A stretch of DNA of 64,000 nt from Asterias amurensis (lineage: Eukaryota > Echinodermata > Asteroidea > Forcipulatida > Asteriidae). Shown piece by piece: positions 1 to 64,000 of the stretch. The notes beneath the pieces are model-generated. The model saw only the letters and a program-made list of their open reading frames with translations, searched no databases and was not told the origin of the DNA. Each line of letters opens with the position of its first letter. Position 1 is the first letter of the stretch. Where the stretch lies: positions 16,679,349 through 16,743,348 of the forward strand of contig NC_092651.1 of the NCBI RefSeq assembly GCF_032118995.1. Reading direction: 5' to 3'. The translations under genes and the position numbers were made by a program.

Positions 1-243
1 CATAGAGCAAGGACTTCACTGAGCACTGGGAAATGTGCGTGTTGCCTCAGAATGTGTTTAGTCTGCAATAAATGCTTCCATGAAAAATATACATTCACTC
101 AAACTCGCACAATCACAGTGAAAAGCTATTGCGTCTGGTAATATTTAAGTCTAATTTGCTCTACTTCAAGAAGTGGCAATGTTTTCTCGATTCTTACTTT
201 TAAATGCTACTATACAAAAACTATTCCAACCTTTTTTGTAACA

Positions 244-584
244 TTAAAGACACTAGACACTATCGGTAATTGTCAAAGACCAGTCTTCTCACTTGGGGTA
301 TCTTAACTCGATAAATTTACAAATTGTGAAAATTTGAGTTCAGCAATTGGTTGTTAAAAAAATTCTTGTCACACGAAGTTGTGTGCTTTCAGATGCTTGA
401 TTTTGAGACCTCAAAATCTAATTCTGATCAATCTCGAAATCAAATTCGTGGAAAATTACTTCTTTCTCTAAAACTTTGTTATAATTCAGGGGGAGCTACC
501 TAGCTCCCCATTACTCGTTACCAAGTGAGGTTTTATGCTAATAATTATTTTGAGTAATTACCAATAGTGTCCACTGCCTTTAAA
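244..584 (+). repeat. MITE family M1 copy
   Basis: Short non-autonomous DNA transposon with inverted ends of the form AAAGACACTAGACACTATCG and the reverse complement ending in TGTCCACTGCCTTTAA. The same unit recurs about 14 times in the window in both orientations, always outside the coding exons found here. It carries no protein frame of its own. Confidence 0.8.
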
Positions 585-706
585 GCCCAATTTTCCTTAC
601 TTTAAGAAGTGGAAATATTTTCTCAATTCTAATTTTCTTAAATTCTATTCAAAAACCATTCCAACTTTTTGTGGGGTCATGTAAAGTTGTACCTCCCATA
701 CCTTCA

Positions 707-943
707 TCATTGAAAAAGACAGACACCCCGGTCAGAATTTCTATTAACCTCCAGAAGAAATTCTTTCGTTCGATTTGCAGTGAAACATGACCATCGGGAG
801 TCCAATTGCACACTGAGTTTGCAACCATGCACTTTCACCTCTGTTCCCACTATACAAATTGTATCTAGCATTGCTAGCAAATCGGGAGAATTCAATACAG
901 GACAGTCCATACCATTAACAATAAACATGTTTACCTCTCCCAC
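707..943 (-). other. Unassigned 78-codon open frame
   Basis: An open frame that begins with methionine and has a plausible mixed composition, but no motif I recognise. It could be a chance frame, an exon of the gene to the left, or transposon debris. From 585 to 2074 I see no other gene and no strong repeat. Confidence 0.12.
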
Positions 944-2074
944 ATTATTATAATCTCCACACAGTGGTTAGTGCAGGTTCTTCAGTTTAGAATTGATTGA
1001 TCTCTTTCAATGGCTCACTGAGGAATTCATGGAGTTCCTTTGAAAAACATTTTCTTCTTTTAAGATGGTGTGAGAATGTACCATAATGGGGGAAGCATGC
1101 AGTTAGTGGCTGAGAAGGTTCACACATACTGAGTAACTAAGTAGGTTAATAGACCAACTGCTGTTCGGTCATATTATATTTCTTGCGTTCAAGTTGTTTC
1201 TGTTAATCTAATATTTCTGATTTCCCTTGCAAGGTCGCTCTCGAAATTCCTCACCTGAATTCTTTATGGGTCACTGTGAAATATATATTTTTAAAAATTT
1301 GGCTAGGAATGGAGAGAAGAAGAATTTTTACATATTTATTCTAAAACATATGATAGATTCCAAATGTGACTGTAAAAATTGCTCTTGAAATTCTACTGCA
1401 TGGAATGTTTATGGGTCAATGTAAAATATTGTACATGCAGACGTTGTTTACTGGTTGCATACCACTCGCGACTGTAAATTCTATTGTGCCAAGTTGCAAG
1501 GCTCTTGATGTTGTCATAAATCAAAAAGTGGGCTTTTCCAGTTACTTTTCAAGTTATTTCATTTTTGTGTGAAAGATTTAGTGAGTTTTTACACAAATTA
1601 AGTCGTCTGTCATCTGGAACAATATTCCAAACAATTCATATCCTTGTCAAGGTTTAGTTATATTTCAAAGTTAACATTTCTGTCAAAAATAACCCACATT
1701 ATTTAGTGATATAACCAGCGGATGTATGCTTCATTGAAAAAAGGCACCAGTAAATAATAAAATAATAATAACCTTTTGTACTGAAATATGTAAAGTCTGT
1801 GAGCCATCAGTTCAGACAGCCCCCAAACCCACCATAAAACCTTGAGAATATGAAAGCATATTGAATTATGGTAGGGGAGTAGCATATTTAAATAAAAAGT
1901 GTTGGAATGTATTGTTCACAAATAAAAAGCTATATAAGTACGATTAATGGCTAATGTCAGTGACTTTGACATAAATTACCTCCATGTTATGCCTATGAAT
2001 AGGTGAAGGTTTATATCAAATTATCAACTGATGTTACAGTTTTACAATCGTTTGCTCTTTCTCCCCATGCATTT

Positions 2075-2463
2075 AAAGGAACACGTTGCCTTGGATCGGA
2101 CGAGTTGGCCAAAACAAAAGCGTTTGTAACCGTTTTTTATATAATGCATACGGTTGGAAAGATGTTTTAAAAGTAGAATACAATGAGCCACACAAGTTTG
2201 CCTCGAAATTGCGTGGTTTTCCTTCTACTGTGCGAACTAACACGGTCGGCCATTTATGGGAGTCAAAATTTTGACCCCCATAAATGGCCGACGTGTTAGT
2301 CGACAAGGTAAAAGGAAAACCACGCAATTTTGAGGCATGTTTGTGTGGATCATTGTATTCTACTTTTACAACATCTTTCTACCCATATGCATTTTATAAA
2401 AAACGGTTACAAACGCTTTTCAAAGACCAACTCAACCGATCCAAGGCAATGTGTTCCTTTAAA
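2075..2463. repeat. Foldback MITE family M2 copy
   Basis: Long near-palindrome. The ends read AAAGGAACACGTTGCCTTGG and its inverse, and the centre is an inverted GGCCATTTATGGGAGTC pair around 2250-2290. Related copies lie at 8730-9117 and 57764-58140. The open frames across it are artefacts of the palindrome. Confidence 0.85.
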
Positions 2464-2791
2464 GGTGTGTTAAACTATCCATTGCTTTAATTTATGTAAT
2501 AAAATCCGCTATATTCCTATGAATTCCTGTGTGAATTAAGTACTGGTAAAGTTGAGGGTAGGCAAAAAATGAGTAGTCGTTTAGGAATGTTGTGTGGTGT
2601 TCATTAGCCAAGGTTTATTAGAGTTACAAAAATATGCATGATACCACTTGATGCCTTTACTAATTATTACAGTAACATTTTACAATATTGGGTCATTTGT
2701 AAAACTATTTTTTTTTTAACCAAATCTTTATTTAATTGTTATTTCCACAGAAGAATAACTTAAATGTTTTCCAACTTGAATATATTGTTAG

Positions 2792-3195
2792 TTTAAAGGA
2801 TTTGGGTACTTTTTCAAAATGTCCACAGATTTACATTAAACTTACAGGGTTTGAAGATAATGATAGTGGAAAGCTTCCCTTCAAATATTACTAACTAAGG
2901 TTGTGTAGTTTTTGAGAAATGAGTAAAACAAGTCACAAAATAGTTTTGGTCTCATGAGACCAAAATTATTTTAGCATGTAAAATCCCCTTAACCAGTTAT
3001 GATATTATACCAAAACCATGTAGTACTGGTTAATTTGTTTTTACATGCTAAAACTGAGACAAAAAGTATTACTTTTACTCATTAAAATTTCTAGGGAAGC
3101 TTTCTACTATCATAATCTTCAAACTGTGTAAGTTTAATGTATATCTGTGGACAATTGTGTTTTTTGTTAGGAAAAAGTACATATACCCTTTAAAA
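2792..3195. repeat. Foldback MITE family M3 copy
   Basis: Inverted-repeat element with ends like TTTAAAGGATTTGGGTAC. Subterminal CAGATTTACATTAAACTTAC is repeated in inverse at the other end. A second copy is at 35885-36230 inside a VSP intron. Confidence 0.75.
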
Positions 3196-3532
3196 GATAC
3201 CATGAATGATTTGTGTATGTAGACTGTTTGTACAGAACATGACTGTTCCGAAAACCTGGTTTTGATAACCTCTCATCAACTAAACGCTATGGTTATAGGA
3301 TTAGGGTTGTGAGGAAAATACATTAGGGTACTTCAGAATATTGGGGTTTGTCAGAACATTGGGTGTTGAAAGTTCCGAAGCAGGTGTAACCGTTTTGTAC
3401 CAGAGCTCAATTTCACTAGAGCTGCCTTTAAGCAGGCTACCCCAGAGGCCCAGCAAGTCTTCTGTACCCAATGTGGATTTGCCTTATTGGTGAAGAATTG
3501 TACTTTTTAGAAAATAATTTGCAAAAAATAGT

Positions 3533-3640
3533 TAAAGGCCTGATGTTTCGACCCTAGCAGAGTCTTTCTCTTTTAACCTTCGAGAAAGACTCTGCTAGGG
3601 TCGAAGTGTCAGGCCATTAACTATTTTTTGCGTTTATATA
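3533..3640. repeat. Short foldback TCGACCCTAGCAGAGTC
   Basis: Perfect-looking hairpin: GACCCTAGCAGAGTCTTTCTC followed a few bases later by its reverse complement. Arms of the same sequence recur at 39808-39835, 53621-53682 and 56300-56362, the last two in ANKLE2 introns close to splice sites. The interval 3641-4300 holds nothing else I can identify. Confidence 0.6.
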
Positions 3641-4301
3641 CTCTCGCGGGTCCATTTGGTTGGTAAGTTGTTTGCAACAGCTAATTTTATTTTCTCTAGA
3701 AAATAATTTAACAGCTAATTTAAGATTACTTTCTGACTACAGGCAATTGTTTTACCCGTTCACTTGTTTACCTGTAGATTCGTGCTCTGCAAGGCCGAAT
3801 GAAGCCTTATAAAACACCCATCAATATTCACACACAAAATTACTGAATGCACATTATATTTTCTACTTCTAGTTCTACCTCAATGTTTGAATTCACAGAG
3901 AAATAATAAAGTCACTATAATTTATTAATATAGACAAAGCTTTCACTGAATCTATATCGGGTTCTCAAAAGTGAAGACTCTACAAATAGAGTAAACCCTT
4001 CTGAGTTCTGTAAAAAAAATCGTAACTGAGTTTCTTGGTTTCTTAAAAATTGTATTTTCAAACTCCCTTGTCAAATCCCCTTAGTAACACTGTGTGCTAA
4101 CTTTTCAGAAGACAAAACAAAATCGAGTTCCTGTCATATGCATAGTACTCGTATAGTATGCCAGTAAAACCCTTTTCATACTTCTATAAAATTGAAATAA
4201 ACCCAAGAAATACCACCGTTCACGTTGACCTTCGTTCAAGTGAAAACTACGATGTTGCTAAAAAAGAAAATCGTGAACTAAAATTAAAAAGACCAACCCA
4301 C

Positions 4302-4400
4302 CTCAATCCACCTGCGAGCCTCAGCCAAGGCATCTCCGAGCTGGATATTCTGCTCATTCTTAGAGTTGGTTTTACTTTGAGATTCCCACGAAACATCCAT
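4302..4400 (-). CDS. First coding exon of a calponin-homology protein, LIMCH1/LMO7-like (partial)
   Basis: Read on the minus strand, the ATG at 4400 sits in a good Kozak context (AAG ATG G), and an in-frame TAA lies a short way upstream. The frame gives about 33 residues ending LGDALAEARRWIE, followed by a GT donor (GAG|GTGGGT). In LIMCH1-type proteins the first exon ends at the same place, the FxEAxxWIE start of the calponin-homology domain, and the next exon continues with VTGxxFxDKDFR. No matching second exon is visible between 1 and 4300, so the gene would continue off the left edge through a long intron. The plus-strand 143-codon frame at 4158-4589 overlaps this exon and is probably its shadow. 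Family assignment rests on one short exon and is tentative. Confidence 0.45.
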
Positions 4401-4860
4401 CTTCAAAACGTGCACTTATTATTCCACAAATCGTCACCATTGAAGGTCTCTGTGAACCAAGTCTGTGAAAAATCCACCGTCAAAATTTGCTTCTTACTAT
4501 TGTGCCTTCTAGGGATTAACTTGTTGGAATGTACGGCGTGCTATGCGTGTCATTTCATTACACCGCGGGAGGCGTGCGTGTGGTGGTAGGCCACAGGTGA
4601 GAGGCGGGGTTTTCGCTCTTCACTTTTCACTACCAAAGAAAATGTCGTCTGCTTCTTTTTGTGTTGCCCTTGTTTGGCAGAGAGGTGCCACTGTGCAGAT
4701 GTGATGTCACGGCCTATGAGTCACCTGATTGGCTGAATGCCGTGAATGGGGGTCACAAAGTTTTTGTGTGTGGGGGCAGTCAATGGAATTTCCCGGTATA
4801 ATGCGCGTCAGTCTATAGAACAAGGTGTCGAGCTGGTGTGACCTAGTACTCGTCAAAGGG
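4401..4860 (-). promoter_or_regulatory. Probable 5' UTR and promoter of the calponin-homology gene
   Basis: The stretch upstream of the minus-strand start codon is richer in G+C and CpG than its surroundings, notably 4555-4610 and 4730-4860, as expected near a transcription start. No TATA box or start site can be fixed from sequence alone. Confidence 0.3.
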
Positions 4861-5284
4861 ATGTGGGCATTTTCATGTAAACAGGGAAACCCACAACAAT
4901 GACTTTGTTGCTGAAAGGTTCATACTGAAATAATTAACATTTTTCAAGCTTTCTTTTATGTTATTTTAGGGTGAACAAAGAACAAGTTGCTCACTTTTTA
5001 CTACTTTTTGATATTGTCTTGATAGGGTGCGTTTAAATTCTGACATGCCCTCTGTTTTCATGAAGTATGGAATTAAATATAATTTTTTATTTTTTAAAAA
5101 CATTTTTGGCAGTTTTGTCATTAATTGACACTACTTATTCTTTTCCAATTGAAGACAAACTATTCATTCCCTATAATTATTCATCATCTCTCGCCAATCC
5201 GAGCAGCGGAGCAAAAAAACCTAACCGTTTTCGAATAAAGCAGCATGAAACTATCCCTTGAATAGCGCCCTCTACCGATCGAGT

Positions 5285-5400
5285 AGCCGAAGTTGGTCCA
5301 TTCTCAAATTTTCACAGGTTTATTTTATGCATAATACGTTGAGATAAACCAAGTGAGAAGACTGGTCTTTGACAATCACCAATAACCAGTGTCTTAAAAG
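5285..5400 (-). repeat. Truncated MITE M1
   Basis: Only the left third of an M1 element is present, in inverse orientation (AAGTGAGAAGACTGGTCTTT and nearby). It directly abuts the next repeat. Confidence 0.6.
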
Positions 5401-5409
5401 TGAGTTAAA

Positions 5410-5775
5410 GATGCTATGTCAGATTTTTGGCCGATTTGACCAAAAAATTTTGATTTAAAAATCAATAGGTATTTTGATGGGGAGTCGGATGTTACATGTA
5501 CATTTGAGCCATTGCTCGAAAAAGTCCGCATACTATTAGTACCAGTAAAAAAAAAATGCTCAAATTGAGTTTTTGTTGGATCCCGACAATATATCACGAG
5601 ACCAATTCTTATGTGTTTTATAAGAAACGTTTCAAATTTTTGTCATGGTTCCCAACAATTAAAAGTATAAGTTAAACTTTTTTTCGTTAGAGCGGGTGAT
5701 ACTCTTTGAAATACCATTCACTCAAAAAAATCTATTTTTTAATGTTTGGGGCCAACAATCTGACATAGCATCGTA
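5410..5775. repeat. MITE family M6 copy
   Basis: The terminal motif GATGCTATGTCAGATTTTTG is inverted at the right end (CTGACATAGCATC). A second full copy is at 36418-36786. From 5776 to 6730 there is AT-rich sequence with a tRNA-like fragment near 6200 (TGGGATTCAAACCCACGACC) and no gene. Confidence 0.7.
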
Positions 5776-6730
5776 CTTCCCCGATGGATATTTTCGTTCA
5801 CTTAACTGCCTCAATCTACATTAATTATACATCCTCTACCAAAGAAAATCTAATTCCGGTGCTCATCAGTGAGAAAATCCTGCAAGGTCCCCTATGAATC
5901 GGCCAAGACCACACCCCAAAAATAGTATGAATAAACGCTGCATTGTCTTCTTTGTTGATTTATAAGTTTTAATATCTCATCATTACACCTTCAACATTAC
6001 ATTACATAATCCCAAAAACATAACACAAGATGGTTGAGCCAAGAATTTTGATAGAAAATTTCAAAATAAAAACAAGAATGTAGAAACTAAAAAGAAAGAT
6101 GCATGTTAATAAATATTAATTTTGGTTTAACCCTTACATGGATGTGTGTTAGCACTGTCTGTATTCTCAGTACTTTCTCAAGTTCCATGAAAAAATATAT
6201 CTTGGCTGGGATTCAAACCCACGACCTTTGCATTTTTGGTGCATAGCCAAAATTATTATTCTTTCTCCCCTGCAAAAGCATCAATCTTCCCCAAACTAAT
6301 TTATAATAAACATACAGTCAACCCTCATTCTAAAGACCACTGTTGCGTGGTTCTGAAAGAGTACATTCTGTAGTCCCGAAACTCATTTCTGCTTTGCATT
6401 TCTGTCTTGGTAATTTGGCTAGTCCCAGTGGTCTAACCGTCTTGTTATACAGAAGTCAACTGTCTTGTTGTACTGGTATAATTAATATCTAACACATACC
6501 CAATGTTTAAAAAAAATTAACAACCAAAATTAAATAAATTGTTTAAGTAATAACAATAAAATAAATTTACAGCATTCCGAAACAAAAAACCTAAAAGGAT
6601 CATCAGCGATGCCGCCGCAGAAAATCAACAGAACAATCTGAAATCAGAACCGAAAAGAATTTGCTTTGAAAACAAAGTGTGGGAATTTCATTCTTGTTAT
6701 GACAAATAAGCATTAAAATCAACAAAACAA

Positions 6731-6897
6731 ATAGACCTTATGCACATGACATCATATGAGTAGGGGGTCCTCGAAAGAGGTCACACTGTGGTCGATACTG
6801 TTTGGCGTGCATACATAATGTATGTTTCCATTGTTTGATCATAGTTTCACCTCTAAGATTGTGGCATGCCGACGTCGGTGCATAAGGTCTATTCATA
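6731..6897. repeat. Foldback MITE family M7 copy
   Basis: Ends ATAGACCTTATGCACATGAC and its inverse GTGCATAAGGTCTAT. Diverged relatives are at about 12160-12332 and 33318-33503. A different GC-richer foldback containing GGCTCGGTTAAAC fills about 6985-7230. Confidence 0.65.
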
Positions 6898-7474
6898 TAC
6901 AAAAGAAATGTTAAACACTCTACAGAGCTGCCAACCTTTGCAATCAGGGAGCTTGTGTACAACATTCAGGGAGATGTTCAGTAAGGTCACAGACGGATGG
7001 GAGATTTAACCGAGTCGTTGCGTCCGCACTGGATTTTCTGGCTCGGTTAAACCGACTTGGTCAATCATCCTGGGCACCTTTGGCTCGGTTAAACTACCCA
7101 CGCGGCGTGGGAAAGTTACCCGTCAGGAAAGTTACCCGGGCTGTTAGCACTGGACTTGACTGAAATTGGTAAGTTACCCATTGGCTCGGTTAGTTTGCCC
7201 AAATTAAGTCTAGTGCGAACACGGCTTTCAGTCAACACAGGGATCTATAATCAGGGAGATTTTCAAATTTGTTCATCAATACATGGAATGGGTTTATTTT
7301 CCTGGGAGCTTTCTGCAAAATCAGAGAGTTGGCAGCTCTTATATTATGTACAACAGTAAAACACCCCCCCCCCCAAAAAAAAGAAAAAAAAAAAAAAAAA
7401 AATAGATTTTCACAACTCGCACAAATAGTAAAAAGATCATTTAGCTATTGGAAACGCCAAGGGGAAATATTTAG

Positions 7475-7567
7475 GGCTTGTTCAGATTTGGTTTGGCTTA
7501 CAAAAGTCGCTTTCAATATCAGCATCTATCGATAAGCTGGGGAAAGAAATTATCATCATTACAAGCC
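7475..7567 (-). ncRNA. C/D snoRNA family A, copy A1
   Basis: On the minus strand a 7-bp terminal stem (GGCTTGT...ACAAGCC) brackets a C box (ATGATGA) and a D box (CTGA). An internal CTGA near the middle may be D'. Lies in the intron after exon 7637-7689. Identical in sequence to A2, A3, A4, A6 and A8. Confidence 0.85.
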
Positions 7568-8090
7568 TCTAAATAAAATAAGTTTGTTGAAAAAAACGGG
7601 GGGAAATGTAATCGATCAATAATAGGTTAAACTCACCTTTGACCTTGGTGTAGTGGGTCATGGTCATCATCTCTTGGATTATGGTCAGCCTGAATAAAAA
7701 GTAGCAAACGATTCATTTGCAACTTCAAATAAAATGCAATGGATACTTTTAAATAAAAACATGGCCTCTAGTCCAGAGGTCCTACATTTCCCTTGAAATT
7801 TGAGAATTCGTTCAACCACACTTCGAAACTCATGATGATTTGTGTCCCCCCTCTAATATATCTTCCATGAAATTGTTTTGCAAATATAAACATTCATTTT
7901 GTCAATTGCTCAACGAATGAGTGTCACAAACTCAATTTGAATCGAGTAATCTTTGTGTGGATTTCAAAACTCGGTCGAGAAAGCTACCATTATTTATTAT
8001 TTGTGTGGTTTATTCATCACCCACTCCAATTTTTCAAACTGTGAAGCAGACGGATACAATGGACCCTACGCTCTAAGAGAGTGACATAAA

Positions 8091-8183
8091 GGCTTGTTCA
8101 GATTTGGTTTGGCTTACAAAAGTCGCTTTCAATATCAGCATCTATCGATAAGCTGGGGAAAGAAATTATCATCATTACAAGCC
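8091..8183 (-). ncRNA. C/D snoRNA family A, copy A2
   Basis: 93 nt, identical to A1: terminal stem, C box ATGATGA, D box CTGA. Sits between host exons 8550-8599 and 7637-7689. The flanking intron sequence is unrelated to that around A1, so only the snoRNA is conserved. Confidence 0.85.
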
Positions 8184-8729
8184 ATCGACACCAACTCCTT
8201 AGAATGATTTATTGGGATTCTTCCTCACTCAAACAAGATCCAATGGGAGATTTTGAGGCGCTAGGTGGCAGCAGAGTTACCAGGAAAATGTCCATTGCTT
8301 ACGTGGTTCTGAGCATGCGCACATTACCGAGAACAATTGATTCTACCTGGCAAGTCTGCTGCCACCTAGTGTCCCAAAAGTCCCCTATGATGGTAATTCA
8401 AAACCCAGATTATGATGGTAAGCCCGGTCATTTGTAAAAGCATAATCAATATTAGTGCAGACCTCAGCAGGCATGACATTTTGTTCTTGGGAAAGGGTCA
8501 AACAAGTTTGATTTTCAAAGGAGATAGTTTTCAAACAGAAACTCCTTACCTAACTCTTATCAGCCAACGTTACGATCCGCTTCTTATTTCTTGTAAGATC
8601 TGCAAAAATTAACAAATATCACTTTACATTTCATGTTAAAACTTCATTTCCATCACAACATAGGGAGCCTTAATTATGAACCAAAGGGAGCCCATGTCTG
8701 CCAGTATTTTCTGGACTGTGCAGAGACTG

Positions 8730-9117
8730 AAAGGAACACGTTGCCTTGGATCGGTCGAGTTGGTCTTTGAAAAGCGTTTGTAACCGTTTGCTATAAAATT
8801 GGTATTGTTAGAAAGATGTTGTAAAAGTAGAATACAATGATCTACACAAATACGCCTCAAAATTGCGTGGTTTTCGTTTTACCTCGTCGACTAACATGGT
8901 CGGCCATTTATGGGAGTCAAAAAGTTGACTCCCATAAATGGCCGACTGTGTTAATTCGCGACGTAAAATGAAAACCGTGCAATTTTGAGTGATGCTTGTG
9001 TGGATCATTATATTCTACTTTTAAAACATCTTTCCAACCATATACATTTCATAACAAACGGTTTCAAACGCTTTTTTATAGACCAACTCGTCCGATCCAA
9101 GGCAACGTGTTCCTTTA
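8730..9117. repeat. Foldback MITE family M2 copy in a host intron
   Basis: Palindromic element with the same ends as 2075-2463. It is inserted between U14 copy 1 and the next exon (8550-8599). This explains the unusually long distance between that snoRNA and its 3' splice site. Confidence 0.85.
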
Positions 9118-9218
9118 AACTCCTATATCAAAGCGCTGATAAAACAAAATATTGTGTTTAGTGTTTTGGTAACCATTCAACATCAAAGATATCAAGTTTT
9201 GTGCCAAAGGCAAAGTCG

Positions 9219-9318
9219 GTCAGCTCAGACATCCAAGGAAGTTGAAACCATCATGAAGACCCGGAGGTCTCTCTGGTGGAAACTGCAGATGTTGGGAAAA
9301 AATATCATCATCGCCGAC
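9219..9318 (-). ncRNA. SNORD14: U14 snoRNA copy 1 (SNORD14)
   Basis: Minus strand: stem GTCGGC...GCTGAC, C box in GATGATGA, the U14 hallmark GCAGTTTCCACCAGA (antisense to 18S rRNA, essential for 18S processing) and, just before the CTGA D box, CTTCCTTGGATGT (guide for 2'-O-methylation of 18S, complementary to ACATCCAAGGAAG). One difference from the other copies in the C' region (CATGATGG). Confidence 0.9.
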
Positions 9319-9824
9319 AGAAATTCGCATCTTTGGAACCATCTTTAATAAATCTTGTATTAAGACCAAAGATGCCTATAGAGGAAACTTAATCAAAAAA
9401 GTACAGATTTCACAATTTTGTGAAGTTGTTAAACAGGAAAAAAAACAAAAAAACAAGCAATTTCGCTTGGCAAAATAATATAAGGGCTCTGGTCGTACCA
9501 GTATGAATGACACTCTTTTTTTGACTGGTAACCTGTCACGGTTTTCTTTATGCCAAGCAAGTTTTGTTTGCTTACAAGCTTGTTGAGACTGGGCTCTGCC
9601 GAACATGAGTTCGAGCCAACACTGTAAATAACAGCACTTGGAACATTCAAATCTCTTCTCAAAACTTATCATATGTCACCGGTTTTTAAGGACTAATTTT
9701 GTTGGTTTTTGGTTTTTACTGCGCCCTGAACACCCAGCAAGGTGGATATGTGCGCATTACAAGTAATATTATTATTATTATTAAAGCACACCATATTGCT
9801 ATGATTATGATGACCATGGCTTAC

Positions 9825-9850
9825 CTAATTCCGGATGTCAGAGGCAAAAT
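9825..9850 (-). other. Host-gene micro-exon (26 nt)
   Basis: Bounded by TCCTCAG on the acceptor side and TTAG|GTAAGCC on the donor side. It sits between the introns carrying C1 and U14 copy 1. Short, but both borders fit consensus. Confidence 0.45.
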
Positions 9851-10275
9851 CTGAGGAGAAATGGAAACCAAATGAAATGATTTTGAAAATATTGACTGTT
9901 TTTTGCATAGTGAGGTATCAATATCCATGAGAAATATTTGGCCTACGGTAACACCATGCGAGTATCTACTTGCTGTGCAGACTATGTTCGAGTAGCCAGG
10001 CTGTTCTGGTAACCCATGTTGCTACAAGCTTGGAACATTCATGATCACACAATAGATGGAAAGAAAGCTACTTGGCTGAATGTATAAATATTTAATTGTT
10101 TATGTAATAAGGTCTTCCAAATATTGATTACGGCGAATCAATCTAAACTGGTAAAGCAAAGTGAGATGTCATAACACAAATCGCTATGGTGATACTGACA
10201 ACTCATCTTTCGACGACTCTTAGTGGTTTGTAGGCCCCCAAGATCGAGCCCAGCTGGGCTTATTACTATATAGAC

Positions 10276-10360
10276 ATGGTTCAGATCTCCAAGGTGAAAT
10301 GTGACCCATCACTGTGCTGTACACTAGGGATCAACGGATATAGGGTCTCATCATAACCAT
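10276..10360 (-). ncRNA. C/D snoRNA family C, copy C1
   Basis: Minus strand: stem ATGGTT...AACCAT, C box ATGATGA, D box CTGA. The 14 nt before the D box read TTCACCTTGGAGAT, complementary to the conserved 28S rRNA segment (T)CTCCAAGGTGAA, so a 28S 2'-O-methylation guide is likely. A GTGATGG in the middle may be C'. I cannot assign a SNORD number. Identical to C2. Confidence 0.82.
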
Positions 10361-10589
10361 AATAATGCAAATCTTAAATTTTTGAAATTTCTACCGTTTA
10401 TCAAACGCAAAAACAAATTGAAATAAATAAATGACAAAACCAACCTATTCAAGAGGAATGAGAAATGCTGATATCCCCAGCATCACGTTGGTTGCGTATC
10501 ACGAGACCTGGAAAAGTATCACATATTATCAAGTATTATTTTAAGAGAAGCGAACGAAATTGCTAAATAACAAAGTACAATATTGGGGT

Positions 10590-10780
10590 GAACAAAGAAA
10601 AAATGACCAGAGCGGGGCTTGAACCTGCAACCGCTGGCTTAATGGTCCCGAGGTTCTACCAAATGAGCTATCTAGTGGTCTTCCAATTTTGTCAACTTTG
10701 TTCCCCAAAGTACAATATCTTTGTTCCCAAAGTACAATATCTTTGTTCCCGAAATACAATATCTTTGTTCCCAAGTGAAA
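10590..10780. repeat. tRNA-like fragment plus short tandem repeat
   Basis: An antisense tRNA-like block (GGGGCTTGAACCTGCAACC) is followed by about four copies of a 22-bp unit containing TTTGTTCCCAAAGTACAATA (10699-10770). Both lie in the host intron that also carries A3. Confidence 0.5.
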
Positions 10781-10803
10781 CATTTTCTCGCTTGACCTAC
10801 GGA

Positions 10804-10896
10804 GGCTTGTTCAGATTTGGTTTGGCTTACAAAAGTCGCTTTCAATATCAGCATCTATCGATAAGCTGGGGAAAGAAATTATCATCATTACAAGCC
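10804..10896 (-). ncRNA. C/D snoRNA family A, copy A3
   Basis: 93 nt, identical to A1 and A2 with the same stem and boxes. In the intron between host exons 11319-11357 and 10445-10507. It stands apart from the main A/U14 array, between two family C copies. Confidence 0.85.
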
Positions 10897-11749
10897 TCTT
10901 CACAGGTTTCTAATCATTTGACGGCACACCATGGCTCTCGATCGTCATGTGTTTTAGTATTGGATGCCCTTAGTAAAAACCCTTAGCAACAGTAATAGCC
11001 GTAGCTGTAATTTCAGATACAGTCCTTACATGCCTCGAGTTTTGTTCTCTAAGGGGCACATCATTCTCCCTCTGGTAAAGGGGCATTTCTATGAGGAAAA
11101 TATAAATCTGGATTGGAACTTTGCAAGAAGGCACCGCAGCAAAAGCACAAGGCACCACAGCAAAAGCACAAGGCACCACATCAAAAGCACAGGGCACCAT
11201 GGCAATTGCTGTGGGTGCCGTGGGTTATTTAGGGCATGGCCTTACTTTTCCATAAAATGAAAAGGAACCATGGCAGCATTTAAAAAAAAGAAAAATTGAA
11301 CAAAGTACCTAACCTTACCTTTCATTCACTAGAAAAGACAGATGACGTTGCAATAGCCTGCAAGCAGAGGCAAGAAACTCCATGACGAGATCTTTATATC
11401 TAAGAAAGGAATAAAAGGCTTTTCAACTACTAATTTACAGAGATAATTCCGTACATGAAAAGTTTTATGTTTAGTAAAGCTGTTTATTTTTCAAGAGTAC
11501 ATAATTTACTTTATAAAAAAGAAAGAGAAAAAAAGACATCCATTCTAGTACTGATCTGTGAAAAATAACATGTTAAGTAGAGCTGTTTATTTTCAAGAGT
11601 ACAACATCGACTTAAAAAAAAAAAGGACATCCATTTTAGAACAGGTGTCAAGAATTATGAAAGATTGGTTTAATGCGATCAACCACATAATGCAAAATAA
11701 ATCCACTTTCTGAAGATGTCAAATTATTTTCAGTTTATGTAGTGTGGAC

Positions 11750-11834
11750 ATGGTTCAGATCTCCAAGGTGAAATGTGACCCATCACTGTGCTGTACACTA
11801 GGGATCAACGGATATAGGGTCTCATCATAACCAT
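11750..11834 (-). ncRNA. C/D snoRNA family C, copy C2
   Basis: 85 nt, identical to C1, with a slightly longer stem (CATGGTT...AACCATG). C box ATGATGA and D box CTGA preceded by the 28S-directed guide. In the intron between exons 11952-12028 and 11319-11357. Confidence 0.82.
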
Positions 11835-12159
11835 GCTACAGACAGGACTGCTTTGGCTTAACAACTTTTAATATTTGTTTTCTTCTTGCAAACTTTTATA
11901 AAATTTAATAAAAACTTAATAAAAATATAACAAATCAATGGAGAAACAAACCTGTCAAGAATGAATAAGTTGTGTTGATATCTCTATACTTTACTATCCC
12001 GGTTGTTGTATATCACAGTACCACAGACCTGAAAGATTATCACATGTAATCAAGAAAGTTAACAAAATTGCTCTACAACCAAATACAAGAAAAACATTTT
12101 TTAAATCACCATTAAGGCTTTCGTGGTGCCTAAAGTGACGAGTAACAAAATATACTTTA

Positions 12160-12332
12160 AGCATTGACGTCATCAAGCCGCCATCTTTGAGGTAAACCAA
12201 AGACGAAACATTTAAAATGCACAGATTTTTATGCATAACGCATATAATTGGCCAAATGAGCTGAGCAACCTCCCTTTTACCACCAGGCGAGGGCGCCCTG
12301 CTCAAATGATGTCATATGCATAAGATCCATCA
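12160..12332. repeat. Diverged MITE M7 in a host intron
   Basis: Contains TGACGTCATCAAGCCGCCATC near the left and ATGTCATATGCATAAGATCC near the right. This matches the element at 33318-33503 and, more weakly, 6731-6897. Confidence 0.5.
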
Positions 12333-12448
12333 TAGAAACCTGGTTTGGATTTTGATCAAACAACACAGCACAAATATAGTTGGAACAATTATCAGTAAGG
12401 TGTGCATATATGCATGGAAAAATAATTTCTTGTTTCTTTAGTAAGGGA

Positions 12449-12536
12449 ATGGTTCAGATCTCCAAGGTGAAGTGTGCCCCAACACAGTGTAGGAACAACA
12501 CTAGGGATCAACGGATAAGGGTCTCATCATAACCAT
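12449..12536 (-). ncRNA. C/D snoRNA family C, copy C3 (diverged)
   Basis: Same stem, C box, D box and 28S guide as C1 and C2, and it keeps the internal block TATCCGTTGATCCCTAGTG almost intact. The segment between them is largely different and 3 nt longer. The conserved parts therefore mark the functional elements: one guide before D and possibly a second internal one. Confidence 0.8.
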
Positions 12537-12988
12537 GTGATTTTCATTTTCGTAAAACTTATTCAGATTTCCTGCGCTTCATAAATTTTGGCTAAAATTA
12601 TAAGTAACTGATAATTGAGGTTGATCCAGTTTAGTCACAATAATGTACCATCACCGTAAATTTGGACACAAAAAAAAGCAAAGCATTCACACAAAAATTT
12701 AGTGGCTGTTCAAGAAACCAATGACCAAGAATAATGGTTGCTTGCTATTCAAAATAAATAGGACAGGTTCAAAAAAGTCAATTACATCAGGGGAAAATGA
12801 GATTCAAGAAATCAACTTACCACTTTCATCATCATACAGTGCTCCAAGAAAGATGCTCCGAGATTCGTCTTTTATGCTGGAAAGCCTGATATGAAAATTC
12901 AGAAATCGTCACGGTTACATAAAATAGAAAAAATGTTCGGGAAAAAACCTCAATCTTCTGAATTTGTTTGGAAGCATCAATATATCAT

Positions 12989-13086
12989 TTGGCTAAGACA
13001 TCCAAGGAAGTTTAAACCATCATCAAGACCCGGAGGTCTCTATGGTGGAAACTGCAGATGTTGGGAAAAAATATCATCATCGCCAA
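12989..13086 (-). ncRNA. SNORD14: U14 snoRNA copy 2, D box changed
   Basis: Carries the C box, GCAGTTTCCACC and the 18S guide CTTCCTTGGATGT. The D box reads CTTA instead of CTGA. The terminal stem has drifted to TTGGC...GCCAA but still pairs. 104 nt upstream of the 3' splice site of exon 12821-12885. Possibly a dying copy. Confidence 0.78.
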
Positions 13087-13789
13087 TCTACTTTGATTTC
13101 TTCCTAGTTAATGTATTTATAAATGGTGTACTCTTTATAATCAGATATAAGCCCGATACCATATCCTGTCTGGTTGTACACATGTGTTCCGTTGTTATTC
13201 ATTTCAGTTACGAGTGACACAAGGTATTAACTAGAAATTGAAAAAAGTGTTACATTTTTTTCTTCTTAAATGAATATTTAGCATTTTCACATTCCTTGCA
13301 AGTGCACCACTGGAAGACATCCACAGAGAAACTTTTTTATCTTTTGAGCATTAGCCTAAATATTATGGTTAACATTTTTCTTTACTAGGTATGCGATAAA
13401 GTTATGGCAAAGTAAGGAGTAACCTGCATAGTGCTTATTTTTAATTTAATTTTAAACTTAATTTCCAGTTTCTGTGGCACTATAAAAATGAGGATATGAA
13501 AATTGGGGGTCTGTCAACAAGAAATCGGGGAAAAAAATCCATTCAAATAGCTCATCATGGCCAGAAAAACATCAGCCACAATTTTGTGAACTACGCTCCT
13601 TTTTTGTTTTACAGTCATTGTGTTAAGATTAACAAAAAGGTTTCAAACTTGCTCACATTTTTGATGGTTGCTTTGTATGATCAGCTTGGTATTCCTGTAG
13701 AGTGGGAAAGAAATATAATTATCAATAAAGGTTAGGAATCAATGTCTCCGTCATGGGTTTTTCTTTAAAGAAATAAAAAACACATGTCT

Positions 13790-13882
13790 GGCTTGTTCAG
13801 ATTTGGTTTGGCTTACAAAAGTCGCTTTCAATATCAGCATCTATCGATAAGCTGGGGAAAGAAATTATCATCATTACAAGCC
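13790..13882 (-). ncRNA. C/D snoRNA family A, copy A4
   Basis: 93 nt, identical to A1-A3. Between host exons about 13987-14036 and 13386-13423. Flanks unrelated to those of the array copies to the right. Confidence 0.85.
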
Positions 13883-14177
13883 TTCAAGTCTATTTAATTT
13901 ATGTAGACTGTCTACACCGCAGGAACATCATAATTCCTTTATAGGTTAAATTTCATTAAGATTAAAACACAATTAAGTTGACATACCTTACTTGGTCTTC
14001 AGTTTGATGGGTCGTGCCATTTCTTGCTGATGACTTAGATGGTGAACCAAGCAGGCTTTATTAGACCAGTCTCATCAGACTACAGAGACATAAATAGGTA
14101 CCGAGTTAAAACAAATTATATTTGGTCAACAATCTCAAAAGGGACACTAAATATATAAGAAACAAAGAAATTCAGTG

Positions 14178-14527
14178 TTTAAGACACTGGACACCTTTGG
14201 TTATTGTCAATGGCCACTCTTGTCGCCTTAACAACAACAAAAGTGTGAAAATTTGACTCAATTGCTCGTCGAAATTGCGAGATAATAATGGAAGAAAAAA
14301 CACCATTGTCACACGAAGTTGTGTGCTTTCAGGACCTCAAAATCTCATTGAGGTCTCAAAATCAAATTTGTGGAAAATTACTTCTTTAACAGAAACTAGG
14401 TTACTTCGGAGGGAGCTGTTTCTCACAATGTTTTATACTATCAACAGCTCTACATTGCTCGTTACCAAGTAAGTTTTTATGCTAACAATTATTTTGAGTA
14501 ATTACAAATAGTGTCCAGTGCCTTTTA
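14178..14527 (+). repeat. MITE M1 copy in a host intron
   Basis: M1 element with the usual ends. Its right end (AGTGTCCAGTGCCTTTTAAT) runs directly into the 49-bp tandem array. Confidence 0.75.
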
Positions 14528-14901
14528 ATCTTTGGTGATTGAGTGCCCAACTGAACATAGTGTCCAGTGCCTTTTAATCTTTGGTGATTGAGTGCCCAAC
14601 TGAACATAGTGTCCAGTGCCTTTTAATCTTTGGTGATTGAGTGCCCAACTGAACATAGTGTCCAGTGCCTTTTAATCTTTGGTGATTGAGTGCCCAACTG
14701 AACATAGTGTCCAGTGCCTTTTAATCTTTGGTGATTGAGTGCCCAACTGAACATAGTGTCCAGTGCCTTTTAATCTTTGGTGATTGAGTGCCCAACTGAA
14801 CATAGTGTCCAGTGCCTTTTAATCTTTGGTGATTGAGTGCCCAACTGAACATAGTGTCCAGTGCCTTTTAATCTTTGGTGATTGAGTGCCCAACTGAACA
14901 T
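14510..14901 (+). repeat. 49-bp tandem repeat, eight units
   Basis: Eight essentially identical 49-bp units starting AGTGTCCAGTGCCTTTTAAT and ending CCAACTGAACAT, 392 bp in total. The first 19 bp of each unit are the terminal sequence of the adjoining MITE, so the array grew from the MITE end plus flank. The long minus-strand frame here (14770-14967) is a product of the repeat. Confidence 0.95.
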
Positions 14902-14967
14902 CATCCACACGCATTCATGCATGAGCGTACTAAGAACCAACACCAAGTTACTACACGTTATGGTCAT

Positions 14968-15067
14968 GTCAGCTCAGACATCCAAGGAAGTTGAAACCAT
15001 CATCAAGACCCGGAGGTCTCTATGGTGGAAACTGCAGATGTTGGGAAAAAATATCATCATCGCTGAC
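14968..15067 (-). ncRNA. SNORD14: U14 snoRNA copy 3
   Basis: 100 nt with a perfect six-pair stem GTCAGC...GCTGAC, C box, GCAGTTTCCACC, 18S guide and intact CTGA D box. The MITE and tandem array at 14178-14901 now separate it from its 3' splice site. Confidence 0.9.
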
Positions 15068-15275
15068 AAAATTATGTTTTCTCAAAAACAAACTAAAAAT
15101 TGAATAAAACACTTACCTTAACTCCTCAGTATTCCTGCATACTTGTACACAGTATTCCTGCATACTTGGACTCCTATGAAGGTAAATAATAAATATAATA
15201 GAACTTTAGTTGGGCAACTGAGAAAAAAAGATTTGGGCGGTATTGTTAACACACCAGTACAGGAACGATTCTGGG

Positions 15276-15368
15276 GGCTTGTTCAGATTTGGTTTGGCTT
15301 ACAAAAGTCGCTTTCAATATCAGCATCTATCGATAAGCTGGGGAAAGAAATTATCATCATAACAAGCC
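15276..15368 (-). ncRNA. C/D snoRNA family A, copy A5
   Basis: One base from the A consensus, between the stem and the C box (TTATGATGA instead of TAATGATGA). 103 nt before the 3' splice site of exon 15117-15173. Confidence 0.85.
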
Positions 15369-15562
15369 ATTGAATAGAAATGTACAGATTAATTTTTCAA
15401 ACAGGACTAAATCCTAAAATCTTTAAACTTTCTTACCTATTCTTTCCACAGGCATCTTCACGTGTTTCTTGAACTATCTGCAAGAAACAAATCAATCAAA
15501 CTCCATAAACAAAAACATGAAATATAATCAAAGTTTAAGTTCAGATTAACTCCTATTTTTTG

Positions 15563-15662
15563 GTCAGCTAAGACATCCAAGGAAGTTTAAACCATCATCA
15601 AGACCCGGAGGTCTCTATGGTGGAAACTGCAGATGTTGGGAAAAAATATCATCATCGCCGAC
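15563..15662 (-). ncRNA. SNORD14: U14 snoRNA copy 4, D box changed
   Basis: C box, 18S antisense elements and stem are intact, but the D box is CTTA. 86 nt before exon 15437-15477. A CTGA occurs a few bases further 3' inside the stem strand, where it is unlikely to form a proper C/D motif. Confidence 0.78.
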
Positions 15663-15706
15663 AAAACATTGTTTGCTTAACAAAAAATAAAATGTAATAA
15701 GCTTAC

Positions 15707-15781
15707 CATTGGTTCATATACTATCATGTGATCGTTACTCGACTGCAAAGTAATGACTGCCAAAAATAGAAGCATTGTTAT
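15707..15781 (-). other. Host-gene exon in place of a type-1 exon
   Basis: Acceptor TTACACAG and donor AATG|GTAAGC. It occupies the position that a 57-nt type-1 exon has in the neighbouring units but has unrelated sequence. One frame is open and hydrophobic (ITMLLFLAVITLQSS), though exons on either side do not continue it. Confidence 0.4.
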
Positions 15782-16149
15782 CTGTGTAAAAAAAAAGAAG
15801 AAAGTAAAATGACAATAAAAAACACATATACATGGTTAATTGGCAGCAGAGTGTTTTGGTCAACAATGTTCCATGTTTATAGTGGAGTGGGTGGGAAGGG
15901 ATTCCTGTTATTATAGGATCTAGATTCAGACTATAAGCAGTCGTAAGCAAAACTTTTAAGGCCTCATTCATAGTTTTCTGATTTATCCCAAGGAAAATAA
16001 AATAAAAATAAAAATAAGAAAACAGATTTCAAGTCGTAAGAATATCATGCATCTATTCTAAATAATAGCGATGAATGCTATTGTTCAAAGTAAGAATATA
16101 AAATGGACCACTTTTGTTGTGTGAGAAGGGGACAAATTGATCATTATAA

Positions 16150-16242
16150 GGCTTGTTCAGATTTGGTTTGGCTTACAAAAGTCGCTTTCAATATCAGCAT
16201 CTATCGATAAGCTGGGGAAAGAAATTATCATCATTACAAGCC
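16150..16242 (-). ncRNA. C/D snoRNA family A, copy A6
   Basis: 93-nt consensus copy with intact stem and boxes. In the intron between exons 16352-16392 and 15707-15781. The 300 bp between it and the latter acceptor have no match in other units. Confidence 0.85.
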
Positions 16243-16473
16243 ATTGATCTTAATTCTCATAAAAATGTATAGGTTTACATTTACAATGCGACTATTACGT
16301 TTATTCACCTTGACAATCAATGTAATACTAAAAATCTTGCAATGTTCTTACCCAATCTGTCCACCAGCATCTTCAAATGCTTCTTGAAAAGTCTGCAAGA
16401 AATAAATGAATGAAACTCCATAAACAAATGAAACAAATATAATCAAAGTCGAAATCAAATTAAATAAGATTTT

Positions 16474-16573
16474 ATCAGCTCAGACATCCAAGGAAGTTGA
16501 AACCATCATCAAGACCCGAAGGTCTCTCTGGTGGAAACTGCAGATGTTGGGAAAAAATATCATCATCGCCAAC
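16474..16573 (-). ncRNA. SNORD14: U14 snoRNA copy 5
   Basis: Intact C and D boxes, GCAGTTTCCACCAGA and the 18S guide. The stem is weaker than in copy 3 (GTTGGC against GCTGAT). 82 nt before the 3' splice site of exon 16352-16392. Confidence 0.88.
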
Positions 16574-16780
16574 AAAATTATGTTTTCTCAAAAACAAACT
16601 CAAACTGAATAAAACATTTACCTTAACTCCTCATTCTTCCTGGATACTTGTACACAGTATTCCTGCATACTTGTACTCCTGTGAAGGTAAATGATAAATA
16701 TCAAAGAACTTTAGTTGGGCAACTGAGAAAAAAAGATTTGGGCGGTATTGTTACCGCACCAGTACAGGAACGATTCTGGA

Positions 16781-16873
16781 GGCTTGTTCAGATTTGGTTT
16801 GGCTTACAAAAGTCGCTTTCAATATCAGCATCTATCGATAAGCTGGGGAAAGAAATTATCATCATAACAAGCC
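16781..16873 (-). ncRNA. C/D snoRNA family A, copy A7
   Basis: Same single change as A5 (TTATGATGA), which supports a shared duplication with that unit. 103 nt before exon 16622-16678. Confidence 0.85.
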
Positions 16874-17080
16874 AGTGATCTTAATTATCATAAAAATGTA
16901 CAGAATAATTTTTCAAATGGGACTAAATCCTAAAATCTTGTAACTTTCTTACCTATTCTCTCCACAGGCATCTTCAAGTGTTTCTTGAACTATCTGCAAG
17001 AAATAAACAAATCAAACTCCATAAACAAAAACGAGAAAAACTCATAAAATTTGAAGTTCAGATTAAATTCCTATTTTTAG

Positions 17081-17180
17081 GTCAGCTCAGACATCCAAGG
17101 AAGTTTAAACCATCATCAAGACCCGGAGATCTCTATGGTGGTAACTGCAGATGTTGGGAAAAAATATCATCATCGTCTAC
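17081..17180 (-). ncRNA. SNORD14: U14 snoRNA copy 6, changed 18S antisense element
   Basis: Boxes and the D-proximal 18S guide are intact, but the invariant CAGTTTCCACC reads CAGTTACCACC, and the distal stem strand is GTAGAC instead of GTCGGC. Pairing to 18S would be interrupted. 88 nt before exon 16953-16993. Confidence 0.8.
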
Positions 17181-17386
17181 AAAATTATGTTTTCTCAAAA
17201 GCCAACTAAAATTGAATAAAACATTTACCTTAAATCCTCAGTATTCCTGCATACTTGTACACAATATTCCTGCATACTTGGACTCCTATGAAGGTAAATG
17301 ATAAATATAAAAGAACTTTAGTCGGGCAACTGAGAAAAAAGATTTGAGCGGTATTGTTATCACACCAGTACAGGAACGATTCTGGA

Positions 17387-17479
17387 GGCTTGTTCAGATT
17401 TGGTTTGGCTTACAAAAGTCGCTTTCAATATCAGCATCTATCGATAAGCTGGGGAAAGAAATTATCATCATTACAAGCC
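17387..17479 (-). ncRNA. C/D snoRNA family A, copy A8
   Basis: 93-nt consensus copy. 102 nt before exon 17229-17285. Part of the roughly 600-bp repeating unit. Confidence 0.85.
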
Positions 17480-17941
17480 ACTGACCTTAAATAAAATGTC
17501 TTAAAAATGTATGGAAAAAAAATCAGACTGTTGTGTAAATTCAACTCTGGAAATTAATCTATTTCCTAAAGATCTTGTAATTTCCTCACCCATTCTTTCC
17601 ACAAGCATCTTCAAATGTTTCTTGAAGGATTATCTCGCATACCTGTAACACCGTAGAAGAAAGTACACAATTAATCAAAGTTATCAAAAAATGGAGATAC
17701 AAATTTGGACAGTACTGTAATTACACTGGGAAAACAGGATCAAGCCTACATTTAGCAAAATTATATCACTGTGAGTTTTAAATAACTTTTTCGTTCAAAT
17801 TTGGTTTGTCAACACAAACTCTGGTTTGTGTTCTCTGTACTTGTTAAGAATCAAAGTGATTGAAACACGCCTCAAGTCAATTTTTATTTTTTTTTAAATT
17901 AAAAGAAAAAAAGAAGAAAAAATATGCAAAAAAAAGATTTT

Positions 17942-18041
17942 GTCAGCTCAGACATCCAAGGAAGTTGAAACCATCATCAAGACCCGGAGGTCTCTCTGGT
18001 GGAAACTGCAGATGTTGGGAAAAAATATCATCATCGCCGAC
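17942..18041 (-). ncRNA. SNORD14: U14 snoRNA copy 7
   Basis: Full set of U14 elements: stem GTCGGC...GCTGAC, C box, GCAGTTTCCACCAGA, guide CTTCCTTGGATGT and CTGA D box. Lies between exons 18093-18138 and 17590-17642. Most upstream U14 in the transcript. Confidence 0.9.
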
Positions 18042-18235
18042 ATAATAATTGCGAAGAAAAAAAAATTAAATGAAAACAAATTATAAACTTACAAGTTTCT
18101 TTTTCTCCCAATTGTCTTCGTACTCCTTTTCCTTTTTCCTAAAAAATATATAAAACAAAAAGTATAAACAAATAAAGTACGAGACCATTTTGTTGAAAAA
18201 GATTTTAGAATTTGTTTACTCAGTTGAAACAAACA

Positions 18236-18328
18236 GGCTTGTTCAGATTTGGTTTGGCTTACAAAAGTCGCTTTCAATATCAGCATCTATCGATAAGCTG
18301 GGGAAAGAAATTATCATCATAACAAGTC
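18236..18328 (-). ncRNA. C/D snoRNA family A, copy A9
   Basis: First snoRNA of the transcript, in intron 1, 98 nt before exon 18093-18138. Two changes from consensus: TTATGATGA at the C box flank, and a stem base that creates one mismatch (GACTTGT against ACAAGCC). Confidence 0.83.
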
Positions 18329-19206
18329 CTGCCCAGTAAATTAGTTTTAAATCTATATTTTCTTTAAATCGACAATTTATAGTTGATACAGCTGTGTCAG
18401 TATGCAAACAAATCAGCAGCAAACTGCACAGTGCTGATGAAGTTTTACAACATCGAGCGTCTGCATTGGACATTTCATAAAATTACACCAAAAAAAGCGT
18501 GCACAATTTTTGTTAATTAATTAATGTACACGCCAAACATTTTAAGTGAATAAAGGGGAGAAATTGGAAAAAGTTTCTGTATCTTGCCACCACTTTTTCA
18601 TTCGCCTTGAAATAAAACAGCATATTTACTCAAGTTAGACTTAGAATATTTCTTTTGTTAAAAAACTTTTTTATTTACAACTAAGGAATTCAAGATGCCC
18701 TTTCCTAAATAGGACATACAAATTAATTGTTATATTTTAAAAATATTTTACACTACACAGCACTACACTACAGCCAGCACAACAGCCCGTTCCTATAAAA
18801 AAATACTTAATTTTAACTTAAGTATGATTATGAATTTCAAATTCAATTCAGTTTAGAACACACATCAGAAAAGAGAAAGTATACTATCTTATATGTTTTT
18901 TTTATGTTCAAATCAAAGTCACACTGTGTTCATCAATTAATGTTAAATTTGCTATTAGTACAATAATGCGAAGCAAGAGTCAAAGTCAAAGAGAACTTGA
19001 TGTGGACCGCCACGCGCGCAAAGGCCGCACGCATGGTGCGGTTGGGTAATCCACCGGCCCGTACACGTGGTGTCGTCGTCTGGCGACCTGTGTGTGTTCG
19101 GTTTTTTTAATACGTGAATGAAGATGAAGTTTACGGACTTTGCTTAGTTCATTAACACAAACAAGATAACCACCAAACCAATATAACTTCTGAATATCAT
19201 GCTTAC

Positions 19207-19522
19207 GTAAACTTCATGATGGTCAAACTGCTGTCGGAAGGCGTAAATGCCTCCGAAAAGAGGGAATTTTCGAGGACGAGCTGAGTGTTCACCATCAACC
19301 GGTCCTGCTTCCATCACGCGGTGCAGCCAAAAGACCATACAAATTCTGCTGTGCGTGCGTGTTTCTCCGTTCTCCTCGCAAATTTCACTGTTGTGTACAA
19401 GGGTGGGTACCAGGCAAAACACGCCTTGCAATTGATAAGAGCGCCCTCTTGTGTAAAGTTTAGCCCCCGCCCTTTCCCTTCTCTTGTTCCTGCCCGTTGT
19501 GCTCGGGAGGGGAGGGGAGGGG
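19207..19522 (-). promoter_or_regulatory. Candidate first exon and promoter of the snoRNA host gene
   Basis: A GT donor (TTTAC|GTAAGC) ends an exon at 19207. Upstream on the same strand, TATAAAAAATATT (19524-19535) is followed by the pyrimidine run CCCCTCCCCTCCCCTCCC (19505-19522). This would suit a 5'-TOP start, which is usual for snoRNA host genes. An open frame (19144-19431, containing RPRKFPLFGGIYAF) reads through the exon and could mean the first exon is coding. I do not recognise that peptide. Confidence 0.35.
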
Positions 19523-19539
19523 AATATTTTTTATATTTT

Positions 19540-21094
19540 GAATATTAGTTTGTACATGTTCTTACCACTGTTTAAAGCAGGGTTTACTTTCTTCGCTGAA
19601 AATATATGAAAAAAACTTTGCAGGTTGACCCAGTAATTGTTTTGTACAAAAAGTACAAATTCACTGCACGCACAAGGCATCCAAACAAAACTAAAGTTTC
19701 CAAAAACAAGTGTTTAAAAACACTTTGTTTTGTCTGCCAAATCCAAACTTGAAAATGGAAGCAGTAAATGTACACAAAATGCTCATTTCAAAATCAATGA
19801 ACCAAGACAGACAATTACAAATCAAACAACAAATTACAAAAGGACCTTTTTTTATTTAAGGGTTTCCCCACAATTTATTTCAAATTTTAATGCATCCGAC
19901 TAAATCAGAGCAAAAGACAGTTCGAGAATCAACAAAATAATGTTGACACTATTGGAATTAGTTTTCCAGTACCTCATCTGCAACTATCCTTTGATTTGAC
20001 ATTCTCAAGGTTAAATACAAACTAACACTAAACATATAATAATAATTGTTGACAACAAATACAAAATAACAAACCCGGTCTTAATAATAAAAAACAAAAA
20101 ATATTACACAAACTATAGCTGATTGAAGGATGACTGTTGCCCAATTTCAGAGCTGCTTGACAATTTGTTGCTTAGAAGAAATGAGCAGGATACCAGTCAT
20201 TTATTATACGGGTGAAATAATAGATTGGCTGCTAATTTCTTTTTGGTAAGCATGATTTGTTGTGCTTAGCTACCTTTTTGTGCATAAGCAGCTCTATGAA
20301 AATGGGCCCTGGCTCACGATGAAATTGAACTCTCATCCAGTTACTGCACATAACAAGTCAGGGGATGGATCTCACAAAGAGTAGGACGAGTTACTGCAGT
20401 AACTAACTTAGGACTGCAGCTCTATGAAATTGGGCCCTGGCACATGGCTGTACATGAAATTGAACTCGCACCCAGTTACTGCACATGCAAGGGGAGCAAC
20501 TTAGCCAGGGGGTGGATTTCACAAAGAGTTTAGGACCAGATATCGAGTTAGGACGAGTCACTACAGTAACTATCTTAGTCACAGTCTTAGGAGATATAAA
20601 AACTTAGACTTTTCCACTGGTCCTAAGTTTGGATTAGCCTAAGTTACTGGTCCTAGTGCTTGACTAGCATAAGTTTTCAATATCTCATAACTCTTTGTGA
20701 AATCGACCCCTGAGGAGTTAACAATTCCAGTTGCAGCCACTGGGTCTGCCACGCCTAATTAAGTAATTGCAAAAAAAAAAAACAATCATATTGAAACTAA
20801 TTAATCACAAATAATTATTTTAAACTATCAAAATCATCAAAAATAAAAGTATACCTCTATTAATTGCAGTAAACAAATCACATAGACTTGTCATAATATT
20901 TTTTATAATCATTTCATCTGGTGTATTTATACATTATGTACATAAATCAACATTAATATCAACCAATTCAAAAGTTAAAAGGTCTTTTCCCACATGCTCA
21001 GTGAAAATTTGTTTACTTCAAAAAAATCACAAAAGAAAGAGAGAAGTCTTCAAATGATGTCTATTATTTGCAGAACTGAATCTATAGTTAAATC
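19540..21094. other. Intergenic stretch with foldback debris
   Basis: No gene seen. 20235-20320 and 20410-20470 carry the GGGCCCAATTTCATAGAGC family (M5). 20495-20712 carries an M4 foldback (GATTTCACAAAGAGTTTAGG and inverse). Confidence 0.6.
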
Positions 21095-21399
21095 TCTTTA
21101 AAGGCACTGGAAACTTTTGGTAATTGTCAAAGACCAGTCTTCTCACCTTGCAAAACAACAAAAAATGGTTGTCGAAGTTTCGAGATAATAATGGAAGAAA
21201 TGTACACTTTTGAGGTCTTGAAATCAAATTAAAATATATTTGTGGAAAATTACTTCTTCCTCAAAAACTACGTTTCTTCAGAGGGAGCTGTTTCTCATAA
21301 TGTTTATACTATTAAAAGCTCTCCATTGCTCGTTACCAAGAAAAGTGTTATGCTAACAATTTATTTGAAGTAATTACCAATAGTGTACAGTGCCTTTAA
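21095..21399 (+). repeat. MITE M1 copy
   Basis: Somewhat diverged element with ends AAAGGCACTGGAAACTTTTG and GTGTACAGTGCCTTTAA. From 21400 to 22600 follows AT-rich sequence with two loosely repeated blocks (21750-22060) and no gene. Confidence 0.75.
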
Positions 21400-22600
21400 C
21401 CAAAAGAAAATGATTACTAAACAAGTCCATTTTCCAGTGGCTCAAAAAATAAAGGGACTAAAAAAAGTTAACCTGTGAAAATTTTGATTTTGATATAATG
21501 CCTGAAATCTGGAACGGTTATGTCCACAAAGCAAGAATATTAACGCTTTTCGAATTTAAACTTTTTAAAAATAAAAAGTGGTTTCCTTTTCCATAACCAT
21601 GTAAGTTTTGCGTTAATCTGTGGAAATTAATACTGTCAATCAATGTTATACACAACCTTTATTTCTTATTAATTTACTAAAATAATTTTTGCAGAAGCCC
21701 AAACGAAGAATTCTTGTATATTCAAGGTTATTGTACAAAAGACCTTTTAACTTAAATGATCAATAACATTTTGTCGAAACAGTGAAACTAAATTTAAATT
21801 GAATGATATCTTGATTTATATGTAAAAATAGAATTTTAAAAGTCTGTGCCATCACTTTTCTTATCTCAACTTTTGGCAATATCATTGTGTCCTAAATTCT
21901 TATTTATTGATCAGTAACATTTTGTTGAAACAATGAAGCTAAACTTAAATTTAATGATACTCTGATTTAAATGTAAAAATAGAATTTAAGTGCATTGTAC
22001 CATGATTTTTCTTATCTCAACTTTTGACAATATCATTGCGTAATAAATTCTCATTTATTTGCATAGTTGATACTAAGTAACTGTTTTTATTTACATCATT
22101 TACGTCTGTTAAAATGTATATTGTGATAACATTGTTTAAATGTCCACTTATAAAAACAAGTGACCTGATTTGTTTGTTGGCAAATTGTCATACATAACTT
22201 ATTTTTTTATTAAATATTTCGGTGTTTTGCTATAGAAAACATAACCTGCACTCTATCAACTGAGCTATAATTCCTTCAAACTTTTTAGAATAGAAAAACT
22301 TGAAAAATAAGATACAAAACAAATGACAAGTCAGAAATTACCCTTTATAACAAACTGTAAACACAGATATAACAGTTCTGTGCTGTGTACCTTAAGTTAA
22401 AATGTGGGTAACAAAATACATTCTAGTTGTCCTTTTTGGAAACACTACTTGTAACTCCAATCCGTTGAGAATATGTTTTCAAAATTGAGGAAAAAAAAGG
22501 AAGCCCCCAAAAAACCCATCCACCCTTCAGACATACCAAACAACAACGACAACAAATTGTTAGGTTGAGGATCATAGCATCTAGGCCAGCCTAGATCTTA

Positions 22601-22885
22601 ACCATAGAGTTATATATTAGAAATATAGGGCGCACTGGCCTATATACGCGCTCCGGCGGCCATTTTCTAAGTTGACAAAACTGGCGTCTCCCAGCGTGTG
22701 TTTGTGCGGCCATTTTGTAAGTTGAAAAAACATCATCGCGTGAGCGTTCAATAAAAAAACCCTCAAACGTGTATTTCATGTTCAACGCGCGTGCAGAATG
22801 ACGCGCTTGTCATCTTGTGGTCCCGTGGTGTTTGTGCATGAAACATCACTCGTGCGCCCTCTAGTTCTTATATATAACTCTATGG
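22601..22885. repeat. Long foldback element ACCATAGAGTTATATAT
   Basis: Near-perfect inverted ends (ACCATAGAGTTATATATTAG and TTATATATAACTCTATGGT) enclose GC-rich internal sequence with a repeated GCGGCCATTTT motif. Typical of a MITE. Confidence 0.75.
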
Positions 22886-23123
22886 TCTTTACACAGTTAT
22901 ACTTTTGAAAACGTATACACACAAACAACCACGAATACAGTTTGCTTTATTATGGATGCAGTTTTCAATGATAATGCTTCCATAGGGACATAAATACTAT
23001 CAATTATACCCAATGCATAACCACCATTGCTGGGGGTCAAACAATGAAAATGCACAGTGTAGGGAAACAAACCAACTAATAAAAAAATATTTGAAGCCAA
23101 CTTGTTGCTCATAATAAGACAAA

Positions 23124-23420
23124 AGTCCTTTTCACACTGTATCTCTTATCCGGGTGTAATACAGCCCCAGGACTTGTTTATCCCACGGTTACCCCAACGC
23201 TCTTTCACACTGTGTTCCTATTCCACAGCGTTCCGGTTGCACGTTTCAAGAATACCCCGGGTTTACCCCTACTCCTGAGCAGGGGTGGCTATTCCCCGAC
23301 GTAAGCCCATTCGCCGAGCCAGACAGAGGGCAGACCGGGGGTAAGCAATCATTGTCTGAAAAGGCTGGCCGTTGTTCCCAAGGGGCAACCCCGGGGGGCA
23401 ACAGAGTAGTGTGAAAAGGG
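23124..23420. repeat. Foldback MITE CCTTTTCACACTG
   Basis: Ends CCTTTTCACACTGTATC and AGTGTGAAAAGGGC, with an internal GC-rich block. It lies just past the VSP stop codon and may fall in its 3' UTR. Confidence 0.6.
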
Positions 23421-23481
23421 CTCATGAAACTCCACTGTTGAGCTTTTAAGAGTTGAAGACCACATTATAATGGTGAGCGAA

Positions 23482-25811
23482 TCAGGCATCGCTTTCCTGG
23501 ACCGAGTTGAATTTGATGTCGACAGCGAACGTTTCTTTGTAAACCTTCCACGTTTCTGCCTTGTGTGGGTTGTCCAGGTCCCTCCGATGTAGGAAAAGCC
23601 TGGTGACATAAACAAATAATATACAAAATAACATGACGTTGGGGGGGGGGGAAAGGCCAAAATGAATTGTCCTGCATCCAAACTCAAGAATTAAACTGTA
23701 TAAATAAGCTGCTGTACTCCTTGCTAATCACAGGAATGAGGCTGATCTGTTGTCACCAGTAGGTACATAAAGTCTGTAAGCAAACTTCCTTAGCAGAGTT
23801 TTCATTTTATCACCACTTGTTATTGTAAGCAGAGCAAATAGCACGCTTATTTGCTGGATGCTCTTGAGTGGCTGCACACATTCAGCGTCAACTGTTTTAG
23901 AAATTTTAATAACCTTATTTTTATTAAAAATGTTGCTGCTGCAAATATTGGTTCTTAATTTGCGCATATCCTAGAAGCTAGATCAAGGCTTCACAAAATT
24001 GTTATCCCGATTCATCGAACATGCGTTTAGACTTTTGCTAACCAGGATTTTCTGCTTAACAGCTTTATGAAAATGGGCCCTGATGGCAGGCCTACAGTTA
24101 GAGCTCTCTAAATATACAGAGAAAAAGTTACCTGTGGTCCTTGATGAAGCCTGTGTAGAACCAGAAAAAGAATGCGCAGTCATCGTAGGCTTGTGGAATT
24201 TTCTGTACACCCCAAAGTAAAGATTAATAAATTAAAAACTAATGTAGAAGACCCTTCACAAAAAGAATTTAAAACAATAAATTCTTCCAACTTAATTGAA
24301 AATCATTTCAGAATCCTTACCCCAACCCCCCCCAAAAAAAAAAACAGTGGAGGGTTGGAAGAAAAACAAATAATGATCCTTATAGACGTGTGGAATTTTC
24401 TGTCTATAATCCAATCCGACGAAACAAGTTGGTAGCGCCCTCTATTAAAAATTACCAACTGCGGTGTCTTTTTGTGCACAGTCTAGAAAACCTCTCCCCC
24501 TTAAAAAAAACCCTCTCCAATTCCAACCCCCAATCCCAACCCAACCCCAACACCAAAAAAACAAATTAGCAACATCAATATTTATCGCCTAAATACTGTT
24601 CTGTCTCGACAAGTCATACTTTCTTCTATAGGTGAAGCGAAATTCTTCACAATATATTTGGGTGAGAAGTTTTTAAAAGTAACTTGCTCTTCTGGTGAAG
24701 AACTTACTTTGTTTGCAGATATAAACTTGATCTTTACATCACCGGCAAAGGCGGGGGAATCCTTGACTTGAATTATCAACGAGTCAGTGTCAAAGTCATA
24801 CATTAACTGCAAGAACAAAACGGGAAAAAACACACCATTAAAATAATAATAATGGTCATTATTTGGCGGAATGAACAAATTGAACATTTAGCAATTAACT
24901 TATCAGTACCAAGGTTGCATGTGTACAATCCATTTTATGTACATTCTTTTTTAGTGTTGTACATTCTTTTTTAGTGTTCTAAACAAGTATTCAACCAATA
25001 ATATACATGTCATCACGAGAGGGCATTATCACTCTGGAAATACTATTGACTTTGGGATTAAGCTTGGGCGATATCACGATATTATCGAATATCGCGATAT
25101 TAATTTGGAAACGATTTCGATATCGGATGGATTTGGTTTTAATCGATATATCGCGATATATCGCGATATATCACGATAATCGCGATAATCGCGATATATC
25201 GCAACATCGATTAAATATCGCGATGTATTTGCTAGCTGAGACATCTTGCACGCCATAGGATTGGAGTAAAACCAGAAGAATAGGTCATTAGAATAGGTCA
25301 TTTTCACTGGGAGTTTGAAGACTGATGATGTTAAATTTAATAATTCGCGATTTTATCGAATCTCGTGTTATATTGTCGGCGATATATCGTGAATAAAATA
25401 AATCGATATCGCCCAAGCTTATTTGGGATGTACCAAGGCAACACAAATCAGCGAGATACATTTTGGTTTGGATATAAAGACTTATTTGTTGATTTTTTTC
25501 TCCAAAAATTTTTGAAAGCCTTAAAAAGCTGGGCGTTTTAGATTCAAATTGTCTGTGGAAAATTTTATCAAATAAAATGTGTGTATGCTTTAATAGACTT
25601 TTCAGGCCAGTTTTAATAACAGTTTTTATTTTTTATCTTCGGGCATAACAATCGAAAAACAGACTAAAGTAGGAAAAAAACCTGCTTGGGAAAAAGAGCA
25701 TGGGAAAGCTTACGTTACAATTGATGTTGTGTCTGAAATCACAGCTGAAGACTGGTGCATTGCTAGAGTGGACTTCCATCCACATATCCCTTCCATCTCC
25801 TTTACCAACAC
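23482..25811 (-). CDS. TPTE/VSP: VSP exons 13-16: C2 domain and C terminus
   Basis: These exons encode a PTEN-type C2 beta-sandwich that helps hold the enzyme on the membrane. Exon 13 has [17 protein letters not shown], exon 14 has [14 protein letters not shown], exon 15 has [12 protein letters not shown] and exon 16 has [13 protein letters not shown], ending [10 protein letters not shown] and TGA. This block aligns well with TPTE proteins (FFWLHTSFI, RLYLPKNELDNLHK). Confidence 0.93.
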
Positions 25812-28800
25812 CTAAAGAAACACAACAAGAAATAAAAGGGACATCTGTTAGCTGAAGAAGAATTAGTGATAGCAGTATAAATGCCTGCATTACTGTGACA
25901 AATTTGTTTTTCTTCACAGAACTCAGGATACTTTACCACAGAGAATTTCAATCACTATATAATATAGTTGTAGGCTTGCCGGTAAAATGAAACTCTGAAC
26001 TCGTACCTTTGGGCTTAAATATACTGCCATCGATTTCACAAAGAGTTAGGACTCGTCTTATCTCGAGTTAGGACGAGTAACTCTTCCTAACTTAGGATTA
26101 ATCTTAATGTCTGCATGCTACAGTGCAGGGTTGTGACTCGTCCTAAGTCCTAAGATTAGTCTTAAGTTAGGAAGAGTTTTGAGAAATCGACGGCAGAGTA
26201 TTTAATTTTAAAACAAAGATGGTGGTAGAGTATAAGAGCAGTGTAGAGAGCAGAACACTGGCCATGGGCTCACAGTGCAATAATTTGACTGGGTTAACGA
26301 GGAGGGTCTGTTGAAGCAGTGTAGAGAAGGCAGCAGAGAGCAGAACACTGGTCATGGGCTCACAGTGCAATAATTCGCACTGGGTTAACCAGGAGGGTCT
26401 GTCGAAGCAGTGTAGAGAAGGCAGAAGTAGAAAGCAGAACACTGGTCATGGGCTCACAGTGCAATAATTCGCACTGGGCTAACGAGGAGGGTCTGTCGAA
26501 GCAGAGTAGACTAGAGAAGAATGAATAGTTTGGGAAAATAGGATGTTTATACTTATTGGTTGGAATGACATGGTCAATGAGGGTGGCCAGCAGCCGATTT
26601 CACAAAACGCTAAGCCGATTTCACAAAACGCTAAGATTAATCCTATCTCGAGTTAGGACGAGTAACCCGTCCTAACTTAGGATGGGTTCAATCAGTCCTA
26701 CGTCTATGGATACGGAACTTTACTCCTCCTAAGTCGTACGATTAATCCTAAACTAGGAAGAGCTTGGTGAAATCAACGGCTGAGGTCATTAAATAAAAAA
26801 ACACATAAATTTGTCAAGTCCCAGACAGCCAGTCAGGACACTGATGTCTGGGTGGCCATTGTAATTGGGATAGGCTGTGAGCCTAAGGTTGTGTATATGG
26901 GGTGTGGGGTGTCATGGCCGAGCGGTTAAGAGCATCGAATTCAAGCTCTGCTGATTCTGTTCAGCACTTGTGTCCCTGAGCAAGACACTTAATTATTATT
27001 GCTTCTCTCCACCCAGGGGTAAATGGGGACCTGTGAGGGCAGAAATGGTTCTTGTGATTGATTTAGCCGAGTAGCGCATTTGTTGCACGAGGCTGTATAC
27101 TCCACAGGGAGCTGAGATGGTTTAAGGAGTGAATTAAGGCCCAGTGACCAGGGGTAATAATTTGAAGCGCTCTGAGACACCCCTTCGGAAGTGAAAAAGC
27201 GCTATATAAACTCAAAATATTATTATTATAAATATTATATAAGAGGCCCAACAACATACAAGCTTACAGTACCTTGAATCAAGCTTTTAGCCAGGATTTG
27301 AAAATAGGGTGTCCAAATTTGACTTGATTGAAAAACAGGGCGTCCAAATTTTTGGGAAAAATTTTCAGCTATCATGTAGCCAGGTACATGACATGTACCA
27401 CAGAGCTATTGCATCTACTGTGTGCTCAACTCAACGTATGCTTTGGGTAGCCAACCATGTACGGACAAATTTCTTTTCCACTGTCTTTTGTTTTTTGGGA
27501 GGACTCTTCTAGATCTTGTGTTCTTTACCCTTTTTTTTTTAGATAGGCATGGTACAGACTAATGTTGGTCGCTGTCACTGGAATCGACATCAGTTGGGCG
27601 ACTTGGCTTGTCTCTTGATTCGAATGAGGGAAGTCAAACTCACAATGGGAGTGGGACGAGCTGTTATTTTTCCCTGAGGGTCCCGGTTGTTGCATGGGAT
27701 CAGGAAAATCACTGCTAGAACAGTCACTCGGGTCACTCGACACTGGATCGGGTGAATATCTGGCAAGATGTTGGAAGAAATTTGTGATTTTCCTGTCCCC
27801 ATGATGAAGTAGGCTACAACCATTCATATGACAAAATAAATTGTGTGTGAAATGAAAACCTTGGGTGTCTGACGTGAAATTTGATACCCTTGCCGGCAAA
27901 CAATGAATGGGCGACAGTATATAAGATAAATTGGTTGTACATTGTATCTTGCAGAAACATGCAACTGGCAGATAGTAGCAATTTGGGTATTTCTTTCATT
28001 TTGCTTACAAAAGGCCCAACTGGTATTGAGTCTGATGCAATTTATATATTTGTTTTTTCAATGGCCAGATACAAGGTTAAGTAAGCTTGAGCATATTTCT
28101 TTTATTTATCCCACGCTATATCATCAAAATAGTATCATTTATATTTTTAGCCAAAATTTTGACATCGTTACAATGCCCAATTTCAATGCTTATTAGTATT
28201 TACAAATCGGGGTATGGATCTGTGGGGTGTACTGTCTACCCATGGTGTGAACATGGGCCTTTCAGTTACACCATAGAGTTCTATTACACACACATAAAGT
28301 GTCTTTTTAAAGTGTCTACTGCACATGACTGTTCTTACATGTGTGCATATTTAGCTAGATCCCGCCCATTTCATTCTAGCTAACCAATAAGCATCCATAA
28401 TGCACATGGGGTGACCTCTCATTCATAATTTGGGTTGTGGATGAGTTGTGGTTTGTGTAATATGATCCCATTGTGGTCTGCAGTTCGGCGGCAAGGCGGC
28501 GCACAAGGCTCCCACACAGGGGAGGTAACATGATACATTGTGTTACTTCTGCAGCGTCTGTGGGAGACGCATGGGCGCTAGAGTCTTTTGATGTTTTTTT
28601 TTCTTTCAAAGAAACCCTGGTATTTCAGGATCAATTGTAGAATCTTGCGGTTGTTTCTGGGACTTAATATTTTTTTAAACAGCCCTTTGTGGTTGCAAGA
28701 CGTCTCAATTAGGGAATACATCAAGATACTTCATCAAAACCATGATTTGCCGACAATTCATTAATCGCCTAAGCTTAACAGGGCGTCTTCAAGGGCGTCC

Positions 28801-31800
28801 GACAGTTTTTGGGGGCGTCCAAAAATGAAATAGGGCGTCCAAAAGACGCCCGGACGCATTGCTGGCTAAAAGCTTGCCTTGAATTCCTTGAATCCTGATG
28901 GTGCTGATGGTCAATGGCACTGGAGTTGGGATCTGTCCGTTCAGACGGTACTTTATCTTTTGAAAGTAATCCACGTATCGACTCTGAAATGACAGACAGT
29001 AAAACAATGAAACGTTAACCCTCCTACTCTTACTCTTAGTTATATTTTCCAGTGACTTGACCTACCGTTTGAAACTATTCATATTCAAATGCACAAGTTG
29101 TGTACTTGTGTAGATGCATACCAAATGATATCATATTGCAAGCTGACTTATATTTATCTATCATTCCAAACCACTGTGGAAGATATTGAATGGTCACAAA
29201 GTGGGAGGGTTGGCTGTGTACTGTAAATGCATTCACCACAGAGTATCATATAGCAAGCTAGCATAATTTATCTATCACTCAAAACAACAGTTGCTGGTAT
29301 TGAATGGTCAGACAGTGGGAGGGTTGACTGTGCACTATGTTTGCACTCACCGCATTACAAGACTGGCATAGTCTATCTATCATTACAAGTTACTGTAGAT
29401 GAAATGTAACAGTCAGAGTGTGTGCCAACTGAGTATAATTCTTATAATTCTAGAAACAATAAATTTACTATTTCCATTTCAGGCTTACCTGGCTAGGGGT
29501 ATCCACTCCTTGATACATGTCCCCTTCGGTGTAGTCTGTCCGTCGATTCCCAAAATAATCCATACATTCCTGCAGACAAAGACACATAATAGTTCCTGTA
29601 GCTTAACAGGTAAACATTGGTCAAAACTTATCCACCAAGAACAAGATTGGTTGATGATGAAACATAATAGAAAACATTAGTCTTCATCTGAAAGCTAAGT
29701 GTTCATATAAGTGTCCAATCTGAATTACTTACATCTGAAATACTGATAAATAATAGAGCAATTTCATAGAGGTGTTGGACAACTACCATCACTACTTGTT
29801 TTTCCAATAATTTAATGACAAGCATGATACTTGTTCCTTTGTAAAGAGAAGGACCACTTTAATGTGAACAAGGGCTGACCTACATAAACGCATGGTTTTA
29901 GGCTTTAATAGATCATTTGATCATATTTTTCACTGATTTTTTTACAAGGGAAAAAGAGAGAGAAAAAAAGAAGAATATCATGATTGTTATATCTCAATGA
30001 ATGAATCAACTACTTACTGCTGTTGTTGTAAACAGACCACTCTCCAACAGCCAGGAGCAGACTGCCAACCCAGTCCTCCCTAAATGGTACACATAACACA
30101 AAATCAGAACAGTGACTAAAAGACTAGCTTATAAAGGCACTGGACACGTTTCCTCGCTTGTTGTATGCCCACATATGCATAAACTGACAAACCTTTGAAA
30201 AAAATTTGCTCAATTCGTCAATGAAGTTGCAAGAAAAGAAATTTATGTGCTATCAAATGCCTGAGAAAATCTTCAGACCTGCAGTCGATTTCACGAAACT
30301 CTAGGATTAATCCTAACTCGAGTTAGGACGAGTAACCCGTCCTAACTTAGGATGGGTTCAATGCATCCTACGTACTTCGATACGGATCTGAACCCGTCCT
30401 AAGTCCTTAGATTAATCCTTAGTTAGGAAGAGTTTGGTGAAAGTGACGGCTGGTCTTTTTAAGATTCAAATACTTTAGTAAGAAATTACCTATTTCTCAA
30501 AAAATACGCTATTTCAGGAGGAGTCGTTCTTCACAATATTTAATACTGTCAATAGCTCTCCGTTGCTCCAAAAATACAAATTAATGGTGTTTTACCTTTC
30601 CCACCCTTGCAGTGAATAAATAATATATTTTTTCCATCAGCTTCCATCCATCTCCTTGCATCAGCACAGAACTCCACAATATCCCTGCAAGGTAGAATAA
30701 AAAAGGAAACAGAAATAATCTTCATAAGGCATCAAAGTAGTGGAACCGTTCGATAGTTTTAATCCTATACAAATGTAGATATACACAATAAAACTATTAT
30801 ATTATGAGAACTTCATTTCAAAAGATGGTCTTATTTTTGAGATACCGCAGAAAATCTCGAGCGAATATGTCAAACAAAAATAATAATCACAAATAGGAAT
30901 ACACACTCTGAGAACGCTTCTCAGATTCAAATTTGGGGCATAATTTGGGTTTTCTGTTTAAATAACCTGCAACTTTCGCAACCTTAACTTGTCTACTAAC
31001 CTAAAGTGCTCTACTAACTAAACTATTTTACCCCGTGTGAGCAGTCTCCCATTTTTTCAAAATCGTTCGGTGGTTCCAGTATTGTGAGATAAGAACATTA
31101 GTTGAACAAATTTCACAGCACTTACTTTAGTTTTGGCACGTTGTGGTCAAAAATGAGAACTCGACCAACACTATGATGGAATATGGACTCATCGTAGTGA
31201 CGCTCAACTGCATTGAGAAGGGAAAACAGGAAGGAAATAGAGTGAAAAGATTGATGAGATGAGACACCTCAAGAGAACCAACTCGCTATTAAAGGGGAGG
31301 TACATGTTTGGTAATCGCTCTTAAAGACACTGGACACTATTGGTAATTGTCAAAGACCAGTCTTCTCACTTGGTGTATGTCAACATATGCATAAAATAAC
31401 AAACCTGTGAAAATTTGAGCTCAATTGGTTGTCGAAGTTGCGAGATAATAACAAAAGAAAAAAGCACCCTTGTCACACGAAGTTGTGTGCTTTTAGATGG
31501 TTGATCTCAAGACCTCAAAATCTAAATCTGAGGTCTCGAAATCAAACTCGTGGAAAATTACTTCTTTCTCGACAACTATGTCACTTCAGAGGGAGCTGTT
31601 TCTCACAATGTTTTATACTGTCAACCTCTCCCCATTACTCGTCACCAAGTAAGGTTTTATGCTAATAATTATTTTGAGTAGTTACTGATTTAGCAGTGTC
31701 CACTGCTAAATGGAAATAAAAACTTTTGGTTGGAAGCCTTAAGCAGCTTGCGACAGTATTGAGCATTTTGACAAACATTTCACTTCAAATTATTGTGGTT

Positions 31801-34800
31801 ATTGAATAAGTTTTTGAAGTGCCCTTTGCAACAATAAAATGGCCTTGCCATCTCAAAGATGAAACTCCAGACCTGTGAGAAATATTATTTTTTGCACTGC
31901 GCCTTTTTTGTGCAAGGTACCTCATTTTTACAAAATGGTTGCAAGCCAACTTTACAAAATCAGTCTGTAAGATAAATGTATAGGAATAAGCTTACTGCAA
32001 AGATTGTAGACTTTGTAGTGGTCTTTATGTTTGGTGTCCAGGAATCGACCCACTTCTTCAATTGGGTTTCTGTATAAAGCCTGCCTTCCAGACGAAGGAA
32101 ATGATGACGCAATGACTCTGTCTGCAATTAGGAACAACAAATAAGATCAAACAAAGAATGGTCAGACAGTAGGAGGGTTGACTGTGTACTGTGTACATGC
32201 AGTCACCACATGATATCCCACTGCAGGCTGGCAAAGTTTATCAATCGTTTAAAACCACAAGGGATGATATTGAATGGTCAGACAGTAGGAGGGTTGACTG
32301 TGTACTGTGTACATGCAGTCACCCCATGATATCCCACTGCAGGCTGGCAAAGTTTATCAATCGCTTAAAACCACAAGGGATGATATTGAATAGTCAGACA
32401 GTAGGAGGGTTATAGACCTTTATCATGGTGCAGCCATCTTGAATTTCTCCCAATGATTCCAATGTTACCAAACCGAGGCTGGCCGAACAAAATAGTCTGG
32501 TTCCTATTTGCAAAAAGATTATTAGCATTCATTATTGTTATTCGATGCGAGGAACATGACCAAGATGGAGGCAGCATGATAAAGGTCTATTAAGAAGAGA
32601 AGAGACAAAAACATCAAGTACCTGTAATATAAGTCAAATCCAAGTCAAAATCATCCTTTTTATATCTCCTCTTATTCTGGGACACCTACAAGACGAAGGA
32701 AAACAATCAAGATTGAGAGACGTTCGGGTCACAGTGGTTAAGTACACTTTCGTTAAAGACACTGGACACTATTGGTAATTGTCAAAGACCTTGGTGTATC
32801 CCAACATATGCATAAAATAAGAAACCTGTGAAAATTTGAACTCAATTGGTCGTTGAAGTTGCGAGATATCAATGGAAGAAAAAACACCCTTGTCACACGA
32901 AGTTGTGTGCTTTCAGATGCTTGATTTCGAGACCTCAAAATCTAACTCTGAGGTCTCGAAGTCAAATTCGTGGAAACTTACTTCTTTGTCAAAAATACGT
33001 TACTTCAGAAGGAGCCGTTTCTAACAATGTTTTATACTATCAACAGCTCTCGTAACCAAGTGAGGTTTTATGCTAATAATTTTTTTGAGTGATTACCAAT
33101 AGTGTCCACTGCCTTTAAGTATACTTTTGTTAATCCTCGCCAGCTTGAACTGGGTTGTCTCTGTTCCTAATTCCCTGCTGCAAGATCCCTCTTCAACCCC
33201 ATTTCCTGTCCTTACCCAATCTACCCTCATCTCTCATCTATTCTTCACATGTTCCTCATTGTATCCAAACTTTGTGTCAGTTATCTTCATTCAGAACCTA
33301 TGCTTTAGTTTTCATTTAGCCTACAGATCTTATGCAATTGACGTCATCCAGCCACCATCTTAGAGGTATAGCGGTGACGAAACAATCAAAACGCACAGAT
33401 TTGTACGCGCGGCGCACAGTAATGGCCAATGAACAACCTCCTTTTGACCTCTAGGTGAGGGCACCCTACTGAAATGACGTCATGTGCATAAGATCTATAG
33501 GTATACAGGTAGTTCTGTAAAACATGTTAATTTACTTAATGTTCCTGTAGCTAAACTTATGTTTGCAAGTATTGTAAGTGTACTTTGTGAAATGGCCAAA
33601 TAATTTTTTTTATTTTATAGAAATATGATAATAATCTCCATCAAATATAAGTGGTTTTGATACAATTTTCTTTGAGTTTAAGTTTAATAAATATTTACCA
33701 TTTTCCTTGTTGCTTTGGAAACATGTTTCCGTTCACTGAGGAGCCTACATAACAGGAAGATACGAAGAACACGAAACACAACCACCAACCTGTCAAGATT
33801 GAACAAGTTACATGTTATCAGGGTTCAGTTTTTATAGAGCTGCTAAACTCTTTTAGTGCCTGCTTTTTAGGAACATTTTTTAACCTAAAATTCCAATTTA
33901 AAAAAAAAAAAAAAATTGGCATTCCCCCCAAAAAGAAAATAAAAAAAGGAAGGCTTTCCGACCAAACAAAATGTATCTTTTTGATTTTGTTGCCTTGGTT
34001 ACATCCCAAAGTCAACCATATTTCTTGAGTGAATGCTCTCTTTTATGATAAAGGGTCTTGTTCCAGGACAAAAAGTATACAAGGCCCTGAACCAACACTC
34101 TGACGAACAACACTAGAACTTGCGTCTGATTTCGCTCGTCCCCAGCGCCCCCAGCGCCTTGTCTTAACCAAAGCTATGGGATAGGCAACTGTATCAAGCA
34201 CGGTCATTGGTCTATCAATAAAACGCTCACTTCCATCATGCATCACACTTACATTGCACAATAGAAATACACGGCACGCATGACAAACTTCCTGGGCATG
34301 AATCTGACCAAGCTGATTAGCCCATCCCAGCGGTCCTGGATAGACCCTGGTCGCTGGGGCCGAGTGAAGCATCTGGTGCTCTAGACTACTCAGCCACCAC
34401 ACTCCAGGTAGCATTGGAAAACATTGTACTGGCCGGTTTTAAAAGGCGCTGGACACTTATTTGGTTATTTTCCAAAATAATTGTTAGCATAAAAACTTAC
34501 TTGGTAATTGAGCAATGGAGAGCTATTGATATTATATAAAACATTGTGAGAAATGGCTCCCTCTGAAGTAACATAGTTTTTGAGAAAGAAGTAATTTCTC
34601 ACTAAAATAGGTGCCAATTGCCTAAGTCACCTGCAGCCGATTTCACGAAGCTCGAGTAACCCATCCTTACTTAGGATGGGTTCAATGCTTCCTACGTATT
34701 CCTAAGATTAATCCTTAGTTAGGAAGAGTTTGGTGAAATCCACGGCTGGAAGTAGAATTTTGTTTTCTTCAAACAATATAGTTTCTGGACAATAAAATAA

Positions 34801-37800
34801 TTTTTTGAGTAATTGTTTTAAACAATTTTTATGTAAAAAAAAAAAAAATGAAGTTGTGTGGGGGTGACTCCGCCTACCCCTTTTGTGACGTCAGTCGATC
34901 GAACATCGAACACACGTACGTGCAAGTACATCCAAGTCCTAGTCGTGAGTTTTACGTTTCAAAAAAGCTTTTTTCTTGCATTTATCTGGCAATGTCGACC
35001 AGGTATATTGCCAATGTCGACCAGGTGTATTGCTGCTGGATGCAGCAAAACAACTAAATATGGGGTCAGTTTGCAAAGTGGTCCAGTCCGACGTCTTTTT
35101 GAGTGCTGTGCAGCAAACACTTCGAGTCGTTGTGCTTCAAGAATCCGGAATACACTACACATTTTGACATGAAGAGAAAAGTTCTTTTCTAAAACATGCC
35201 GCCATCCAAACAATTTTTTCAGCTAGTCGGGAAGTCAAAGAAGGTACCTGAAAGATGAAACGAACCTTAAGGAGCATTTGCCTAACGTGAAAAAAAATCA
35301 GGTATTGTTTCAACTTAGAGGGCATGTTTATTAGCTTGCGCCAAGCGTCACTATGTTGGCACTGCATGCGATTCATCGCGCCTCGATTGACGTCACCAAC
35401 AGCGCCCTCTCGGGGCGGGCTTATTTTCAAGTTTGTAAATTATATGGAAACTAATTATTTAAAACCTTAGTTAATTGTTTATTCATATTCCACTCATCAA
35501 AACACATATTTTAGTAACAAAAGCTTTGTATTGACAGGTGACTTTAACTGGCATTAAGCCTGAAAGAATGCTGAATGACTAAGCTATATGCAGTAGGCAC
35601 TGTCCTAATTCCATTTCACCACATTTTAATATTTCATTTTGGTTTATTTGGAACTTACTTGACATAACTTCCACTCAAATCCACAGACACATACACCAGA
35701 GTGACTGATCCTGTTACGATAATGATGATCATATCCAGTATGTCCAGTTTCGTTCGGAAGAACTTCTTTCTGCAAATGCAAATAATAAAAAAAAAAAAAA
35801 AAAATTAAATCTTTAGTGACCCGAGAGACCAATTAATTGGCAGGAAAGGGGTCACTATGTTTGTTTGTTTAGATGACTCCCATCGTCCACAGATTTACAT
35901 TAAACCTACACAGTTTGAAGATAATGATGGTAGAAAGCTTCCCTTTAAATATTACTTACTGGGGTGCTGTAGTTTTGATAAATGAGTAAAACAAGTCACT
36001 AAAATAAGTTTTGTCTCAGTGAGAAGAAAATTAATTTAGCATGTAAAACGTATTTACCAGTTATTATCATGGCATGGTTTTACTTACTAATTTCTCAAAA
36101 ACTACAGCACCTCAGCAAGTAATGTTTTATGGTAAGCTCTCTATTATCATTATCTTTAAACCGTGTAAGTTTAATGTAAATCTGTAGATATTGTGTTTTG
36201 TGTTACAAAAAGTAACCCAAATCCTTTAAAATGATGGCATTTCCTTCTTTTGGTAACCTCTTAATTTCTAGATTGCAAGGATTTCTTTATTAATTGTTTT
36301 TTCACCAGGCGAACATAAAAAGATCTAAACTCGGAGATAAAAGTCTGAAAATTTCCCATCAATGAAAGATCTTGTAGCGGTAATTTGTGGAAAAGCCAAA
36401 ATAAAATGACTGGTTAAATATGCTATGTCAGATTTTTGGCCCCAAACATTAAAAAATATATTTTTTTGAGTGAATGGTATTTCAAAGAGTATCACCTGCT
36501 CTAACGAAAACAAGTTTAAATTTTACTTTTAATGGTCAGGAACCATGACAAAAATTTAAAACGTTTCTTATAAAACACATAAGAATTGGTCACGTGATAT
36601 ATTGTCGGGATCCCGACAAAAACTAATTTTGAGCACTTTATTTCACTGCTACTAATAATTGGCGGACTTTTTCGAGCAATGGCTCAAATGAAAGCTTGTA
36701 ACTTTCTCGACCCCCATCAAAATACCTATTGAATTTAAAATCAAAATTTTGGGGTCAAATCGACCAAAAACCTGACATAGCATCTTTAACGCTGAATTTA
36801 AAAGAGGATAAAACATTTGAAAAGTGAATCATATATTAATAACATCCACAATATCATAGCTATAACCTCAATCGAAACTCCCAAGGGTAATCCAATGTGT
36901 ATACTTCCTTCCTCATTCTAAATATAGCTCACTGACTCGACAGCAAAACTGTCACAGGGGTTACTGAATGCAACAACATACATACTTTATATTTACTCCA
37001 CTGTATGACACACCATTAGTCTTGATCAAAAATTTTTTTTTTTTAAATAAAAAATAACAATATATTTTTAAATATATATGTGAAGGCTAAGTTTAAAACA
37101 AAACTAATCCCCCCTAGCCTTCATATATATTTGCAACATTTGTGGCCGAGATTTTTTCAGAAACTCTTTTTTTTATTTGGTTTGCAAAAATCTTCAAGAG
37201 CATGTACGTCAAGCCTACATGTAGCAGTGTCCTCGGCCATATAAAATGTTGCCCAATTTGTGTTAGCAGGGCCACTTTAACTGGCCCTATACTACTAACC
37301 ATCAGAAAAGCAAAACAAAATACCTGTGATATGATTTTAACCTTAGAAAACTTAATTTTGACTGATCCTCAGGTATTTTAACTGACATTTGGCCAGCATA
37401 CCACTGTTGGACACTATTGAAAATTACTAAAAATAGTTGTTAGCATAAAAACTTAATTGGTAACGAGCAATGGAGAGCTGTTGATAGTATAAAACATCGT
37501 GAGAAACGGCTCCCTCTGAAGTAACACAGTTTTCGAGAAAGAAGTAATTCTCCACTAAAATATTTGAATTTGATTTGAAGACCAAATTAGATTTTGAGGT
37601 CTCAAAATCAAGCATCTTAAACCACACAACTTGTGCAACAAGGGTGTTTCTTCTTCCATTATTCTCTCGCAATTTCGACGACCAATTGAGTTCAAATTTG
37701 CACAGGTTTCTTATTTGATGCATATGTTTGGATACACCAAGTGAGAAGACAGGTCTTTGACAATTACCAAAAGTGTGCAATGCCTTTAAAGGGAGAACAA

Positions 37801-40800
37801 TACCACACAAAATCATATTGCAGGCTGGCAAAGTTTCGTTTCAAACCACAGTTGAATAATATTAAATGGTCGAACAGTAGAAGGGTTAAGCTATTAAAAT
37901 CATCACATCAAACATGCGCCCAATCCCCCACCTCTTTTCACTCACCCCTTGGCAAATATTCTCAGGGAGATCTCTAGAAGAAAATAACACCACACAGTGA
38001 CGGATATGATGTCATAGGCTTCCATGGTGGATGCTTTCTGAGGGTTCAATACAATGTCTAAGATGACAATGATGATGTCGAAGATCACGAGACCAACACC
38101 AATCAGCCTGCAAAAAAGAGAAAACGAATGAAACATAGACAGGGATTTATTTACTGCAGCTTTTTATAGGAAAGGTGTACGTCATGCCTGTTACTTCATG
38201 GCGGCAACGAAGGCGATTGCCTCCATGCCCCCTGGTCATTTAATACTTAAGTCATGTCATGTCAACGTGACCAGTGACTCTCGTACGTTATAATTTCCCC
38301 ATGAATGTGATCCACTCTGCACTGTGCTTTGAAGACGGCTATTGGTAACCAGCGGTCAACCATGCTCGTAGGCTGGTTCAAAAAAGTTGACTAGCTTTGG
38401 TGCCCTTGAAATGCTCCAGTACAAACTGACAATTTCCTCATTAGGGTGCCCTTTATCAAGGAGAACATGCCTTTGTGCCCTTGCCCTTTCAAAAACAAAG
38501 CATACAGGCATTTTTTTTTGGGGGGGGGGGAAACTTTCTGCAAGTCAGAGAGAGTTGACAGCTCTGTCTCATAAATTGTTTGTAAACTTAGTGCATGTGG
38601 AAACAATCTTTGAATGATGAAAATTTTCAACACATTAAAAAAACTCTTACCTGACAGCTAGATGCTCGACAAACCTCTTGGCTCTCATTCTTGCTTTTCT
38701 ATAAATTAAAATAAAGATGCTCAGAAGTCTACAAATACAATGTTTTGAAAGATTGTTAAAAAGACTTACAACTTGAGCTAAAGATGCCCAGAAGTCTTAG
38801 TTTACAAATACAATGTTTTTAAAGATTATTAAAAAGACTTACAACTTGAGCTAAGTTCGTGGAAGTACCAATGGTTTACAAGTGGTTGTTTAATGATGTA
38901 CATGTACATAGGGCATTCACACAGAAGATGAAGGGGAATGACTTAGGTCTTAATAAGGATTTGAAACTTTGCATGGTGGAAATACAATATGGAAAGGTTT
39001 GTGATAACACCATGTACTAAATGTCTCTGAATGAGTTGGGGTGGTTCCGAAAAGAACCGTTGGTTTTAACTCAACGTTTCATTCAGTATGCTCTGATCGT
39101 CTTCTGGAGAAGAAAAAAATGAAAAATAAATAAAAGCTTATCAGAGCAAACTGAATGAAACGTTGAGTTGAAACCAACAGTTTTTTTCAGAACCACCTCA
39201 ATTCATTTAAAGATAGTCATTACATGGTGTTACCACAGACCTTTCCATATCGACTTACACATGTAAGTCATGTCATGTCAATGTGACCAGTGACTCCCGT
39301 ATGTTATAATTTTCCCATGAATGTGGTCCACTGCACTGTGCTTTAAAGACGGCTATCAGTAACCAGTGATCAACCATGCTCAGTAGGCTGGTTCCAAAAA
39401 GTCTACTAGCGTAGTCCAACTATCGTCAAATAGACAGAGTTTGGGCTAACATAAATTGTGTTCAAATGAGACAAACAAAATTCCTTGTGCATTTCATGAA
39501 AACATTTTTGTTGTTTTAATAGATGTTAAATCAGGGATAAGGAATATTAAATTTTTAGTTTTTTGGGGTTTTGCTATTATCTTTACTTTGTTGTTAAGCC
39601 AGAGTTTCGTTGTCACTTGGTAACAATATTCTCAACAACAAAAATATCTTGAAAGTTCCACAAAAATAATGCAGCGCAGAGGTATAGTAAAATGTTGGTA
39701 ATAGCATAAGTGGTAAAATCAGATAAATATCAGTATGGAAGAATATACTTGAGAAAATAGAACAACCAAAAGGACCTATATGGTATAAATGCATTTTAGT
39801 TAATGGCCTGAGGTTTAGACCCTAGGAGAGTCTTTCTTGGAAGCTAAATGCCCCGGTCACACAGGCCTCAATGACTAGAACGACAACGAGAATGTTAACA
39901 ATGCATGCCCTCGATTGGTTGAATAAGCGTGGGCGTATTCTGCGTGGAGCAACTCAACCAATAGAACGTGTTCTTTTTGCGTTGTAATAGTTATCATTTA
40001 CGTAATCGCTGCAGTGTGACCTGGCCTTTAAAGACAGTGGACACTATTGGTAATTGTCAAAGACTAGCCTTCACAGTTGGTGTATCTCAACATAAGCATA
40101 AAATAACAAACCTGTGAAAATTGGAGCTCAATCGGTCATCGAACTTGCGAGATAATTATGAAAGAAAAAAACACCCTTGTCACACGAAGATGTGTGCGTT
40201 TAGATGGTTGATTTCGAGACCTCAAGTTCTAAATCTGAGGTCTTGAAATCAAATTCGTGGAAAATTACTTCTTTCTCGAAAACTATGGCACTTCAGAGGG
40301 AGCCGTTTCTCACAATGTTTTATACCATCAACCTCTCGTCATTACTCGTCACCAAGAAAGGTTTTATGCTAATAATTATTTTGAGTAATTACCAATAGTG
40401 TCCACTGCCTTTAATGACAACACATGACACACATAAACAGTATTTAAAAAGAAAATACTTGATACATACTTGAGTCTTGGATGTTTGACAACAGATGTCT
40501 GATGATGACTGGGCTGCTCAAACTTTACATTTCCGTTTGTCTGCTTCTTAATCTGCTGATTCTTATCATCATCATCATCATCGTCATCGTCAGTGAGAAT
40601 GTTTCCTCCCAGAGGGACGTCCTCTTGTGTCAGATCAATCTCTAGGTGAGCATTCTGAATACTGTTGGTTGTCATCACCTGCATCGAGTTGCCATTGCTT
40701 GTTGTCGAAGAGCTCTTTGGCTCTGTCTGAGGAGGGAAGACGGAGGCTGCTGTGATGGGAACGGAGATGAGCTGAGGGTCTTGTTGTTGGATGGAATCGG

Positions 40801-40861
40801 ATGTGGAGCTAGAGTTCTCATCTTGCAGGCTATCGATTAAGAAGAGTTGGTCTTCGGCCAT
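23482..40861 (-). CDS. TPTE/VSP: Voltage-sensing phosphatase (VSP/TPTE family), 16 coding exons, 599 codons
   Basis: A membrane protein whose four-helix voltage sensor drives a PTEN-like phosphatase that removes phosphates from phosphoinositides at the inner face of the plasma membrane. Coding exons, start to stop: 40470-40861, 38651-38698, 37946-38107, 35659-35769, 33699-33789, 32622-32685, 31996-32121, 31126-31207, 30596-30684, 30018-30079, 29489-29569, 28878-28983, 25714-25811, 24708-24806, 24132-24202, 23482-23599. Phases agree at every junction and the total is exactly 1800 nt with one terminal TGA. The length is close to the 576 residues of Ciona VSP. Domain order: acidic N-terminal region (1-130), S1-S4 (about 148-260), linker with [17 protein letters not shown], phosphatase with P-loop HCKGGKGRTG (Cys at about 384), then a C2 domain. 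Intact except for a transposon on the exon 12 donor. AATAAA on the minus strand near 22945 could be the poly(A) signal. Confidence 0.95.
24708..25420. repeat. CGATAT-rich foldback element (25060-25420) in VSP intron 13
   Basis: The inverted ends AAGCTTGGGCGATAT and ATATCGCCCAAGCTT bound a core of nested CGATATATCGCGATAT palindromes (25075-25220). The interval given starts at exon 14 because the element fills most of the intron 3' half. The element itself is 25060-25420. Confidence 0.7.
26028..26196. repeat. Foldback MITE M4 copy
   Basis: Begins ATCGATTTCACAAAGAGTTAGG and ends with the inverse. TCCTAACTTAGGATTAATC lies in the middle. Other copies: 20495-20712, 26590-26783, 30284-30456, 34634-34747, 60052-60167. 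Confidence 0.7.
26215..26510 (+). repeat. Tandem repeat of about 93 bp, three units
   Basis: CAGAACACTGGTCATGGGCT recurs at about 26250, 26342 and 26436, and AGGAGGGTCTGT recurs at 26299, 26391 and 26486. In VSP intron 12. The minus-strand 91-codon frame over it is an artefact. Confidence 0.85.
26590..26783. repeat. Foldback MITE M4 copy
   Basis: CCGATTTCACAAAACGCTAAG with the inverse at the right end. The first 20 bases are duplicated in tandem at the left end. Confidence 0.7.
26910..27238 (+). repeat. tRNA-derived SINE
   Basis: The head contains an A-box-like GTCATGGCCGAGCGGTTAAG, the body contains GGTAAATGGGGACCTGTGAG, and the tail reads AAAAAGCGCTATATAAACTC followed by ATT repeats. The head resembles a class II (Leu/Ser-type) tRNA. 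A second full copy is at 55724-56112. Confidence 0.8.
27280..28876. mobile_element. DNA transposon (hAT-like, non-autonomous) inserted at a VSP splice site
   Basis: 15-bp inverted ends CAAGCTTTTAGCCAG are flanked by a perfect 8-bp direct duplication CCTTGAAT (27272-27279 and 28877-28884). Subterminal GGGCGTCC motifs recur near both ends (27300-27350 and 28780-28850), as in many hAT elements. The length is 1597 bp. An interior 124-codon minus-strand frame (27525-27899) is not a recognisable transposase, so mobility would depend on another copy. Superfamily assignment rests on the 8-bp duplication and layout only. Confidence 0.82.
29185..29400 (+). repeat. Minisatellite-like units of about 115 bp in VSP intron 11
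   Basis: Two to three diverged copies beginning TTGAATGGTCAGACAGTGGG. The same unit recurs at 32157-32415 and about 37800-37890, all in VSP introns. Confidence 0.6.
29489..32685 (-). CDS. TPTE/VSP: VSP exons 6-11: linker and phosphatase domain
   Basis: Exon 6 is the basic phosphoinositide-binding linker (RRYKKDDF) that couples the sensor to the enzyme. Exon 7 reads [20 protein letters not shown]. Exon 8 has the FDHNVP loop, equivalent to the WPD loop of PTEN. Exons 9 and 10 together give the P-loop HCKGGKGRTG, split by an intron between K and G. Exon 11 has YFGNRRTD...GVDTPSQ. All catalytic residues of the family are intact. Confidence 0.93.
30132..30575 (+). repeat. MITE M1 copy interrupted by MITE M4
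   Basis: The M1 left end (AAAGGCACTGGACACG) starts at 30132. An M4 foldback occupies 30284-30456, and diverged M1 sequence resumes after it and stops before exon 9. The right terminus is missing. Confidence 0.65.
31320..31710 (+). repeat. MITE M1 copy in VSP intron 7
   Basis: Nearly full-length element with both ends. The right end carries a short insertion (TGATTTAGCAGTGTCCACTGC). No coding content. Confidence 0.8.
32157..32415 (+). repeat. Tandem repeat, two units of about 120 bp
   Basis: Two almost identical units beginning ATGGTCAGACAGTAGGAGGG and containing CCCACTGCAGGCTGGCAAAG. In VSP intron 6. Confidence 0.85.
32411..32591. repeat. Foldback MITE family M8 copy
   Basis: Ends TATAGACCTTTATCATG and CATGATAAAGGTCTATT. 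A second copy is at 48361-48542 in ANKLE2 intron 3, and a fragment is near 54410-54510. Confidence 0.7.
32752..33118 (+). repeat. MITE M1 copy in VSP intron 5
   Basis: Full-length element with ends TTAAAGACACTGGACACTAT and AGTGTCCACTGCCTTTAA. A diverged M7 element follows at 33318-33503. Confidence 0.8.
33699..38107 (-). CDS. TPTE/VSP: VSP exons 3-5: voltage sensor S1-S4
   Basis: Exon 3 encodes S1 ([20 protein letters not shown]) and S2 ([17 protein letters not shown]). Exon 4 encodes S3 ([21 protein letters not shown]). Exon 5 encodes S4 ([20 protein letters not shown]). Acidic residues in S1-S3 that pair with S4 charges are present (D in S1, E in S2, D in S3). In S4 the every-third-residue pattern is R, R, L, R, so the third gating position is leucine. 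Mammalian TPTE proteins also have a hydrophobic residue there, while Ciona VSP has arginine. Confidence 0.93.
34437..34830. repeat. MITE M1 fragment with nested M4
   Basis: M1-like sequence in inverse orientation (34437-34620), then an M4 foldback (34634-34747), then AT-rich remainder. In VSP intron 4. Confidence 0.55.
34994..35170 (+). pseudogene. Broken THAP zinc-finger fragment, antisense in VSP intron 4
   Basis: Frame 1 begins [20 protein letters not shown], a typical THAP start with the first C-x4-C pair. The second half of the motif ([14 protein letters not shown]) is read in another frame and contains a stop, so at least one deletion and one nonsense change have occurred. THAP domains occur in P-type transposases and in host regulators. 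The flanking 34850-35440 is GC-richer than the intron and may belong to the same relic. Confidence 0.6.
35885..36230. repeat. Foldback MITE M3 copy
   Basis: Matches 2792-3195 (CAGATTTACATTAAACCTAC and inverse). In VSP intron 3. Confidence 0.7.
36418..36786. repeat. MITE M6 copy
   Basis: Second copy of the element at 5410-5775, in inverse orientation. From 36787 to 37397 there is AT-rich intron sequence without identifiable features. Confidence 0.7.
37400..37790 (-). repeat. MITE M1 copy in VSP intron 3
   Basis: Inverse-oriented full-length element. The 134-codon minus-strand frame at 37427-37831 is only the element read through and is not a gene. Confidence 0.78.
38190..38515 (+). repeat. 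Repeat family with GTGCCCTTGCCCTTTCAAAA
   Basis: Interspersed element with internal repeats of GGTGCCCTT. Related pieces are at 45216-45285, 46150-46315, 46600-46745, 50187-50362 and 58560-58640. No terminal inverted repeats are clear. Class unknown. Confidence 0.5.
39840..40026. repeat. Foldback MITE CCGGTCACAC
   Basis: Ends ATGCCCCGGTCACACAGGCC and GCAGTGTGACCTGGCC. It directly adjoins the next M1 element. Confidence 0.5.
40027..40413 (+). repeat. MITE M1 copy in VSP intron 1
   Basis: Full-length element with both ends, ending about 55 bp before the VSP exon 1 donor. Confidence 0.8.
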
Positions 40862-43800
40862 GATGATGATCGCATTATCAAGTCAGTCTCAATCAGTCTA
40901 AATTGGAAATAGCAAGAAAAGAAAAACATCACAGTTATGTCGACTAAAAGCTTCTTTATTATGTTCAATTTGCATCGGGGTTACAGAGTAAGATTTCTTG
41001 TTTTACAGGGGGCACAAGCAAAGATGGCTGGAGCATAATTGTGGCCAAACACAGACACCGACTTATACACGCAGATAAGTGACCCTAAGGCCTTAGTGTT
41101 TAGGAATTAACTACTAATTCAAATAGTTGCCGGAATGAAAACATGTAGAGAGTTCTGTACAAATAATGCAGGATTGTTGTAGATTGTTGTTGCCTTAAAA
41201 AAATAAAATCAAAATAGTCAGCAGACCCCAAAACAGCAGTTTGAAACACATTGTAACTTCAAACACGGTTTTCTCCAAACAGGTTTTTCTTGTGGCACGA
41301 GCGACGATTTAAAAAAAAAGGGGGAAATAATTACATAATGATACAGATAGCAGTCGCCTGGCCACTAACTACTACACTAGCTACACTGCCCGCTCGGCAC
41401 AGGGGTGTCGAGCCGAGCAGTTAAGAGCATCGCCACCAAACTCAAGCTCTGACCTGTTCAAGGGAGTTTGGGTTCGGGAGTCGTGACACCTGTGTCCTTA
41501 AGCAAGACACTTAACCATAGTTGCGATAATGTAACTCTCCTGCCGTCGGCAGGAGGGCGTCGGCAGGAGGCTTACGTTATCGCAACTAACTTAACCACTG
41601 CTTCGTCCTTCGGATGGGGCATACTAAAGCTGTAACTCTCCAGGCTATTTTCCCATCCCAGGTCTGAAGAGAAGCCCAACGAATATGAGTTATAACTTGT
41701 TGTTGTTTGTTGAAGTTCACTCAAAAATTACAGAAATACATTACAGGATTTACTTTTCACAAGAAATTTTGGCACTTGCTAACATTGTCGCTGATGTCAG
41801 TAACAAATGTCACTGTCAGTCACCGTCAACTTTACCTGTCAACTTGTCTTGCTTGGCACTCCTCCTTCGAGTTGTCTCATCAATGACTTGTTTTCTTTCC
41901 CGCAACTATTTTAATTAGTTATGTTATTAATTCCCAACTAGCTAGGGCACTTTGTGAAAATGAAAAAACAACAACAAAACAACAAGTTTTGCCCTCAGAG
42001 CACTGTGTACTATCCAAGCTGTCGAGACGTCTGATCAGTCTGACTACCCCCCGACCCGGATCCCTTGCCCCGCCCCTTCTCGTACAGCCGGATCTTTTTT
42101 GTCTACACACCCCCACCGGACCGTACCACCAAACACTACAGAATAGAAAGAACTGGTCGGTTTAGTTGAGTATGGTGATCGTTTTTACAGAACCTTATCT
42201 TTCGAGGCTGTTGAAGTTTTACAGAGCAACATATACCTTAATCAGTAGTAAACATCAGCTGATATTTTCGTAAATATCATGCATTTTTTGTGTCTGGATC
42301 GGATTCACTCATTACCAGTGGGCGTCGCCATCTTTTATATCACATTCGCTGGTAACCAAATAAATAAGATCACTGTTGCACGCGCTGGATACCGGGCATA
42401 ACTTGTTGAGATTTTTTAACGCGCCCTCACTTGTTGAAAAAGTGGTCATTCCGTCATTTATCTGCCCCACATTCTCAACATGCTTTCAGTTTTGGTGGCA
42501 ATTTCAGTTCCAAGTTCAGTACGTTTCCGTGTTAGTTTTCCCGACACGCGGACGACATAAAAGAAGGAAAATGCAAATAAAAGTCTGCTCATTTTGCCCT
42601 ATGATGTGAGACTCTGCAGACTGCAGTGCAGTATCTGTGAGTGAGTTTAGTTTCAGTAAGGAGAAACATACTACGTGTAGTTGGTGACACTGACTGGGGT
42701 GCTAGATTCTTTTTTCTCTCGAAATTTTGACAATTTCGAAAAAAGGAATCTAGCCCCCAGTCACTGGGTCTAACTACTATATAGTGCTATTTTATTCTGT
42801 AAATTAAAATCACTGGTGTTAAAAATGTTGACTCAACCTTCAATAATGACTAGGGGGGGGGGGGGCTCTCTGTCGTAGGAGGTCCTGTTTTCGCGGTGTC
42901 CCTATTATCGTTGCAAATCTTTTACCTCTCTGTGCGCGATGTAAACAGTCCCAAGATAAAAATTGTGTGGTTTTATATGCCAAGCAAAGAGTCTCCTCTT
43001 CTTTGACAAAAACTTAGAAACATGTAAGGCTCCACTGGTCATTTGCACATGTAAATGCAAAAAGTTTGGTATTTTAGGCATTTCTACAAGGTACAAAAAT
43101 ATGTCATAATGTTGAGGCCATATAAAAATATTTGCCCACCGAAAAAGTTTCATCAAACGCTATTTCAATTCACAATTCATGATGATCAAAATCATGTGAC
43201 AGAATGTTTTGCTGAGCATTCTTGAAAAAAAATACCGAGGCTTAAAGAACCCATGTGCCTTATATCATTTTCTAATATTTTTGGAGATTTTTATTTTGTA
43301 ACCCTTGTATCAATACTATTATTTATATCAAAATTTAAACATCAGCTTGTTGATTCAATTATCACTGTTTATGTATATACTTTATTATAAATATTAAGAA
43401 AAAAAATAGAACAAAAATAAATAGAAATCAGATTTTGAAGCCAGTAATTATTCACACTTTTTATATTTTTTTTATTTTTTTTTATTTTGTGCAAGTTACC
43501 ATGGTAATTTTAAAAATTTAATAAAAAAATATTTTGAATAAAATGAAGGCAACTGCTGGCTATACAGTCATACACAGAGTCTCAAAGAACACTTGTAGTC
43601 ACTGCAGATGTTTCTTCCATGTACGGCTTCACCGGGAAACCATACTTTCTCGTTTGCCGTGAAAACAGGAAAAACTCAAAACAAATGGGGCCAGTTGAAG
43701 TCATCCAAGATCGGTGTGTGGTGTGAACATTTCAATGTCCATCAAGTTTTAATACATGTTTGCATACTTCGTATTAACAAATGAAGATAATTAGGGCATC

Positions 43801-44413
43801 GGTTGATATAAGGCATCATTATTTTTTTCCCAATTCAAAGAAAAAGGCATAATAGCGTGATAACTGGTAAGCAGAGGATAGACCCAGTGACTGGGGCGCT
43901 GTGTATTCATGTTAGAAATTTTGACTTTTGAAAATGCAAATGTCAAAACAAAATTGTTAAAAATGAGTACTGGGGGTACTGAGCCCCAGTCAGTTACTGG
44001 GTCCTGGGTCGAACACAGTAACGACACAGGGGCTCTGCTGTACTCATTTAAAATTTGTTTTCATTTACTTTACCTGCATAGTTATTTATAAAATATTACT
44101 GTTTACACTACAGAGAAATGAGAGATGAGGATGGACTTTGATTGGAATGAACCTCATTGGGAGTTATGTTTAAATTCAAGTTAAAAAAGAAAGCGACATA
44201 GTCTTTTAATACGAAGAAACTATAAATAAATAGTGAACTTGCGGGAACCATGTGTAAATCTCTTAAGGTGAGTGTTGGCTCTGAAAAGAGCCGGTTTGGT
44301 CTCGACGTTTCGAACAGTATACTCTGCTGGTCTTCAGGAGGAAGAATAGTCTTTTAAGTTTTCAACTTCTTTACAACTTCTTTTGATTTTTAACATTTCA
44401 GGGGAAAGACAGC
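40862..44413. promoter_or_regulatory. Divergent interval between VSP and ANKLE2 start codons
   Basis: It contains a SINE-like block at 41395-41690 with an internal CTCCTGCCGTCGGCAGGAG hairpin, a CpG-richer patch at 41995-42125 that could be a promoter, and two small foldbacks ending in CCCAGTCACTGGGTC (42685-42775 and 43880-44010). No further gene is visible. The 5' UTR exons of both genes are probably here but cannot be fixed. Confidence 0.4.
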
Positions 44414-45465
44414 ATGGAAGAAATCAAAGCACAACTTTCGAAGCTCACCGTAGAGGAATTACGGTCCAAGCTTACGGCATGTGGTCAAAAGCCGATCCCA
44501 ATTACCAAGACAACTCGTAAGCTCGTGGAACGCCGCATCGCTAGCTACCTTTGGGAGCAACAAGGAGGAGGAGAGGTAGAGAAGGGAACCCAAGCAGGTC
44601 TCAGCGACGCTGGAAGTCATGTTGATTCAACAGATGCTGGGTCAGGAACGTCGTCAAATCCCACAAACACTGAACAATCTAGACTTACTGTTAGGTCACA
44701 AGCAGATGTTGACGCCGTTTGCAATGAGCAAAATACCCCCCAAAAGGGAATCCCTGTCGTTACAAACTACTTTGCAGTTTGTATTCCATCTAAGATTGAC
44801 ACCAATAGTGCTGGAGTTGATGAGCAAGATTCAACAAGTGCTGTGAAAAATTCAGGTATGCAGACTTTTATTATATGTGACCTGTGACATCACACGTTTA
44901 CAAAAGAGCCATAGGGCCTGGACTTCCTGCAGGCACATTTTGTACACAGCTCAATGGAAGAAAATATCAAATCTTATATTTTATGGAGATTGCGCTGTCT
45001 AATTCTTATGTACTCTTGATATGATGAAAGGGGGCACATCTCAAAACTTGTCCAGCTTTTACTTCAACAACTCTTTATGGAAATTATGACACAAAATGTC
45101 AACTTTCCAATATGACCAGTGCAGTATCTTGCCTGCCAGAAAATCCAAAGACTGCACAATGTCACACTTATTGTAAACAAAGCTCACATGGTCTATATAA
45201 ATTTACACTTACCTCATAGGGTGCCCTTTACCACAGAGAAAATGCCTTGGTGCCCTTGCCCTTTCAAAACGAAGCCTCAATGTTGTACTTTTATCTAGAT
45301 GAGATTCTAATCTACCAGGATCGCAAGGAGGCTCTGACCATCGCCAAGAAGAACAAAGGGGCACGGTTTAAGGTCTTCAAGACAAAGGAAGAGGCGGAGA
45401 CATTCGCTAAGTCAAATCAGGATCTCAGTACACCCAAACCACCCTCAGAACCTTCGTCAAATCAG
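44414..45465 (+). CDS. ANKLE2: ANKLE2 exons 1-2: LEM domain and RNase-H-like segment
   Basis: Residues 1-48 form a LEM helix pair ([17 protein letters not shown], then [20 protein letters not shown]), the BAF-binding fold. Residues about 112-195 include [10 protein letters not shown] and [20 protein letters not shown], equivalent to the VYYGVC and GSRFKAFSTREDAEKFA segments of human ANKLE2, a small fold first named in plant-virus viroplasmin. The exon 1-2 junction splits an aspartate codon (G|AT). Confidence 0.92.
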
Positions 45466-48400
45466 GTAAACATGAGTCTTAGAAAGTCTTATGAAATAGT
45501 TTTCTGAACTACTTTTCTAGTGCTGAGGATTCTGTGAAATTGTTAATTTTCAAAGTACAGTATTCTCACTTTGTCATGTTTGTGTATTTGCTCACTCTCC
45601 TGTTTTGGACCAAAGGAATGGAACACTCTCCCTAACCACATCAAGGATGCTAACACTATTCGCACTTTCAAGAAACTCCTCAAATGTTTTCTATTCCAAC
45701 AATTGTATCAACATTAACACCATCCAACTGTCTTCAGCGCCTTTGAACAACTTTGGTTGATTTTGGCGCTTGATAAATTATCTCTGATTGATTGATTGAT
45801 ATTCCTACAAATACATGAAATAACAAATCTGTGAAAATTCTGACTGAATTGGGCATCAAAGTTGCAAGAGAATAATGAAAGAAAAAACACCCTTGTTGAA
45901 CAAATTTGTGTGCTTTCAGACACATAATAAAAGGCTTCAGGCCTGAAGTATTTTATTATTTGAGTGAGAAAATAACTCTTTCTAAAAAACTATGTTACTT
46001 CAGAGGGAGTCGTTTCTCACAACGTTTTATACTATCAACAGCTCTCCATTGCTTGTTACCAAGTAAGCTTTTATGCTAACAGTTATTTTGAGTAATAACC
46101 AAAGTTTCCAGTGTCTTTAACCAGTTAATGTCAGAAGATATGTTTGCATGCACAACTTTGTGGACACTACAAATGCCATGGCCACCATTGCCCTGGTCTT
46201 GGCCTTTGTGCCCCTTCAAAATTTTCCCATAGACTTTGAGATTTTCCAATGGAAGTGCCCTTTACAAAATGAAAAAAAGGCCTTGCCCCCTTCAAGAGGA
46301 AATTCCAGGCCTGGTTATGTTGAGCCTGTGTATCGGTACGATGCTAAAAAATGCCAAAATATAATATTTACAAATTAAATTCTCTCCTCAGCCCTTTGCC
46401 GAAAAGGCGGTCGGCAACTTCCGTTCCGTCAAGCCCCAAGATCTAGTCGTGCTGCGGCGCGTCATCGAGCAAAGCAACGAGACAAAGTTCAGGGAGATCG
46501 TGTGGAGTAACCCTAGATACCTACTCAATGCTGGGGATACACCAACAATCTTGCAAGTAGGTACAATGATACCCCCCCCTCCCCCTGGCCCCTCTACAGG
46601 CCTTGAAATAAACCATAGCACCCACAGCAATTGCCGTGGTGCCCTGCGCTTTTTCTGCGGTGCCCTCTGCAAGGTTCCAATACAAACTAGAAGTGCCCCT
46701 TGCCTTAGGAAAATTGCTGAGCCCCTTTAAGAGCGAAGTTCAAGGCCTGCCTGTTGAATGGTTGATTGACCCCTTGCACAACTCGGACCGCACTTCCGGA
46801 CAATGCACGACTACCATTTTCACCTTTTTTTGGGGAGTCAATGCCTTTGTGCATATTTTCACTCTCAACTTGACTCCCAAAATGGCGGACAGGATGGGCG
46901 TGTTTTGTTGCGCGCTGTGCTAGGGGTCTATCCACAAATATTGACTGTTCTAGTACTGTGGTTAAAACTATGACTCCTGACTTGATCCTAGTTATGTTCT
47001 ATTTTCTTGAGGGAAAATCGAGGGAAAAAAATACGCTTTTACTGAGGGAGTCATAATTTTAACTGTAACCATAGCACAAAATAAAACAATCAATATTTGT
47101 TTTATAACACCACAACTTGAATTGAGCATTTGGGCGATGTACATTGCGCATTGAAGGCGATATATATGGGTAGGCCCACCATATCTTTACATGTATTGTG
47201 TATCCACAGTTGTGATATATATTTGACATTTTTATGGTTTCATTCATTTCTGACATTGTTTGACATTTTGTATTATAGTGCTGACAATATGCTCTCACTT
47301 TTGTTTGACACGTGTGAATTGAAACTGCTTTTATTGACTGTACTGAATGTTGCCTTTTCCAATTGTTTTTTCCCCTGTGTATTTGAATGATGTGTTTTCA
47401 GTGTAAATTGATTCATGGATACCAATTGTCTTTGCTTCTGTATATTTTGCTATGTATTGACTGTACAATTACCTTTCTTTCTGATTGTTCCATTTTTCTT
47501 CCTGTCATTTGTTCATATTTAAAAAAAATTTAAGACTTTCTTTACATCTTGATCATTTTGCATTTCTTACTTTACATATGTTCCATTCTGAATTGAAATT
47601 TCCATTTTGATGCTGTTTTGTCTGAGATGTGTATTGATATTTTATGTGTGCATTTTGAACATTGTCATTCATATATATGGTGTATGCTGTTTATTCTTAA
47701 CCATGTTTTTCTTTCACTTACAGGAATGTGCATTTTTATGATTTGGAATTGTTTTCTGTATTGCAACTTTTCCCTTAGTTCAGTTGTCATTTACTTATAA
47801 TATTTTATGGTTGATGTAGTTTAGGGCATAGACTTTATTATTTAACAATTAGGCATAAATATACACTAGTCTGTATTTCATTCTCTGTAAATATATCAGT
47901 TTCTAGATGTAAGTGTTCATTATCATAGTTGATTCTAAGTTTTATAATTACACCAGTTTATTAAAAAAAAATCTCCTGTTTAGGCATTAGTTCAAGATTA
48001 GCTCCTCCACCATTCAAAGAGACTGCCATAAAAATAATCCAATAACAAGTAGTTGCTAAATGTTCTAAATGTATCTATTGGGTAATTATTAAGTCAGTTA
48101 GTATCATACATGAGGATCTTTTTAGTTCACCCATATAGGTTTTGATACTGAGTATCCACAGACAGCGAGTTGGTTTAATTTAGTTTATTAGCCTTCATGG
48201 CCCCCTTAGGCCTACTTATTAGTGGTATTTAATATTTCAAACAAGTGAATTAGTTTACATTTTAGACTTTCGGTAATTTCTTAGCGCAGATTTGCATCAC
48301 AAACTAGCATACTTAAAATAGCTCCTAATTTTACAAATTATTTAAGCAGAAGAAGTAGGGTATAGACCTTTATCATGACGCAGCCATCTTGAATTTTTCC

Positions 48401-51400
48401 CATTGATATCATTGTAACCAAATCGAGGCTGGAAGAACAAAATAGTCTGGTTCCTATTTGCAAAAAGATTATTAGAATTCATTATAGTTATACGATACAA
48501 GGAACATGACCAAGATGGAGACAGCCTGAAAAAGGTCTATAGGTGTAGACAAATAAGGTGTTGGATGAAATTTGACACCTGTTCCGTATTTATAATGTAC
48601 TAACATCCTACACTTTGACTTTGTCCCTACATTAGGAGGGGTCTCGATATAATGCAATGCATGTCGTAGCAAAGGAGAACCTCGCTGGTATGTGTAGCTT
48701 GATTCTAGATACCCTGGAGAATCCAGAGTTTATTCTCTTGATGTATCCTGACGACCCATTGGAGACACTCAACAATAGGAGGGAGTACCTCGTTGATTTG
48801 TACCTGAACTCGCCGGACAAAGGGGTAAGGGCTAAGGGTGTGGTTCATGTCATCTGGTATGTCGATTTCCAAAAAGGGGTTCTGGGCCTCTGAGAGGCAT
48901 TTATGTTCACAGCAGCCAGACAGCTTTTGCTAATTTACATAAGAGACTGTGATTATGAACCCCCGAACACAATTTTGAATGCATGTTCATGGCACAATGG
49001 TACCAGGGTTTGCTCATCTAAAGGTTGTTTTGAAAAATGCTTGCCCCAAACCATTTGACATAGCAACTGTCTCTATAGTCTGAGGAACTCAGTGAGCGGT
49101 AACTTGGAACTAATTAAGCATTACAAGATCTTATTATTATTATTATAACTAATTATAAGTCATTGTGCAAGACTTTCTTCAACTTGCAAATGGCTAATTT
49201 AGACCTTTCCATTGTCTATAAACAAACTCTGCTGGTTGCAATGGACCGCCAAATGTTAGCAAGACATGCAATCGTAATAACGGATGTTCTGACAAAATTC
49301 AATTTTTTGCATAAAGTATCTACGATGATTGGTTGCTCTGTTTTCAACAAATTCAACGTTATTTTTGAATAGTTGTGTGACATTTCTACAAACTGTGGCC
49401 ATCTGGTTTTGTATTGCATTTATGGCTTTCTATAGTTTTCATTCATTCATTCATTCATTCATTCATTGTGATTCATTTTTATTAAAAAACCAACTGGCAG
49501 CACAAAGCTGAATAATGTGGCATTACAAGATAACAATATTGATAAAAACCTCGGTTTGCAAAAACTCAAGCTGTGAGGCTGCATAGAAACGTTTTTAGTA
49601 AAGGTGTTGCATCAGAGGTTTAAACTGCGCAGATAACAACATGTCTTCTTAATTGTCTCAGTCAGGTTGGAGAAACTCCTCTTCATTTTGCATCTAAGTT
49701 TGGCAACGTAGAAGTTACTGAACTTCTAGTTAACCATCCACAATGTGATAAGAGTCTGAAAAACAAGTCCGGGCAAACGGCTAGTCAAGTAAGTACCCAC
49801 TGTTTCATTGGAGTATTTATCTTTCACTTTAAAAGTATCTTTCATAAAAGGCAGTTATTTACTCAAACTACTATTTAAAGGCAGTGGACACTATCGGTAA
49901 TTGTCAAAGACTAGCCCTCACAGTTGATGTATCTCAACATAAGCATAAAATAAACCTTTGAAAATTTGAGCTCAATCGGTCATCGGATTTGCGAGATAAT
50001 TATGAAAGAAAAAACACCCTAGTCACACAAAGTTGTGTGCGTTTAGATGGTTGATTTCGAGACCTCAAGTTCTAAACTTAAGGTCTCGAAATCAAATTCT
50101 TGGAAAATTATTTCTTTCTCGAAAACTATGGCACTTCAGAGGGAGCCATTTCTCACAATGTTTTATACCATCAACCTCTCCCCATTCAGGCCTGATACTT
50201 CACGGAGGCAACGAAGGCGATTGCCTCCGTGTCCACTGGTCATTGCCTTGGTGCCCTTGAAATGCTCCAGTACAAATTTGCAATTTCATCATAGGGTGCC
50301 CTTTACCAAAAAGAAAATGCCTTGGTGCCCTTGCCCTTTCAAAAACAAAGCATACAGGCCTGCCCATTACTCGTCACCAAGAAAGGTTTCACGCTAGTAA
50401 ATATTTTGAGTAATTACCAATAGTGTCCACTGCCTTTAACATGTGTATTCTGGTACTAGTAAATGGCGGCCGGGTTGGTGTCACGGTATCTTTAATCACT
50501 TTCCTCGGTTCGCATCATGGTTGTGCTCTATGTGGATTGGGTTTTCAAGTCCAGACTGCGTGGGTTCCTCCCTGGAATAATTTTCTGGGGTTTTTCTCGC
50601 ACTTCTAAACTGATACTTCCTTGACTGTCTTCTCTCCATTGGGTTCTTGGCTGTACAGTTATTAAATAAGTTTCTTTGAGAGTCCTTGGTTTCACAACCA
50701 GAATAAATTAAATGAAATGAATTTCGGAAAATGTTGCGCCTTCTTTGACAGAAAATTTATTCTTTCCTGTACTCGAGAATTTGAACAAAACATACGGTAA
50801 ATATTTCAACTTCAAATTTTCATCATTACACTAATAAAAATGTTTTTTTTGGTAAACTATTGATGGCCGATTGTTGTGTTGTTTTCCAGATTGTTTGTTC
50901 TTGGAGTAAGGCATCTGGTGGTGCACTTACAAAGCAACAAGAAACAATTAAAGACCTACTGAGCGGTAAGAAACAAACTGGTTTATATTCTTTTATCCTT
51001 AAAGACACTGGACACTATTGGTAATTGTCAAAGACCAGTCTTCTCACATGTTGTATCTCAACATATGCATAAATCAGCAAGCCTGTGAAAACTTGAGCTC
51101 AATTGGTCGTCAAAGTTGCGAGATAATACTGAAAGAAAAAACCACCCTTGTCACACGAAGTTGTGCGGTTTCGGATGCTTGATTTCGAGACCTCAAAATG
51201 TAAATCTGAGGTCTCGAAATCAAATTTGATGAAAATTGCTTCTTTCTCTCACTTCAAAGGAAGCCGTTTCTCACAATGTTTTATACTATCAACCTCTCTC
51301 CATTACTCATTACCAAGTAGGATTTTATGCTAATAAATATTTTGAGTAATTACCAATCGTGTCCACTGCCTTTAAAATGATAAAAGCAAAATTAACTTCT

Positions 51401-52525
51401 ATTAAATCGATGCGGTACCCGCAGCTAACGTATAGGACTCCAATTGCCTCTAGCCACCTGGCTAGCTCGGTGGTCTAGTGGTAAGACTAATCAGTTGTTT
51501 AACAACAGTGATTTTGTTTTTTATTTCAGTTCACTACTATGTACCGTTGTTCAGATCGGCAGACAACTGTACGCAACCGTACATTGGTGAGCCATGGTCA
51601 CCTGATCTACCTGAGCCCCTATCAAGCCCCCTGTTTGATTTCAGACTCACACCTGACAGTCCGATTGATTCTGTCTTGTCGATGCATGCATGCGCAGGTC
51701 CCATGTCTCCATCAGAGGTAAGAAAAAGTCTCCCGAAGATGACTAGAGCAAGCTAGTCGAATCGTTGAGGCCAATTTAAGAACTAACTCTGTGTTGTGCA
51801 GTTATACGATCCTATAAGCTTAAGTGGTAGTTCCGCCATGTTTCTATACCTTCTGCCCGGGTAGTAGTTAAGAAGCAGGACAGTTCTTTTTAGAACTGAG
51901 AAGTCTCCCAAACATCCGATAAATCTTGTAGAAAAAAGAAGACAGTTCTCTACCGGGCAAGTAGATACACACATGGTATTACCGCAAACCAAATATACAT
52001 GTATAAGAAAAATAAGTTAGGGTATTTGGAGCGATTCACAATGTAATGATGGCGTTGCATGCCGAGTAGTTAGGGGCACGGGACTCGAGCTCTAGTGTTT
52101 CTGATCAGCAGAGTGTGGGTTCGAGTCCTGGTTGTGGCACTTGCGTCCTGTAGCAAGATGCATTAGTATGTCTGCTTTGTCCTTCAGAATGGACATTGAA
52201 GTGTGGGTACTATGGTCGATTTGCATCCTAATCGTTCTGGCTTAGCTGAAAATTGTTAAGCAATGTGTCTTGCTTGAGCAGCTCTATGGCAGAAGGCCCC
52301 TTCAGTTCTTCTTTTTGTGCCTCAGCACCTTAAACGAGCAAACTGTTTGATTTTGACATCATGTTGTTGACATTGATTAATTGATTGATTGATTGATGGA
52401 TTGATTGATTGACTGTCTGGTCACTCTTTTAACTTTTCAAAACAAACACTTTATTCATTCACAAAATAAACAGAATTTACAAAAACAGAAAAAAAAAAAA
52501 ATAGACAAGAAATATCTTTCACAAA

Positions 52526-52616
<91 letters not shown>

Positions 52617-55600
52617 CAATATTTACCTGTTTTTTATGTGCAGGCTGGATGTTTTAGAAGAAATCTTCACACCCCATCATCGACAGAGAGGAGACGAGTG
52701 GGAAGAATTAAACGAGCCGATGAAGAGAAAGGCCTGGAGAGAATTGGAAGGTAAGCCTGTTCATTACTGTTTTCAATGAGTTGAACATTTTGATTGCTTT
52801 ATTTCAAAATGATGACAGGACAGTCTCCTGACGATGACTAGAGCAAGTTAGTCGAAACGTTGAGACCAATTCAAGAACTGACTCCGCGGTAGTACAGTAA
52901 TTTACGATCCTATAAGCTAAAGTAGTAGTCCCAGCCTATTTTTATACCATCCGCCCGGGTAATAGTTAATAAGCATGACAGTTCTTTTCAGAACTGAGAA
53001 GTCTCCCGAACATCCGATAAGTCTACTCCGCGGTAGTAGAATAAAGAAAGACAGTTCTCTAAAAACAAACTCTACCTGGCAAGTAGATAAACACATAAAC
53101 CAAATATATATTGATACCTCACCATGCAATGCCTGAAATCCTAGATAATAGGACTCTTTTTTTAATAAGGCCGGTAACCACCAATGTTGGTCTTTGAGCA
53201 TTACTAGTATACTGGTCACTGGTCACTGGTCACTATAACACTGGTCACTGGTCACTGGTCACTGGTCACTGGGCACTGGGCTGTTTATTCCATTCCGTAA
53301 ACAATCTCAGCTCCCTGTTGGGAGTAGCGCAAGTTTTAAGCACCAAGCTTAAATCAATCACAAGAACCATCTCTGGCCACAGGTACCCATTCACCCATTG
53401 ATGATGAGAAGTAATTAAAGAATTAGTCTCAAGTGTCTTGCTCAAGGACACAAGTGTCACGACCCAGATTCAAGTCCACACTCCAATGACTAGGTCCGCT
53501 CCCCCCCCCCACTTCTTCCCATTCTTTTTCACTGCATGTTAATTTCTCTTCATTGTCATCACAAATTTTGACTGCTTATGTTACACTTGGTTACCTGTTC
53601 ATGTTTGTTGTGTTGTCATTAAGCCTTCAAGAAAGACTCTGCTAGGGTCGAAAGGTCAGGCCATTAACTATTTTTTGCAAATTTCGTTTCAATCGGACCA
53701 GGGAGTTAGCGGGCAAAATGAAGGTGTCGTGGTCAGAGTACTGGAACTTTCTGGATGAGTTTGTGGACATCACCTCGACCAAGGGCTTACAGAAACTTGA
53801 AGAATATCTTGCTGGGAAGTGGTCTTCGGCTGGCGCAGGTGAGGGTTGGTTTATTTTTCTAGTTATGTGATGCTTCTTTTTCGTTTGCTTGTTGGTTGTT
53901 TTTTGTACAAAGAAACCAGTGCTTTATAAAAGTTTCCATTGTTATTACTATTATCATGTGGGAATGGAGTCTGTAAATTGAGGAAGTTTTCTTTCACGCT
54001 GTTTTATTCAGGGGAATCTGCAACGTAGCTCTTGTTTGTCTTGATGATCAAGGCCCAATTTCATAAACATGTTAAGCAGAAAGGTATGCTTAGCAATTTT
54101 TTTTGCTAAGCAAGAAATGGGCGGGATACCAGTCACAGTGATAGTAACCTTACAGTATTTTGGCTAGTAACCTGTTTTTACTAAGCAAGTTGTTTTCTGT
54201 GCTTAGCAAGTTTTTATTGCTAACATGCGTTTTGAAATTGGGCCCAGCTAGTTTCCTCGGTATAAAAATTTCACCTGTGTTGGCATGTTTCGGCTTACTT
54301 CCCCAAAGTGATATTTCCAACGAATGACTCATTTAATTTGACTGCATCACATATGTTGTCAGATTCCCTGTGTACACAGTGACACTGATAGTTTCAATTC
54401 TCAACTTATTCAAAGGAACCAGACTATTTTCCCTTCCGGCCTCAGTTTGGTTATGTTAGTTTGAATGGAAGTAAAAAACCAAGATGGCCGCACCATACTA
54501 AAAGTCTATAGGACTTCTGTCTTTGCCTTTGAAGTGCACTTTCTAGGAGTCATTCCTCGATCCCAAGTTGCCTTCTGATACCTAACGCTCTTTGAAAGAT
54601 TAGACTGCTTTCATGTTCTTGAATGGTTCATCTCGGGATATAAAATTACACTTCTTTAAAATTTAGATGCAAGATTTTTCATGTTTCGATTTGAGTCAGT
54701 TGAGTGGAATCTCATTCAATTTTGTATTTCCTCGGTGTCTTGTGAGCTACTAGATACATGTACAGCATTGGATAGGCTTGACATTGATACGTGTATGATC
54801 CTCAATGGATTGACAGAGGCACGCCTCCGCCATCAGATCGGTTTCTATCTTAAAGGCACTGTACACGTTTGGTAATTGTCAAAGACCAGTGTTCTCACTT
54901 GGTGTATCCTTTGGGCTCAATTGGTCATCGAAGCTGCGAGAAAATGATGAAAGAAAAAACACCCTTTTTGGACGAATTTGTGTGCTTTCAGATAGGAATA
55001 AAAGACTTCTAGCTAGAAGTCTTTTAATATTTTAGTGAGAAAACACCTCTTTCTCAAAAACTACGTTACTTCACTTTCTCAAAAACTACGTTACTTCAGA
55101 GGGAGTCGTTTCCCAGCTCTCCAATGCTCGTTACCAAGTCAGTTGTTGAGTTAATTTTTTTTTGAGTAATTACCAAACGCTTACCTTCCCTTTAAAGTTC
55201 ACTGAGGCTCGAGTTCATGTCAGAACCAATCCCCTAGAGAAATGTATCTGTTTGTAAGAAACAAACCGCAAGGGAAACTAACTGGGTACTACAAATAAAT
55301 TTGGGGGTCAACAAAGATGATTTTATTAATTTTGGTTTTTACCCATACACCGATGTGTGTTAGCACTGTATACTCAGTACTTGGCTGAGTAGTGAGTACC
55401 CATACCCATGGCTGAGTTTTTACCCATACACCGATGTGTGTTAGCACTGTATACTCAGTACTTGGCTGAGTCCTGTGAAAAAATATCACAGGGATGTTAC
55501 TCGGGTGGGATTCGAACCCACGACCCTTGCAACTCTAGAGCATCTCTAAAGATGATTTTGTTTTGTTTACCCTTACACCGATGTGTGTTAGCACTGTAAA

Positions 55601-58600
55601 CTCGGTACTTTCCAGAGTTCTGTGAAAAAAATCCTTGCAGAAATATTACTCTGGTGGGGTTTGAACCTACGACCATTGCAAGTCTAGTGCATAAGTGACC
55701 TACAGGCTTATACAATATCTACGGTGTCGTGGCCGAGCGGATAAGAGCACCGAACTCAAGCTCTGGTGCTTCTGTTCAGCAGAGTGTGGGTTTGATTCCC
55801 GGTCTTGACACTTTTGTCCCTGAGAAAGACACTTAACTATAATTGCTTCACTCGGCATATTCAAAAACAGTTTAAAAATCTAGGGGTAAATGGGTACCTG
55901 TGAGGGCAGAGATGGTTCTTGTGATTGATTTAGCCGAGAAGCGCATATTAATGTTGCACGAGGCTGTATACTCCCCACCAGGGAGCTGAGATGGTTTAAA
56001 GAATGAATTAAGGCACAGTGACCAGGGGTAATAATGTGAAGCGCTTTGGGATGCCCTCCGGGTGTGAAAAGCGCGATATAAAAACGAGTTATTATTATTA
56101 GTATTATTATTAATGTGTGTGGCTAGGGCGAAAGTCATGCAATCATATACTTCCATATAGCCAGGGATACACCCTGGGAAGCCGCATTGTAAAGTAATTA
56201 CGTAAAGGGGAAGGAACTTTTTCATGTGTTTCAGCAATTAATTTCACTTTTGAGAAAACAGAATTTTAGCTGTTGCAAATTGCTTACCAACCTATGGTAT
56301 AAATGCAAAAAATAGTTAATGTCCTGACATTTCGACCCTAGCAGAGTCTTTCTCGAAAGCTAATAATTTCACTTTTATCTCCAGACAATGCAGGTATAAG
56401 AAAGGAGGCCTTGGAAGATAAACTAGACAAGTCAGGGGTGTCGGTACAAACAGAGGATTCTTCAATGACGAAGCTCCTTGGAGGATTGGAAAGACTTCAT
56501 ATTGGCAGTGCCAAGGAGACTGGTGATGGACAGGAAAGTGCCAGAGGCGTTAGTTCAGGCACAGGGCAACGCGGAAGTGAAAGCAAAACAAGTAGAGACG
56601 GTGAAAATCAAACGGCACAGTGCACAGTTGGAAGACTAATCACTCCGCCCAATTCAGATAAAAATGCAATGTCTGGCGCCTCAGGAAAGGGATTAATAGA
56701 CGAGGATGATTGTGAAGGGAATTTAAAAGAAAGGACGGTGAAACCAGCTGAGAAGTTAGAGATGGAAATTGTGCCCTGTCAAGCTGGGAGTGACGAGAGG
56801 AAATTAACGAGTACTTGCCTTCATCGAGGAGAAAGTGGACTAGACCGTGAATCACCCTCAGATGACAAACTGTCAGGTAGAGAGAGGAATGTTGAGGTAG
56901 TTAATACCATCAGTACTGATGAAACATCCGCAATGCCAGTAGACCCGTCCAGTGAATCTACAGATTCAAATCCAACTGCCACATCAAATGAAAGCAGTGG
57001 GATTGGTGAACACCATGGCAATACGAGAGGTGATGAGTTCAACGATAGTTCACAAGCAGAGCTTAGTAAAAGCAGCTCGTTAACAGAAGCAAGTTTTATG
57101 CAAGTGGACGAAAGAAGTCCTAACAGAACCGAAGTACCGAATGAGGAAGTTAGTCTACTTGATTTGCGGCAGGCATCAGGAAGTAAGGGAAAAAATGACG
57201 GCGGGTCGAATCGAGGAAATGGCGATGGGAGGGCAGAGGTTTTCAGCACTCCAAAGATGATTCCGTCGAGAAGAACTGTCGCTGGCGTGAGAGGTGCAAG
57301 AGACGGGGCTTGCTTCATTTTAGGGTGAGTGGAAAAAACTGACTTTTTGGGTAGATTCTCGTGAAGCTACATATGTAGTCTGGGTGTGTTTCTTTGTAAA
57401 TGCTAGGATCCAAATAATTTTATGAAGGACATATTGCACAGAAGGGAATGTTATGATTATTGAGCACTATTAAAATCACTTGGCATATTCAAAAACAGTT
57501 TCAAAATCTACCTGTGTAGGGAGGCATTTTGGTTTCTACTTTTGTGATGCTACTTCCCTTAAATGTTTTTTAAAGTTATTTTTTGCAGTGCAGCGCCGAG
57601 AGCGGCTCTTGCGGCTGAAACCTGCACTTTAAAATTGTCCATTGTTATGATATGTATAAAAAGAAATATCTGCAAATAGAAGATTGTGTTTCTTCATGAA
57701 AACTGAATTTGCAAAAGATTTTATCAGTTTGCTAATTAGTGTGCATACAAAACTATCACTTTTTAAAGGAACACGTTGCCTTGGATTGGGCGAGTTGGTC
57801 TTTGAAAAGCATTCTGTAACCGTTTCTTATCAAATCGATGTGGTTAGAAAGATGTTGTAAAAGTAGAATACAATGATCCACACAAATATGCCTTGAAATT
57901 GCGAGGTTTTCTTTCTACCTCATCGACTAACACGGTCGGCCATTTATGTTGAATTCCATAAAATGGCCGCCCGTTTTAACTCGCGACGTAAAATGAAAAC
58001 TGTGCAACTTTGAGTGATACTTGTGTGGATCATTGTATTCTACTTTTAAAACATCTTTCTAACCATGCATTTCATAGCAAACGGTTATAAACGCTTTTTA
58101 TAGACTAACTCGTCCGATCCAAGGCAACATGTTCCTTTAAGATGAGATTATTTTGGAAAGTGTTGTTGTCAGCAAAAAGATATGAGTTGTGTAAAGAACA
58201 ACATCCAATTTTTTAAAGTTTTAGTTTTTGACAGTATTGGCTCTTTGTGAAAGTGGGGTAAAATGAAGATTGACCACGGGTTGGTAAATTTTGATGTTAA
58301 AAAAAAACGAAATGAAAAAGGTGTTTGTTCTTATTGGTTTTATTTTGTTTCCAAAATTGTGGCTTCTTCTGTATGACTTGTGTGACATCCAGGTCTATAG
58401 CTGATTTCACAAAGATCTAAGATTGATCGTAATTGCAAATCAATCGTAGTTGCTAAGTAAAATGTGATGTCATAATACAAATCACTATGGTGATACTGAA
58501 AATTTGTCTTGCGATGATTTTTATTGCTTTGTGAAATTGGCCCCCGATACAAACACGGAGACATTTGCCTTCAGGCCCCATGGCCAGTTCCCATTGCCTT

Positions 58601-59951
58601 GAGCACCTTGAAATGTTTCAGTAGAAGATGAAATTTTCACTCATCCGCAGTATTAAAATAAAATTTAAATATAAGCAATCTTTCCCTCTTATTTTTTTTC
58701 TGGCTTGTTATCTAATTCAGGTCCAAGCCCACAAAGACAGACCTTCATGTATGGAGGGCATTGGCAGATGTTGAGATACCAGACCGCTATCCCTGGATCC
58801 GATTGTGGAAGCAGCTCGTCAGCTCAGTGCCTGGTGAAACAAGAGACAGGTACCAGACCTTAATAGAAATAATTAGAAGAGTGCTGTAGAGTTTTTGTAT
58901 CAATCTTCCCTGAGCAGTATATTGCAGGAGAGGTCGTGGATTGGTTGGGGTAATAATGTCGGAAGCGTTTTGAGATACCCTCGGTGTGAAAAGTGCTATA
59001 AAACTGGTTATTATTATTATTATTATTATTGGTTTTTCCAAAGTAATGCTAATTTATGCATGCATGTTCTCCCTACTTCAGTAATTTGCCTTGATATAAT
59101 ATTGCAGAATTACAGACAGTTATTAATTTTTTTAAATAATTATTTTACGGTTACCATGTGTTTCAGTTTAAAAAATTAGCAGTCTAAAAAATTAGCAGAG
59201 AAAAAAATATATAGTCAAAATGGACATATTTCATTTTTTACAGCCCACTTTCTTAGCCCCGCCCTAAATAGGCAAGATTTGAGATCTTTACATAAAGGGT
59301 ACATAAAACAACTGTAGGAAGTTTGATGCTTTTACCACAAAGTGCACAATTTTTCCACATGCGGGGCTTAGCAGCTGGGCTAACGGTACTCGGTTATAGT
59401 GAGGGCAACTTGAATGCAAGACATCCACTGTTTACCATTGAGTATCTTTCCCACTTGACCAATTTTATGCAAGTAGCAGTTTAGCATCTGCAAGAACGGA
59501 CTCTAGCTGAACTCTCTGTTGGTCATCAAGTGGTCAAGACATTCTATGCACTTAAGATTGCAGTTAGGGTGGTCAGTTTGAGTCCCCACTTGATTTGTTG
59601 ATTTCCTAATGCTTTGTTTTGTAGACATTATGAAATAGTGCACAAAGGTCATTACCAGGAATCGAACCCACCCCCTTAATGTAATTGTGTTTCTTTAATC
59701 CTAGATGGCCCACACCAGCCAGATGTTTTACGTCCAAGGTACCCTTTGACCGTCCCTACCAGACTCCTTCCCCTCGGCGCCTTCACGGAATCAACCCCAT
59801 CTTCAGTGGCTCTCCGTTAAGTCTCCGCGCTCGGCATTTCTCGGAGCCCACTCATCACTCCAGAGAGGGTGGTGGCTTAAGACTGCGGCAGGCGAGCTTC
59901 GATGTAAGGGAGTCTCTGGGTGGTCTGAAAGCTAAATTATTCCAGGAATAA
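44414..59951 (+). CDS. ANKLE2: ANKLE2 / LEM4 (ankyrin repeat and LEM domain protein), 12 coding exons, 969 codons
   Basis: In animals this ER and inner-nuclear-membrane protein promotes dephosphorylation of BAF at mitotic exit (through PP2A and VRK1), allowing nuclear envelope reassembly. Coding exons: 44414-44855, 45299-45465, 46392-46556, 48636-48824, 49666-49788, 50890-50965, 51530-51717, 52644-52750, 53702-53838, 56385-57324, 58721-58849, 59705-59951. Phases agree at every junction and sum to 2910 nt with one terminal TAA. Human ANKLE2 is 938 residues. Order: LEM domain, RNase-H-like/viroplasmin-type segment, ankyrin repeats, VPLLR-type and YWEFL-type conserved blocks, a long disordered region, and a conserved C-terminal domain. 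The first exon shown is preceded by an acceptor (TTTCAG), so an upstream exon, possibly with the membrane anchor seen in human, may be missing from this model. Confidence 0.94.
44881..45195 (+). repeat. Arm of a 300-bp inverted repeat (left)
   Basis: Starts 25 bp after the exon 1 donor of ANKLE2. The same sequence occurs in inverse orientation at 61433-61746, with shared blocks such as CCTGGACTTCCTGCAGGCAC and AAAATATAAGATTTTATG (read in inverse). Probably two copies of one interspersed element. Confidence 0.8.
45540..46120 (+). repeat. MITE M1 copy split by a LINE fragment
   Basis: M1 sequence at about 45540-45595 and 45797-46120 is interrupted by the LINE 3' end at 45596-45796, so the LINE inserted into the older MITE. 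In ANKLE2 intron 2. The gtgcccttg-type repeat follows at 46150-46315. Confidence 0.65.
45596..45796 (+). mobile_element. 3' end of a CR1/L2-like LINE
   Basis: The frame 45607-45717 encodes [20 protein letters not shown] followed by [12 protein letters not shown] and TAA, the characteristic C-terminal end of non-LTR reverse transcriptase open frames of the CR1/L2 type. Behind it is a short 3' UTR and a (TGAT)n tail. Strongly 5'-truncated, hence inactive. Confidence 0.75.
46392..49788 (+). CDS. ANKLE2: ANKLE2 exons 3-5: ankyrin region
   Basis: Exon 3 has [20 protein letters not shown] (human IWSNPRYLIGSGDNPTI). Exon 4 has [20 protein letters not shown] and LMYPDD, then [12 protein letters not shown]. 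Exon 5 has [20 protein letters not shown]. These are the helical ankyrin units of the family. Exon 4 and 5 borders are GT-AG and in phase 0. Confidence 0.93.
46557..48635 (+). other. ANKLE2 intron 3
   Basis: 46600-46745 carries the GTGCCCTT-type repeat. 46770-47100 carries a GC-richer patch followed by a TTGAGGGAAAATCGAGGGAA inverted pair. 47160-48350 is T-rich sequence without recognisable coding content. 48361-48542 is an M8 foldback. Confidence 0.5.
49876..50440 (+). repeat. MITE M1 copy interrupted by a GTGCCCTT repeat
   Basis: Both M1 ends are present. An insertion of the GTGCCCTTGCCCTTTCAAAA family occupies about 50187-50362. In ANKLE2 intron 5. Confidence 0.7.
50890..53838 (+). CDS. 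ANKLE2: ANKLE2 exons 6-9: conserved central region
   Basis: Exon 7 reads [11 protein letters not shown]...[12 protein letters not shown]...AGPMSPSE, matching human HYYVPLLRAED...IGELWSPD...AGPLSPAK. Exon 8 contains [16 protein letters not shown] and exon 9 contains [29 protein letters not shown]. These blocks lie between the ankyrin repeats and the disordered region in all family members I know. Confidence 0.93.
50998..51376 (+). repeat. MITE M1 copy in ANKLE2 intron 6
   Basis: Full-length element starting only about 30 bp after the exon 6 donor. Both ends recognisable. Confidence 0.8.
52046..52165 (+). repeat. tRNA-like SINE head
   Basis: Contains GTTGCATGCCGAGTAGTTAG and a B-box-like GTGGGTTCGAGTCCTGG, hence a tRNA-derived promoter. 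The 3' part degenerates into M5-like sequence (52235-52312). Confidence 0.55.
52527..52617 (+). repeat. (ATTG)n microsatellite
   Basis: About 22 uninterrupted ATTG units, 25 bp before the polypyrimidine tract of ANKLE2 exon 8. A shorter (ATTG) run is at 52375-52410. Confidence 0.97.
53205..53278 (+). repeat. (GGTCACT)n short tandem repeat and reversed SINE
   Basis: Several ACTGGTC/ACTGGTCACT units. They are followed at 53290-53495 by a tRNA-SINE fragment in inverse orientation, with AATCACAAGAACCATCTCTG and CAGGTACCCATTCACCCA. In ANKLE2 intron 8. Confidence 0.7.
54050..54245. repeat. Foldback M5 (CCCAATTTCATAAACATG)
   Basis: Ends GGCCCAATTTCATAAACATG and GCGTTTTGAAATTGGGCCC with repeated TGCTTAGCA motifs. 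Relatives are at 20240-20312, 24032-24075 and 60960-61235. Confidence 0.6.
54851..55195 (+). repeat. MITE M1 copy in ANKLE2 intron 9
   Basis: Diverged copy with a partial internal duplication (TTTCTCAAAAACTACGTTAC appears twice at 55042-55096). Confidence 0.7.
55320..55690 (+). repeat. Repeats of ACACCGATGTGTGTTAGCAC
   Basis: Three copies of a block containing CACCGATGTGTGTTAGCACT (55344, 55422, 55570). Two are followed by tRNA-like GGGATTCGAACCCACGACC. A related fragment is at 6135-6250. Confidence 0.65.
55724..56112 (+). repeat. tRNA-derived SINE in ANKLE2 intron 9
   Basis: Full copy: head GTCGTGGCCGAGCGGATAAG, body GGGTAAATGGGTACCTGTGA, tail AAAGCGCGATATAAAAACGAG with ATT repeats. About 270 bp before exon 10. 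Confidence 0.8.
56385..59951 (+). CDS. ANKLE2: ANKLE2 exons 10-12: disordered region and C-terminal domain
   Basis: Exon 10 (940 nt) is rich in Ser, Thr, Glu and Gly with little conservation except [11 protein letters not shown], as expected of the phosphorylated disordered segment. It ends ACFILG. Exons 11 and 12 encode [35 protein letters not shown] and [12 protein letters not shown]...SPRR, parallel to human [23 protein letters not shown]...RWKSAV...WPSPAV. The stop is TAA at 59949-59951. Confidence 0.93.
57764..58140. repeat. Foldback MITE M2 copy in ANKLE2 intron 10
   Basis: Third copy of the AAAGGAACACGTTGCCTTGG palindrome. From 58380 to 58545 there is a weaker foldback beginning GATTTCACAAAGATC. 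Confidence 0.8.
58905..59035 (+). repeat. SINE 3' portion in ANKLE2 intron 11
   Basis: Only the last third of the SINE is present: TGGGGTAATAATGTCGGAAG, GTGAAAAGTGCTATAAAACT, then (ATT)n. Confidence 0.65.
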
Positions 59952-61432
59952 TCATGTTCTGCTGCGTTTTTGGGGGGTTTGTTTAGAACCTTCCTTGTCT
60001 CACAAAAGTCATATATTGCGCCACAGCACCTTGCAAACCATTACCTGGGGTCGATTTCACAAAGAGTTATACAAATTGCATGGATAGTCCTAAGTTAGGA
60101 CGAGTAACTGGTCCTAACTAGAGATAAGACTAGTCATAACTCTTTGTGAAATCCACCCCAGGTGCTTGGTAAATGAAGTGGGTCTCATAATTCAAACGAA
60201 GTCCCACATACCTTGCAGGAAAATACTGAATATTGAAGCAGCAGGAGCGTCACTGAGTGACAGATATGAGCGCTACATGTATATAAGAAGCCAATAATAT
60301 TTATTATTATTAACAACCTGTAAGGTTGGTTTGGTGAGTTCTGTATGCAAATCAGGTTTTTGCTTGGCTGTGCATTACCATACCAATCAAAATAAGGGGC
60401 AGAGCTGGGAATAGGTTTTTGTGGAGTTTATGTACCTAGGTATGACTAGGCCTTTAAATCCAGACTGTCCTGGTATCTGTTTCTGTATTTTGATATGAAA
60501 GGCAAATCAACATTTCTATTGGATTTAGTTTTAAAGGCAAGCAACAGGAATATCATAATGCTAATCACATCAAGAGTCGCATAGGTTCAAGCCATGGCCA
60601 GGGATTAGAAACTTCAGACTTTGATCTAAGTTTCCGTCCGGCTGCCTGGTGAAAAAAAGAGCTTATTTTTTTCCAGATATGAACAAATCCTTCCCTTTTG
60701 ATCTAATTTTCTTGCGCTGAGGATACTGTTCCCCAAAGCTCCTTACAATCTATATATTAAGAAAGGTGCAAATGCTATCGTTTCAACGTACCTCCTATAA
60801 TTTGGATCCTATTTTTTTGAAACCTTTTAGTCTGCAGTTGCTCTTACTCCAACATGGCTTGGGTCACTGTATCAGTCTCTACTTCAGTATTGATGATAAG
60901 TTCTGCAAGCCACAGCCAAATGATGTATCCTGACATGGCCTAAGCACCATGGGGCACTCACAGAAACGTCTTTAAGCAGACGTTTCCTGCTAAGGTTTTC
61001 TGCTTACATTTTCTAGATAATGACCGTTGCTTACCATAAGCTTGAGAAAGAGCATACTAACTTAACAGAAAAAAATAAGTAGAAAAATTGCAAAACATTT
61101 TTCTGCTAAGCAGAAATGAGCTGGATACCAGTTAAAAATTGTACCAGTTTGGCTGGTATCCTTATGCTGGAAAGCAACATTTTTTTATGCTAAGCTACTT
61201 TTTGTGCTTAAGCAGCTTTATGAAATTGAGCCCAGATGAGTGAGTGAATAGTACAAATCCGATGTGAGCGCACAAATGTACTGTTCAAATCTTCTTGACC
61301 GTTTATCAATGCCGTTTATGAAAGACAACTTTGCTCACTCGTATTTTTTCTATTGTAGTAAGCATGAACAGTTGCTGTATGAAACCCTTGTCAGAAACAG
61401 TAACTATGGTTTAGTCTTCATCTATAGACCCT
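59952..61432 (+). other. 3' flank of ANKLE2
   Basis: Probable 3' UTR followed by repeats: an M4 foldback at 60052-60167 and an M5 foldback at 60960-61235. No canonical AATAAA could be confidently assigned as the poly(A) signal. No further gene seen. Confidence 0.45.
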
Positions 61433-61746
61433 GTGAACTTGTTAACAATAAGTGAGACCTTGTGCATTCTTTTGGTATTCTGGCAGGCAAGATACTGCAC
61501 TGGTCGTATGGGAAAATTGACATTTTGTGTCGTAATTTCCACATAAATCCAAGAGTTATGGAGGTAAAAGCTGGACAAGTTTTGAGATGTGCCCCCTTTC
61601 ATCAAATCAAAAGTTGATAAGAAGTAGACAGTGCAACCCACATAAAATATAAGATTTTATGTTTTCTTCTATTAGGCTGTGTACAAATCGTGCCTGCAGG
61701 AAGTCCAGGCTCTGTGGCTCTTTTGTAAACATGTGATGTCACATGT
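61433..61746 (-). repeat. Arm of a 300-bp inverted repeat (right)
   Basis: Inverse copy of 44881-45195. The two arms enclose ANKLE2 exons 2-12. Confidence 0.8.
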
Positions 61747-64000
61747 CACATCGTCTATACTAAAGTCAGGTTCATAAAGTTCACATCAGTTGACCTGTGC
61801 TGAACTCCTGTGAACCATTCACTGCAAAAACAGGCATGTGACGTCAAAATTGGTGTCGCATTCGCATATTCTCCGGAAGTATGAGCCGAGCTCTATATTT
61901 TGTAGCTGCAGCTCACAACTAGGCCCTACTCATCCACCTTTGTCTCGGCCAAATCGTGAGACTGAACAATGTGGCAGGGTTAACCCTGTTGTCTTCCTTC
62001 TTTCTAACCTTTCTGGTACTCCAAAATGTGAACCATTGATACTCTGTAAGACATAAAGGGAAATGGCAGGCATGCATGGTATGCTTCCTAATTTAGTCCA
62101 TTTTCGAAATGTTGTGCGCGTTGAATATTATGAGATTTTTTTCAAACAGTTTACAAAAAACCATCAACGCTCCTTTCATATGTAGATAGGTCCCAGTACT
62201 CAATAAGATTTTTTATTTTATTTGTTCGCCCAGGCTCAAATATCATGGGTGAAAAGTAATCCAAAAGTATACCTTACATGACGATGTCCCAACAAATAGT
62301 TTGGTCATTCATAAGTCTTTTCTGTACTCTCATAATCAATTTGGCCTATTTTTTCAGAGAGTCCTTTTATCTTTATTTATGGACAAACCCCCACTTTACA
62401 ATTGCCAAACAATATGCTGGAAGTGTGAATGGTTTAGTTATCTGCGCATGCTTTTTAAATGCATACAAGGCGTGGTATCGCATTGCAGGAAAGCCCAAGG
62501 CAATTACTATGCAAAAACACGCTGATTTTGAAAGCTGTAACTATTAGGCAAAATACAGCAAGTAGGATTTGAAACTTTGCATGGTGGAAATACGATAAAA
62601 GGTTTGCGGTAACACACCATGTAATGATAATCTCTAAATGAGTTGGGGTGGTTCTGAAAAGAACCGTTGGTTTCAACTTGATGTTTCGATCAGTATGCTC
62701 TGATCGTCTTCTGGAGAAAGCTGGACTCTACAAAATACAGTAGCAAGTTTAAACACGTGCCTTAGCAATGCATGTACATATGAACACAGTTTAAACTTGT
62801 TGACACTTTTGCATGAAACGGACAGTTGTTAACAGTTCACGCACTATACAATTGTCGATGTTATGTACATATTTTTGATACGAAAAGGGTTACAGAAGAG
62901 GCGAACTTTTTGATACGAAGGGGTAACCGACGAGGCGAAATTACTGGAAAAGTTTAGTTTCGTTTTTGACTTGGTTTGCATCAAATTGTCCTGCTAATGC
63001 CAGCAGCCATATTGATTTCGATTGACTGCTCTCTCACCACCGGACATGCTGGGTGGTCTAGTGGTGAAGATCTAACCTAGAATGCGGGGGTTCGCTGGGT
63101 TCGACTCCCACCCGAGTAGTATAGGCCCCTGGGAGTTTTCTCCTGCATGACTTTGAAAAGCACGAGTATACATGTACATTGTAAATAGGTAAAAACAAAA
63201 TAAGATTCTTTATATCTCCGATGCAATGAATACGTGTATTTAAACACGGAAAGTATCTGATCACACTTACTTAAAATTTGCTGTGAATAATGTTTCAGTT
63301 GAAACTTGGCAATGTCTATGCAAGAAAATTAATGTACAGATCGGCAATAGGATGCAGTGTTGGCGTTTTCATACGGATTAAGGGTGGACGAAAGGGAGAA
63401 CGAAAGGGATCTACACAATGCAAGGACTTCAAACACTATGTGGACTTATACACACGTCCACACAGTGTTTTATTTTGTACAGTGTTGAAGAATATGATTT
63501 TTCTGAAGTGCACGAAACAAATGAATTCGTCCATAGAGTGTATGCTCGAAGAGCTGTGTTTGTTTGCACCAGTACTCTAGCTTAAAATATGCAAAATAAT
63601 AAAGTAAAAGTAAAGCATGATATTTATGTTTATAAGTGTGTAAGCAGTAAGCACCCACACTGAAATGAGTTTTTAATTATGTGCCTGCAGGTGTCTATAC
63701 TCATGCCCCTGCATGTAAAAAGTATAAATATATTATGAAGTTTTTTCTATTGTGATTTAAGTGTGTCCTGTTTCAATTGCTGGTAATTGTTCTGTTGTAA
63801 TGTTGTAATGCATGAATGAGGTGAAACTCTTCGGGGTGCGTGGTTAGCGCCCCCTCTCGGCACAGTCTGATAATTGTTTAACTCGGTCTAGACAGTTACA
63901 CTGTACGGTTCCTTATCAATATTTGAGATACATTTATTACTATCGTATGCCATAATTGTTGACTTTGGTGACAAAGGGTGAAACCAGGTGGCGGATACCC
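61747..64000. other. Right-hand intergenic stretch
   Basis: Open frames of 89 codons (62278-62547) and 96 codons (63290-63580) show no recognisable motif. 62565-62720 holds a repeat with AGAACCGTTGGTTTCAAC, also at 39045-39200 and 44275-44340. 63050-63120 looks like a tRNA-derived SINE head (GGTGGTCTAGTGGTGAAGAT with GGTTCGACTCCCACCCGAG). Confidence 0.45.

Follow-up and report, generated by a model that had tools for sequence, protein, structure and literature searches.

A predicted non-coding host gene with 19 intronic box C/D snoRNAs from three families and a repeated, apparently SNORD12/snR190-type and U14 pair

In the available parts of the published accounts, snR190 and U14 are co-transcribed in budding yeast, snR107 and U14 in fission yeast, and CD16 and U14 in Neurospora (PMC8536666, PMC11971394, PMC2780460), with snR190 (snR107) upstream of U14 in both yeasts (PMC8536666, PMC11971394). 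Like the locus described here, these fungal units (the S. cerevisiae dicistron, S. pombe mamRNA (snR107)-U14 and N. crassa cluster V, with CD16 and CD37) appear to carry the same two families on one transcript, but they are described as one pair each, against six alternations of our family A with U14. The S. cerevisiae pair is reportedly cut out by RNase III and in S. pombe only snR107 is given as intronic, whereas every copy here is intronic.

Hosts with repeats of a single family have been described in vertebrates. SNORD12-type or U14 repeats lie in the introns of one host, as here, in ZFAS1 (human SNORD12/B/C), in a chicken EST with four HBII-99 copies and in HSPA8, which has three U14 copies in chicken (PMC2653536); these hosts have fewer copies than ours and, in chicken, the two families lie apart. 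Large tandem C/D arrays with repeated introns and non-coding hosts are also known from the eutherian SNORD113/114 and SNORD115/116 arrays and rat Bsr, described as recent and imprinted (PMC11028025), while here two apparently rRNA-directed families alternate. The preliminary description called it unusual for three families to recur this often in a single gene; repeats of one family within a host were already known from chicken and mammals (PMC2653536, PMC11028025). Here three families recur, in 9, 7 and 3 copies.

Hosts of the UHG/GAS5 class likewise have short non-coding exons and one C/D snoRNA per intron. GAS5 has a TOP-like start and an early stop, as in this host. The chicken gas5-like host carries different snoRNAs, e.g. 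U74, U75, U44, U79 and U47 (PMC2653536), where ours repeats three families.

The predicted host gene lies on the minus strand of the window (the whole 64-kb stretch of DNA that was analysed) and runs from a TOP-like start at ~19264 to AATAAA at ~7298. It comprises 20 short exons and 19 predicted introns, all GT to AG, with exactly one box C/D element in each intron. Exon borders were picked by eye, the TOP-like start is also a by-eye judgement, and the start position of 19264 and the 3' end are putative. The features, in order of transcription, are as follows.

19207..19264, minus: exon 1, TOP-like start CCCTCTTTTCGG at 19264 (putative position), first AUG at 19217
18236..18328, minus: snoRNA 1, family A (best read as SNORD12/snR190-type), intron 1
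18093..18138, minus: exon 2
17941..18042, minus: snoRNA 2, U14 (SNORD14), intron 2, Rfam 65.6 bits
17590..17642, minus: exon 3
17387..17479, minus: snoRNA 3, family A, intron 3
17229..17285, minus: exon 4
17081..17178, minus: snoRNA 4, U14, intron 4, Rfam 56.3 bits (under the cut-off of 64), with a partial break in the terminal stem
16953..16993, minus: exon 5, end of first-AUG ORF
16781..16873, minus: snoRNA 5, family A, intron 5
16622..16678, minus: exon 6
16475..16574, minus: snoRNA 6, U14, intron 6, Rfam 64.1 bits
16352..16392, minus: exon 7
16150..16242, minus: snoRNA 7, family A, intron 7
15707..15781, minus: exon 8
15563..15663, minus: snoRNA 8, U14, intron 8, Rfam 61.8 bits (under the cut-off of 64), with CTTA as D box
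15437..15477, minus: exon 9
15276..15368, minus: snoRNA 9, family A, intron 9
15117..15173, minus: exon 10
14967..15068, minus: snoRNA 10, U14, intron 10, Rfam 66.7 bits
13987..14079, minus: exon 11
13790..13882, minus: snoRNA 11, family A, intron 11
13657..13694, minus: exon 12
12990..13085, minus: snoRNA 12, U14, intron 12, D box CTTA, two-sided change in terminal stem, Rfam 64.9 bits
12821..12885, minus: exon 13
12449..12537, minus: snoRNA 13, family C (diverged copy), intron 13
11952..12028, minus: exon 14 (interval not above shuffles)
11749..11835, minus: snoRNA 14, family C, intron 14
11319..11399, minus: exon 15
10804..10896, minus: snoRNA 15, family A, intron 15, Rfam SNORD12 36.5 bits
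10445..10507, minus: exon 16 (interval not above shuffles)
10275..10360, minus: snoRNA 16, family C, intron 16
9825..9850, minus: exon 17
9219..9319, minus: snoRNA 17, U14, intron 17, Rfam 65.7 bits
8550..8599, minus: exon 18
8091..8183, minus: snoRNA 18, family A, intron 18
7637..7689, minus: exon 19
7475..7567, minus: snoRNA 19, family A, intron 19
7280..7312, minus: start of exon 20 (last exon), AATAAA at 7298, 3' end putative

Six A-U14 pairs, in introns 1–12, are followed by C, C, A, C, U14, A, A, giving nine copies of family A, seven of U14 and three of family C. Exons E3, E5, E7 and E9 are mutually paralogous, as are E4, E6 and E10, and the duplicated unit would therefore be exon-A-exon-U14. 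The order of the elements is exactly the one given in the preliminary description, and its single host, with 19 C/D snoRNAs of three families lodged one per intron between short exons, is borne out by the sequence; the ends of its span, 7475..19522, are corrected to ~19264 and ~7298. We consider it probable that the host is an RNA polymerase II TOP-type non-coding gene whose 19 introns would release three C/D guides, and in which the A-U14 pair has been tandemly duplicated.

A mechanical scan of the window required a C box, CTGA as the D box and a terminal stem no shorter than 4. The minus strand gave 19 rows, made up of 16 distinct elements of families A, U14 and C, two alternative ends for elements among these 16 and one unrelated element (53648), and the plus strand two rows in 64 kb. 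The scan overlooked three U14 copies, two with a CTTA D box and one with a weak stem, and family searches then brought the total to 19, the number of minus-strand elements that had been claimed. That the scan rows and the elements first described both number 19 is a coincidence. For the splice sites, no more than 3 of 40 dinucleotide shuffles equalled the best acceptor/donor pair (picked by program, so it may differ from the drawn exon) in 16 of the 18 inter-element intervals, and none of 40 did so in 11; in the other two, those of E14 and E16, the pair was no better than the shuffles.

The repeated unit appears to be an A-U14 pair with the SNORD12/snR190-type member upstream, as in both yeasts; the A-before-U14 order and a common predicted gene are present here, judging by sequence. 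The preliminary description had named U14 among its three families but gave no identity to A or C, and therefore overlooked that A looks like a member of the SNORD12/snR190 type, with which U14 is partnered in fungi. One explanation is that the linkage is secondary, mobile intronic snoRNAs having come together within one host of this lineage before being co-duplicated, and we regard this proposition as evenly balanced. SnoRNAs shift between hosts (PMC3511168 and PMC12508059), the two families have separate hosts in chicken (PMC2653536), and a third family, C, is also in the host; however, both families are co-transcribed in the three fungi, with the order seen here in both yeasts, and in the present gene they alternate throughout introns 1–12. 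A 2025 paper states that conservation of the fission-yeast snR107-U14 locus is not evident in divergent organisms (PMC12508059). The other explanation, to which we give tentative credence, is that SNORD12/snR190-U14 was an ancestral unit predating the fungi/animal split; it would have been kept here as a spliced non-coding host, with the pair amplified for joint 60S/40S-assembly snoRNA output, and vertebrates would later have split it into ZFAS1-like and HSPA8-like hosts.

On the minus strand, all seven U14 copies matched RF00016, five of them above the cut-off of 64, in agreement with the earlier naming; the other two scored 61.8 and 56.3 bits. In the U14 stem 87.8% of cells were paired, compared to 22–47% when slid, with weak covariation (33/500 shuffles reach it). 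The D guide CTTCCTTGGATGTCT is identical in all copies and the conserved antisense CTTCCTTGGATGT upstream of D is likewise invariant (7/7), while the upstream GCAGTTTCCACC element is changed in one. This antisense formed 11-nt duplexes with 18S in rDNA contigs L001, L006 and L008, and the fuller 18S target pattern was found in 0/8 contigs, which may not be from this species. Two U14 D boxes are CTTA (15569 and 12994), and in the copy at 17174 the terminal stem is partly disrupted. The anatomy first ascribed to every element is amended by these copies: a C box is present in 19/19, but the D box is CTGA in 17 and CTTA in two, and one terminal stem is partly broken, so that the functional elements may be fewer than 19. 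It is possible, but in our view unlikely, that the array is partly dead, a mixture of recent and decayed copies making few snoRNAs. Besides these D boxes and the broken stem, 9 of the 19 elements lie 303–894 nt from the 3' splice site; however, all nine A copies are identical despite diverged flanks, and the U14 D guide is invariant even though GCAGTTTCCACC is not. Separately, seven exact 17-mer matches to U14 in viral contigs, with no Rfam match to E 0.1 at those seven loci, were taken as chance, and no conserved 28S patterns were found in viral contigs.

Family A looks most like a SNORD12/snR190-type guide. Its nine copies are identical over 78 nt, whilst their 60-nt flanks average 32% and are unrelated. 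By bit score the best Rfam family was SNORD12 for five copies and snoZ103, a plant family, for four, with none of the nine reaching the curated cut-offs (SNORD12 (RF00581), 25.5–36.5 against 43; snoZ103, 28.9–29.7 against 44). The best copy scored 36.5 bits against SNORD12 (E 1.8e-4 in 15 kb among 4227 families; 1.4e-6 in 121 b). Nucleotides 3–13 of the D' antisense element pair (10 Watson-Crick, 1 G-U) with 28S GGGGAAAGAAG, a string found exactly in 7/8 eukaryotic rDNA contigs and with one difference in the eighth (contigs that may not be from this species); nucleotides 1–2, adjoining D', are unpaired. Guide nucleotide 5 falls on the equivalent of yeast 25S G2395/human 28S G3878, and this register equals that of the Rfam consensus of SNORD12, snoZ103 and DdR2 (a Dictyostelium family by its Rfam title), with D' boxes chosen by hand. 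Pairing at this site was reached by 3/300 shuffles, but complementarity over the whole rDNA contig was no better than shuffles (18/60 reach it), and so the site is singled out by homology and register only. In yeasts snR190/snR107 has a second antisense element, directed at LSU domain I and said to be small in the human RNA; for A, such pairing did not exceed shuffles in any of the 7/7 rDNA contigs (possibly of other species) that hold the region, which one of the eight lacks. By eye, the AAGCC of A may additionally pair with GGGCTTGG of 28S, which lies upstream of the G2395 equivalent.

That A is an unrelated C/D guide resembling SNORD12/snR190 near box C, its link to the fungal pair being coincidental, seems improbable. 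The sub-threshold scores, with snoZ103 higher in four copies, the failure to find the second antisense element and the frequency of an 11-bp duplex somewhere in the rDNA contig among shuffles would all fit it, but the E value of the best copy among 4227 families and a guide register shared with three of them argue for the SNORD12/snR190-type reading. A and U14 also match over ~20 nt from box C onward. A U14 with a borrowed SNORD12-like guide was considered and dropped because box C itself makes up much of this match; vertebrate U14 has a similar stretch, a further reason for dropping the idea.

Family C pairs over 18 bp with a 28S site distinct from that of A (0/300 shuffles reach it). Its D guide pairs with 28S TCTCCAAGGTGAA over 19, 17 and 14 nt in rDNA contigs L003, L006 and L005, and the site pattern is in 3/8 contigs. 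The best Rfam matches, Afu_294 (32.8 bits) and snoZ101 (28.6 bits), were both below cut-off, and no SNORD39/55 match was found up to E 1. The family may be linked to the SNORD55/U39-type, the site presumably being human C2791.

We think it very improbable that the host codes for a protein and simply happens to carry snoRNAs: an ORF of 56 aa from the first AUG spans exons 1–5, with its stop in exon 5 of 20, but the longest spliced ORF (61 aa) is equalled in 25% of 1000 shuffles, and 11 of the 18 internal exons (E2–E19, 26–93 nt) have lengths that are not multiples of three. As no spliced ORF is above chance, the host looks like a non-coding host gene of the UHG/GAS5 class, with one snoRNA per intron and a TOP-like start, by eye. 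Pfam searches of 14 ORFs yielded a single LEM domain plus one sub-threshold match. The repeats may be echinoderm-like.

In the working we propose, RNA polymerase II would transcribe the gene, and splicing, debranching and trimming to the terminal stem would release one box C/D snoRNA from each intron. The spliced exon RNA would be a by-product that nonsense-mediated decay would probably degrade; the early stop (exon 5 of 20) is suggestive of this, no more. Family A would be aimed at the 28S stretch holding yeast G2395/human G3878, U14 at 18S and family C at a second 28S site, the guides acting in methylation or as chaperones. Tandem A-U14 duplication may supply large-subunit and small-subunit assembly snoRNAs from comparable numbers of gene copies (9 and 7).

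The locus appears to be an array of 19 intronic snoRNAs from outside the mammals; family A is perfectly homogenised in it, and the flanks of its copies have diverged. The pair hints at an old partnership of small- and large-subunit helpers. As an amplified unit in an apparent animal gene, A-U14 would make it testable whether selection acts on the joint output of U14, for the small subunit, with a SNORD12/snR190-type RNA, for the large one.

The predicted host gene lies on the minus strand, from about 19264 to 7298, and consists of 20 short exons and 19 introns, with GT to AG borders in all 19 introns, each of which holds a single box C/D element. The preliminary description had proposed that these elements are transcribed as A, U14 six times, followed by C, C, A, C, U14, A, A, and this order was borne out. 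Host exon borders were chosen by eye and the sequences extracted afterwards. The best exon-like signal was matched by no more than 3 of 40 shuffles in 16 of the 18 intervals between elements, and was not special compared with shuffles in the other two, those of exons 14 and 16. Exon 1 begins at a TOP-like CCCTCTTTTCGG (19264) and AATAAA occurs at 7298 in the last exon; the transcript ends are predicted positions. Intron 10 contains eight tandem 49-nt copies with 100% matches between U14 and exon 11 (14508-14901), and a long inverted-repeat, MITE-like insertion (GGAACACGTTGCCTTGGATCGG... with its near reverse complement) was seen by eye in intron 17 (8760-9120). Other features in the window were as follows; the first two are the basis on which it was taken to be animal DNA.

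44387-44887: ORF with a LEM domain (PF03020, 37 bits), which we take to be perhaps an ANKLE1-like gene
62626-62670, minus strand: histone 3' UTR stem-loop (RF00032, 35.2 bits, cut-off 34)
63047-63119, plus strand: tRNA-Ser (AGA)

The predicted spliced host RNA is 1136 nt long (start assumed at 19285). Its longest ORF is 61 aa, a length reached in 25% of 1000 dinucleotide shuffles, and the host looks non-coding. As the first-AUG ORF (56 aa) stops in exon 5 of 20, the RNA would be an NMD substrate, as GAS5 is. Such an architecture agrees with a TOP-type non-coding host from which three guides would be released. Exons 3, 5, 7 and 9 are mutually paralogous, as are exons 4, 6 and 10, and a 277-nt repeat connects neighboring units at 95% (third copy 66%), which together identify exon-A-exon-U14 as the amplified unit.

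The nine copies of family A are identical across 78 nt (C box through D box), while in ungapped comparison their 60-nt flanks, starting 8 nt away, share 32% identity on average; the full identity stops at the terminal stem. Across 7474-18328 all A copies are uniform up to that stem whereas the U14 copies vary: a whole-length homogenisation of one family within the gene. The Rfam family SNORD12/SNORD106 matched all nine (25.5–36.5 bits), below its curated cut-off of 43, by which A is not a member. E values in 15 kb ran from 1.8e-4 to 0.2, and the best copy alone gave 1.4e-6 in 121 b. All nine also matched snoZ103 (28.9–29.7 bits; cut-off 44), which outscored SNORD12 in bits for four. The part in common is UUUCCCC, upstream of D'.

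For rRNA targets we used eukaryotic rDNA located in assemblies titled as prokaryotes (eight loci, L001-L008). The L005 contig is filed under the named strain Actinoplanes solisilvae LAM7112. The predicted 28S target of A, GCGGGG[A/C]AAGAAG, was present in all eight loci and in fully pairing form in seven. Yeast C2392 lies in the immediate vicinity of G2395 (PMC8536666), and we infer that G2395 is the third G of GCGGGG, the sole reading that fits. With CUUA as D', the fifth guide nucleotide of A lands on G2395; SNORD12, snoZ103 and DdR2 take the same register through one-mismatch D' boxes at equal offset, all D' boxes in this comparison having been chosen by the analyst. Guide nucleotides 3–13 pair with the target and 1–2 are unpaired. 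This duplex was reached by 3/300 shuffles against 60 nt at the site, and by 18/60 against the whole rDNA contig, where it is not unusual; the assignment therefore follows from homology and register together, not from complementarity alone. A second snR190/snR107 antisense element did not rise above shuffles in the seven rDNA contigs holding the region; that of human SNORD12 is said to be relatively small (PMC11971394). Judged from sequence, A is probably the orthologue of SNORD12/snR190 and would act in the same way.

All seven U14 copies matched RF00016, five above the 64-bit cut-off and two below it (61.8 and 56.3 bits). The D guide is unchanged throughout. In the copy at 17174 the GCAGTTTCCACC element farther upstream is altered, and CTTA replaces the CTGA D box at 15569 and 12994, the latter showing a two-sided terminal-stem change despite its altered D box. 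In the terminal stem 87.8% of cells are paired, against 22–47% with the partner slid; since 33/500 within-column shuffles reach this level, with seven sequences, the covariation is weak. On 18S, compared in foreign contigs only, 11-nt U14 duplexes were predicted in L001, L006 and L008, and the fuller target pattern was found in none of the eight.

Family C has three copies, two identical and one diverged. Its D guide pairs over 19 nt (two G-U) with 28S TCAGGTCTCCAAGGTGAAG in L003, and over shorter stretches in L006 and L005; the site pattern occurs in 3/8 loci. An 18-bp pairing containing no more than one G-U arose in 0/300 shuffles at the site and 0/60 over all of L003. The closest Rfam families, Afu_294 and snoZ101, both scored below cut-off and share the guide, which is presumably that of human SNORD55 (28S C2791).

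In S. cerevisiae a single dicistronic precursor yields both snR190 and U14, snR190 being a pre-60S chaperone without G2395 methylation and U14 serving 18S (PMC8536666). S. pombe snR107, named as orthologue of snR190 and human SNORD12/B/C, is intronic, lies upstream of U14 and guides the equivalent Gm (PMC11971394), and in N. crassa CD16 (snR190/HBII-99) shares the transcript of a UHG-like host with CD37 (U14) (PMC2780460). The snR107-U14 locus is described as conserved among related Schizosaccharomyces, conservation with an intronic snR107 not being evident in more divergent organisms (PMC12508059). In chicken, HSPA8 hosts U14, and HBII-99 sits in a different host (PMC2653536). Large C/D arrays in non-coding hosts are described in mammals, and understudied genomes might hold more (PMC11028025). 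In the literature searched, which takes in only a minority of subscription journals, we found no animal host with both SNORD12/snR190-type and U14 snoRNAs; this is weak evidence of absence.

We give about an even chance to re-association of A and U14 followed by co-duplication. Retained ancestry of the linkage is somewhat less probable by our estimate. What stands out is the makeup of the amplified unit: it corresponds to the fungal pair, snR190/snR107 and U14, in the order seen in both S. cerevisiae and S. pombe.
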